Assembly: GCA_021157845.1 (NCBI GenBank)
Contig: JAGGVU010000001.1
Location: forward strand, 1 to 42,834
DNA length: 42,834 nt
Origin: Candidatus Aenigmatarchaeota archaeon
GTDB taxonomy: Archaea; Aenigmatarchaeota; Aenigmatarchaeia; GW2011-AR5; JAGGXF01
Direction: 5' to 3'
Part shown: in pieces, positions 1 to 42,834 of the stretch
How positions within the stretch are numbered: position 1 is the stretch's first letter
Layout of the letters: each line of letters opens with the position of its first letter
Made by a program: the position numbers and the translations under genes
Notes under the pieces: generated by a model
Databases searched by the model: none
What the model was told of the DNA's origin: nothing
What the model saw: only the letters and a program-made list of their open reading frames with translations

Positions 1-207
1 AATTGATACAAATATAGCTATCAGATAAGATAATTTTGCAACATCAACTGAATATGTTCTTAAAAATACAAAGCAAAGAAGCCATGGAACAACTATAAAA
101 GAAAAAGGATATATCTCTATAAACCTATTTAGAAGAAACCCTACACCAAATAAAGTGAATATTATTATACAGAATAGCGTGAATTCAATAAGTTTTTTAT
201 CATTCAT
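1..207 (-). CDS. membrane protein, partial (3' end off window)
   Basis: Own translation of minus strand: MNDKKLIEFTLFCIIIFTLFGVGFLLNRFIEIYPFSFIVVPWLLCFVFLRTYSVDVAKLSYLIAIFVSI..., hydrophobic; open to window edge so absent from ORF track. Confidence 0.6.
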   Translation of the reverse strand, partial: MNDKKLIEFTLFCIIIFTLFGVGFLLNRFIEIYPFSFIVVPWLLCFVFLRTYSVDVAKLSYLIAIFVSI

Positions 208-242
208 AAAAATATTATATCCCCAAAATTTAAGAAAATAAT

Positions 243-392
243 CTAAGAAAGCTTTTTTGGCGCTCTTTTTAATTTCAGAAGATTTTTTTCACATTTAGAA
301 GAGCAAAAATAAAAAATTTTTCCGCTATTTTTAACTACCATTTTTCCACTACCGCGTTCTATTTTTTTTCCACAAAAAGAGCAATTAACCAT
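243..392 (-). CDS. rpl24e: 50S ribosomal protein L24e
   Basis: Own translation MVNCSFCGKKIERGSGKMVVKNSGKIFYFCSSKCEKNLLKLKRAPKKLS*; CxxC...CxxxC zinc motif typical of L24e; directly downstream of S28e; too short for ORF track. Confidence 0.92.
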   Translation of the reverse strand: MVNCSFCGKKIERGSGKMVVKNSGKIFYFCSSKCEKNLLKLKRAPKKLS

Positions 393-429
393 TCTTATCA
401 ACCCTTTTATTTATTTTGAATTATTCAGT

Positions 430-639
430 TTATCTTTTCCTTCCAAAAGAACCGGCCGATTCCATTTCTGTTTCTATAAGCATTAATATATCATTCTTTT
501 TAACAGGACCGATGACGTTTCTTATAAGCACTTTTCCGACATCTTTGCCAGACAAAACTTTGCACCTTACACTAATTATACCTTTAGGTCCACTTCTTTT
601 CAAAATTTGTACAACTTCAGCCGGTGTTCCTTCAGTCAT
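430..639 (-). CDS. rps28e: 30S ribosomal protein S28e
   Basis: 69 aa, ...GPKGIISVRCKVLSGKDVGKVLIRNVIGPVKKNDILMLIETEMES; S28e signature, L7Ae-S28e-L24e order. Confidence 0.96.
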   Translation of the reverse strand: MTEGTPAEVVQILKRSGPKGIISVRCKVLSGKDVGKVLIRNVIGPVKKNDILMLIETEMESAGSFGRKR

Positions 640-649
640 GATATCACTT

Positions 650-973
650 TTATAATGATTCTATTATCTTTTTAGCATCGCCAGGTTCGTCTATGGCAAC
701 TGCAGAGCAGTTCACATAAAGACCAGCAGCTCTTCCAAGCTCATTTTTGCTTGGAACTTCCACTAACTTTATCTTTTTTTCTTCACATAGTGGTTTGATA
801 TGCATCGTAATTTCCGGTGGGTCAACATCTTTTGCAATGATCACTAGCTTTGCCTGTCCGCGTTCTATTGATTTCGTAGTTTCGTTAATACCCTTTTTTA
901 TTTTTCCTGTTTCACGAGCTATTTCAATAGCTTCTAAAGTTTTTTCAACTTTTTCATCGGCCATGTATAACAC
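650..973 (-). CDS. rpl7ae: 50S ribosomal protein L7Ae
   Basis: [54 protein letters not shown]; start may be the internal MADEK. Confidence 0.97.
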
Positions 974-1139
974 CTCTTTATAATTTATATATCATTTATA
1001 ATGATCTATAACAATATTGGATTACATTTAAAATGTTATGATATTTAAAATTAACCCACATGGCAAATACCATATACAAAGGATGTTACATATCTTTAAA
1101 AGTCTTTTGTTATTTATAAATTAAGACTAGATTATATAA

Positions 1140-1322
1140 GTGGTTGCTATGGACACAAATAGTAAATTCCTGAAATTGAAATGTAAAAAATGCAAGAATG
1201 AGCAGATAGTTTTTAATAAAGCCAGCCGTCCTGTTAATTGTCTGGTTTGTGGAGAAAAAATTTTAGAAAGTACGGGCGGAAAATCAAAAATAAAAACGAC
1301 AATCCTTGAGGTTTTAGATTAG
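1140..1322 (+). CDS. rps27e: 30S ribosomal protein S27e
   Basis: KFLKLKCKKCKNEQIVFNKASRPVNCLVCGEKILESTGGKSKI; Zn ribbon, next to aIF2-alpha. Confidence 0.95.
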   Translation: MVAMDTNSKFLKLKCKKCKNEQIVFNKASRPVNCLVCGEKILESTGGKSKIKTTILEVLD

Positions 1323-1401
1323 ATTGGTCCTGCCCATTTGCATATAACCAATTAAATTAAATGCTCGACGGCGACTGGCAAAGATTATAGGAAAGAGTGG
1401 T

Positions 1402-2169
1402 ATGATGAAAAAGAAATATCCAGAAGAAGGCGAAATAGTTATAGGAAAAGTAACTTTTATTAACCCGTATTCTGTTTTTGTTAAGTTAAAGGATTATGAC
1501 ACAGATGGCATGGTTCATATATCAGAAGTGGCCAGGGGCTGGATAAGAGATATCCGAAGACATGTAAAAAAAGGCCAGACAGTTATTATGAAAGTTTTGC
1601 ATGTAGATGAAAAAAAAGGCCATGTTTCATTATCAATAAAACGGGTAAGTACACGGCAGGCGTTCAATAAGATAAAAGAAGAAAAACTAGATGAACGCGC
1701 AAAAAAAATGCTCGAGATAGCCAAGAAAAAAATAGGCGCGAAAGATAGCGAATTAAGAGAGGTAGAAGCTAAACTGAAGGATAAATTTGGTTCTCTTTCT
1801 GTAGCTTTTGAAAAAAGTGTAAAAAAGCCAGCCATACTCTCACAAATAGGGATACCAGAAAAGTGGGAAAAGCTCATAGCAGAAATAGCAGCAAAAAATG
1901 TAAAACAAAAGGAGTTTGAATTTAAGGCAAATTTAAGTGTTAGGAGTTATGAACCGAATGGTGTTGATATTATCAAAAAAATACTTATGAAAGCAGAATC
2001 ACTTGGGCTTGATGTTTCATACATATCTTCTCCGGATTATCTTATAAAATTTAAAACAAAAAATCCAAAAAAGGGAGAGCAAGAATTTCAAAACATGTTG
2101 GAAAGTGTGAGGGTATTTGGAGAGAAAAAGAAGGCAATCGTCGCATTTGAGCGAATTGGATTAGAGTGA
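1402..2169 (+). CDS. eif2a: translation initiation factor aIF2 subunit alpha
   Basis: S1 domain YPEEGEIVIGKVTFINPYSVFVKLKDYDTDGMVHISEVARGWIRDIRRHVKKGQ. Confidence 0.97.
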   Translation: MMKKKYPEEGEIVIGKVTFINPYSVFVKLKDYDTDGMVHISEVARGWIRDIRRHVKKGQTVIMKVLHVDEKKGHVSLSIKRVSTRQAFNKIKEEKLDERAKKMLEIAKKKIGAKDSELREVEAKLKDKFGSLSVAFEKSVKKPAILSQIGIPEKWEKLIAEIAAKNVKQKEFEFKANLSVRSYEPNGVDIIKKILMKAESLGLDVSYISSPDYLIKFKTKNPKKGEQEFQNMLESVRVFGEKKKAIVAFERIGLE

Positions 2170-2175
2170 TAAAAT

Positions 2176-2358
2176 ATGCTTCTTAAAAAATGCCCAAGGT
2201 GTGGTGCTTACTCTCTTAGAGATATATGTCCAGAATGTGGGGTTAAAACAGTAAGCGCGCATCCGCCAAAATTTTCGTTATTAGATAAATATGGAAAATG
2301 GAGACAGAAAGCCAAATTAACAATGCACCACATTAAGCATTCTGAGGTTATTAGTTAA
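2176..2358 (+). CDS. nop10: H/ACA RNP protein Nop10
   Basis: KKCPRCGAYSLRDICPECGVKTVSAHPPKFSLLDKYGKWRQKAK. Confidence 0.97.
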   Translation: MLLKKCPRCGAYSLRDICPECGVKTVSAHPPKFSLLDKYGKWRQKAKLTMHHIKHSEVIS

Positions 2359-2400
2359 GGCATCAAGGATATGTTAAGATCTTTTAGTCTTTTAGATATG

Positions 2401-2425
2401 TTAAAATCAGCTTTGCTGATTTTAA
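2401..2425. promoter_or_regulatory. perfect 11-bp stem hairpin, TTT loop
   Basis: TTAAAATCAGC-TTT-GCTGATTTTAA between nop10 and the PAC2 gene. Confidence 0.6.
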
Positions 2426-2469
2426 ATATATTTAAATCAAAAAACTAATTTATTATAGGTGATTATCTC

Positions 2470-3249
2470 ATGCACAAGACAAAAATAAAGATATTAAATA
2501 GGCCAAAGCTAAGACGCCCTATATTAATAGAAGGTCTTCCGGGCATTGGAAATATTGGGCGAGTATGTGCAGGATATATTATTTCACGATTAAAGGCAAA
2601 AAAATTTGCAGAGCTCTATTCACCACACTTTCTGCCACTTGTTATACTTGACAAAAATGCAGTTTCCCATTTATTAACAATAGATTTTTATTATGTGAAA
2701 GGGAAAGACCGGGACTTTATAATAATGACCGGAGATAGTCAGAGTGTTTCACCGCAAGGTCATTATGAAATTTGCGGTGCGACGCTTGATTTAGCAAAGG
2801 AATTTGGGGTTAAAGATATTATAACAATTGGTGGTTTTGCAACTGGAAAAGAACCAAAATCACCAAATATTATAGCTGCTGTAAATTCTGAAAATGCTAA
2901 AAAGAAATATATGAAAAAAGGAATAAATTTTAATAAAAAACACGATGTCGGCACTATTATAGGAGCAAGTGGAATATTGCTTGGTCTGGCAAGTAGCAGA
3001 AAAATAGATGCGATATGTTTAATGGGCGAAACGATGGGATTCCCCTTTTTGATAACAGACCCAAAGGTGGCTAAGGCTGTTTTGGAGGTTATTACTAAAA
3101 TAACAGGGCTGAAGATAGACCTTACCGGACTTGAAAAAACTGTTAAAGAAATGGAAAACATTATTAAAAAATCTAGCGAGATACATAGAAAAATGCTGCA
3201 AAAAATAAAATATGCTGAAAAACCAGAAGATATAAAATACATTGGCTAA
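2470..3249 (+). CDS. PAC2 family protein (proteasome assembly chaperone-like)
   Basis: ILIEGLPGIGNIGRVCAGYII... ITIGGFATG ... LMGETMGFP; follows nop10 as in many archaea. Confidence 0.9.
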   Translation: MHKTKIKILNRPKLRRPILIEGLPGIGNIGRVCAGYIISRLKAKKFAELYSPHFLPLVILDKNAVSHLLTIDFYYVKGKDRDFIIMTGDSQSVSPQGHYEICGATLDLAKEFGVKDIITIGGFATGKEPKSPNIIAAVNSENAKKKYMKKGINFNKKHDVGTIIGASGILLGLASSRKIDAICLMGETMGFPFLITDPKVAKAVLEVITKITGLKIDLTGLEKTVKEMENIIKKSSEIHRKMLQKIKYAEKPEDIKYIG

Positions 3250-3313
3250 TTATGAAAAACTGAGTACAAAAGCTATTTAAATATTTTTATAAAAAAGAGT
3301 GATTGGTGTTTAT

Positions 3314-3505
3314 ATGCTCTCTCCGGACGAATATACATTATATGAAAAAACAAGAATAATAGCTGCTCGTGCTTTGCAAATAGCAATGGGTGCTCCCATA
3401 CTTGTAAAAACGTCGTTATCTGATCCGGTTAAGATAGCAGAAAAAGAATTTAGTAAGGATGTTTTGCCAATTACTGTCAAAAGACAATTACCTAAAAAAT
3501 TATAG
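3314..3505 (+). CDS. rpoK: DNA-directed RNA polymerase subunit K
   Basis: [53 protein letters not shown]; track ORF starts at 3299, internal ATG preferred. Confidence 0.94.
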
Positions 3506-3539
3506 CTATCATTTATCAGAGTGATTTTAAATACTAATT

Positions 3540-3620
3540 CTCATGTTCAGCGCTCACTAGTATGGTTTCTGAATAGCCTTTTGGTTTGTGTATAAATGTG
3601 ACACCATTAAAAATTGAACA
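3540..3620. repeat. dispersed intergenic element, copy A
   Basis: ATGTTCAGCG...GTGTATAAATGTGACACCATTA resembles start and end of copy C. Confidence 0.4.
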
Positions 3621-3848
3621 CAGCACGCTAAAAATTAAAGTTGATGTTCATGCTTAGTGAGCATGTGAATGGGCCAATAGCAGGATTTTTAACCATTTCT
3701 ACTGGAAGTAGTTAGAACTTCTACTCATTCGTTCCTAAGCCAGCCGCAGAAGCATGAAATCCAGCCAAAATCTTTGATTCAGCAGTGACGGTTCACCCAT
3801 TTTGAGTCAATACATTAATTTTATATGTTATTCTATATATCAATAATT

Positions 3849-5009
3849 ATGATAGAGCATCTAAAGAAGCTTTTAGACAGAAAACAGGATGTCTTTACTT
3901 TGGGGCTAAGGCAAATATTTGATTCTCTCGGAAATCCAACAGTTGAGGCGGTTGTAAATTATAATTATAGGGCTTCGTGCCCCACAGGAACGAGTAAGAG
4001 CAGTTTCGCTGTCGATTCTTTAGAGGTACAAAAAGCTATAAATAATTTTTATAAAATTCGCCAAAAGTTTATAGGCAGAATGAGCCAAATAGAGTTTGAC
4101 AGCCTATTAAGGGATAACCTCGATAAACTTGGCTCATCTATTACAACAGCCATTTCTCTTGCATTTTTTTCAGGGTCTTTCGGCCTTAAATATACAACTG
4201 AAACATTTCCAAAACTCGCTGGCAAAGTCATCGGAGGAGGAATGCACGCCAAGTCCAAAAAAACGCAGATACAAGAATTTCTGGTTATTCCATCTGAGCC
4301 CACTATTAGAGAGTGTATAAAAACGAATTTCAAGATTTGGAGAGATGTTGGTCAAATGCTAAGAAAAATTGGCCACGTTGGAATGGACTACGAAGGAGGC
4401 TGGACAGCTGACATAACAGATGAGGGTGCTTTAAATATCATAACAGAGGTTATTGAAAAGAAAAATTATAACGTAAAAATAGGCATCGATGCGGCCGCGT
4501 CTTCTTGGTATGATGAAAAAAAACGAAGGTATATATATAATGGTGAAAAAATGTCTAAAAATGATTTGGTAAAATTTTTCAAAAGTCTTGTAAAGCGCTA
4601 TGACATATTTTATTTGGAGGACCCATTTGATGAAAGGCACTTTGATGCCTTTGCCAAGCTCAAGAGAAGCCTGAGGGGAAGACTGGTAGTAGGTGATGAT
4701 TTAATAGCTACAAATCCGGATAGAATGAGGGAAGCCATAAAAAAGAAAAGCATATCTGGCGTCATTATAAAGCCAAATCAAATAGGAACAGTTACTGATG
4801 CATTCACAGTTATGGAGATGGCTGATAATGCAAATATAGTGCCGGTAGTTTCTCATAGGAGTGCAGAAACCTGTTCTGCTACAGTTTCAAAAATGGCAAT
4901 GTTTGGTTCTATAGCAAAATTTGGAATAGCTGGTATTCGAATAGCGAAACTAAACGAGTTGGTGCGGCTCTGGGACATGTCTGAGAACCCGGTTATGAAA
5001 GAATTATAA
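3849..5009 (+). CDS. eno: enolase (divergent, short)
   Basis: IFDSLGNPTVEAVV, DYEGGWTADITDEGAL, LEDPFDE, VGDDLIATN, IKPNQIGTVTDA, SHRSAET; N-terminal SGAS(T)G loop replaced by PTGTSKSS; track ORF starts 3825. Confidence 0.88.
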   Translation: MIEHLKKLLDRKQDVFTLGLRQIFDSLGNPTVEAVVNYNYRASCPTGTSKSSFAVDSLEVQKAINNFYKIRQKFIGRMSQIEFDSLLRDNLDKLGSSITTAISLAFFSGSFGLKYTTETFPKLAGKVIGGGMHAKSKKTQIQEFLVIPSEPTIRECIKTNFKIWRDVGQMLRKIGHVGMDYEGGWTADITDEGALNIITEVIEKKNYNVKIGIDAAASSWYDEKKRRYIYNGEKMSKNDLVKFFKSLVKRYDIFYLEDPFDERHFDAFAKLKRSLRGRLVVGDDLIATNPDRMREAIKKKSISGVIIKPNQIGTVTDAFTVMEMADNANIVPVVSHRSAETCSATVSKMAMFGSIAKFGIAGIRIAKLNELVRLWDMSENPVMKEL

Positions 5010-5066
5010 TAATAAAAAGATTTGCTTTCAATTCTTTAAACAAATTAAATAGGGATGTGTGATAAA

Positions 5067-5651
5067 ATGGCAAAAAAGTTGCTTGTGCCGCGTGAACAAT
5101 ATCTGACAGCAGGTGTTCACATAGGAATGACCTTTAAAGTGGCTGATATGAAAAAATTTATATATAAAATAAGGCCAAATGGCTTGGCTGTCTTAAATAT
5201 AGCTCTTGTGGATCAAAGGATAGACGCCGCTGCCAATATGCTTGCTAAATCAAAAAGAATTTTAGCAGTTTCAAGAAAGGAAAACGCACATCAGGCCGTA
5301 ATTGCTTTTGCAAAGGCTGTTGGAGGTCGCGCAATTGCAGAGAGGTTTATGCCAGGTTCGCTTACGAACCCAAGTTTTAAAAATTTCTTTGAACCAGACA
5401 TAATTGTTATAACAGATCCAATAGTTGATAAGCAGGCATTGACAGAAGCGGTATCTTTGGGCATACCTATAATATCTTTATGTGATACATTCAATAGAAC
5501 ATCTTACATAGATCTCGTCATACCGTGCAATAATAAAGGAAAAAAATCATTGGCCCTTATATATTGGTTGCTAGCTAGGGAAACACTTAAGAAGAGGAAA
5601 CAAGATGTAGATGCCGCAAAACTAAAATTAGAGGATTTTGAAACAAAATAA
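5067..5651 (+). CDS. rps2: 30S ribosomal protein S2
   Basis: REQYLTAGVHIGMTFKVADMKKFIYKIRPNGLAVLN...ITDPIVDKQALTEAVSLGIPIISLCDT. Confidence 0.97.
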   Translation: MAKKLLVPREQYLTAGVHIGMTFKVADMKKFIYKIRPNGLAVLNIALVDQRIDAAANMLAKSKRILAVSRKENAHQAVIAFAKAVGGRAIAERFMPGSLTNPSFKNFFEPDIIVITDPIVDKQALTEAVSLGIPIISLCDTFNRTSYIDLVIPCNNKGKKSLALIYWLLARETLKKRKQDVDAAKLKLEDFETK

Positions 5652-5663
5652 ATTATTTGTTGG

Positions 5664-5800
5664 ATATGCTCAGTTGCAAAACCGTGCGCATTGATGAGCG
5701 TGCTTTAGCCTCTGAAATATATTTGAACAAAGAAATGTTCTAAAACGAACATAATGCAATAGCATGTTGAAGCAAGCGACTACAGCTCAGAAACATAAAA
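5664..5800. repeat. dispersed intergenic element, copy B
   Basis: TATGCTCAGTTGCAAAA shared with copy D (TATGCTCAGTTAGCAGTTGCAAAA); internal GAACA..TGTTC hairpin. Confidence 0.35.
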
Positions 5801-5803
5801 GCA

Positions 5804-6340
5804 TTATGCGGCGATATTTTCCACAACTATTTTATATTTTAATGGCAATTTATGTGCTGCTATTTTTAATGCCCTTTTAGCTATCTTTAAACTTTCATCA
5901 TTTACCTGAATTTCTATTATTTTTTGATTTTCTTTGACTTGTGCCGCAGTTCCTATTGGGCGGCCAAATGAGAGCGTCATGCCCTGCTGAAACCGATCTG
6001 CTCCAGCACCCGTTGCCAGCGGATTCTCCCTTACAACATGATGCGGAAATACCCGTATTTTTAAGAAATATGTTCTCCCTTTTCCAAGGTTTTTTGTCAT
6101 GTGTTGTGTAATAGCCATGCGTGCTGCTTCCAAGGCGTTGTGTCTGATTTGGATTGGCTGTTTTGATATTAAATATAGAACTTTGTCATAGGATTTCTTT
6201 TCTCCAACTTCAAATTGGTGAATTTTCGAGCCAGGAACACCTTTTACATACCCCTTTCTAGGTCTTCTTCTAGATACTCTCGTATACGCTCTATGAACTT
6301 TTCTGTAACATCTTCCAGGTCGCAGTCCCATTAATATCAC
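5804..6340 (-). CDS. rpl10e: 50S ribosomal protein L10e (L16/L10ae)
   Basis: MGLRPGRCYRKVHRAYTRVSRRRPRKGYVKGVPGSKIHQFEVG. Confidence 0.97.
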   Translation of the reverse strand: MILMGLRPGRCYRKVHRAYTRVSRRRPRKGYVKGVPGSKIHQFEVGEKKSYDKVLYLISKQPIQIRHNALEAARMAITQHMTKNLGKGRTYFLKIRVFPHHVVRENPLATGAGADRFQQGMTLSFGRPIGTAAQVKENQKIIEIQVNDESLKIAKRALKIAAHKLPLKYKIVVENIAA

Positions 6341-6508
6341 TTATTTTTATAAAGTTATTATAAGGCAAATTATCAGTAGCAAACTATAAAAATCTTTTTA
6401 TAGAATTAAGAAACTTAAATTTATAAAAGATTTAGTTTTAATTCTACTAATTTCTTATACGCATAATCATCTTTCTTTCTGTATTTTTCTTTCAAAATTA
6501 AATAAAAG

Positions 6509-6744
6509 CGCTGGGAATGGGATTTTCACCAACCTTTCTTTGTTTTGCATCCAAAACTTTTTTCAAAAGGTTTGGGTTTGAACCCATGCGAGCCGAAGCT
6601 CACTAGCTTTTCAGCAAATCTCCAAGCTAGCGCCTTAGACCTTTCAAGCCACCTCTCCAATATTGCGACAGCCCAAGTTTCTCTTTAGCATGCTTGGGCT
6701 TTCTCTTTTCAAAGGAGAAAGGCCAGTGACTTGGCTATCCCAGC
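6509..6744 (-). tRNA. tRNA-Ser(GGA) with insertions in D-loop, anticodon loop and T-loop
   Basis: Acceptor GCTGGGA/TCCCAGC, discriminator G; anticodon arm CTAGC-TTGGAG..A-GCTAG; variable arm GAGC-TTCG-GCTC; T arm ATGGG-TTCAA[..]AT-CCCAT. Excision of about 6643-6727, 6609-6619 and 6524-6577 gives a regular ~86-nt tRNA-Ser; exact splice sites uncertain. Confidence 0.85.
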
Positions 6745-6745
6745 A

Positions 6746-6895
6746 CTAAATTTTTTCAACGTGCCCCAAAAGCATATCTGGCATTCCGTCTTTTATTTTA
6801 AATCTAATCTTACATTTTTTGCATATAAGCTGATTTTTTCTTCTTTCTAGCTTGCTTTTACATAACGGGCAAACAAGCAAGCTTATATAATTCAT
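6746..6895 (-). CDS. Trm112-like small zinc-binding protein
   Basis: Own translation MNYISLLVCPLCKSKLERRKNQLICKKCKIRFKIKDGMPDMLLGHVEKI*; LxCPxCKxxL...CxxCxxxFxIxDGxPxML pattern; too short for ORF track. Confidence 0.85.
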   Translation of the reverse strand: MNYISLLVCPLCKSKLERRKNQLICKKCKIRFKIKDGMPDMLLGHVEKI

Positions 6896-6933
6896 TATAA
6901 TGAATTGCTAAAAAGATTTAAAAGCTAAATGGT

Positions 6934-7881
6934 TTATGGACTAATATCTGCCGGGATATCTGTTGGTTTCATTAGAATTCTATCCATCTTTACACAGAGA
7001 GATTTTGCCTTTATCATATCTTTTACAGATAGTTTAGCTACACCAATTCCTATTAATTCTCCATTCCCAGATAGAATTGCAGTTATCCCACCCTTTTTTA
7101 CACTATCTTCTAGTTTTAAAATACCTCTCGCATACAGTGGTGAGCCATGAACTAGAGAAAAAACAGCAGAATCTTTAACTATAATTTTTGGGACATGTTC
7201 CACAGCGATTTCCGGTGGTAGTATTATGCTTCGTATGCTATTTTTTTCAATATTTTGCTTCCAAAATTCAAAGCTATCCTTTAGTTCTTGAAAACTGTGG
7301 CTCTTATTTTCGGTGAAGGTCCCAACCCGAGTTCGTCTCAGTTCTATCATATGTGCACCGTCTATTTTTTCACCTATCTGATGTATTAATTTTCGTATAT
7401 ATGTACCTGCTTCACAATTTACTTTTATAACCACATTTTTTTCAGCTCTATCAATTATTTTTATAGAATATATTGTTCTTTCTCTTTTTTTCCTTTTGAC
7501 AGCAGATCTTACTGGAGGAATCTGCTCTATTTTACCAACAAATTTTTTTATTACACGCTCCAATTCAGTTTGTGAAATATTTTTATGTAAATGCATAACA
7601 GCAACATATTCTTTGTCAAGATTTTTCAGCACTGGCATAAGTCTTGTAGCTCTTCCAAGAAGAATTGGCAAAACACCTGTAGTGCGCGGGTCAAGTGTAC
7701 CGCTATGGCCTGCTTTTTTGATGCCCAATATTTTTTTCACCCAATGAACACAGGTAGAGCTTGTTGGCCCAGATGGTTTGTCAAGTATAAGAAATCCACA
7801 TTTTATTAATTCTTCTACTGGCCGAGCACCGGGATAAAACCCAGAGAGCTTGCTTATCTCATCTGAAATTGTTATCCACAT
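6934..7881 (-). CDS. cbf5: tRNA/rRNA pseudouridine synthase Cbf5 (TruB family with PUA domain)
   Basis: LDKPSGPTSSTCVHWVKKIL...GHSGTLDPRTTGVLPILLGRATR; EAGTYIRKLIHQIGE. Confidence 0.97.
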   Translation of the reverse strand: MWITISDEISKLSGFYPGARPVEELIKCGFLILDKPSGPTSSTCVHWVKKILGIKKAGHSGTLDPRTTGVLPILLGRATRLMPVLKNLDKEYVAVMHLHKNISQTELERVIKKFVGKIEQIPPVRSAVKRKKRERTIYSIKIIDRAEKNVVIKVNCEAGTYIRKLIHQIGEKIDGAHMIELRRTRVGTFTENKSHSFQELKDSFEFWKQNIEKNSIRSIILPPEIAVEHVPKIIVKDSAVFSLVHGSPLYARGILKLEDSVKKGGITAILSGNGELIGIGVAKLSVKDMIKAKSLCVKMDRILMKPTDIPADISP

Positions 7882-7930
7882 AAGAATAATTGGGAGTTAA
7901 ATTTAAATTTTAAACCAATTTAGTGCGAAT

Positions 7931-8404
7931 CTATATTTCTATGCCCATAATTTTTCTTAAGAAAAGCGTCAGCGGCATGGATACTATCAGATACCATGCC
8001 AGCCATCCAATATGATTTCCCAAAACTGGAAGAGAAAAAGGAAGTATAACAATTGGTTGCGTATAAGTTGATCTCAACCATGGAAAAAGTATAAGTAAAA
8101 ACCCTAAGGATATGATCATTGATATACCAAGGGCTTTAAATGTAGTCTGCATTAACTGGCCGCTTAATTTCATGGACTTATTCATAAGTTCTGTGCTTTT
8201 TTCTAAGTTTGATTCTTTTTGTGCTTCCTTTATTTGTTCTTGAAGTTTTTTTTGTTCATCTTTTAAATATTTTATTTTGTCTTGATTAACAAAAAACTTA
8301 TATGGCAATTGTGCCAATATACCCATAAGAATGGCTATCATGACTATAGTTATTATTGGTGATAACGAACCAAAGATTTGTGTTAAAAAAGAGCCAAAAA
8401 TCAT
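7931..8404 (-). CDS. EMC3/TMCO1 family (DUF106) membrane insertase-like protein
   Basis: Three TM segments, coiled-coil KYLKDEQKKLQEQIKEAQKE; located between cbf5 and adk as in many archaea. Confidence 0.85.
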   Translation of the reverse strand: MIFGSFLTQIFGSLSPIITIVMIAILMGILAQLPYKFFVNQDKIKYLKDEQKKLQEQIKEAQKESNLEKSTELMNKSMKLSGQLMQTTFKALGISMIISLGFLLILFPWLRSTYTQPIVILPFSLPVLGNHIGWLAWYLIVSMPLTLFLRKIMGIEI

Positions 8405-8416
8405 TTTATTACCTTT

Positions 8417-9019
8417 TCATATTTCGAATAATTTTATTATTTTTTCAGCAGCGTCTTTTGCGTGGCCAAACTCGCCTTTTCCAAGTTTTTCTTCTGGTAT
8501 ATATTCTTCTATTATATTTACAGATGCCTTTGTCATAGCAGCATAAGCAGCCGCAAAAGACCTGTTTATTTCTTGATGCGTGCTAATCTCTTCTGCTGTT
8601 TCCACGTCTCTGGTTGTTCTTGTTTTATCCCCCATTCTCAGCTTTGCGATAAATTCTGGGTCTTTTTCTATCAGAACTATAACATCTGGCTTAATTGCTT
8701 TGATTATAGTTTCTGGCAGACCGGGATAGTATCCCTCTTTTCTTTTGACAGAACAATGTGTATCTATAATTATGTTTCCTTTAAGTTGTCCTATTTTGTC
8801 AGCAGCCATTTGCTGTAGTTCTTCATATTCATTTTTTGATATTTTAGTCCGCATTTCATCTCTATTCTCTATTAACCCTTTAGCCCTTGCTGCTTCGAAT
8901 ATGTAGTCACCAAAATTAGCGAAACTTATTTCAATATTTTTTTCAGTTGCATATTTCTTTACGAATTTTATAATAGTTGTTTTTCCACATCCAGGAACAG
9001 CTGTTAATATTAATTTCAT
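8417..9019 (-). CDS. adkA: adenylate kinase, archaeal type
   Basis: MKLILTAVPGCGKTTIIKFV...IIDTHCSVKRKEGYYPGLPETI...RTTRDVETAEEISTHQEINRSFAAAYA. Confidence 0.95.
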   Translation of the reverse strand: MKLILTAVPGCGKTTIIKFVKKYATEKNIEISFANFGDYIFEAARAKGLIENRDEMRTKISKNEYEELQQMAADKIGQLKGNIIIDTHCSVKRKEGYYPGLPETIIKAIKPDVIVLIEKDPEFIAKLRMGDKTRTTRDVETAEEISTHQEINRSFAAAYAAMTKASVNIIEEYIPEEKLGKGEFGHAKDAAEKIIKLFEI

Positions 9020-9058
9020 TTATAATCACCCTCTTATATCCGTATCTTTTTACTATAA

Positions 9059-9352
9059 TCAGACGTTTTTAATTTCAAATTTTTTTGCACGGAACCCCTT
9101 TCCTATTATTTCTGTTTTGCCGCATACTGTACATTTAAACCTTAGGTCAACTTTTTTTGTTGGTTTTTCCCTCCCCTTTGGATTTTCTTTAGGAAAAGAA
9201 CCATAACCTGCCAACTTCCGTTTGAATCGTCTTTGACTTTTTGTATTTTTTCTTCTTTGCCTTCTTTTTGCTATCGTTACTATATGTTCTGTATGCCTTT
9301 TACAAAATTTGCAATATCTTTTTTGTTTTTTTGGGATATTCATTATTATCAC
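9059..9352 (-). CDS. rpl44e: 50S ribosomal protein L44e
   Basis: MNIPKKQKRYCKFCKRHTEHIVTIAKRRQRR...DLRFKCTVCGKTEI. Confidence 0.95.
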   Translation of the reverse strand: MIIMNIPKKQKRYCKFCKRHTEHIVTIAKRRQRRKNTKSQRRFKRKLAGYGSFPKENPKGREKPTKKVDLRFKCTVCGKTEIIGKGFRAKKFEIKNV

Positions 9353-9897
9353 ACTACAATTGCTTTTTTGTTTTTTATAAGTATGTTCTTTATATCGTCT
9401 GGGAGTGTCACTATATCATCTTTTTTTAGCGAATAAACCTTTAAATTTTTATCAACAAATGGGGGAAGAGTTTCTGTTATTCTTATCTTTTCACCAATCT
9501 TTAGATTTACGTTAGCTTCTTTTTTAGTCTGTTCGTTTTTGTTTCTTTCATTTTTCAGGATGTTAAAAAATTTGGTTCTGGAATTCTTCAAAATGCTAAT
9601 AAGACTATAAAATAACTGTTCTTCTTCTTTTAAAAGGTTTTCAACTGGCATGCCAGTTCTGGATGATAAAAGCGCAAGTTCAACTATTTTGTGTTCTCTC
9701 TTCTCAAAAATGGATTTAATTACGTTTTTTATATTCTCTAGCTCCACTATATCGGCATTTGTTTTGTTTTTCTTTGCGGTTTTTCTTGCCAAATATTCTC
9801 TTATCTCCTCTACAATATTATCAGACAAATGTTGTAATTTATTACTTTCTTTTTCAGCTAGTTGAAGTTCTCTTAACTTTTCAAAGCTAATTACCAT
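9349..9897 (-). CDS. GINS complex subunit (Gins51-type)
   Basis: Helical N-terminus plus C-terminal B domain VRITETLPPFVDKNLKVYSLKKDDIVTLPDDIKNILIKNKKA; adjacent to priS. Confidence 0.85.
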   Translation of the reverse strand: MVISFEKLRELQLAEKESNKLQHLSDNIVEEIREYLARKTAKKNKTNADIVELENIKNVIKSIFEKREHKIVELALLSSRTGMPVENLLKEEEQLFYSLISILKNSRTKFFNILKNERNKNEQTKKEANVNLKIGEKIRITETLPPFVDKNLKVYSLKKDDIVTLPDDIKNILIKNKKAIVV

Positions 9898-9941
9898 TTG
9901 AGCACCAATAATAAATAGAGCAAAAGTTTTAAAAAAGATAT

Positions 9942-11300
9942 TTAATTGTTGGGTGAAATTTTGTTGCCATGTTTTATAATTTTTCCAATTTTTTCCACAG
10001 GTTTTTTTTGCTTTTTTGCCTTTTTTTTCAGATAACCCATTTGTTTCATTTTCTTAAATGGGTAAGAAACTGGATTTTTTATATGTTTACATAATTTGTC
10101 AGGTTTGCACACAAATCCGTAGAAAAGCTCGTTTGTTGCTCTTCCATCACCAGCGCAATTCGGGGGCAATATGGATTTTTGTTGCTGATTCCATCTCAAC
10201 TGCCCCAAAATTAAATTTTCAGCTAATGGTTGGTTATTCTTTTTATTCCACTCAAAAAGCTTGTCTTCTATATCTTTCCATGACCAATTCATCATTTTTA
10301 GAAATGTTATCAATGTAAAGAGTGACCGCTTTCTTCCATCTTCCAGACCTGCCAAAATATTTTTGATACATGGCGGAAAAAACGGTTCTGTTATTTTTTT
10401 CTCCCATTGTATAATTTTTCTTTTTCTTATATTTTGTTTATCCTTCTTTAGTGAACTAAACCAGTCTAGGGCATCTATTAATAGGTTTAGGGCCTCATCT
10501 TTTTCCACATTGTTAAAAAATTTAGTATTTGTTTTTATTGAATTCTCCGGTGTTGCATATTCTGGTTTAAATGTTTTTAGCTCCCTTTTAGTTATGGGGA
10601 GAGAAACTAGCCAGGTTTTTTCGTTAAATGAAAATGGCATTCTAAACATATGGCGGGATCCCCAATCTTTTTCAACCTCTACAAAATAATATGGGCTTAT
10701 TTTTTCCGGCGGCTCTTCTAATATTTCCATTAGTTGCTTGGCACCCTTTAACGCGATAAGTTTACGAATAAGCTCCTGTTCAATTTCTTTTCTGATAAAT
10801 GACGCCAATATTTTTGGATAATTTGGATAATTTTTTGCAAGAGGCTTGGAATTTATTTCCTTTGGAAACATTTCCCAAGGAAGGACAAGGTGAAATCCTC
10901 TTCTGCCGCTGAATTTTAGTCCATAATTTTTTATGCCATAATTTTTGAAGACTGAAATTATTAGTTCAGCCGCGAGTTTTGCTTCTTCTATGCCTAATTT
11001 TGAATCTATATCAAGAATGAAATCCCAGCCTATTCTTAATTTGTCATGATTATCAGATGCCAGCGACATGGGGTTGACCCACCTTTCAACAGAGCCGTGA
11101 AATGAGCAAACTCCATGCCTGACCATTTCTATTATATCTGATTTATATTGTATAATATTTGGCCTTTTTGAATACGAACCATCAGGAAACGCTCCGACAA
11201 CTTCTCTATCCCTGCTGACAGCTAAAATTTTATCAGCCACATTTGAGTAATGTCTCAGAATCTCAAGGCGCGTCAGCTGTTTTATTTTCATATCAGACAT
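9942..11300 (-). CDS. priS: DNA primase catalytic (small) subunit PriS
   Basis: SFHGSVERWVNP...WDFILDIDSK...GLKFSGRRGFHLVLPWEMFP. Confidence 0.96.
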   Translation of the reverse strand: MSDMKIKQLTRLEILRHYSNVADKILAVSRDREVVGAFPDGSYSKRPNIIQYKSDIIEMVRHGVCSFHGSVERWVNPMSLASDNHDKLRIGWDFILDIDSKLGIEEAKLAAELIISVFKNYGIKNYGLKFSGRRGFHLVLPWEMFPKEINSKPLAKNYPNYPKILASFIRKEIEQELIRKLIALKGAKQLMEILEEPPEKISPYYFVEVEKDWGSRHMFRMPFSFNEKTWLVSLPITKRELKTFKPEYATPENSIKTNTKFFNNVEKDEALNLLIDALDWFSSLKKDKQNIRKRKIIQWEKKITEPFFPPCIKNILAGLEDGRKRSLFTLITFLKMMNWSWKDIEDKLFEWNKKNNQPLAENLILGQLRWNQQQKSILPPNCAGDGRATNELFYGFVCKPDKLCKHIKNPVSYPFKKMKQMGYLKKKAKKQKKPVEKIGKIIKHGNKISPNN

Positions 11301-11337
11301 AAATTAAATTATAAAAGAAAGTTTAAAAATATCTTAT

Positions 11338-12171
11338 TTATTCTATAACCATCCCAGCATAACTGACAAACGATTCGCTTCTTCCATACGGTGAGTCAAG
11401 ACTTGTCCGTCTATCTATTATATGCACCTGCTTTGCTCCAATTGCCTTTGTTACCAGGAGAGTGAGTGTTATAGGTACAACTCCACACACTGTATAACCA
11501 TTTTTTGTGACACTATCGAAAAATTCCCTTGCCTTGAATTTTTTTATCAGTTCTATTAGTCTGTCTTCTATTTTTATGACATATTTTCTGTTTTCTTTTA
11601 CTGTTCCATTCCGGGGCATATAGCCGTAGTTAGGGCCATAATGCGTGAAATCAGAAGATGCTACATAAAATGCTTTTTTGCCAAGCTTTTTTACAATGGT
11701 TTTTGATATTTTTTCTATTATGTCGAATGGAATATGTTGTAAACATAACGGGATAAATGTAAAATCTTTTAACAGGTATTGAAGAAATGGCAGCTGAACT
11801 TCTATTGCATGCTCTTCCACATGTGCAGTATTATCTGCTTTTATTAACTGCCCTTCTAACTCAGATATAATTTTATCGTGTCTTACTATGCCTAAAGGAG
11901 TTTGCCAATCCTGGTTACTGAGGGCAATGGGGTGGCCAAGCCCCGTATGGTTCGGGCAGGAAACAAAAATTTTCTTATCTTTCATAGCATTTTTAGCAGA
12001 CTTAAAAGTCAAAGCTGCTGTTTTTCCGGAAAAAACGTAACCAGCATGCGGAACTATGACACCAAGAGCGTTTGAATAATCTTCCACATCAGAAGAAAAA
12101 AGGTCCTTTAACTGATCATTCAGTTCTGCTCTGGTTGAAGGATAAAATCCGATTGCCGCAGGATTTCTCAT
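11338..12171 (-). CDS. MEMO1 family protein (AmmeMemoRadiSam protein B)
   Basis: RNPAAIGFYPSTRAELNDQL...VPHAGYVFSGKTAA...FYVASSDFTHYGPNYGY...CGVVPITLTL. Confidence 0.94.
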   Translation of the reverse strand: MRNPAAIGFYPSTRAELNDQLKDLFSSDVEDYSNALGVIVPHAGYVFSGKTAALTFKSAKNAMKDKKIFVSCPNHTGLGHPIALSNQDWQTPLGIVRHDKIISELEGQLIKADNTAHVEEHAIEVQLPFLQYLLKDFTFIPLCLQHIPFDIIEKISKTIVKKLGKKAFYVASSDFTHYGPNYGYMPRNGTVKENRKYVIKIEDRLIELIKKFKAREFFDSVTKNGYTVCGVVPITLTLLVTKAIGAKQVHIIDRRTSLDSPYGRSESFVSYAGMVIE

Positions 12172-12495
12172 AACTAATTCTTATGTAGAAACTAATTTAT
12201 ATTTCACATAATTGAATAGAATTAAAATATAGGCCTTATACCGTAATTTTCTTCGCTTTATGACTATTGAGTCCGATTCTTGTTCCAAATCTTCGTGGTT
12301 TCAAAATTAACAACCTACTTTTCAATAAACCCTTACATACTTATTAAAGCAAAAATAATATCTAAGACAAGAAGTATCGGCCGAGCAAATTTTTTTGGCG
12401 TAAAGGGGCACCGATTAAGATTTGATTTTTGGTTAATATTTCCGGATAATTGGCTTATTCTTAATTTTATATATCTGAAATAACAAGAATTTTTC

Positions 12496-14142
12496 ATGGA
12501 TTATGAACAGCTTGTAGACGTTTATGAAAGGCTTGAGCAGACAACAAAAAAACTTGAGAAGAGAGATATTTTGGCTAATTTCTATTCAAAGGTCCCAAAA
12601 GACGAGCTTAACACCGTTGTTTTACTATCCATGGGTGTGATATCAAAAAAAGGCGAGGATTTGGGCATAGCTTTCAAAATGATGAAAAAAATTATAGCAA
12701 AAGTTGCCGGTGTTTCAGCAAGTGAAGTTGAAAAAACACTTAAAAAAACAGGTGATATCGGGCTGACAGGAGAAATTCTTCTAAAGAAAAAACGGCAAAA
12801 AATGCTTGGCAGAAAAAAGCTTTCAACAGAAAAAGTTATGTCTAATCTTAGAAAACTCATACAGATAAGTGGTGCCGGAAGTCAGGAGAGAAAAATAGCA
12901 CTTGTTTCCGAGTTATTGGCGAACGCTGAACCAAGGGAGGCTCTATATATAATAAGAAATATTCTTGGACAGATGAGAACAGGTGTTGCAGAAGGTATTG
13001 TGCGAGATGCATTGGCAAAGGCTTTTAACCAAGAACCAGAAGAGATAGAACACGCGTATAATCTTCTTGGAAATTATGGACTTGTTGCTGAACTTGCAAA
13101 AAAGAGAAATTTAAGTAAAATAGAATTAGTTGTTGGCAGGCCTGTTAGGGTTATGCTTGCCCAAAAAGCACCAAACCTCGAAACAGCCCTAAAAAAATTT
13201 GCGCATCCTGCTCTAGAAGTAAAGATAGATGGCTTTAGGACACAAATACATAAAAAGGGAAACGAAATAAAAATATTTTCACGGCGTATGGATGATGTTA
13301 CACATCAGTTTCCAGAGCTGGTTGAATGGGCTAGAAAATATATACGCGCAAATAGCTGCATAATTGAAGGTGAGACAGTTGCCATTGATCCAAAAACAGG
13401 AAAGCCATTAAAATTTCAGAAGCTGTCCAGACGTATACAGCGAAAATATAACATAGATAAAATGGTAAAAGAGATACCCATTCAAATAAATCTTTTTGAC
13501 CTCCTTTTTGTAAACCATAAAAATTATATGAATAAGCCACTGAAAGAAAGATGGTCAAAACTAAAAAGCATAATAGAACAAAAAAGGGGAAAAATTGTTC
13601 TTGTCGAACATATAGAAACTAAAGATATTAAAAGGGCCAAAGAATTTTACCAAAAATCTTTGGCCACAGGCGAAGAGGGTATAATGATAAAAAATTTAGA
13701 CGCACACTATAAGCCCGGGAAAAGAGTCGGCTATTGGCTTAAGGTAAAGCCGACGATGGAGCCACTTGACCTTGTTATTATTGAAGCTGAGTGGGGAAAA
13801 GGGAAGCGCGCTGGTTGGTTGTCCTCCTTCACACTTGGAGCGCGCATGGGCAATAAGTTTGTGCCAGTTGGAAAAATGGGCACTGGCTTGACAGATAGAC
13901 AATTCAAGGATCTAACAAAAAAATTGAAGGCACTAATAATAGATGAACATAACGGAGTTGCTAAAATAAAACCATCTGTAGTTGTTGAAGTACAATACGA
14001 AGAAATTCAAAAATCACCCAATTATTCTTCTGGCTATGCATTAAGGTTTCCGCGACTTTTGAGAATAAGAGACCCAACTGACAAGGGTCCAGAAGAGGCC
14101 GATGACATAAAACGAATAAAGAGATTATATAAACAACAGTAG
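12496..14142 (+). CDS. lig: ATP-dependent DNA ligase
   Basis: Adenylation motif EVKIDGFRTQIHK, EGEGIMIKN-like GEEGIMIKN, YWLKVKP. Confidence 0.97.
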   Translation: MDYEQLVDVYERLEQTTKKLEKRDILANFYSKVPKDELNTVVLLSMGVISKKGEDLGIAFKMMKKIIAKVAGVSASEVEKTLKKTGDIGLTGEILLKKKRQKMLGRKKLSTEKVMSNLRKLIQISGAGSQERKIALVSELLANAEPREALYIIRNILGQMRTGVAEGIVRDALAKAFNQEPEEIEHAYNLLGNYGLVAELAKKRNLSKIELVVGRPVRVMLAQKAPNLETALKKFAHPALEVKIDGFRTQIHKKGNEIKIFSRRMDDVTHQFPELVEWARKYIRANSCIIEGETVAIDPKTGKPLKFQKLSRRIQRKYNIDKMVKEIPIQINLFDLLFVNHKNYMNKPLKERWSKLKSIIEQKRGKIVLVEHIETKDIKRAKEFYQKSLATGEEGIMIKNLDAHYKPGKRVGYWLKVKPTMEPLDLVIIEAEWGKGKRAGWLSSFTLGARMGNKFVPVGKMGTGLTDRQFKDLTKKLKALIIDEHNGVAKIKPSVVVEVQYEEIQKSPNYSSGYALRFPRLLRIRDPTDKGPEEADDIKRIKRLYKQQ

Positions 14143-14157
14143 TTTATCATATGTCGG

Positions 14158-15486
14158 TTACACAATTGTTTCACACCCAAATTGTATTAAATCGTTCGCT
14201 TTCTTTTCTCTATCAGCTTCTGCTGTTATTCTAATGACATCTTCGGTTCCACTTTTTCTTATTAGAAGAAATGCATCTTTCCAGTCGATTCTTATTCCAT
14301 CTGTAGTTTCATAATTTAAGTTTCTTTTTACGGCATATTCTGTTAGTTTTTCTATTACCTTTTTTTCTATCTTTGTCTTGTTTTTGCATGGTATACTTTG
14401 TTTTCTAAAATAGAATTTTTTTGTTTTTTCTGAAATTTTACGTATTTTTCGTGTATCTTTAATTTCTTTTAACAGCCAGAGTGACGAATAAATGGGATCT
14501 GGTCCAGGTATAGATTCTCTGGAAAACAGATGGCCACATTGTTCTATTGCAGTTTCTCCACCAATTTCAAGCATATTATGAGTTATAGCAACATCGCCGA
14601 CTCTTGTTTTACTGATTTTACCACCAACACCATTTACAAGCTCCTCTATCTTTTTTGATACCTCTATATTTGTGCTGATTTTTTTGTTTTTTCTTTTCAA
14701 ACATCTTTCTCTCGCGAAAACTCCACAAGAATCTATAGGAGGAATATATCCAAATTTATCTATAAAAACTACGCGGTCTCCATCTCCGTCAAAAGCCATA
14801 CAAAAATCAATTTTTTTATTTTTCATATACTTTATTGTTTTTTCCAAGCTTTTTTCAGTTGGCTCAGGTTTCTGAAGAAAACCATTTGGTTTGTAGTTTA
14901 TGAATTTTATATCCTGATTTATCCTTTCAAATAGTGAGATAAGTGAGGTTGCTGCACCATTTGAAAAATCTATCAAGAAATTTGAGCAAATATTTATTTT
15001 TTTAAAACAATTTTTGATAATTCTGTTTTCATAAAACTCTAAAGCATTAAACTTCTCTATTTTGCTTTCAAGATTTCTTTTTTTTATATCTCTAAAAATA
15101 TTTTCAAAATTTTCTTGTTCTTTTTCGTAGAATGAAATTCCTTTATCATTAAAAATCTTAAATCCATTATACTCTTTTGGATTATGGGATGCTGTTATCA
15201 TTATACCATATTTTTCAAATTCTTTGCACACAAAACCGAGAACAGGAGTTGGTATTATTTCACAATCATATATTTTTAAGCCGAGACCAGATATTAGTGA
15301 TTTTTTTAATGCTTTCGAGGAAATTCTGGTATCCATACCCAAAAATATTTCATCCTTTCCCTTTGATTTCACATATTTTGTTAATGTATTTCCTATTTTT
15401 CTCGAAAAATCCTCATTTATTTCTTTTCCAACGATTCCGCGTATGCCAGCAGACCCAAATAGATTCATTTTAACCATTTTCATCAT
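14158..15486 (-). CDS. glmM: phosphoglucosamine/phosphomannomutase
   Basis: LFGSAGIRGIVG, MITASHNPKEYNGFKIFN, AFDGDGDRVVFID, RKSGTEDVIRITAEA. Confidence 0.9.
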   Translation of the reverse strand: MMKMVKMNLFGSAGIRGIVGKEINEDFSRKIGNTLTKYVKSKGKDEIFLGMDTRISSKALKKSLISGLGLKIYDCEIIPTPVLGFVCKEFEKYGIMITASHNPKEYNGFKIFNDKGISFYEKEQENFENIFRDIKKRNLESKIEKFNALEFYENRIIKNCFKKINICSNFLIDFSNGAATSLISLFERINQDIKFINYKPNGFLQKPEPTEKSLEKTIKYMKNKKIDFCMAFDGDGDRVVFIDKFGYIPPIDSCGVFARERCLKRKNKKISTNIEVSKKIEELVNGVGGKISKTRVGDVAITHNMLEIGGETAIEQCGHLFSRESIPGPDPIYSSLWLLKEIKDTRKIRKISEKTKKFYFRKQSIPCKNKTKIEKKVIEKLTEYAVKRNLNYETTDGIRIDWKDAFLLIRKSGTEDVIRITAEADREKKANDLIQFGCETIV

Positions 15487-16649
15487 TTTATACCCATCTT
15501 TTTTGTTGCCACATATTCTGGCATCATAAATTTTATAGATTCATCAGCTGTTATCCCTCTTTCATCAGCCAATGTAAGCATTAGTGCGTGTGCGATTGCA
15601 AGATGCGCAACCTGTATTTTGCTGCTGCTTGGCCCTTCTGGTTTAGCATTGCTTTTAATTATGTAGTCAGCAGCTTTTCCCAGAGGCGTATCCGGATTTT
15701 CTGTTATAGCAACTGTTATAGCTCCTTTTTTCTTTGCAAGTTCAAGAGTTTTATAAACAAAACCGGTTCCACCACTTGCTGATATTCCAATAATAATATC
15801 ACCACTATTTACAGAAAAATTAATATATTTGGCTATTGCTGCTTCTTCTTCACCAAATCCTTTTGAAAAACTAATAGGTTGTAATTCACTAAAATTATTT
15901 GTAAAAACCATTATTGGTAAGCCTGTTTCCAATCCTTGGCCGGCCATTTCCATTGCTACGAGAGCACTTGCTCCAGCACCTGTAACTATTATTTTTTTTC
16001 CTTTATCAACTTGATTTTTAATTATTTTTACAACGCTTTTTATCTGGCTAATTGATAATTCCATAGTTGCAAGAATTCCGTTAGCATCCTCTTGCATTAT
16101 CCTGAAAATTTTATCTTCTATTTTTTCACATCCGGACAAGTCAATACTGACCATCATCGGCTTATTTACATCAATAATCTGGCCAACAGTATCTATTAAT
16201 GTGTATTTGCGATTATCTGCACAATATTTATGCTCTGTAAATTCAAGTGTTGTTCCAGGCATGTCGCTTATTTTTAAATCTAATCCAGTCAATTTAGTTA
16301 TCAGGCTTGTTTTTCCGCTGTTAAATATTCCAAGAATTATAATTTTGTCATTTGGTTTGAACATTTCTCTGATTTTATTTTTAACATCCTCTGCTCCATA
16401 TCCGTCTAACATGCAGGTCTGTATAAAATCAGTTCCAAGCCTCTTTTTTATATCCTCTATTTGTTTTTTATCTACCAAGTCCCTTTTATTTCCAACAATA
16501 AAAAATGGCAACCCAGCGTTTTTTATCGCTTCTATAAACATTTTTATTGTGTTTATTTGCGGGTCATAGAGGTTGACCACTAGAATAGCAGCTGTCGGTT
16601 TGAGCTGGTCAAATGGGGTTGAGACCTTTTTCAAAATTCTCTTATTCAT
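15483..16649 (-). CDS. circularly permuted GTPase domain fused to SIS (phosphosugar isomerase-like) domain
   Basis: G4 NKRD precedes G1 GIFNSGKTS and G3 DTVG; C-terminal half ITGAGASALVAMEMAGQGLETGLP...GDIIIGISASGGTGFVYKTLELAKKKGAITVAITENPDTPLGKAADYII is SIS-like. Confidence 0.85.
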   Translation of the reverse strand: MNKRILKKVSTPFDQLKPTAAILVVNLYDPQINTIKMFIEAIKNAGLPFFIVGNKRDLVDKKQIEDIKKRLGTDFIQTCMLDGYGAEDVKNKIREMFKPNDKIIILGIFNSGKTSLITKLTGLDLKISDMPGTTLEFTEHKYCADNRKYTLIDTVGQIIDVNKPMMVSIDLSGCEKIEDKIFRIMQEDANGILATMELSISQIKSVVKIIKNQVDKGKKIIVTGAGASALVAMEMAGQGLETGLPIMVFTNNFSELQPISFSKGFGEEEAAIAKYINFSVNSGDIIIGISASGGTGFVYKTLELAKKKGAITVAITENPDTPLGKAADYIIKSNAKPEGPSSSKIQVAHLAIAHALMLTLADERGITADESIKFMMPEYVATKKMGIK

Positions 16650-17749
16650 ACTACCCTCTTGGTTATTTTAGAATCAGGGTCTATTTTCGTCCCCGCTTTT
16701 ATTTTTATATTATCTCCTATTATTGTATTATGGCCGATAACAGAGCCAAGTTCTTTTCTTCTGCTATCAACAAGTTTTCCATTTACCCACATCTTTACTG
16801 TTTTGCCATCTACTGTGTTATCCAAAATAGAATTCTCACCTATAATTACGTTTTTGCCGATGACTGAGTCCATTATTTTTGCATTGTCAGCAATTTGACA
16901 TCCCTCCATTATTACAGAATTTTTTATTAATACATTTTCACCTATTTCACATGAGTTTCCGATAGAACTGTATTTGGTTATTTTTGTATTATTACCTATT
17001 ATTACGTTCCGACCTATTGCTACTGGCTCTTCTATATCAGCGCTTATATGTGATTTTATAGTTGAGCCAGAGTCGTCAAGTATAAGTTTATTTGCATCAA
17101 AAAAGTGCCATGGATATCCTATAGTATTCCATTTTTCCAGTATGAATGGTTTTATTTTTTTTCCTTCTTCAATCAGTATTTTCCACGAGTCTGTTATCTC
17201 ATATTCTCCGCGCTCAGATACCGGCGTTTTCCTAATAGCGTCAAATATATCTAAGTCCGATAAGTACATGCCGGCATTTATTAAATTTGATGGCGGTTCT
17301 TTTGGTTTTTCAATAATGTCTGTTATAAACCCATTAGAAAGAGAAAAAACACCAAATCTTTGTGGCTCCTTTACGCGAAAGCAGGCGATAGTATATGGTT
17401 TGGTCATAGCAAACTTCTCTAAATCCCTTTTTAAAATTAATTCATCACCGTTTTTAACTATAAAATTGTTGGACAAGTATTTTTCAGCAGCACGTAGTGC
17501 ATCTGCTGTTCCCAACTGGTGTTTCTGTATTGCAAATTGTATTTGTGTATGATCAAAATAATTTTTAACATCTTTCTGACCTTTGTTTATAACGATGATT
17601 ATTTCGTCTGTGATGGTTTCCATCATTTTGACTATATGCTCTAGCATCGGTATATTTGCAGCAGGAAGCATGACTTTTGACACATCTCCTGTCAGCGGCT
17701 GCATGCGTGTCCCAGCGCCAGCTGCCAGAATTACTGCCTGTATTTTCAT
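16646..17749 (-). CDS. bifunctional sugar-1-phosphate nucleotidylyltransferase/acetyltransferase (GlmU-like)
   Basis: MKIQAVILAAGAGTRMQPLTGDVSKVMLPAANIPMLEHIV plus left-handed beta-helix hexapeptide repeats. Confidence 0.93.
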   Translation of the reverse strand: MKIQAVILAAGAGTRMQPLTGDVSKVMLPAANIPMLEHIVKMMETITDEIIIVINKGQKDVKNYFDHTQIQFAIQKHQLGTADALRAAEKYLSNNFIVKNGDELILKRDLEKFAMTKPYTIACFRVKEPQRFGVFSLSNGFITDIIEKPKEPPSNLINAGMYLSDLDIFDAIRKTPVSERGEYEITDSWKILIEEGKKIKPFILEKWNTIGYPWHFFDANKLILDDSGSTIKSHISADIEEPVAIGRNVIIGNNTKITKYSSIGNSCEIGENVLIKNSVIMEGCQIADNAKIMDSVIGKNVIIGENSILDNTVDGKTVKMWVNGKLVDSRRKELGSVIGHNTIIGDNIKIKAGTKIDPDSKITKRVV

Positions 17750-17789
17750 GAAATCACAGAATAAGCTTTCTCTTCAAATTTAAATAGTT

Positions 17790-17833
17790 TTACTAAAATA
17801 TTTTTAATAATATTAAAAAATATTTTTTAGTAA
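17790..17833. promoter_or_regulatory. 44-bp imperfect palindrome in divergent promoter region
   Basis: TTACTAAAATATTTTTAATAATATTAAAAAATATTTTTTAGTAA between divergent GlmU-like gene and HTH gene. Confidence 0.5.
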
Positions 17834-17848
17834 TGAAATGTAGCCACA

Positions 17849-18748
17849 TTGTTGATAATTATGTTTCTTGTAAGAAAGACAAAAAATGGTTTAGAAGCAA
17901 CGAGTGCTTCAGAGTTCAAGCCTTCCCTGAATAAAATAGATAAAAAGATAATTTTGCTGTTAAAAAAAAGACCAATGTACGCACGAGAAATTGCAAGAGA
18001 GCTTGGTATAGAGCAACAAAAGATTTATTATCATATAAAATGCCTGAAAAAGCGTGGTTTGATAAAATTAGACAGGATTGTAAATGAAGCTGTTGCAACA
18101 AAATTTTATAGGCTTGCCTCATCTGCATTTGTGTTTTCAATTGGCCAATTCAGGCCAGTCGGCAAGATAATATCTACTCCTGAAAAACAGCGGAAGTTCA
18201 TTGAACCATTTATCATTGATGGAAAGTTGAATACAAAGATAATAATCGGTTCACCAGATCCACACGGGCCAGAATCTGCGCGTGCAAGAGACGGGTATTA
18301 TGCATCAGACTTTTCAATATTTTTTGGCTCATTTCTTTCCTTTAGTCCTATGCCAGCAGTTGTCTTAGACACAGAACTTAAAAATAAAAAACAAAATCTT
18401 ATTCTTATCGGAGGTCCGATAGTTAATAAAATCACTGAAAAAATAAACTCTTATTTGCCAATAAAATTCAAAAATAAAAAAATTTATTCATCTTTATCAA
18501 AAAAAACATATTCAGCTGATTGTTGTGGTGTTATAGAAAAGATAAAAAATCCTTTTGACAAATCCAAATCTGTTATGATTATTGCTGGCCTTCGCTCATC
18601 CGGAACCAAATCAGCTATATTGGCGTTTCTTAAAAAATTTGATGAGATTTGCAAAGGAAATAAGTACAAAAGAAAATATGCAAAAGTTGTTCTGGGCCTG
18701 GATAAAGATGCTGATGGCATTATCGATTCTGTTGAAATCTTGGAATAG
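17849..18748 (+). CDS. winged-HTH protein with large C-terminal domain resembling S-layer-type domains
   Basis: N-term KKRPMYAREIARELGIEQQKIYYHIKCLKKRGLIKL (ArsR-like wHTH); C-term NLILIGGPIVNKITEKINSYLPI; start may be a downstream ATG at 17861. Confidence 0.75.
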   Translation: MLIIMFLVRKTKNGLEATSASEFKPSLNKIDKKIILLLKKRPMYAREIARELGIEQQKIYYHIKCLKKRGLIKLDRIVNEAVATKFYRLASSAFVFSIGQFRPVGKIISTPEKQRKFIEPFIIDGKLNTKIIIGSPDPHGPESARARDGYYASDFSIFFGSFLSFSPMPAVVLDTELKNKKQNLILIGGPIVNKITEKINSYLPIKFKNKKIYSSLSKKTYSADCCGVIEKIKNPFDKSKSVMIIAGLRSSGTKSAILAFLKKFDEICKGNKYKRKYAKVVLGLDKDADGIIDSVEILE

Positions 18749-18828
18749 ATCAATATATGCTTCACAAAGGTTTATTAAGAGGTTTGTGGGATGACACAAT
18801 TTGGTGCAAATACCACGTAGTCTATATT

Positions 18829-18955
18829 TATGTTCAGCGAGCAGTTGATTAAAATCTCAGTGGCATACGCCGCATATGGTTTTGGATAAACAGATATCTT
18901 TGGTCAAAAGGATGTTGAAAAGATTTGCTTTTTGAATATATAAATGCGACATCAT
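18829..18955. repeat. dispersed intergenic element, copy C
   Basis: ATGTTCAGCGAGCAG, TCTCAGTGGCAT (18855-18866), GATATCTTTGGTCAAAAGGAT (18893-18913), GCGACATCAT. Confidence 0.5.
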
Positions 18956-18989
18956 AACAGATTAATAAATTAATAGTACAAATCTTTTC

Positions 18990-20042
18990 ATGTTCAAAAC
19001 AGTGGAAGAAGGGTTGGCCAAGATAAAAGTACCGTCAGTTGAAAAGCCAGAAGACGGCCGCGGTCAGGGGTTTTACAATCCAGTTATGAAAGAAAATAGA
19101 GACATATCTGTTGCTGTATTTTCTGTTTTTATTAACAAATATTTTCCTTCTGACAAAAATGTTAAGATTTTGGACGCACTTACAGCAACAGGTATCAGAG
19201 CTATCCGATATAGAAAGGAATTGGATGGTGTAGAAGTATGGGCAACAGATGTGAATGAAAATGCCATAAAATTGGCAAAAAAAAATGCGATATTAAATAA
19301 TGTTAAGATAAAAATAGAAAAAAAAGATGCAAACCTGATTATGCATGAGCGAGGATTTGATATAATTGACATTGATCCATATGGAACACCGGTTATGTTC
19401 ATAGATTCTGCTTTTCATAGTATTGGCCGGTTCGGCTTACTAGCTGTGACAGCAACAGATACAGCTGCGTTGAATGGGGTTTACCCTATTGTGTCAGAAA
19501 GGCGATATGGTATAAAATCTGTAAAAACCCAGTTTAGCAAGGAGCTTGGAACAAGAATAATCCTGACCCATATAATTAGAGAAGGGATGAAATATGACAA
19601 AGCGTTTATTCCACTTTTGTCTTATCAATCAAGACACTATATCCGATTATTTGGTTTGATTAGGAAAAGCGTAGAAAAATGTAATAAACTTTTGAGGAAC
19701 ATAAAATATTTTTTTCTTGCAGACAGCAAAAAGAATGCAGACAAAATTTATCTCGGGCCCCTGCATAATAAAAAATTTTGTTCTCTTGTATTAAAAGAAC
19801 TTCAGAAAAGAAAATTGGACGGGAAGAAAATTGCCTTGCTTGCACACAATGAGTTAGACATACCATTTTACTATGATATACACAAGTTGGCACGGATTTA
19901 TAAAAAAAATATACCTAGAACTGAAAAATTAATAAAAAGATTAAAAAAACATGGTTACAAAGCCAGTAAAACGATTTTTTCAGACATAGGAATAAAAACA
20001 AATGTGAAAGAAGCTGAAGTAATAAAATATTTTGAAACTTAG
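18990..20042 (+). CDS. trm1: tRNA (guanine26-N2)-dimethyltransferase Trm1
   Basis: FYNPVMKENRDISVAV, ILDALTATGIRAIRYRKE, DIIDIDPYGTPVMFID, ATDTAALNG. Confidence 0.96.
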   Translation: MFKTVEEGLAKIKVPSVEKPEDGRGQGFYNPVMKENRDISVAVFSVFINKYFPSDKNVKILDALTATGIRAIRYRKELDGVEVWATDVNENAIKLAKKNAILNNVKIKIEKKDANLIMHERGFDIIDIDPYGTPVMFIDSAFHSIGRFGLLAVTATDTAALNGVYPIVSERRYGIKSVKTQFSKELGTRIILTHIIREGMKYDKAFIPLLSYQSRHYIRLFGLIRKSVEKCNKLLRNIKYFFLADSKKNADKIYLGPLHNKKFCSLVLKELQKRKLDGKKIALLAHNELDIPFYYDIHKLARIYKKNIPRTEKLIKRLKKHGYKASKTIFSDIGIKTNVKEAEVIKYFET

Positions 20043-20263
20043 TTTGATAATTCTAGTCTGAAAGGGATTCTTCCACTTGTACAAAAAATATAGTTAGTGC
20101 CAGTTTTGGCCAAAGTTTTTCCATATATAGATATTTTCCCCCTCTCAATATCTTCTTTGATCTTTTCGTAAAAGCCAGAAAAGCCATTAAATATAGATGC
20201 GACTATGAGCGCGCCATCTTCCGTAATATAACCCTTTCCAATAACAGGACCTTTTTCAGTCAT
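20039..20263 (-). CDS. small conserved-looking protein of unknown function
   Basis: 74-aa ORF MTEKGPVIGKGYITEDGALIVASIFNGF..., positioned 10 nt downstream of TFB, same strand. Confidence 0.6.
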   Translation of the reverse strand: MTEKGPVIGKGYITEDGALIVASIFNGFSGFYEKIKEDIERGKISIYGKTLAKTGTNYIFCTSGRIPFRLELSN

Positions 20264-20273
20264 TTTTCACACC

Positions 20274-21230
20274 CTACCTTCTTTTTCTTTTATTTTTTTT
20301 GGCGTTTTCATCTTCCTTTGCCTTTTTTTCAACCTCTTCATCAATGCCAAGTGCTTCTGCCATTTCTTTATAACGATTTCTTATTGTAACTTCTGTTACG
20401 CCAACGACATCTGCAACCTCTCTTTGTGTTTTTCTCTCGCCTTCTAAGACAGATGCGATATATATTGCTGCTGCAGCACAGCCGCATGGCCCTTTGCCGG
20501 ATATAACATCTTTTTTCTTTGATTTTTTCAAAATTTCAGTGGCCCTTACCTGTATCTTATCAGACAACCCAAGCATAGACGCAAATCTTGGAATATATGA
20601 AAATGCTTTAGCAGGCAAAATCCTCATGTTTAGTTTTCTTGATATATATCTGTATGTCCTTCCAAGCTCACGCTTTTCTATACCAGATGCCTGTGATATT
20701 TCTGTTAATGTTCTTGGCGTTCCATATTCTCTACACAGGGAATATACTAAAGCAGCAATTATGGACTCTATTGAACGACCACGCACAAGCCCCTTTTCTA
20801 ACGCTTTCTCATAAAGTTTTGCAACTTCTTCGTGCAATGTCCTTGGCAGACCTAGATATGAAACCAGTCTTTGCAATTCACCCAATGCAAACGATAGGTT
20901 TCTATCCTTTGACGTTAATAGTCTCTTTTGCCACTTTCTTATTCTAAAAAACTGGCTTCTTTTCTTTGCCGGTACTTTAAACAATTCTGTCGGACCTTTT
21001 CCTATCTCCGTGCTTAATCCCTTATCATGACGTCTGTGAGTCAGCGGTGCACCTGTTCTTGCTCTTTTTTCCTTTTGCTCGGAGTCAAATGCTCTCCAAT
21101 CCTGAGTTAAGTCTGCCATACCTTCTTCTATTACGAGGCCACATTTAGCACAGACAAGTTCGCCTCTTTTAGGATCCTTGTAGAACTTATCTGAACCACA
21201 CTCTGGGCATACAAATGATTTTTTTCTCAT
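20274..21230 (-). CDS. tfb: transcription initiation factor IIB (TFB)
   Basis: FVCPECGSDKFYKDPKRGELVCAKCGLVIEE, B-reader region, cyclin repeats; ORF opens at 21269 but MRKKSFVCPECG is the likely start. Confidence 0.96.
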   Translation of the reverse strand: MRKKSFVCPECGSDKFYKDPKRGELVCAKCGLVIEEGMADLTQDWRAFDSEQKEKRARTGAPLTHRRHDKGLSTEIGKGPTELFKVPAKKRSQFFRIRKWQKRLLTSKDRNLSFALGELQRLVSYLGLPRTLHEEVAKLYEKALEKGLVRGRSIESIIAALVYSLCREYGTPRTLTEISQASGIEKRELGRTYRYISRKLNMRILPAKAFSYIPRFASMLGLSDKIQVRATEILKKSKKKDVISGKGPCGCAAAAIYIASVLEGERKTQREVADVVGVTEVTIRNRYKEMAEALGIDEEVEKKAKEDENAKKNKRKRR

Positions 21231-21434
21231 CATACCACCATTTGATACTACTATAACGTGAATAATCATTGATATTTGACTTATAAGTTTTATGGCGAAA
21301 ACTATTTAAAGCTTTTTATTCTCCCAGCTTTTAAAGCTTTCGGTCTTCTAATACATAATTTATTATATAGTTTTATTAATCTATATTTAATATTATATGT
21401 GTCTAAAAATGTATATCTAAATAAAATTTATTTT

Positions 21435-21500
21435 TATGCTCAGTTAGCAGTTGCAAAAACTACTTTGGGCAAGAGAGGTAATATCTTTGTATGACGTCGC
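21435..21500. repeat. dispersed intergenic element, copy D
   Basis: TATGCTCAGTTAGCAGTTGCAAAA...ACTACTTTGGGCAAGAGAGGTAATATCTTTG...GACGTCGCAT; aligns with copies B and E. Confidence 0.45.
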
Positions 21501-21531
21501 ATTTTTACAAGTTCTAAAAGAATTATAAAAA

Positions 21532-22587
21532 TTGTTAAAAAATAGCAAAAAACTTAAATTAATGCTTAAATATTTCCCCGTTATAAATTTTTTCATGTCA
21601 AAGAAAGTTTTGTCATTGTGTTTGGGCATTTTTATAATCTTACTGATTTTTAGTCGTATTGGAATACTAGATATTTTAAAAATTATAAGCAAAATGAATA
21701 TTGGCGTATTTTTGGCTGCGGTTCTTGTTGATTTGGCCGTAATTACCATGTTTTCAAAACGATTTCAAATTTTAGTAAACAGACACAAGCCGCTTAGTTT
21801 TGTAGATTCTTTTAAAATAACAATGATAGGCATATTTTTTAATCTGATTACACCTGTTGCTAAATTGGGTGGGGAGCCTGTAAAAATATTTTTGCTCAGA
21901 CAAAAAAAAATAGCTACGGAAAAATCTTCTGCAATAGTTTTTACAAATCTAATTATTGAGCTATTGACGTTATATTTGTTTTTTTTGTCATCTGTAATTA
22001 TTTTAGTTCTCAAGAGTGTTGTCCCGTCTTCTCTTTTGAGGCTTTTTGTAGTGTTTCTTTTTATTTCCCTGATTTTATTTGTTGCTGGCATCAAGCTGCT
22101 CCTGAATTATAATTTTATAAAGAAAATTGTGAATTGGATATTAAACCGGTTAAAAAGAAAGAAAAAGAAAAATTATGCGAGATTATTTCAGAAATATTTT
22201 AAGGTTTTGCTAAAAGACAAATCAACTATGATTAAACTTGTTTTATTTTCGTTATTCATAAAACTAATGGAATTGATGAGAATATATCTGATATTTTGGG
22301 CAATAGGGATTAAACCCGATATTTACATATTGCTTATTGTCTGGGCAACTGTCTTAGTATTTGGCATGATACCATTTTTACCGGGTAATTTAGGCCTGGT
22401 AGAAGGTGGCGTAATATCCGCATTGATATTGGCTGGTATATCTTCTTATATAGCAGCCAGTTATATATTTTTGGACAGACTAATTATATATTGGTTCAAC
22501 CTGTTTATAGGTCTTGGTATTTTAGTTAAATCAGGTTTAATAAAATATAAAGTGATAAGAAATGAGCTTGCCTCTCGCACCTTTTGA
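21532..22587 (+). CDS. flippase-like / LPG synthase TM-region family (UPF0104/AglD-type) membrane protein
   Basis: Multiple TMs, GGEPVKIFLLR, GMIPFLPGNLGLVEGGVISALILAGI signature. Confidence 0.88.
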   Translation: MLKNSKKLKLMLKYFPVINFFMSKKVLSLCLGIFIILLIFSRIGILDILKIISKMNIGVFLAAVLVDLAVITMFSKRFQILVNRHKPLSFVDSFKITMIGIFFNLITPVAKLGGEPVKIFLLRQKKIATEKSSAIVFTNLIIELLTLYLFFLSSVIILVLKSVVPSSLLRLFVVFLFISLILFVAGIKLLLNYNFIKKIVNWILNRLKRKKKKNYARLFQKYFKVLLKDKSTMIKLVLFSLFIKLMELMRIYLIFWAIGIKPDIYILLIVWATVLVFGMIPFLPGNLGLVEGGVISALILAGISSYIAASYIFLDRLIIYWFNLFIGLGILVKSGLIKYKVIRNELASRTF

Positions 22588-22759
22588 ACGCATAGTTAAA
22601 AAGGCTGGTGCAAAAAGGGTATCAGCCAATGCTGTTGAGGAATTGAGAGATATCATAGAAGAATATGGGTTGGAGATTGCAAAAAAGGCGTGGAATATTG
22701 CACAGCACTCTGGAAGGAGGACTGTGCAAAAAAAAGATATAAAATTTGTAGTTCAATGA
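22562..22759 (+). CDS. archaeal histone
   Basis: LPLAPFERIVKKAGAKRVSANAVEELRDIIEEYGLEIAKKAWNIAQHSGRRTVQKKDIKFVVQ. Confidence 0.97.
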   Translation: MSLPLAPFERIVKKAGAKRVSANAVEELRDIIEEYGLEIAKKAWNIAQHSGRRTVQKKDIKFVVQ

Positions 22760-22795
22760 TGCTTAGCTAAGTCGAAAATTATGGGAGGGTTAATA

Positions 22796-23185
22796 ATGGA
22801 AACAACTGTTGAGGAAATTAAAAAATGTAGAGAAGGTAAATTTGTCCTAATAGATGACGTGCCATCTAAGGTTACAAGCTTAAAAATATCAAAACCCGGA
22901 AAGCACGGCGAGGCAAAGGCGCGGCTAGAAGCTGTTGGTATATTTGATCATCAAAAACGCATAATAGTTAAGCCAGCTGGCCACAAGCTTCGAATACCAA
23001 TTGTTATTAAGAAGAATGCGCAGGTTATAGCATTTATAGGTGAAAGGGTACAACTAATGGATTTGGAGGATTATTCGATATTTGAAGCAGAAGTGCCAGA
23101 AGATTTAAAAGGAAAGCTGAAAGAAGGCGGAGAGGTCATTATTTGGAAGTTTGGAAATAATGTGATTATAAAAGGCGTAAAGTAA
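22796..23185 (+). CDS. eif5a: translation initiation factor aIF5A
   Basis: KFVLIDDVPSKVTSLKISKPGKHGEAKARLEAVGIFDHQKR, hypusination-site loop KPGKHGEAK. Confidence 0.97.
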   Translation: METTVEEIKKCREGKFVLIDDVPSKVTSLKISKPGKHGEAKARLEAVGIFDHQKRIIVKPAGHKLRIPIVIKKNAQVIAFIGERVQLMDLEDYSIFEAEVPEDLKGKLKEGGEVIIWKFGNNVIIKGVK

Positions 23186-23271
23186 TTTCTCTTTATTACT
23201 GGCACATAACATTTGGCCATAATAATAAGTGTTAGCATTAATTTAGCAGTAAATGTAGTTAAATTGGTGAT

Positions 23272-24375
23272 TTGTTGAAGCTGATAGTTGGCATAGATCC
23301 GGGCGTGACTGTGGGTCTTGCTATTATTGGTCTTGTACCGCCATTCGGAAAAAATGATTTATTTATCAGAACACTAAGTAGAAAAAATTTTTCTAAGAGT
23401 GAAATAATAAAGGAGATAACAAAATATGGAGAGCCTGTTATAGTTTGCACAGACAAAAAAAGGGCTTCTGATTTGGTACGAAAAATAGGCTCTGCATTTG
23501 GCTCAAAAATTTTTCTGCCAAAGGAAGATTTAGAGAAAAAACTGAAAGCAAAACTAACAGCGAATTATAATCCTAATAACATACATGAACTAGATGCTCT
23601 GGCTTCTGCGTTATATTGCTTTGAACATATACACTCCAAATTGATAAAAATAAAAAACAAAGTTAAAAATGATATAGATAAAGATCGTGTTATTGATTTT
23701 GTTATAAGGCACGGGTTCTCAGTTAATAAAGCAATTAATTTAGCTAGTTCTAGAAAAAACTTAAAACAAAAGATTGTGTACCACACAATTGTTAAGTTAA
23801 GAGATAAACAGCTAAAGGAGGAAAATGAACAATTAAAAGAAAATCTATCAATCGTAAAAACAGCATTAGAAAGACTAAAAGAAGAAAATGCCTATTTTCT
23901 GAAAGAATATGAGCGAATAAAAAAAGACATTGAGAATTATGTGGAAAGAAAGATAGAAAGAAGAACCACATCCCTCTTGAAGCAGTTATCGTCTTTAAAA
24001 AAAGAAAACAAAAGATTACAGAATGAAATAAAAAGATTGAAAGAAAAAGACAACATCAATGCTCGTTATGAAAAAATAGTTTATGTAAAAGATATGACAA
24101 AAAAACATATCAGCCCGAGTATTAAAAATAAAATAGTTTATGTAGAGCGTGTAAATGGAAATATCAAAAATATGGAAAAACTTGGGCCAAAACTGATTAT
24201 TACCCCAGATAAAAAAGCCGAGTTTCTGATAACAGAGATGCCACTTATAATTAGAAAGTTACATCTAAAAAAAATTGGCGAAGACTATTTTGTTAAAAAA
24301 ACAGACCTAGATGAGCTACAAATTAAGAACTGGTTTGTGAAATGGGTGAAAAAATATAAGGAAAGATTTAAATGA
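23272..24375 (+). CDS. DUF460-type protein (RNase H-like fold plus coiled coil)
   Basis: IVGIDPGVTVGLAIIGL ... NNIHELDALASALYCFEHI, long coiled coil; TTG start. Confidence 0.82.
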   Translation: MLKLIVGIDPGVTVGLAIIGLVPPFGKNDLFIRTLSRKNFSKSEIIKEITKYGEPVIVCTDKKRASDLVRKIGSAFGSKIFLPKEDLEKKLKAKLTANYNPNNIHELDALASALYCFEHIHSKLIKIKNKVKNDIDKDRVIDFVIRHGFSVNKAINLASSRKNLKQKIVYHTIVKLRDKQLKEENEQLKENLSIVKTALERLKEENAYFLKEYERIKKDIENYVERKIERRTTSLLKQLSSLKKENKRLQNEIKRLKEKDNINARYEKIVYVKDMTKKHISPSIKNKIVYVERVNGNIKNMEKLGPKLIITPDKKAEFLITEMPLIIRKLHLKKIGEDYFVKKTDLDELQIKNWFVKWVKKYKERFK

Positions 24376-24914
24376 AGAAAATAAAATATACAACTATAAA
24401 TAAAAAACTAAAAAATATTATAAAATTTATTTTCTTATTCTTTATTTTCATGACTCCACTTTACTTTATTTCAAGAAATATTTATTTTTTACAGCTGGCT
24501 ACAGCAAAACTTGTATTCAGCCTTTTGAAGATTTTCAGATTTCGTGTAACGTTAGATGGTGTCAATATATTAATAGCTGGAAAGACCGGATTTTTTTTGG
24601 GTGACATTGCATGGGATTGCACAGGCTGGAAATCTATCATATTATTTATATCTCTTGTTATGGCATCGCCAAAACCCCTGCGTATGAAGGTGAAGGCATT
24701 GATATTTGTGCCTGTTATTTATATTGTCAACATCTTTAGGATTTTTTTCATGTTTGTTTTAGCATCTGAAAATATAAGGTATTTTCAAATTTTTCACCAG
24801 TTTCTATGGTCTTTTGGAATGGTAGCTATAGTTTTCCTTTTATGGCTTAACTGGTTTTATCCTTGTTTTTACTCTCGCCTGATAAAAAAGGCAAATGTAA
24901 AGAAAATTGGTTAA
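24372..24914 (+). CDS. archaeosortase/exosortase family membrane protein
   Basis: DCTGWKSIILFISL (active-site Cys), VNIFRIFFMF (Arg), FQIFHQFLWSFGMV (His); multi-TM. Confidence 0.85.
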   Translation: MKKIKYTTINKKLKNIIKFIFLFFIFMTPLYFISRNIYFLQLATAKLVFSLLKIFRFRVTLDGVNILIAGKTGFFLGDIAWDCTGWKSIILFISLVMASPKPLRMKVKALIFVPVIYIVNIFRIFFMFVLASENIRYFQIFHQFLWSFGMVAIVFLLWLNWFYPCFYSRLIKKANVKKIG

Positions 24915-25016
24915 ATCTTGAAAATATAAATTTTATATATTACTGAAAAACAAAAATTAAATGAGGCGGTGAGTTATTAATAGCTGTGATTAATTTTTTT
25001 CGAAGAGGGAGACGAT

Positions 25017-27143
25017 ATGATGGATACTGATGTAGATGATTTTGAGATAGTTGAAGAAGAAGATGAAAAGGAAAAAAAGTCAAAAAAAATAGATATCAAA
25101 ACTCGGCTTGATGAACTGGAAGAAAAATTAGAGAAATTGGAGCAAACATCTCCTGAGAACATCGATGAACTTAAGCATAGAATTCTTGAGCTGGAAGATT
25201 TACAAATGCTACTTGAACTAGAAAATATAAGGATAAAAGAATATTTTGCACAGCGCGGAGAGACGCCAACGCCTTCTAGTGTGAGTGATCTGGCAAAACT
25301 AGTAAAAAGGGTTGAAAAACTTGAGCAAAAACTCGGGGAAACTAAGGTTGCAGCAGAACCTATGATGAAGGGGTCGGGAGAAGATGTTTATAAGAAGGTG
25401 GATGAGGCATTTAAACTTGTAGAAACTGAAATAGGCAAAATGAAGGATATAATCTATACAGAAATAAAAAAAGATATTAATAAACAGGCAATTCGGCTTG
25501 ACCAGCTAGAAAATAAATTTTCTAATTCATTGAAGGAAGTAGAAGAGAAAATTAGCCAATTAGACGACATTATTCACGAATCGCCTAAAATGCTGACACC
25601 AAAAGGGCTTGAAAAATATCTTGAAAAGATAAAGATTATGCGTGATGAACTGGACGAAGACATGTCCAAAATAAAGAAAAACAGCAAAAGGGTTTCTTCT
25701 TTTCTCGAGGCTCTCAAGTTAATAGATGAAAAAATGGAGGAAGCAGATATTCATACTGAAAAGATAACATCAGCTATAGATAAAATGAAAGCTCTGGAAC
25801 AGAGGGTTAAAAATGAAATAGAAAAATTATCAGACTTATCTATTCGCACGGATAAAAAGACTCTGGAGATAGATGAGAAGCTTGAGAAAATATATCATAC
25901 CCAGGCAGAGGTTGAATCAACTGCTAAGAGTTTTGAGGAAAGGCTTAAAGACAATCTATCTGAGATATCAGATTTGAAGCAGAGTATAGAAACAAAGCTT
26001 TCTGAATTATCTGATAAAATATCTTCTGTAGAAAGAGTGGAAGATCGGATAAAAGAAAGAAATGAGGCTATGCTATCTATTGAAAGAAAAATGGACGAAT
26101 TGATGTCAGCATCCATTAGAAAACATCAAGATATAATATCTATTGACAAATCTGTCAAAGAAAGAGAAAAAAATATAGTAGAAAACGTGGAAAATATAAA
26201 AAATATCAAGTCTGAAATAGATAAAAAAATAAGATTGAATGATGAAAAACTATCTGCAAGGATAGAAAAAATAGAGGCGCTGCGAGATAATATTTCTGCA
26301 CAAATGGAGACACTGAATAATAAAATAGCAGAAGTTAATAATCTTGTTATAAGCGCTGAAAATAAAATTGCGGCGGAAAGTGGCCTAAAAGAAGAGCTGG
26401 AAGAAAAAATAAAACTTGTTGAGGAAACAAAACAAAAAATAGAACCTCTTGAAGGACGCATAACTGAGTTAAATAGTAAAATTGATTCTCAGATACGCTT
26501 GGTTAAAGATGTTATAAAAGGAAGATTATCTGCTATAAAAGAGGATGTTAGCAAGAGTTTAAAACAAGAGGATGAGCAGATACAACCAGAGTTGGCTACG
26601 ATAAGAAAAGATTTGATAAAAAGGGTTGAGCAATTGGAAAAAAATATTGAGAGCAGAGAGGCCACAGATATAATTGAAACAAGAGAGGAGCTTGAGAAAG
26701 AAATAAGAGCTTTGGAAAAAGAGATGCAGACTCATAAATATTCTGATAGTTTATATAAAAGAATTGAAGAAGACAAAAAAAAGATTGACTCTTTATACAA
26801 ACAGCTGTCTGATATCCGGAGGGAAATAAACCAGCTCAAAAATAAGGTCGGCGGCCCGGCTGTGAAAGAGCTTAAACTAGATGAACATTTGGAAGATTTA
26901 ATAAAGAAACATTCCACTGAAATAGTTCTTAAAAACCTAGAAAAATTTGCAGAAACACTTGATAAAAAGCTGCCTCAATTTGTCACGCAAGAAGAAATAG
27001 AAAAATTAAAAAAAGAAATACGAACTGGGATTAAAGATCCATCCGAGACTATTAAAAGGATAGATAAGTTAGAAACACAACTAGAGCTTTTAATAAAAAA
27101 TATGTATCAAGGAAAATCCACAATTCCAGTTATAGTAGAATAA
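25017..27143 (+). CDS. very long coiled-coil protein (708 aa), no recognised catalytic domain
   Basis: Heptad-rich charged sequence throughout. Confidence 0.85.
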   Translation: MMDTDVDDFEIVEEEDEKEKKSKKIDIKTRLDELEEKLEKLEQTSPENIDELKHRILELEDLQMLLELENIRIKEYFAQRGETPTPSSVSDLAKLVKRVEKLEQKLGETKVAAEPMMKGSGEDVYKKVDEAFKLVETEIGKMKDIIYTEIKKDINKQAIRLDQLENKFSNSLKEVEEKISQLDDIIHESPKMLTPKGLEKYLEKIKIMRDELDEDMSKIKKNSKRVSSFLEALKLIDEKMEEADIHTEKITSAIDKMKALEQRVKNEIEKLSDLSIRTDKKTLEIDEKLEKIYHTQAEVESTAKSFEERLKDNLSEISDLKQSIETKLSELSDKISSVERVEDRIKERNEAMLSIERKMDELMSASIRKHQDIISIDKSVKEREKNIVENVENIKNIKSEIDKKIRLNDEKLSARIEKIEALRDNISAQMETLNNKIAEVNNLVISAENKIAAESGLKEELEEKIKLVEETKQKIEPLEGRITELNSKIDSQIRLVKDVIKGRLSAIKEDVSKSLKQEDEQIQPELATIRKDLIKRVEQLEKNIESREATDIIETREELEKEIRALEKEMQTHKYSDSLYKRIEEDKKKIDSLYKQLSDIRREINQLKNKVGGPAVKELKLDEHLEDLIKKHSTEIVLKNLEKFAETLDKKLPQFVTQEEIEKLKKEIRTGIKDPSETIKRIDKLETQLELLIKNMYQGKSTIPVIVE

Positions 27144-27224
27144 TAATTGCAGTTAGACGCTTAAAATGCTAGTGATTTATATAACAAACTTTAGATATGC
27201 TTGCAGGAGAGGTGTTTCGGGTCA

Positions 27225-27243
27225 AAATCAACTTTGTTGATTT
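27225..27243. promoter_or_regulatory. perfect 8-bp stem hairpin, TTT loop
   Basis: AAATCAAC-TTT-GTTGATTT upstream of GGGP synthase; resembles hairpin at 2401-2425. Confidence 0.55.
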
Positions 27244-27313
27244 AAATAAATATTAAAAGCTTTTTTGTATAGTTGTTTTAACTTGTTAGCTAATGAATTA
27301 GCAGAGTGGTTAT

Positions 27314-28072
27314 ATGAAAATAATTGATTTTATAAGAAAAGAGGTAGAAAAAGGTCCGATGCATTTTGCACTTTTTGATCCCGATCCGTTTAATGAAAAC
27401 TTGAGTCATATAGGAGAAAAAGCAAAAGTTCTTGAGAAAATTGGCACAAAGGCAATAATGATAGGTGGCTCAACTTCTGTAGGTCCTTCTCTGCTTGACG
27501 ACGTTATATCTTCTATAAAGCAAAATTGCTCATTGCCGGTTATCCTTTTTCCTGGAAATATAAGTGGGATAACAAAAAAGGCAGATGCGATATTCTTTAT
27601 GTCTCTGCTTAATTCCAGAAACCCATATTGGATTACAGGTGCTCAGGTTTTAGGAGCTCCCCTGGTTAAAAGAAGCGGAATAGAGCCAATATCAATGGGT
27701 TATCTTGTAATAGAACCCGGCGGCACTGTTTCATTTATAGGCGACGCGAAGCCGATACCAAGAAATAAACCTTCCATAGCTGCTTCTTATGCTTTAGCAG
27801 CGCAATATTTTGGAATGTCTTTAGTATATTTAGAGGCTGGTTCTGGTGTTAAAGATCCAATTCCAGCAGAATTAATCCGTGCTGTCAGGAGATCTGTTCA
27901 AGTACCACTTATAGTTGGCGGCGGAGTACGGACAGAGGAAGATGTTAAGCCGATATTGAAAGCAGGCGCTGATATAATAGTTACTGGAACAGTTGCTGAG
28001 AATGGTTCTCCAGATGAAATGAAGAAAAAACTTTCGCCAATTATAAAATGTATAAATTCCTTTAAGCGTTAA
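27314..28072 (+). CDS. geranylgeranylglyceryl phosphate synthase
   Basis: HFALFDPDPFN, IMIGGSTSVG, ILFPGN, YLEAGSGVKDPIP, VGGGVRTEEDVKPILKAGADIIVTGTV. Confidence 0.96.
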   Translation: MKIIDFIRKEVEKGPMHFALFDPDPFNENLSHIGEKAKVLEKIGTKAIMIGGSTSVGPSLLDDVISSIKQNCSLPVILFPGNISGITKKADAIFFMSLLNSRNPYWITGAQVLGAPLVKRSGIEPISMGYLVIEPGGTVSFIGDAKPIPRNKPSIAASYALAAQYFGMSLVYLEAGSGVKDPIPAELIRAVRRSVQVPLIVGGGVRTEEDVKPILKAGADIIVTGTVAENGSPDEMKKKLSPIIKCINSFKR

Positions 28073-28175
28073 GAAATCATAATTAGCTGAAATTTGAATA
28101 AAAGATCTTGTCTATAAATTCTATATATGAAAATCTTGTCTTGATAAAAAGAATATATTTTAAAATTGGGTTTGT

Positions 28176-28304
28176 TGTCATGATTCTGCTCAGTTGGCAG
28201 CTTCTCAGTGGTATGATCAAAATACCAAAGGTATATGGAAACCACTTTAGTCAGAAGAGATATCTTTGGTCAAATGGATATACAGTTAAAACATAAACAT
28301 GACA
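28176..28304. repeat. dispersed intergenic element, copy E
   Basis: Terminal TGTCATG/CATGACA pairing; CTGCTCAGTTGGCAG; TCTCAGTGGTAT (28203-28214); GATATCTTTGGTCAAATGGAT (28259-28279). Confidence 0.5.
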
Positions 28305-28331
28305 TCATATTAATTATGGTCTAATTCTGGG

Positions 28332-29360
28332 TCAAATTATTTCTGTTGCTTCAAGAACCTCTTGTGCAAACTTTTCATCTATTTTATATTTATTCAGGAC
28401 CGTGTATCTATCCCTTATTTTAGGCGCTAGTGTCAATGCCTGCACAAGTTTTTCTGCTGGTATTCCAATTTCCTTTGAATTTACAGGACAATTAAAACTT
28501 CTTAATGAATTTTTCATTTTTTTCCAATCCTGTTTTTGAAGATAAGAAGAAATGATAGATCCTAGGCCACACTGCTCACCATGTAATCCGTTTGATCCAA
28601 GCTTTTCCAGCGCGTGTGAAAAGTTATGCTCTGAACCAGACGCTGGTCTAGATGTTCCATAGATATTCATAGACATTCCAGAAAAGATAAGTGCCCACAG
28701 CATAGTTTTTAGGCCATTTTCATTTTTTTCCATTATTCTGATTTTGTCTTTTATTACACTTTCAGCTGCTGTTAACGAAAGCCCTGCACATAGCTGGTTC
28801 AATTCTTCTTTTCCAGCTTTATCAGCAAGACGCCAATCTTCAACTGCTGTTATATTTGATAACAGGTCAGCAACGCCAGATGACAGCCATCTTGTTGGAG
28901 CTTTTTTTATAATATTATAGTCAGCAATAACAGCAACTGGTCCATTGGCTTTTATTGAAATTTTTGAGTTGTTGTGTGTTAAAGACACGCGTGAGCTTAC
29001 TATTCCGTCATGGCTGAAAACCGTTGGGAATGATATCCAAGGTTTTTTAGAAAGATAGCATGCATATTTTGTTATATCTATTATTTTTCCACCACCAACA
29101 GCAATGGCAAAATCATAGTTTTTCATAGTTTCTGAAAATTTTTCAACATCTTTTTTTTCAGTTGAATTTTGTATAGATATAGAAGCGTCGTAATTTGTCA
29201 ACGACTCAAAAACACTATCACCAGCGATTTTTTTTATATTTTTATCTGTAACTATTAAACATCTTTTCTTCATATTCAATGGTTTTATTATTTCGCTTAT
29301 TTTGTGAGCAGCATCTGGTTCCATCGTAACTATTTCAGGAAGTTTTGTCATATGCCTCAT
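28332..29360 (-). CDS. egsA: glycerol-1-phosphate dehydrogenase (NAD(P)+)
   Basis: AIAVGGGKIIDITKYACYL, WISFPTVFSHDGIVSSRVSL, GSEHNFSHALEK, LHGEQCGLGSI. Confidence 0.95.
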   Translation of the reverse strand: MRHMTKLPEIVTMEPDAAHKISEIIKPLNMKKRCLIVTDKNIKKIAGDSVFESLTNYDASISIQNSTEKKDVEKFSETMKNYDFAIAVGGGKIIDITKYACYLSKKPWISFPTVFSHDGIVSSRVSLTHNNSKISIKANGPVAVIADYNIIKKAPTRWLSSGVADLLSNITAVEDWRLADKAGKEELNQLCAGLSLTAAESVIKDKIRIMEKNENGLKTMLWALIFSGMSMNIYGTSRPASGSEHNFSHALEKLGSNGLHGEQCGLGSIISSYLQKQDWKKMKNSLRSFNCPVNSKEIGIPAEKLVQALTLAPKIRDRYTVLNKYKIDEKFAQEVLEATEII

Positions 29361-29398
29361 CTCTACGGGTTAGATAAACCTCATTAATATTTAAATAA

Positions 29399-30208
29399 TT
29401 AAATAATAAGTTGCAATACAAATCCATAATAATATGTAACAACTAAAGTCAGAAAGAAACTTGCTCCAAATCTGACCCCTTCTTTTATCTTTACAAATTT
29501 TTTGCTCTTTTTTATGCGCCTTAGTTCTTCTTTTGTTATTCCATCCCATTTTTTCGAGTTGTAAAGCACATCACCTTCTTTTAGTTCTGAGACAGGTATC
29601 CTTTTTACAAACTCAACAGATTCAACACTTTTTGCGTAAAGCCAAAATAAAATTATAATTAAAGATGTAAAAAAGAAAACGCAGGATAAAGTGTATGAAA
29701 TGGTAGCAAATCCTGCCCAATCAAGTACGGTATAGGATACTAGCCATACACCAATTGGTATAAAAAACAATTTTTTATTTTTTTTTATTCTCTTTAGGAA
29801 ATCTCTTATTATATCCTGATTTTTGAGACCGAGAAGTGCAATATAGACAACCATATAAATCGCCCCAACTAAAAATAAATTTAATGTAAATGTTATTATA
29901 AACGGCATAGATCCTGATTTTATTGTATATGGAAATAAAAATCCAAAAGCTGATAAAAGTTTTGCGTCACCGCCACCCCATTGACCCGTTCTGTAAAACA
30001 ACCAACCGAATACAAGCAATATAAGCCCGGTCAGTACAGAGTTAAAAACCGGAGCTAGAAACCCCTTTTGTAAAGAAAAAATAAACCAGTAAAACAGGCC
30101 AAAAGCTACCATGAGTGTCGGTATCTCATCTGATATTTCTGTTGTCTTCAAATCTTCTATCCCAGCCAGCAGGGAGCCAATCAATGCTACAAGATAATTA
30201 AATATCAT
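29399..30208 (-). CDS. A24 family prepilin/preflagellin peptidase
   Basis: IEDLKTTEISDEIP (first Asp) and GQWGGGDAKLLSAFGFL (GxGD). Confidence 0.92.
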   Translation of the reverse strand: MIFNYLVALIGSLLAGIEDLKTTEISDEIPTLMVAFGLFYWFIFSLQKGFLAPVFNSVLTGLILLVFGWLFYRTGQWGGGDAKLLSAFGFLFPYTIKSGSMPFIITFTLNLFLVGAIYMVVYIALLGLKNQDIIRDFLKRIKKNKKLFFIPIGVWLVSYTVLDWAGFATISYTLSCVFFFTSLIIILFWLYAKSVESVEFVKRIPVSELKEGDVLYNSKKWDGITKEELRRIKKSKKFVKIKEGVRFGASFFLTLVVTYYYGFVLQLII

Positions 30209-30276
30209 AAAAAGTCTTATATAATTAGTTTTAAAAATTTAAAAGTGGACAATCTATAATTAGTAAAGGTGTTAGT

Positions 30277-30993
30277 GTGGTCAGTGACATACATATAGGA
30301 GTTATAATGGATGGTAATAGGCGATATGCTAAGCTTTTAATGAAAAGCCCAAATTTTGGTCACAATCTTGGTGCAAAAGTAGCAAGAAAAATGCTTAACT
30401 GGATACCAGAAATAAACAAAGAGCTGCAAATTAATATACGTTATATAACTGCATACACACTTTCTATTGAGAATTTTTCATCTAGGCCGAAAGACGAATT
30501 AAATTTTATACTTAATCAAATATCAAATGAGTGCGATTCAATATTAAATGACGAATCGTATCCGGTTAATAGACACGGTTTTTCTGTTCGTTTCATCGGG
30601 CGGATAGAAATTCTTCCACAGGAGCTGCAAAGGAAAATAAAATTAGTTGAAGAAAAAACAAAAACCAATAAAAATTATTTTTTAAATCTCGCAGTTGTGT
30701 ATGGCGGTCAGCAGGAAATAGCAGACGCTGTCAAAAAGATAATAGATATGAAACCGAGGACGTCAGAGGAAATAGAGCAACTAATAAAAGACAATCTTTA
30801 TACACCAGACCAGCCATTTCCAGATTTGATAATAAGAACAGGCGGTGAGAAAAGGCTTTCCAATTTCTTAACTTTTCAGTCAGCCTATTCTGAGCTAATC
30901 TTCACTGAAAAAAGGTGGCCAGAAATAACTAAAAATGACATGATATCATTTTTAGAAGAGTATAAAAGAAGAAAAAGAACATTTGGCAAATAA
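30277..30993 (+). CDS. uppS: cis-prenyltransferase (undecaprenyl diphosphate synthase family)
   Basis: HIGVIMDGNRRYAK, TAYTLSIENFSSRP, YGGQQEIADAVK, PDLIIRTGGEKRLSNFLTFQSAYSELIFTEKRWPE. Confidence 0.96.
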   Translation: MVSDIHIGVIMDGNRRYAKLLMKSPNFGHNLGAKVARKMLNWIPEINKELQINIRYITAYTLSIENFSSRPKDELNFILNQISNECDSILNDESYPVNRHGFSVRFIGRIEILPQELQRKIKLVEEKTKTNKNYFLNLAVVYGGQQEIADAVKKIIDMKPRTSEEIEQLIKDNLYTPDQPFPDLIIRTGGEKRLSNFLTFQSAYSELIFTEKRWPEITKNDMISFLEEYKRRKRTFGK

Positions 30994-31027
30994 GTTTAAT
31001 AGATAAGTTGATAAAAGCGGTAATAAG

Positions 31028-31246
31028 ATGAGTTTCAACCCTATTTCAATAGGTATCCTATTTATACTAGTAGGCATATTTATTTTGATTGTTTCTTCTT
31101 TACATACGGGAGAGGCAAAACTAGCTGTGGGCGGATTCATAGGTCCAATACCATTTGGCTGGGCAAACGATCCCAAGATGCTGAAATGGATTATTTTTTT
31201 ATCAACCGCCGCTCTAATTATATTTATAATTTTTATAGGAAGATAA
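31028..31246 (+). CDS. DUF131-type small membrane protein
   Basis: Two TMs flanking GEAKLAVGGFIGPIPFGWANDPKML. Confidence 0.85.
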   Translation: MSFNPISIGILFILVGIFILIVSSLHTGEAKLAVGGFIGPIPFGWANDPKMLKWIIFLSTAALIIFIIFIGR

Positions 31247-31260
31247 AAAGAGGTAGAGAA

Positions 31261-31995
31261 ATGAAAAAAAATCAATATATCCTTTTAGTTGGAAAGGAAA
31301 AACGATTTATTATTAAGAAAACAGATGAAATTGTTAACACACCTGTTGGTAAAGTTGATACACAAAAAATAAAGAAATTTGGACAAAAATTAAGAATAAA
31401 TAAAAAAACCTTTACCGTGGTTAATCCAACTATGATTGACTTGCTGAAAAGGGCACGACGGATCCCTCAAGTTATCCTGCCAAAAGATGCCGCAATTATA
31501 GCTGCACACACTGGTTTAACAGGTGGGTGGAAGTGCGTCGATGCTGGAACTGGCTCAGCTTTTTTAGCCGCATTTCTTGGAAACCTTGTCAGACCAGATG
31601 GCTCTGTGATTTCTTATGAAAAGAATGAAAAATTTGTCAAAAACGCGAAGAAAAATATAGAGTTATTGGGATTAGGAGATATTGTTAAAATTAAACATTC
31701 ATCTGTTTCAAAGATGAAAGAAAAAAATCTGGATTTAATAACACTTGACATGAAAGATGCTGAAAAAATGGTCAAAAAGGCAAAAAAAGCACTGAAAACA
31801 GGTGGATGGCTAGCTGTTTATTCACCTCATATAGAGCAGGTCAAGGCTGTGAAAGAAGAGATGATTAAAAATGGCTTCAAAGATATCGAAACAATAGAAG
31901 TCATAAAAAGGAAATGGAAGGTTGACAATTTTACGCATCCGGTGCCATCAGGCATTCTTCACACCGGGTTTATGACATTTGCAAGGAAGATATAA
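31261..31995 (+). CDS. trmI: tRNA (adenine-N1)-methyltransferase TrmI
   Basis: PKDAAIIAAHTGLTGGWKCVDAGTGSAFLAAFLGNLV...VISYEKNEKFVKNAKKNIE; C-term HTGFMTFARK. Confidence 0.94.
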   Translation: MKKNQYILLVGKEKRFIIKKTDEIVNTPVGKVDTQKIKKFGQKLRINKKTFTVVNPTMIDLLKRARRIPQVILPKDAAIIAAHTGLTGGWKCVDAGTGSAFLAAFLGNLVRPDGSVISYEKNEKFVKNAKKNIELLGLGDIVKIKHSSVSKMKEKNLDLITLDMKDAEKMVKKAKKALKTGGWLAVYSPHIEQVKAVKEEMIKNGFKDIETIEVIKRKWKVDNFTHPVPSGILHTGFMTFARKI

Positions 31996-32095
31996 ACAAG
32001 CTTCTAACTTCATAAATCTCATGTTCTATATCTTAAGGTATATTTTATTAAGAATGTATGAGAATCAACTACATGGCAAGTTATTAATAGTAAAA

Positions 32096-32282
32096 TGGGT
32101 CTGAGGAGATTTGAACTCCTGTCTGAGCCTTTTTCTGTCTTTCTTTCCATTGAAGCTTTCTTTTTGAAAGAAAGGTTCACCCGAAGGCCCGATCCTAGAC
32201 CAAATTGTCCGAGCCAAAGATTTCTCTTTTCCCTTGAGGATTTTCTCTTTAAAAGAGAAAAGGCTCACTAGACTACAGACCC
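32096..32282 (-). tRNA. tRNA-Pro(CGG) with D-loop intron and anticodon-loop (37/38) intron
   Basis: Acceptor GGGTCTG/CAGACCC, discriminator A; T arm AGGAG-TTCAAAT-CTCCT; anticodon arm GGGCC-TTCGGG[59 nt]A-GGCTC. D-loop BHB: GTCT-AGT-GAGCC...GGCTC-GGAC-AAT, intron about 32205-32267; anticodon intron about 32121-32179. Confidence 0.9.
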
Positions 32283-32316
32283 ATCAATATTTATTTTTTT
32301 TAACAAATAAATATTT

Positions 32317-33009
32317 ATGACATATGTCTGCGAGAATGAAGATTGTAATAAATATGGAAACTCACTAAAAAAGAAAAAGTTGGATGAAAAAAATATAAAC
32401 AATAGTTTCTCTGATGGTTATCTAGAAGAGTTTTCAATCTTTGAGTGTCCGAAATGCGGATTCCAAAAAACAGTAATGATTACAAAAAAATATAATTTAT
32501 TTGCTTCTATTTTTTCTGACGGTGAGAGAAGACAAAAATTGTTGTCTAACGACTATAAGGAAGGTCTGCTTTGGTGCTTGATACCGGTCATTTCAAAAGA
32601 CGTTTTATATCACACATATTTCAGGTGCAGCGAATTTGCAGAAATAACTGTATATACAAGAGATATGAGCAACGTTGTTATGAAGCCATTTTATCATCCT
32701 TTTGTCGGGCCGTTGGAAGGTCTTGTAAACCATATAATAGACGCAATGCCAATCGGTTTTTTTGCACAGGAAGGCAAAAAATTTCTTAATAACATAAAAA
32801 AGCCGGATATGTGTATAGGTTTTTATGATGAAACATCGCAAATTTTATTAGGCAGTTTTGATGATATCGTTAATAATAATACTTATTCTGGTAAGGAAGT
32901 AGTTGATTATATTGATAACCTTTTTGGCATAGATGCGATAAGCTATTTAGAAAAATTATTTTTGAAATTTTCATTGAGCAATGACCCAGCTGTCAATATG
33001 TTTATTTAA
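32317..33009 (+). CDS. hypothetical protein with N-terminal zinc-ribbon-like cysteines
   Basis: MTYVCENEDCNKYGN...FECPKCGFQKTV; 230 aa intact ORF, no family recognised. Confidence 0.75.
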   Translation: MTYVCENEDCNKYGNSLKKKKLDEKNINNSFSDGYLEEFSIFECPKCGFQKTVMITKKYNLFASIFSDGERRQKLLSNDYKEGLLWCLIPVISKDVLYHTYFRCSEFAEITVYTRDMSNVVMKPFYHPFVGPLEGLVNHIIDAMPIGFFAQEGKKFLNNIKKPDMCIGFYDETSQILLGSFDDIVNNNTYSGKEVVDYIDNLFGIDAISYLEKLFLKFSLSNDPAVNMFI

Positions 33010-35188
33010 TTTCTGCTAAAATTTTTTCTGCTGTTTTCTTTCCCAATATTTTTTCTAGTTTTTCTTTTCCGGTGTTTATAATATCGGATGGGCTTTTTAT
33101 ACCAGCTTTGAATAGCAGCCTTGCTCTAACACGCCCTATACCTCTTAGTTGCGTCAATGGAAGCAATTTTTCTTTGACACCGTATTTTATTCTTGCTCTG
33201 GTTTTATTTATAATGGACAATACCTTTCTTTTATTTTTCAGTTGCATTAGTTTTGCCAATTCAGAAGCAGAATACAAAAGCCATTCTGCATTTTTTAGTT
33301 TCTGATATAAAATGCCCGGAGGAATGTTATATTTTTTTAGCATATAATCTTCGCTTTTTTCTTCCATCCAATCATTAAGAAGAAGTGATAATTTGAATGA
33401 TTCGAGAAATTCGTCAAACTCTGGCTCCCAAATTTCTGGCACATTTCTTACGAGGGTTTTTCTCCTTTTTTCTATGATGTCCTCGATTTCGATTTTTTCA
33501 CCAGATTTTAGCCGAAGAGCTGGGTATAATTCAGAGCAATCTGAAATCATATCAGCTATGCCAAATTCATCTGTTTTTTCATTTATAGCCTTTATCCTAT
33601 CTATTATGCCCTTTGCTGTTAGCGGGTCTATATATAATTGTGAAACACGCTTTCCTATTCTTGTAGCTTCAATTTTTTTATCACTTCCTAATTCAAAAGC
33701 GGGTACAAATTCATTTGAGATAAAATTTTTTCTCTCTGTTTTTATAAATTCAATTTCTTTAAGTTGGTTAACTATTCTCATTATTTTTGCATCTAATTCT
33801 TTAACTGACCCATACTGAAAACCAAAAAATGTCTTTTCCATGAATTTTTTCAATTTCTCTACAGATGAACATGTTTCATCTGCTATTAGTGCTAGTATAT
33901 GCAGACGCAGAACAGGCTCGACAGACATCTTGGAAAAGATCGGCTCTGGCTCACCTTTTATGTAACGCTCTTTTAGTTCTTCACACTCGTCTTTTGTTTT
34001 TGCTATGAGAATGGCCTGACCTTCTTTATCGTATTTTGGCCTTCCTGATCTTCCAGCCATTTGTTCTATTTCTAAGACCGGTATATAATCAGAACCCCAA
34101 CCAGAGAATCTTTTATGATCTCTGATCAAAACCCTCCATGCTGGCAGATTTAAACCAAAGGCGAGTGTTGGCGTTGCTGTTATTATTTTTATCAGGCCTG
34201 ACCGGAATGCATCCTCTATTAGCTTTCTTTGTTTCGCAACCAAACCGGCATGGTGAAATGCAGATCCGTTTCTTATACAAGCAGAAAGCCTTTTACATTG
34301 ACTCGTAGGAGAGGATAAAGCGTGTAAAATATCTTTTGATAATTTATCAAGCAGTTGTTTTGTGCCAGCATCTAGGCTATTTTTAATATTTTTTCCCACT
34401 TTTTCAGCACAGCTTTCCGCAGATCTGCGACTTGAAACAAATATTAATGCCTGTTTATTTTTTTTAATCGTATCTTCGATTAGTAAAATTTCATTTTCTT
34501 TTTCACCTGATTTTAAGTCAATAATTTCATCTAAAAAATCTATTTTATTTGGATAAAAAACACCTTTTTTCAGTTTCACAGGTCTGTAATCACTCTCTAC
34601 AAGCTTGGCTTCCAGCCATTTGGCCAATTCTCCTCTATTTTTAATTGTTGCTGACAGAGCAATGATTTGGCTGTTTGTTTTCTGTCTTAGCCGTGTTAAG
34701 ACAACTTCCAGCGTTGGCCCACGTGACACATCATTTATCAGATGAATTTCATCAGCTACAACTAATGATATATCTCCTATCCATTTTGCACTATGTCTTA
34801 GAATAGAGTCCATTTTTTCAGATGTTACAATTATTAAATCATACCGACCAAGCCAGTCATCTGCTGAGTCAAAATCACCGACAGAAACAGCTATCTTCAT
34901 TCCTAGTTTTTTATACTTCCTAGAAAATTCGTAAAATTTTTCAGTTGCTAAGGCTCTAAGAGGAACAATATAAACTGTTTTTCCACGGCTGTCTAAAAAA
35001 TTTTTTAAGAAAGCCAGCTCAGCTATAAAGGTTTTGCCAGACGCTGTTGGTGAAGCGACAACCATGTTCTTTCTTTTCAAAACACCTTTTTTTATAGCAT
35101 CTGCCTGAGGTGGGTTAAGTTTTTTCATACCATCTTTTCTGAATATCTCTAAGATTGAAGCAGAAAATGGAAGTTCGTCTATATTCAT
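33002..35188 (-). CDS. hel308: Hel308 family ATP-dependent DNA helicase
   Basis: LNPPQADAIKKGVLKRKNMVVASPTASGKTFIAELA, DEIH, SATIKN, QMAGRSGRPKYDKEGQAI, C-terminal HhH. Confidence 0.95.
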   Translation of the reverse strand: MNIDELPFSASILEIFRKDGMKKLNPPQADAIKKGVLKRKNMVVASPTASGKTFIAELAFLKNFLDSRGKTVYIVPLRALATEKFYEFSRKYKKLGMKIAVSVGDFDSADDWLGRYDLIIVTSEKMDSILRHSAKWIGDISLVVADEIHLINDVSRGPTLEVVLTRLRQKTNSQIIALSATIKNRGELAKWLEAKLVESDYRPVKLKKGVFYPNKIDFLDEIIDLKSGEKENEILLIEDTIKKNKQALIFVSSRRSAESCAEKVGKNIKNSLDAGTKQLLDKLSKDILHALSSPTSQCKRLSACIRNGSAFHHAGLVAKQRKLIEDAFRSGLIKIITATPTLAFGLNLPAWRVLIRDHKRFSGWGSDYIPVLEIEQMAGRSGRPKYDKEGQAILIAKTKDECEELKERYIKGEPEPIFSKMSVEPVLRLHILALIADETCSSVEKLKKFMEKTFFGFQYGSVKELDAKIMRIVNQLKEIEFIKTERKNFISNEFVPAFELGSDKKIEATRIGKRVSQLYIDPLTAKGIIDRIKAINEKTDEFGIADMISDCSELYPALRLKSGEKIEIEDIIEKRRKTLVRNVPEIWEPEFDEFLESFKLSLLLNDWMEEKSEDYMLKKYNIPPGILYQKLKNAEWLLYSASELAKLMQLKNKRKVLSIINKTRARIKYGVKEKLLPLTQLRGIGRVRARLLFKAGIKSPSDIINTGKEKLEKILGKKTAEKILAEIK

Positions 35189-35385
35189 ATTATTTTATCA
35201 GATGCCAATTTTAATAAGTTTAAATTTTTTATTACTAGTGCTAAACACGTTATTGCAACATAAAATATGTTATCAATAACAGTGAATTATATTTCACCGA
35301 CTATAAATTAAGAAAAATTTATACAGAACCTAATCAAAAGCTTTCTAAACGTAACCTTTAAATATTGTTGATACATTAAATATAT

Positions 35386-35994
35386 ATGAACTCAAAGTTG
35401 GGTAATATTACCCAAAAATGGGTAACTATGCTTTTGCCGTTTTCAGGTGACTATTCTGCTAAATTTTCAGCAAGCGAGTTATCAAGAAAATCTAAAATAC
35501 CTCAACAAAGCGTTTCGAGATACCTCAACCAGCTCGCTAAGCTTAATCTGATTAACTACACAAAGAAAGGCAGAAATAAATTATTCTATTTTGATCTAGA
35601 AAAGCAAACCACAAAAATAATGTTAAATCTAATAGAAAATCAAAAAGCTTTAAGTTTTCAGTTAAAACTAAAAGAAATTGCTGTAATAATTAATGAAATC
35701 TTAAATTTTTCCGAAAGTTTAATTGTTTTTGGTTCTTACGCTTCTGGAAGTTTTTCTAAAGATTCTGACATTGACATAGTAATAATCGGAAAACATAACA
35801 AAAAACAAATCAAGAAAATAAAGCAAAAACAAATAATCGAAATTAATGAACATTATATTTCTTATGTGGATTTTTCTAAGTTATTGAAATCTAAAAATAG
35901 CCTGGCAATAGAAATAATGAAAAATCATGTCTTATTTGGTGATATTTCAAAGATTGTTGATATTTTTTGGAGGAGAGAATATGAACGAAGATGA
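35386..35994 (+). CDS. HTH-nucleotidyltransferase (MNT domain) protein, putative antitoxin
   Basis: wHTH SELSRKSKIPQQSVSRYLNQLAKLNLI plus NTase GSYASGSFSKDSDIDIVII. Confidence 0.88.
   Translation: MNSKLGNITQKWVTMLLPFSGDYSAKFSASELSRKSKIPQQSVSRYLNQLAKLNLINYTKKGRNKLFYFDLEKQTTKIMLNLIENQKALSFQLKLKEIAVIINEILNFSESLIVFGSYASGSFSKDSDIDIVIIGKHNKKQIKKIKQKQIIEINEHYISYVDFSKLLKSKNSLAIEIMKNHVLFGDISKIVDIFWRREYERR
35398..35415. promoter_or_regulatory. 18-bp perfect palindrome plus third half-site, candidate operator
   Basis: TTGGGTAATATTACCCAA followed by AAATGGGTAA, just inside the start of the HTH-MNT gene. Confidence 0.6.
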
Positions 35995-36430
35995 ATTAAG
36001 ATGGTGTTTGAAACAGAGAAAGGGGATTAAGTTGATAGAACTAAAAGATCATTTGAGTAAATCTTATATGAATGAAGCAGATAAGACTCTTGAAAATGTT
36101 TTTTCCACAACTGGAAAATGGAAACTAATAACAGCTTATTATGCTTGTTATAACGCACTATATTCTTTATTAATGAGGTGTGGTATAGAATGTGAAATTC
36201 ATGATTGTACCTTAGGGTTGATGAAAGTATTTGATTTTAATAGTTCTGAAATAAATTTTCTCAAAAAATTAAAAGAAGATAGAATTCAGACGCAATACTA
36301 TCTTAAAGAAATTTTCTTGGAAGACGAATCAAACGTTAAAAAATTTATATTGAGATGTAAAACAATCCTAAGTGATTTAAATTCAGAAAAAATTGAAAAA
36401 ATCAGAGCAAAAATAAAACAATTAATCTAA
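35981..36430 (+). CDS. HEPN domain-like protein, putative toxin partner of MNT
   Basis: MNEDELRWCLKQRKGIKLIEL...AYYACYNALYSLLMRCGIECEIHDC...DRIQTQYYL; GGAGGAGA Shine-Dalgarno; overlaps MNT gene end. Confidence 0.8.
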   Translation: MNEDELRWCLKQRKGIKLIELKDHLSKSYMNEADKTLENVFSTTGKWKLITAYYACYNALYSLLMRCGIECEIHDCTLGLMKVFDFNSSEINFLKKLKEDRIQTQYYLKEIFLEDESNVKKFILRCKTILSDLNSEKIEKIRAKIKQLI

Positions 36431-36443
36431 TGATATTTCAATT

Positions 36444-37517
36444 CTATATATCCCTTTCAACTAGGAATTCCGCAAATGCCTTTAATTTACTTTTAGCGTC
36501 TGATTCTGGGAGAATTTCAGCCACATCTTTCCACGCATTTTTAACAAGATTTCTTGCAAATTCTTTAGCATAGTTGATCGAGTCATATTTTTCCATAATT
36601 CGAATCGCTTCTCTTATCTCTTCCTGATCTTTCGTATGCTTATCCAGTATTTCTATTAGTCTTTTTTTGTCTTCTTCTTTTCCGACTTTTAACGTATGTA
36701 TAACCATTAGTGTCCTTTTGCCTTCATTTATATCATCACCAATTTCTTTGCCCCATTTTTCACTAGGTTTTATGTTTAGTATATCATCTTGAATTTGAAA
36801 AGCTATACCTATGGTCTCGGCAAATTTTCCAATTTTCTTCGCATCCTCATCTGAAGCGCCACCAAGAATAGCACCGATTTTTGCAGACATGCGTGCCAGT
36901 GTTCCTGTCTTGAATGCACACATCTGCATATACTCCTTCTCTGTCAGCTTATCTGCATCTGCCAGTCCGTTATGCCATGCAATATCCATGCCTTGGCCAA
37001 AAGATAAATTAATCATTTCCTGAACATATGTTTCATATAATTTTCGAAGGGTTTTATCATTCAACTTGTTTTTGTTTTTTATCAGAACCAAAAGTGGAAG
37101 ATAGTAAAGGGTGTTTCCAGCATTTACTGCTATGTCAATACCGAATTTTTTATGTGTACATGGTTCGCCTCTTCTAAGATCAGAATTGTCTTCGATGTCA
37201 TCTATCATCAATGTCCCGTTATGAACGCATTCTGGTATAACAACAAAATCTAGAAAATCTTCTGGATTTTTTCCAAGCGCTTCAATGATGAGAAGCATTG
37301 AGATTGGCCGCCACCTTTTTCCACCTCTTCCCAACAAGTCCCATACAGGATCTGCTATAGCTTTATTGCACGCATTTTCATCATATTCATAGGTAGGTGG
37401 GCCAAGTGTTTTTTCCAGCGATTCTTTATTATATTTTTTTGGCACCCATTCTTCTATTTTTTTATCTATTACTGGCTTTTTTTCCAATAAATATTTCATT
37501 ATATCCACAAAAATCAC
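36444..37517 (-). CDS. polyprenyl (geranylgeranyl/farnesyl) diphosphate synthase
   Basis: GGKRWRP, MIDDIEDNSDLRRG (DDxxD), FQIQDDILNIKPSEKWGKEIGDDINEGKRTLMVIH. Confidence 0.95.
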   Translation of the reverse strand: MIFVDIMKYLLEKKPVIDKKIEEWVPKKYNKESLEKTLGPPTYEYDENACNKAIADPVWDLLGRGGKRWRPISMLLIIEALGKNPEDFLDFVVIPECVHNGTLMIDDIEDNSDLRRGEPCTHKKFGIDIAVNAGNTLYYLPLLVLIKNKNKLNDKTLRKLYETYVQEMINLSFGQGMDIAWHNGLADADKLTEKEYMQMCAFKTGTLARMSAKIGAILGGASDEDAKKIGKFAETIGIAFQIQDDILNIKPSEKWGKEIGDDINEGKRTLMVIHTLKVGKEEDKKRLIEILDKHTKDQEEIREAIRIMEKYDSINYAKEFARNLVKNAWKDVAEILPESDAKSKLKAFAEFLVERDI

Positions 37518-37616
37518 CTTTTTGAGTTAAATATCTTAATCATATAATTGGATGCTTTTTAAAACTTTCTAATTCATGTTAGACAATTATTTATTGGTTT
37601 CACATAAGTAGTATAT

Positions 37617-38744
37617 ATGGATTTATTGATATTGTTGAATTCTATAATAGAAGAGAATATTTTTCTAATGAGTTCTTTTGTGGTTTTTCTGATTGGATTT
37701 CTGACTTCGTATGATGATTTGACTATAGGTAAAATAAAAAATAAATATATTTTATACGGTCTAGCCACTGCTGTAATATTTAACATTTATTATCTTTTTC
37801 ATGGCCCTTTATATCTCAAATCAGTTTTATTAAATTCTTTTATAGGGCTTGCAACAGGGTTCTTTTTTTACGTAGCAGGTATATGGACAGCAGCTGATGG
37901 TAAATTATTTTTTGTCTATTCATGTTTAGTTCCATTATCAATATACAAACTTGGCTATGTTAATTATTTTCCCTCTTTCGTTCTTCTGTTGAATACATTT
38001 TTGCCTGTTTTCTTTTTTCTTTTCTTTAATCTTTTGCTAAGAACAAGTTGGAAAGAAAAGATGCATGTTTTAAAGGGTATTTTTCGCCCCAAATTTTTGT
38101 TTCTTTTATTTCTGATTCTTTTTTCATTCCAATGGCTTTTTCCCTTGGTTTTTAAGATACTTCACATACCAGCAGATTTCAGCATCCTAATGATATTCAT
38201 GGTATTTGCAACTATCGGTATTATGTTTTATATTAGAAAATATCTATTTCATTTTGCAATTAGTTTTGCTTTGATAAGAGTTATTTTTGATTTTCAGAGC
38301 ATTTTACATATATCATTTTGGCTCGCCTTTCTAAAGGTTTTTATTTTTGCCCTCTTTTTAATACAGTTTTTATTCACACTTGCCCAGCTAAAATTTTCTA
38401 TTCATACGGATATAGAAAAACTAAAGCCAGGTGACAAATCAGCACAAATGATAATTAAAAAAGGAAAGGATTATGTTGCAGAAACCCTTCCACCGTTTTT
38501 CGCACGGTTTTCTGAAGGTAAAAAAGATATATTGATAAAAAGTTCTGTAAGGCTGACAAAGGAAGATATAGAAAAATTGAAAGCACTAAAAAAAGAGGGA
38601 CGATTAAAATTTAAGCACCTATTAGTAGAGGAAACTATACCATTTGCGCCATTTCTGTTTTTAGGTGTTTTATTAACTTATTTTGTACGAGGCAGTATAG
38701 TGATATATTTAAAACTTTTGTTCTATAAAAATATAGTGAGATGA
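37617..38744 (+). CDS. A24 peptidase-like polytopic membrane protein with C-terminal extension
   Basis: YDDLTIGKIKNKYILYG and WTAADGKLFFVYS keep both Asp positions with GxGD changed to TAAD; C-term KLKPGDKSA...LTKEDIEKLKALKKEG resembles C-term of the 29399 peptidase. Confidence 0.75.
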   Translation: MDLLILLNSIIEENIFLMSSFVVFLIGFLTSYDDLTIGKIKNKYILYGLATAVIFNIYYLFHGPLYLKSVLLNSFIGLATGFFFYVAGIWTAADGKLFFVYSCLVPLSIYKLGYVNYFPSFVLLLNTFLPVFFFLFFNLLLRTSWKEKMHVLKGIFRPKFLFLLFLILFSFQWLFPLVFKILHIPADFSILMIFMVFATIGIMFYIRKYLFHFAISFALIRVIFDFQSILHISFWLAFLKVFIFALFLIQFLFTLAQLKFSIHTDIEKLKPGDKSAQMIIKKGKDYVAETLPPFFARFSEGKKDILIKSSVRLTKEDIEKLKALKKEGRLKFKHLLVEETIPFAPFLFLGVLLTYFVRGSIVIYLKLLFYKNIVR

Positions 38745-38750
38745 TTTGCT

Positions 38751-39272
38751 ATGGAAGATGAGGTTTTCAATAACATGGAAATTAAGGAGAATTGTGTCAT
38801 TGTTTCTGTTAATCCGAAAATATATCCATTAGAGGTTATCCAGTCCGCCGCCTATATTCTGATAGATAGGGTTTATGTCGTTATGGACGGAGATCCTGAA
38901 GAAGAGATATTCGTCCAATTAATACCAAAGGAAACTACTGATTTGCAGAAGCTTGCTTATGAATTTAATAATGAATTACTGAATTACGCTGTTTATCATA
39001 TTCAAAGTAAGCGAAATAAAGAAGTTAGAGATGCGATAGTAAAGAGAGTTTTTCTGACAAATAACGAAGATTATCGACTAGAGACTGATGTAGATATTTC
39101 TACTTCGCCAAAAGTTGAGAAACATTCCCCTGAAGATAATACAGAAAGATTGGAAGAGGAAATGGAAAAAACCAAAGATATAATCGGATATGAAGACGAT
39201 CCTTTAGGAATAGCACAGCCATGGACACCTGAAAAGGCAAAAGGCCTTAAGGAGCTAGATGCTGAAAAATAA
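38751..39272 (+). CDS. HxsD-like protein (His-Xaa-Ser system), copy 1
   Basis: VIVSVNPKIYPLEVIQSAAYILIDRVYVVMDGDPEEEIFVQLIPK...LAYEFNNELLNYAVYHIQSKRNKEVRDAIVKRVFL. Confidence 0.8.
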   Translation: MEDEVFNNMEIKENCVIVSVNPKIYPLEVIQSAAYILIDRVYVVMDGDPEEEIFVQLIPKETTDLQKLAYEFNNELLNYAVYHIQSKRNKEVRDAIVKRVFLTNNEDYRLETDVDISTSPKVEKHSPEDNTERLEEEMEKTKDIIGYEDDPLGIAQPWTPEKAKGLKELDAEK

Positions 39273-39297
39273 CAATGCAGACAAAAATAAATAAAAG

Positions 39298-39399
39298 GTG
39301 GACGATGTGGAAAAGACAGGGCAGACAAGCATGAATAATAAAATAAAGGTGGATAATGTGGAAAAAGCGGGGCAAACAGGCATGAATAAGAATATAGAA
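39298..39399. repeat. 51-bp tandem direct duplication at 5' end of HxsD-like copy 2
   Basis: GTGGACGATGTGGAAAAGACAGGGCAGACAAGCATGAATAATAAAATAAAG then GTGGATAATGTGGAAAAAGCGGGGCAAACAGGCATGAATAAGAATATAGAA. Confidence 0.9.
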
Positions 39400-39642
39400 G
39401 TAGATGAAAAAAACAACTTTGTCAAAGTTAAAATAAATACGAAAATTTATCCAGCAGAAGTGGTTTTGAAATCTGTTCAAAGTTTTGAGGAATCATGCTG
39501 GGTAAATGTTCAGGGCGATCCTAATAAGGAATTGGTGATAACGCTAAAACCAAAATCAGAGGATATAAATGTAAAAACACTTGGAAATGAGTTTTATAAT
39601 TTTGTTCTTGGGATGAGTAAGACAAAAGAAGAAGAATATTGA
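39298..39642 (+). CDS. HxsD-like protein, copy 2 (short C-terminus)
   Basis: FVKVKINTKIYPAEVVLKSVQSFEESCWVNVQGDPNKELVITLKPKSEDINVKTLGNEFYNFVLG aligns with copy 1; true start ambiguous because of 51-bp tandem duplication. Confidence 0.75.
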   Translation: MDDVEKTGQTSMNNKIKVDNVEKAGQTGMNKNIEVDEKNNFVKVKINTKIYPAEVVLKSVQSFEESCWVNVQGDPNKELVITLKPKSEDINVKTLGNEFYNFVLGMSKTKEEEY

Positions 39643-39646
39643 TTTT

Positions 39647-41086
39647 GTGGTGCAAATGGCCATAAGTTACTATGACTATCCTGATGAAAAAAAATATATA
39701 GAAAACAGATTTTTAACTAAAAAATTGGGCGAAAATAGATACCTTATAACAACAGATCATGGCGCGTGGGCAATCTTATCAAAAAAGGAATATGATTTGT
39801 TAAGATTGGGAAGACTTAATGAGGATCCTTCTTTAATAAACTTTCTTGAAGAGAAAGGGATAATTTTAACAGAGAGAAATATTAAAAAGGTTCTCAGCAA
39901 CACACGTGATAAATTCTCCCGTGTTTTCAATGGAACTTCTCTTCACGTTATAACAACGACGTTGAGATGCAATCAAAAATGCATATATTGTCATGCTTTG
40001 TCCAGGCCGATGGATGCAAAAGAATACGATATGGATGAAGAGACTGCTAGGGCAGTCGTCGATTTTATCTTTCAAAGCCCATCTAAAACTATTGGTATAG
40101 AGTTTCAAGGTGGAGAGCCATTAGCCAATTTTGATATAATAAAATATATAATAGAATACGCAAAGAAAAAAAATAGAACAGAAAAAAGAGACATGCGTTT
40201 TATGATTGTTTCAAACCTGACAATGATGACCAAAGAAAAATTAAAATTTCTTTTAAAGAACCAGGTGGGTCTTTGCACCTCTTTAGATGGCCCAAAAGAG
40301 GTTCATGATAAAAATAGAAAATATTTTGATGGTAGAGGAAGTTACGATGATGTGGTTCACTGGATAAAGGATATTAAGAAACAAAATGCATATACTTTAG
40401 GAGCTTTGCCAACCATTAGCAAATTCTCCTTACCATATTGGAAAGAGATAATTGATGAATACAGAAGGCTTGGGTTTGACAGAATAAGAATTAGGAATTT
40501 AATGAACTTGGGTTTTGCTTCTGCAAGATGGGATGAAATAGGATATACTGCTGAAGAGTTCTTGGATTTCTGGAAAAAAAGTTTGGATTATATTTTATCT
40601 TTAAACAGAAAAGGTGTTAGATTTTTAGAGGGCATGACCATTATAATAGCAAGGCAGTTTTTATCAAAAGATTCACAATCTTTTACATGTTGGGGATCTC
40701 CTTGTGGAGCAGCTTTGATGCAGACGGCATATAACCAAGATGGCGATGTTTATACTTGTGATGAAGGAAGGTCTTTTGATATATTTAAGTTAGGAAATGT
40801 CAAAGAGAATACCTATAAAGAAATTTATACATCAGACGCTGTTTTGAATATAGTTTCGCTATCCTCTATGAAATCATTTTTATGTGATAATTGTGTTTGG
40901 CAGCCATTTTGTACAAACTGCTTGACTTGTAATTATGGCCAGCAAAAAACTCTTGTGCCAAAGATGCCAGAAAGCTTTGAATGTAAAATCAAAAAAGGTA
41001 TGATTGAATATGTTTTTGAAAAGTTAACAAATAGTCCTGATAGAAAATATCTTTTAGATTGGACAAGAACAAAAAGAGGGATATAA
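39647..41086 (+). CDS. hxsB: HxsB-like radical SAM/SPASM maturase (His-Xaa-Ser system)
   Basis: YYDYPDEKKYIENRFLTKKLGENRYLITTDHGAWAILSKKEYDLL; TTTLRCNQKCIYCHALSRP (CxxxCxxC); IEFQGGEPL; C-terminal CDNCVWQPFCTNCLTC. Confidence 0.88.
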   Translation: MVQMAISYYDYPDEKKYIENRFLTKKLGENRYLITTDHGAWAILSKKEYDLLRLGRLNEDPSLINFLEEKGIILTERNIKKVLSNTRDKFSRVFNGTSLHVITTTLRCNQKCIYCHALSRPMDAKEYDMDEETARAVVDFIFQSPSKTIGIEFQGGEPLANFDIIKYIIEYAKKKNRTEKRDMRFMIVSNLTMMTKEKLKFLLKNQVGLCTSLDGPKEVHDKNRKYFDGRGSYDDVVHWIKDIKKQNAYTLGALPTISKFSLPYWKEIIDEYRRLGFDRIRIRNLMNLGFASARWDEIGYTAEEFLDFWKKSLDYILSLNRKGVRFLEGMTIIIARQFLSKDSQSFTCWGSPCGAALMQTAYNQDGDVYTCDEGRSFDIFKLGNVKENTYKEIYTSDAVLNIVSLSSMKSFLCDNCVWQPFCTNCLTCNYGQQKTLVPKMPESFECKIKKGMIEYVFEKLTNSPDRKYLLDWTRTKRGI

Positions 41087-41104
41087 AACACAAATAAACT
41101 CTTT

Positions 41105-41121
41105 GAAAAAAAGTATAAATA
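41105..41121 (+). promoter_or_regulatory. candidate BRE/TATA promoter for the repeat-peptide gene
   Basis: GAAAAAAAGTATAAATA ~37 nt upstream of the ATG at 41158. Confidence 0.5.
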
Positions 41122-41157
41122 TCAGAAAAGTCATAATTGAAAATAGAAGGGAAATAT

Positions 41158-41592
41158 ATGGGAAAGAAACTGCCAAAAATCAAGAAAACTATAAGTTCTT
41201 TTTTAACAGGCGAAGAAGGCAAGATAACCAAAAAATCTTTATTAATGGCAGGCGCCTTTCTTTTAGGAACAGCTGGTTTGGCAAAATCTGCTGCTGCCAG
41301 TCATGACCAGAATATAGCACATTCTGATTCATCATCTGTAAGTTATGCATCTGGCCAGGTTCAGGCTTCACACTCACATTTTGATCCTGCTCATGCTTCA
41401 CATTCATCCCACGGTAGCCATGGCTCTCATGGCTCCCACGGTTCCCACAGTTCTCATTCCGTTCACACTTCCCACGGTGTTCACAGCTCCCACAGTTCCC
41501 ACTATTCTCACGGTTCCCACACTTCCCACTCTGTTCACTCTTCCCACGCCTCCCACACAAGCCATGGTTCTTGTCTTGTAACATGTACATAA
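41158..41592 (+). CDS. His-Xaa-Ser repeat precursor peptide (HxsA-like)
   Basis: MGKKLPKIKKTISSFLTGEEGKITKKSLLMAGAFLLGTAGLAKSAAASHDQ... then 19 tandem (S/V)Hx triplets and SCLVTCT; track ORF opens at 41137. Confidence 0.88.
   Translation: MGKKLPKIKKTISSFLTGEEGKITKKSLLMAGAFLLGTAGLAKSAAASHDQNIAHSDSSSVSYASGQVQASHSHFDPAHASHSSHGSHGSHGSHGSHSSHSVHTSHGVHSSHSSHYSHGSHTSHSVHSSHASHTSHGSCLVTCT
41398..41568 (+). repeat. 9-bp-period coding repeat (19 units encoding (S/V)-H-x)
   Basis: Units such as tcc cac ggt / tct cat ggc / gtt cac agc, with synonymous variation. Confidence 0.92.
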
Positions 41593-41617
41593 TCTTTCAA
41601 ATCAAGGTTTAAATAAT

Positions 41618-42834
41618 ATGACAGAAAACCCAAAGACTCTTGTAATAGTTCTAACAGAGAAATGCAACTTAAAATGTCCTTATTGTAGAGCTAGTGGTGG
41701 AGAAGGAACAAAAAAATTAAATTTTAATTTCATAAAAAAGGCTATAGATTATTTTATAGAAAAGGGATATGATAAACCATATATTCGTGTCAATTTTTAT
41801 GCAAAAGGAGAGCCAACTACGGAATTTAATTTAATGAAAACAACATATAAATATCTACAGTCAAAAACTGATAAAATAAAAAGTTCTATATTTACTAACG
41901 GAGTTTTTTCAAAAAAAATAGCAAAATGGTTATCAAAAAACATTGACATGATAGATATGAGTGTTGATGGTTATCCAAAAATACAAAATAAGCAAAGACC
42001 ATTAAAAAACGGAAATGCAAGTAGCCCAATTGTTGAAAAAAATATAAAATACTTTATAAGGAATGGAAATTATCTCAGAATAAATTCTGTCATAACGAAT
42101 TTTTCTGTTCATAAACAATCTGAGATACTAAAATATTTTTATTCTCTTGGTGTGAAAAAAATAATTTTTACCCCAGTTGTAATTGAAGGGAGCTGTATTG
42201 AGAATAATATACAATATTTAGATAGAAAGGTATTTTTAGATAATTTTTTAAAAGCAAGAGAATTGGCAGAAGATTTTTCAATTTCTCTTACATCAGGATA
42301 TCGTCTACTTGATAGAAAAACTAAAAAATATTGTGATTTGGGACATTTGTTTTTACTTTTACCCGATAATTATATTTCAACATGCCGTGCTGTTGTATCT
42401 AAAAATGCCAAAAATGCCGAACCTTTTATAATTGGAAAATACGATCCTATAAAAGATAAAATCTATATAGATGAAGACAAACGAAAAAAATTAGAAAAAA
42501 TAGATCTATACAATTTTTCGACATGTCTTAAATGTCCGATTAAATATAAATGTGCTGGTGGATGCCTTAGACAGTGGAAATCATTTGAAAAATTTTTTAA
42601 AACAAATAAAAATTCAGGAGAAGTCAAAATATCTGGTAAGCCCGACAAAAAGGTATGTGGTATAAAAATAGATACAGTTGAAAAATATAAAAACTATAGA
42701 ATTCAAAAGTATGAGAAAAATAAAATACCATATTTAGGAAAAAAAGCCTTTGGTTATAATTATAATATGTTTTTCAATAAATTTAAATTATATAAAACAA
42801 AGAATAATCAAAAAATTTCTGGATCTTCTTTTAT
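41618..42834 (+). CDS. second radical SAM/SPASM protein, 3' truncated by window edge
   Basis: Own translation MTENPKTLVIVLTEKCNLKCPYCRASGGEG... ending in FSTCLKCPIKYKCAGGCLRQW (Cx2Cx5Cx3C SPASM); no stop before window end so absent from track. Confidence 0.88.
   Translation, partial: MTENPKTLVIVLTEKCNLKCPYCRASGGEGTKKLNFNFIKKAIDYFIEKGYDKPYIRVNFYAKGEPTTEFNLMKTTYKYLQSKTDKIKSSIFTNGVFSKKIAKWLSKNIDMIDMSVDGYPKIQNKQRPLKNGNASSPIVEKNIKYFIRNGNYLRINSVITNFSVHKQSEILKYFYSLGVKKIIFTPVVIEGSCIENNIQYLDRKVFLDNFLKARELAEDFSISLTSGYRLLDRKTKKYCDLGHLFLLLPDNYISTCRAVVSKNAKNAEPFIIGKYDPIKDKIYIDEDKRKKLEKIDLYNFSTCLKCPIKYKCAGGCLRQWKSFEKFFKTNKNSGEVKISGKPDKKVCGIKIDTVEKYKNYRIQKYEKNKIPYLGKKAFGYNYNMFFNKFKLYKTKNNQKISGSSF

Follow-up and report, generated by a model that had tools for sequence, protein, structure and literature searches.

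The closest described systems are the canonical bacterial HXS loci (HxsA/B/C/D), with which the locus described here shares HxsB and HxsD proteins scoring above their cut-offs and a His-Xaa-Ser precursor encoded within the locus. Models for variant HXS components also exist in NCBIfam (HxsA3, NF038309; HxsA4, NF038313; HxsD-like, NF038315; HxsC4, NF038332), so the variant is already partly charted. Many bacteria have HXS systems. In the open-access literature, His-Xaa-Ser and Hxs names were found only in annotation and network mentions, and no biochemistry of an HXS product was found. A further point of comparison is provided by FlaK, PibD and EppA, archaeal prepilin/preflagellin peptidases of the A24 family with two catalytic Asp residues, whose substrates carry a short charged leader that ends in Gly and is followed by a hydrophobic helix. 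The archaeal prepilin-peptidase motif is given as [KRDE][GA][ALIFQMVED][ILMVTAS], the Gly at -1 is critical in Methanococcus voltae archaellins, the active site of FlaK lies on the cytoplasmic side, and a GxHyD variant of the A24 active-site motif has been described (PMC4307647). Prepilin and A24 peptidases are not mentioned in a review of peptide leader proteases (PMC10885120).

We analyzed a stretch of 42,834 nucleotides (hereafter the window), which is one contig of a 718 kb genome that is about 91% complete. As proposed in an earlier sequence-only reading, six genes run along the + strand at 37617-42834 with short gaps between them. They encode an A24-type (prepilin/preflagellin peptidase-like) membrane aspartyl peptidase (37617..38744, 375 aa), HxsD (38751..39272, 173 aa), an HxsD-like paralogue (39298..39642, 114 aa), an HxsB radical SAM/SPASM maturase (39647..41086, 479 aa), a His-Xaa-Ser repeat precursor resembling HxsA3/A4 (41158..41592, 144 aa) and a second radical SAM enzyme (41618..42834, at least 405 aa), which has a C-terminal Cys cluster and is incomplete at the contig end. 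The flanking ORFs resemble, as judged by eye, an archaeal helicase and genes for isoprenoid lipids.

HMM searches with the window proteins placed HxsB (TIGR03978, 432.5 bits, cut-off 370), HxsD (TIGR03976, 55.9 bits, cut-off 50) and the HxsD-like protein (NF038315, 46.6 bits, cut-off 41) all above the curated NCBIfam cut-offs, which bears out both the assignment of an HXS-type locus to an archaeon and the duplication of HxsD. By sequence, the closest relative of HxsB with a solved structure was 5wgg, which we take to be CteB, the SCIFF thioether maturase. Both are radical SAM/SPASM proteins, but the substrate of CteB is a Cys-rich peptide, whereas the His-Xaa-Ser repeats are without Cys. We draw no function for HxsD from its fold; its predicted structure (core pLDDT >90) best matched RPB11-type RNA polymerase subunits, with a query TM of about 0.35.

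Compared with canonical bacterial HXS, the window locus lacks HxsC and has another second radical SAM enzyme, an extra HxsD-like protein, an A24 peptidase, and an EEG leader instead of a plain Sec-type signal on its precursor. HxsC (TIGR03977) was absent from the window genome at E 1e-20, although at 91% completeness this absence is not absolute, and none of the 12 archaeal HXS genomes had an HxsC above cut-off. The second radical SAM enzyme matched PF04055 (43.7 bits); its best NCBIfam model was PapB, at 100 bits against a cut-off of 340, with no equivalog above cut-off, and HxsC4 (NF038332) was not among its best NCBIfam matches. On these profile scores it is not HxsC, as had been suspected. 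Homologues with 31-35% identity were found in three other genomes that have EEG-leader precursors.

The membrane peptidase had been noticed as A24-like, and this assignment held. It matched Arc_PepC (PF06819) at 23.5 bits, just above the cut-off of 23.4, and Peptidase_A24 (PF01478) at 24.2 bits against a gathering score of 26.5, the latter model being matched by 17/20 homologues at E 0.01 or better. Across 20 archaeal and bacterial copies, residues Asp34, Asn42, Trp90, Asp94 and Lys96 do not vary; these include the two catalytic Asp residues of the A24 family, the second (D94, WTAADGK) lying in a GxGD-like motif. The AF2 model had a pLDDT of 87, and a Foldseek search with it ranked FlaK (3s0x) top by probability (0.30), with E-values that were not significant. 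A profile of the A24 protein retrieved no A24 chain among the sequences of solved structures, only weak Sec61-gamma matches. No NCBIfam model matched the protein, so it is not tied to HXS in that collection. It differs from FlaK, PibD and EppA in being longer, in its weak Peptidase_A24 match and in being genetically tied to HXS genes.

The precursor contains 17 His-Xaa-Ser units and the C-terminal sequence CLVTCT, and probably starts at ATG 41158 (144 aa) rather than at the listed TTG 41137. Its repeats agree with the earlier description as a His-Xaa-Ser precursor; as to family, it scored 51.9 bits with HxsA4 (cut-off 55) and 43.3 bits with HxsA3 (cut-off 65), and so fell below both. It is nonetheless clearly related to these families by its profile matches, and the precursor of a relative (L034) passes the HxsA4 cut-off. 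The leader of the window precursor reads MGKKLPKIKKTISSFLTGEEG up to the predicted cut, followed by KITKK and a hydrophobic stretch. It belongs to a class that we term EEG leaders (consensus LPKIKKxIxxFLxxEEG/KI[ST]K and a hydrophobic stretch, with the slash at the predicted cut), and matched the leader profile over 41164..41298 of the + strand at E 7e-19, the profile having been built with the window's own row included. The predicted A24 cut follows the Gly encoded by GGC at 41218-41220. Among 39 EEG leaders, 36 have Gly and three have Ala at -1, 38 have Glu, Asp or Lys at -2, and the hydrophobic stretch begins at about +7 with charged residues ahead of it. The residue at +1 is mostly Lys, Asn or Arg, with Lys in 26/39 including the window precursor (EGKI); this predominance of Lys sets the HXS leaders apart from the substrates of FlaK, PibD and EppA. 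The EEG leader therefore fits the archaeal prepilin motif at -2, -1 and +2 (three of the four positions) and departs from it at +1. Judged by these positions it is prepilin-like, though outside the class III leader rule because of +1, and a specialized peptidase would account for the Lys, Asn or Arg found there. A Pfam search with the EEG leader returned chance matches only, with no pilin or other leader model.

Across HXS loci, precursors fell into three classes, with a Sec-type leader (Proteobacteria, Bacteroidota and Nostoc), a leader without a membrane segment (most Myxococcota) or an EEG leader. In relatives of the window genome, this last leader is found on proteins with Hint domains (L150, L153), an S74 domain (L035), TTS repeats (L151, L154, L155) or HSQ repeats (L041), which suggests that they are surface proteins. 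The window genome has a second HXS locus (L013), for which an EEG precursor was sought and none found.

We then compared the distribution of these genes across genomes. HxsB scored in 11/156 genomes of the phylum, and in a twelfth (G002) HxsB adjoins HxsD and is truncated by a contig end; all 12 have an HxsD-like match of E 0.001 or better, which exceeds the cut-off in seven. The HXS neighborhood recurs in related archaeal genomes, including two of the same class as the window genome (G148 and G153, contigs L033 and L031), showing that the gene cluster is not a product of chance. With the HxsB and HxsD models passed and the neighborhood conserved, the HXS assignment withstood the check laid down for it. 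An archaeal A24 profile, built from eight archaeal copies and scanned over the 156 genomes, found the peptidase in 12/12 HxsB/HxsD genomes and in 1/144 others (P 5e-17; 5e-10 when limited to the six HXS genomes not represented in the profile). The sole extra match (G072) runs off the end of a 3.7 kb contig. In G081, an EEG precursor gene lies 27 bases after the peptidase gene, with HxsB/HxsD about 115 kb away.

A single HxsB sequence found nothing when used to scan for further loci, and an HxsB alignment yielded 80; by record title they came from Woesearchaeota, Nanoarchaeota, Aenigmatarchaeota, Diapherotrites, Nanohaloarchaea and many bacteria, and plasmid HxsB loci were used only as the canonical comparison. 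Among bacterial genomes, counting a peptidase near the HXS locus or elsewhere in the same genome, the A24 peptidase was present in 20/21 with an EEG leader and in 0/15 with other leader classes. The corresponding Fisher P (3e-9; 2e-7 without the profile rows) overstates the evidence, as do the other P-values, because about three changes of leader label suffice on the HxsB tree, so that independent events are few. Both states occur within Patescibacteria, where leader class and peptidase stay in step. Two exceptions were seen, both in assemblies of uncertain completeness: L065 has an EEG leader and L027, a Nanohaloarchaeon genome, has HxsB, and no peptidase was detected in either.

In a quick tree the archaeal HxsBs formed one clade (SH-aLRT 100). 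This much agrees with the idea of an archaeal variant; the traits held to distinguish it are shared with bacteria, since HXS loci of Clostridia, Patescibacteria, Elusimicrobia and Omnitrophota likewise pair HxsD with an HxsD-like protein and contain an A24 peptidase, and the HxsD-like, HxsA3/A4 and HxsC4 families already have models in NCBIfam. The window locus is of an HXS subtype that DPANN archaea share with Elusimicrobia, Omnitrophota, Patescibacteria and Clostridia. By its genetic associations, the A24 peptidase belongs to the HXS system and is the most informative part of the locus.

It could be argued that the A24 gene encodes a general prepilin peptidase that adjoins the HXS genes by chance, since A24 peptidases are common in archaea, as our controls showed, and the family match of the window copy is modest. 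Near-perfect co-occurrence with HxsB/HxsD and the peptidase-precursor pair of G081 argue against this, as does the presence in the same window of a distinct, more ordinary A24 peptidase (29399-30208). The window genome also has two HXS-type copies, one in each of its HXS loci, and we consider a chance neighbor highly improbable. We would likewise give very little credence to the idea of a repeat protein that is no more than a low-complexity surface protein, with the radical SAM genes acting on another substrate. The repeat is not fixed, in that same-leader proteins of relatives bear TTS, HSQ or Hint regions instead of long HxS runs, but in many loci, archaeal as well as bacterial, an HxS precursor is encoded beside HxsB or close to it, and the leader profile matches only one or two proteins per genome in the 12 archaeal HXS genomes, mostly beside HXS genes.

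A different role for the leader itself also has to be weighed, in which the EEG segment is a recognition leader for HxsB/HxsD, signal peptidase cuts after the hydrophobic stretch at an AxA motif, and the A24 protein is a scaffold or acts on some other pilin-like substrate. An AxA motif follows the hydrophobic stretch in 20/39 EEG leaders, and the conserved LPKIKK upstream of EEG would suit binding by a maturase. However, the HxsB proteins of Bacteroidota, Proteobacteria and most Myxococcota go with precursors that are not of the EEG class, and these are exactly the loci without the peptidase. The A24 catalytic residues are moreover kept throughout the homologues, and we regard this alternative as unlikely.

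We consider it likely that this is a variant HXS locus in which a dedicated A24 peptidase removes a prepilin-like leader and HxsB with the HxsD pair modifies the repeats. Our data show the family memberships, the conserved active site, the association of the peptidase with HxsB and with this leader class, and one precursor-peptidase linkage apart from HxsB; beyond that, the cleavage and its timing, a location at the surface and the chemistry are inferred. The precursor would be made with its prepilin-like leader, and in the cytoplasm HxsB, aided by HxsD and the HxsD-like protein, would modify the His-Xaa-Ser repeats by radical chemistry; the second radical SAM enzyme may make a further change. 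At the membrane, the A24 aspartyl peptidase, which the data suggest is the leader peptidase, would cut after the conserved Gly (or Ala). The His-rich domain, by then modified, would be anchored at the cell surface or exported there by means of the hydrophobic stretch.

What is new here is the HXS variant together with a well-supported proposal for its leader peptidase; prior notice outside the open-access literature is possible. We lean toward a broader view in which a widespread HXS subtype, in DPANN archaea and several bacterial phyla, makes radical-SAM-modified proteins that are matured by a dedicated A24 leader peptidase and delivered to the membrane and cell surface in a pilin-like manner. 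With a leader motif assigned to a specific peptidase, the cleavage site and the mature protein can be predicted and the processing step tested, and HXS systems fall into subtypes according to how their precursors are processed. DPANN archaea with small genomes also keep a multi-gene peptide modification pathway, the substrates of which, with their Hint, S74 and repeat-stalk regions, look surface-bound.

The source genome carries a second HXS-type locus on its contig C1 (L013, 7092-12731), in which genes for the prepilin-type peptidase A24, HxsD, HxsD-like and HxsB are accompanied by two further radical SAM genes. One of these extra genes showed a weak likeness to the peptide epimerase YydG (83/300 bits). 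A precursor of EEG or HxS type was looked for to go with this locus, and none was found.

The HxsB maturase at L017 (4813-6249) has lost several C-terminal SPASM cysteines still present in its relatives. The predicted core of HxsD in the window (38751-39272) has a topology weakly like that of RPB11-type RNA polymerase subunits, and an HxsD/HxsD-like pair might form an RPB11-like dimer.

Elsewhere in the window, an exosortase/archaeosortase-like membrane protein is encoded at 24372-24914 on the forward strand (PF09721, 46 bits). At 35386-36430 a nucleotidyltransferase gene (PF01909) overlaps a second, small ORF, and the two are perhaps a HEPN/MNT-type pair, the small ORF being judged by eye only.

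Myxococcota HXS precursors with long HGS repeats, seen at L058, L077, L078, L085, L091, L097 and L100 and in most of these seven loci missing a membrane-type leader, are a third precursor class for HxsB. Proteins with an EEG leader (FLxxEEG, then KISK or KITK) carry TTS or HSQ repeats rather than long HxS runs at L151 (234-980), L154 (5708-6301), L155 (4104-5741) and L041 (12658-14223); among these the leader is constant and the repeat type changeable. The same leader is also fused to Hint/intein-like domains at L150 (5842-6528) and L153 (4059-5366), the latter locus having two such fusions in tandem, and it is possible that these HXS substrates process themselves.

Follow-up and report, generated by a model that had tools for sequence, protein, structure and literature searches.

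An archaeal hxs operon variant encoding a probable HxsA substrate with a two-cysteine tail

The 144-residue ORF studied here (ATG at 41158, stop codon 41590-41592) probably encodes the HxsA substrate of an archaeal Hxs system, in which HxsB would act on a histidine-rich triplet array and a second radical SAM enzyme, rSAM2, on the cysteine tail before export by the Sec pathway. The window, meaning the whole stretch of 42,834 nucleotides analysed, is the entire contig C7 of a 718-kb genome (91% complete), which is taken to belong to the Aenigmatarchaeota (DPANN). HxsA is the fifth gene of an operon that runs A24-type peptidase, HxsD, HxsD-like, HxsB, HxsA and rSAM2 (Table 1). The substrate type, HxsB and HxsD are already known by name. 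As far as the literature was searched, the new elements are the HxsC-free layout with rSAM2 tracking a two-Cys tail, an aromatic tail and the A24 partner; the search, which covered few subscription journals, found no description of any of the three. The Hxs system was reportedly predicted computationally by Haft and Basu in 2011, and to our knowledge its chemistry and role have stayed unsolved since that prediction. The results below split the problem into an array that keeps S-H but varies freely in length and at x, a tail that comes in two alternative forms, and an unnamed radical SAM enzyme that tracks one of these forms. The link between rSAM2 and the tail permits a concrete guess at the role of rSAM2, approachable without first solving the harder array chemistry.

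Table 1. Positions of the operon genes and of the parts of the HxsA precursor in the window
Feature	Position	Strand	Basis
Membrane aspartyl protease of the A24 type, prepilin/preflagellin peptidase-like; opens the operon	37617..38744	+	PF06819 Arc_PepC 23.5 bits (gathering 23.4)
HxsD	38751..39272	+	TIGR03976 55.9 bits, cut-off 50
HxsD-like second small subunit	39298..39642	+	NF038315 46.6 bits, cut-off 41
HxsB radical SAM/SPASM maturase with RRE-like N-terminal domain	39647..41086	+	TIGR03978 432.5 bits, cut-off 370
HxsA (HxsA4-type) precursor	41158..41592	+	NF038313 52.1 bits (cut-off 55), E 9.4e-14; leader and array match the family
Conserved leader motif LPKIKKTISSFLTGEEGKITK	41170..41232	+	leader alignment of 60
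Hydrophobic segment up to AKSAAA, with a signal-peptidase-like site ahead of SHD	41233..41298	+	inspection; homologues comparable
Array of 19 (S/V)-H-x triplets	41398..41568	+	sequence
C-terminal tail SCLVTCT, two cysteines	41569..41589	+	sequence; rSAM2 association
rSAM2, PapB/CteB-like radical SAM, runs off the contig end	41618..42832	+	NF047865 PapB 100 bits, cut-off 340

The first-pass annotation had described the ORF as an exported precursor with an uninterrupted array, and what it described in the sequence was confirmed. A script counted 19 triplets at residues 81-137 (16 SHx and three VHx, uninterrupted over 57 residues). Also as claimed are the basic leader FLTGEEGKITKKSLLMAG, a hydrophobic stretch that runs up to AKSAAA-SHD, and the S-C-L-V-T-C-T tail with its CxxxC spacing. 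A signal-peptide-like AxA site is present by inspection and alignment. The proposed radical SAM setting of this leader-bearing precursor was borne out by the adjoining HxsB (432 bits against a cut-off of 370). The interpretation in that annotation gained support in part, from the radical SAM gene, the AxA site and the link between Cys tail and radical SAM enzyme, but it missed the neighbouring genes and the existing HxsA name. The ORF is no orphan; the NCBIfam name HxsA4 exists for such proteins. In leader, array and operon position it agrees with clear members, and its leader and array match the HxsA4 (NF038313) and HxsA3 (NF038309) families, although it scores under both cut-offs (43.4 against 65 for NF038309). 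All 19 HxsA homologues tested match both models at E<=1e-3.

Several comparisons addressed the pattern of the array. Chance does not account for the array: shuffling the residues of the mature region 20,000 times gave no (S/V)Hx run above six. At the DNA level, 16 of the 19 nine-base units differ. Compared unit against unit, the window array has a pN/pS of 0.26 for the codons of S/V and H, as opposed to 0.98 for x. Pooling 33 homologous arrays gave 0.23 at S-H and 0.83 at x, and the S-H value was the lower one in 30 of the 33. Given the low pN/pS at S-H and the differing DNA units, the protein pattern is what selection keeps; the array is a feature of the coding sequence rather than a repeat of the DNA itself. 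A CRISPR-like or other DNA-level repeat was ruled out because the unit DNA varies and S-H is kept. Two shadow ORFs over the array, 41189-41590 on the minus strand and 41345-41581 on the plus strand, were regarded as mirror ORFs of the repeat. Across array units Ser precedes His in 87%, and x is G, S, A or T in 95%. Since Val replaces Ser in three of the 19 triplets of the window, a Ser-dependent bond cannot form in every unit.

The window operon is a variant of the Hxs system and not the canonical four-gene system (TIGR03979/TIGR03978/TIGR03977/TIGR03976). It resembles that system in that HxsB and HxsD score over their cut-offs and an HxS-repeat substrate lies in the same operon; unlike it, the window has no HxsC and carries rSAM2, an extra HxsD-like gene, an A24 peptidase in the operon and a Cys tail on the substrate. 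For HxsC (TIGR03977), nothing reached E<=1e-15 in the genome that holds the window, which is 91% complete and whose contig ends at the operon, and nothing scored above cut-off across 59 genomes (this one and 58 relatives). HxsC was likewise rejected as the identity of the downstream radical SAM gene, which does not reach TIGR03977 and has PapB as its nearest named family. A defence system was also considered and rejected; PADLOC returned generic viperin-type radical-SAM similarity only. Scans for sigma-70 promoters and terminators were uninformative, the host being an archaeon.

Structure models and sequence comparison characterised the enzymes further. The AF2 model of HxsB (pLDDT 90, pTM 0.89) has a beta3-alpha3 N-terminal domain of the RRE type at residues 22-89. 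Its best Foldseek match was CteB (5wgg, E 7.7e-24), and anaerobic sulfatase maturase and TigE (8vpo) were also among its structural neighbours. The HxsD model shows an alpha/beta core with a pLDDT of about 97 over residues 11-100; an identity of HxsD as a winged-helix RRE was set aside on this model, and the RRE-like domain sits in HxsB instead. The best Foldseek matches of HxsD were RPB11/RpoL-type subunits, although weak (E 3.6e-3). The RPB11/RpoL fold pairs with a partner in RNA polymerase. Given this likeness and the two adjacent HxsD genes, it is at most a fair guess that HxsD and the HxsD-like protein would form a heterodimer. The N-terminal part of the HxsD-like gene contains a 51-bp tandem duplication (39286-39389) that yields a repeated VEKxGQTxMN segment. 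In the alignment, the rSAM2 of the window is without a roughly 85-residue N-terminal region present in its homologues, the close ones of which are 607-656 aa long. The nearest solved relative of rSAM2 by sequence is CteB (5wgg), and the nearest named family is PapB at 100-130 bits, far below the cut-off of 340.

Scanning GTDB genomes with seven archaeal HxsB sequences gave 80 loci, mainly in DPANN archaea, with others in CPR bacteria, Omnitrophota, Elusimicrobia and Myxococcales. About 50 of the loci carry HxsA, recognised via its leader. A survey of Patescibacteria found HxsB in 3 of 380 genomes, too few to add power. The gene order A24-HxsD-HxsD'-HxsB-HxsA recurs across DPANN archaea and some bacteria. 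The leader consensus of the HxsA homologues is P-K-I-K-K-x-I-x-x-F-L-x-x-E-E-G-K-I-S-K, with P kept in 53, K in 51, F in 53, E in 55, G in 50 and K in 55 of the 60 aligned leaders. Behind the leader comes an h-region that has a conserved G and, in most cases, an AxA-like end. Array length ranges from about 2 to 51 triplets (H-x-x-H units).

Some homologues join the leader or array to other domains. At L065 (6850-7422) the array is fused to a Peptidase_S74 intramolecular chaperone domain, which is otherwise familiar from phage tail spikes and hints at a trimeric fibre. At L064, L074, L091, L032 and L057, the HxsA leader with an array or a TTS linker is fused to a conserved domain of ~300 residues that starts with CPFxxxWNG; this domain had zero Pfam matches in the four proteins tested (L032, L057, L074 and L091). 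Locus L036 (3645-6425) encodes, on the strand opposite the hxsB operon, a 926-residue protein with HDNC/HSNC/SYPES-type repeats, a possible His/Cys-rich substrate of another type.

The tails of HxsA fall into two types. The count took complete, unfused HxsA only (n=45): 13 carry two or more Cys in a short tail, the other 32 do not, and 25 of these 32 end in W, Y or F. Of the refuting condition set in the first-pass annotation, homologues without Cys tail and leader, one half applies: the leader is kept in essentially all, whereas the Cys tail is absent from 32 of the 45. An rSAM2 model was made from ten homologues and sought in whole genomes. rSAM2 was present in the genomes of 11 of the 13 HxsA with a two-Cys tail, compared with 2 of the 32 others (Fisher p=5e-7, a raw value that relatedness greatly weakens, since the HxsB tree holds only about three informative independent tail/rSAM2 contrasts, which all or almost all agree with the link and give a sign test p of 0.25). 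The suggestion that the cysteines might carry a thioether therefore gained a link to a second, thioether-type radical SAM enzyme, although the tail is not common to all homologues. The discordant loci are L030 (one Cys, with rSAM2), L042 (no tail Cys, with rSAM2), and L044 and L050 (two Cys, rSAM2 not found). The rSAM2 model was partly seeded from counted loci; G001, L028, L066 and L075 took no part in the seeding.

To lessen this circularity, we also searched outward from rSAM2 and read the surroundings. In G580, Cys-tail HxsA proteins ending GSACPCCAGVGAEI and QGGWC lie beside two rSAM2 genes, and Cys-tail HxsA was also found in G113 (SHYSCIFCCYAF) and G065 (HANCPAN). The window's own genome holds a second rSAM2 (contig C2) downstream of a TTS-repeat protein ending SCSLHGPCPPDIHDI. 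In G001, rSAM2 lies near a protein with an HxsA leader, TTS repeats and Cys clusters; as this protein bears the HxsA leader, the Hxs leader also serves proteins without an HxS array. The loci of the TTS-repeat proteins with Cys near rSAM2 are L008 (G000 contig C2, 1-182) and L145 (234-980). Weaker rSAM2 relatives (200-250 bits) occur without HxsA nearby, indicating that the wider rSAM2 family is not confined to Hxs; a weaker relative in G056 adjoins a 71-aa Cys-rich peptide. At L143 (6347-6562), a 71-aa peptide ending CAPAPSCTCKGVCHCEDDCIDACPGDCSVA lies by an rSAM2-like gene and is a candidate Cys-rich RiPP precursor; an NCBIfam search with it gave no match.

The enzymes can be compared with characterised systems that share some of these features. 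By sequence and structure, the best relatives of rSAM2 and HxsB are the PapB and SCIFF-maturase (CteB) ranthipeptide enzymes. PapB links Cys with either Asp or Glu at a loosely set spacing (PMC9413430), and SCIFF maturases such as CteB form a Cys-Thr thioether (PMC8326336). Unlike PapB ranthipeptides, the window tail has no CX3D/E motif, and rSAM2 falls under the PapB cut-off of 340. A PapB-type acceptor (Cys-Xn-Asp/Glu) is absent, as SCLVTCT holds no Asp or Glu, which makes Thr, the acceptor in SCIFF peptides, the more probable one here; by this analogy a Cys-Thr thioether is possible on the window tail. TvgB modifies each TVGG unit of TvgA, converting Val to cyclopropylglycine (PMC9062424). 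Here too a radical SAM enzyme works on a tandem-repeat precursor, but the repeat is TVGG and the modified Val is not the conserved residue of the window array. The geometry of the three-residue cyclophane RiPPs (triceptides), which are defined by an aromatic-X-X crosslink, would fit a period-3 H-x-S pattern, but HxsB has an equivalog family to itself, and scores against the cyclophane models stay well short of their cut-offs.

From these comparisons, we propose that HxsB, with help from the two HxsD proteins, would bind the leader consensus and, still in the cytoplasm, modify one H-x-S unit of the array after another, in the way that TvgB treats TVGG repeats. A bond between the His and Ser side chains of each triplet would suit the three-residue period. 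rSAM2 would act on the two-Cys tail, and the outcome would probably be a thioether, like those made by CteB and PapB. Sec would then export the product, with cleavage either at the AxA site or by a dedicated A24 peptidase. Outside the cell it may form a His-rich rod or stalk, perhaps a metal-binding one; metal binding by HxsA is plausible. Given the free length, the S74 fusion, the CPFxxxWNG domain and the TTS linkers, a structural product is likelier than a short bioactive peptide. A further picture, which we offer tentatively and as less likely than not, is a two-headed precursor that serves ultra-small archaea and CPR bacteria as a stalk on their surface: HxsB would staple every H-x-S unit into a stiff rod, rSAM2 would cap the Cys tip, the A24 peptidase would free the product, and an aromatic end would serve where rSAM2 is missing.

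Other explanations of the tail and the array were weighed against these data. The tail could be a redox, anchoring or metal site (a disulfide, a dimer or an attachment point), with rSAM2 working on the array in place of HxsC or on another peptide. The tails vary widely (CLVTC, CC, CxxC, CxC), most are without Asp or Glu, rSAM2 was not found in the two Cys-tail genomes of L044 and L050, and with canonical HxsC absent rSAM2 could fill its place. We nevertheless consider this unlikely: full HxS arrays with aromatic ends occur without rSAM2, rSAM2 copies adjoin array-free TTS proteins with Cys clusters, which points to cysteine rather than the array, and the nearest characterised relatives of rSAM2 are thioether enzymes.

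Less likely still is a role of HxsA chiefly as a His-rich surface protein that binds metal without being modified, HxsB and HxsD then acting elsewhere or on the leader only. A His at every third residue, the small x, the variable length and the export signal would all suit such a protein, but plain metal binding needs neither an adjacent RRE-bearing radical SAM enzyme nor a Ser before the His, and HxsB and HxsA are genetically linked across phyla with one leader type. A secreted RiPP peptide with an antimicrobial or signalling role we regard as very improbable, even though the layout of precursor plus maturase and the several more radical SAM genes nearby in relatives would agree with it. The visible part of the operon, whose contig ends in rSAM2, holds no exporter or immunity gene, and the core varies about 25-fold in length; the S74 fusion, the CPFxxxWNG domain and the TTS replacement suggest a structural stalk.

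Export of the proposed HxsA substrate by Sec is consistent with its n-region, h-region and AxA site, as seen by inspection and alignment. TatC was not found in 11 DPANN/CPR genomes, the window's included; this argues for Sec rather than Tat, and Tat export was ruled out for the window genome. In the Myxococcales loci L099 and L102 the leader is of the twin-arginine type (TRRDFV) and the genome has TatC; KK-type leaders occur where TatC is absent.

The hxs operons of DPANN archaea are linked to an A24 aspartyl protease. It is the immediate upstream neighbour of HxsD-HxsB at 32 of 82 loci (29 on the same strand) and lies within six genes in 51 of the 82. The motifs SYxD(L/I)..KIRNKW and (A/G)GDxKLF are kept in homologues, reading TSYDDLTIGKIKN and AADGKLF in the window, and the aspartate motifs are generally intact. 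The window also encodes an ordinary A24 prepilin-type peptidase (PF01478; 29399-30208, minus strand) apart from the hxs operon, and on this ground the operon peptidase looks dedicated. A class III (A24/prepilin) substrate would have a charged-G/A cleavage site immediately ahead of its h-region. EEG-KITKK precedes the h-region of HxsA (G kept in 50 of 60) with polar residues after the G, and this motif also occurs in loci without an adjacent A24 gene. We infer that the operon peptidase could cut HxsA; its substrate need not be HxsA, as it is present in 15 of 29 hxs loci without HxsA. The window's own genome carries a second hxs operon with no HxsA beside it (L007, G000 contig C1, 7092-12731, minus strand), which contains A24, HxsD, HxsD-like, HxsB and two further radical SAM genes. 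Elsewhere in the window, 24372-24914 encodes an exosortase/archaeosortase-like membrane protein (PF09721, 46 bits), which suggests that the genome has sorted surface proteins.
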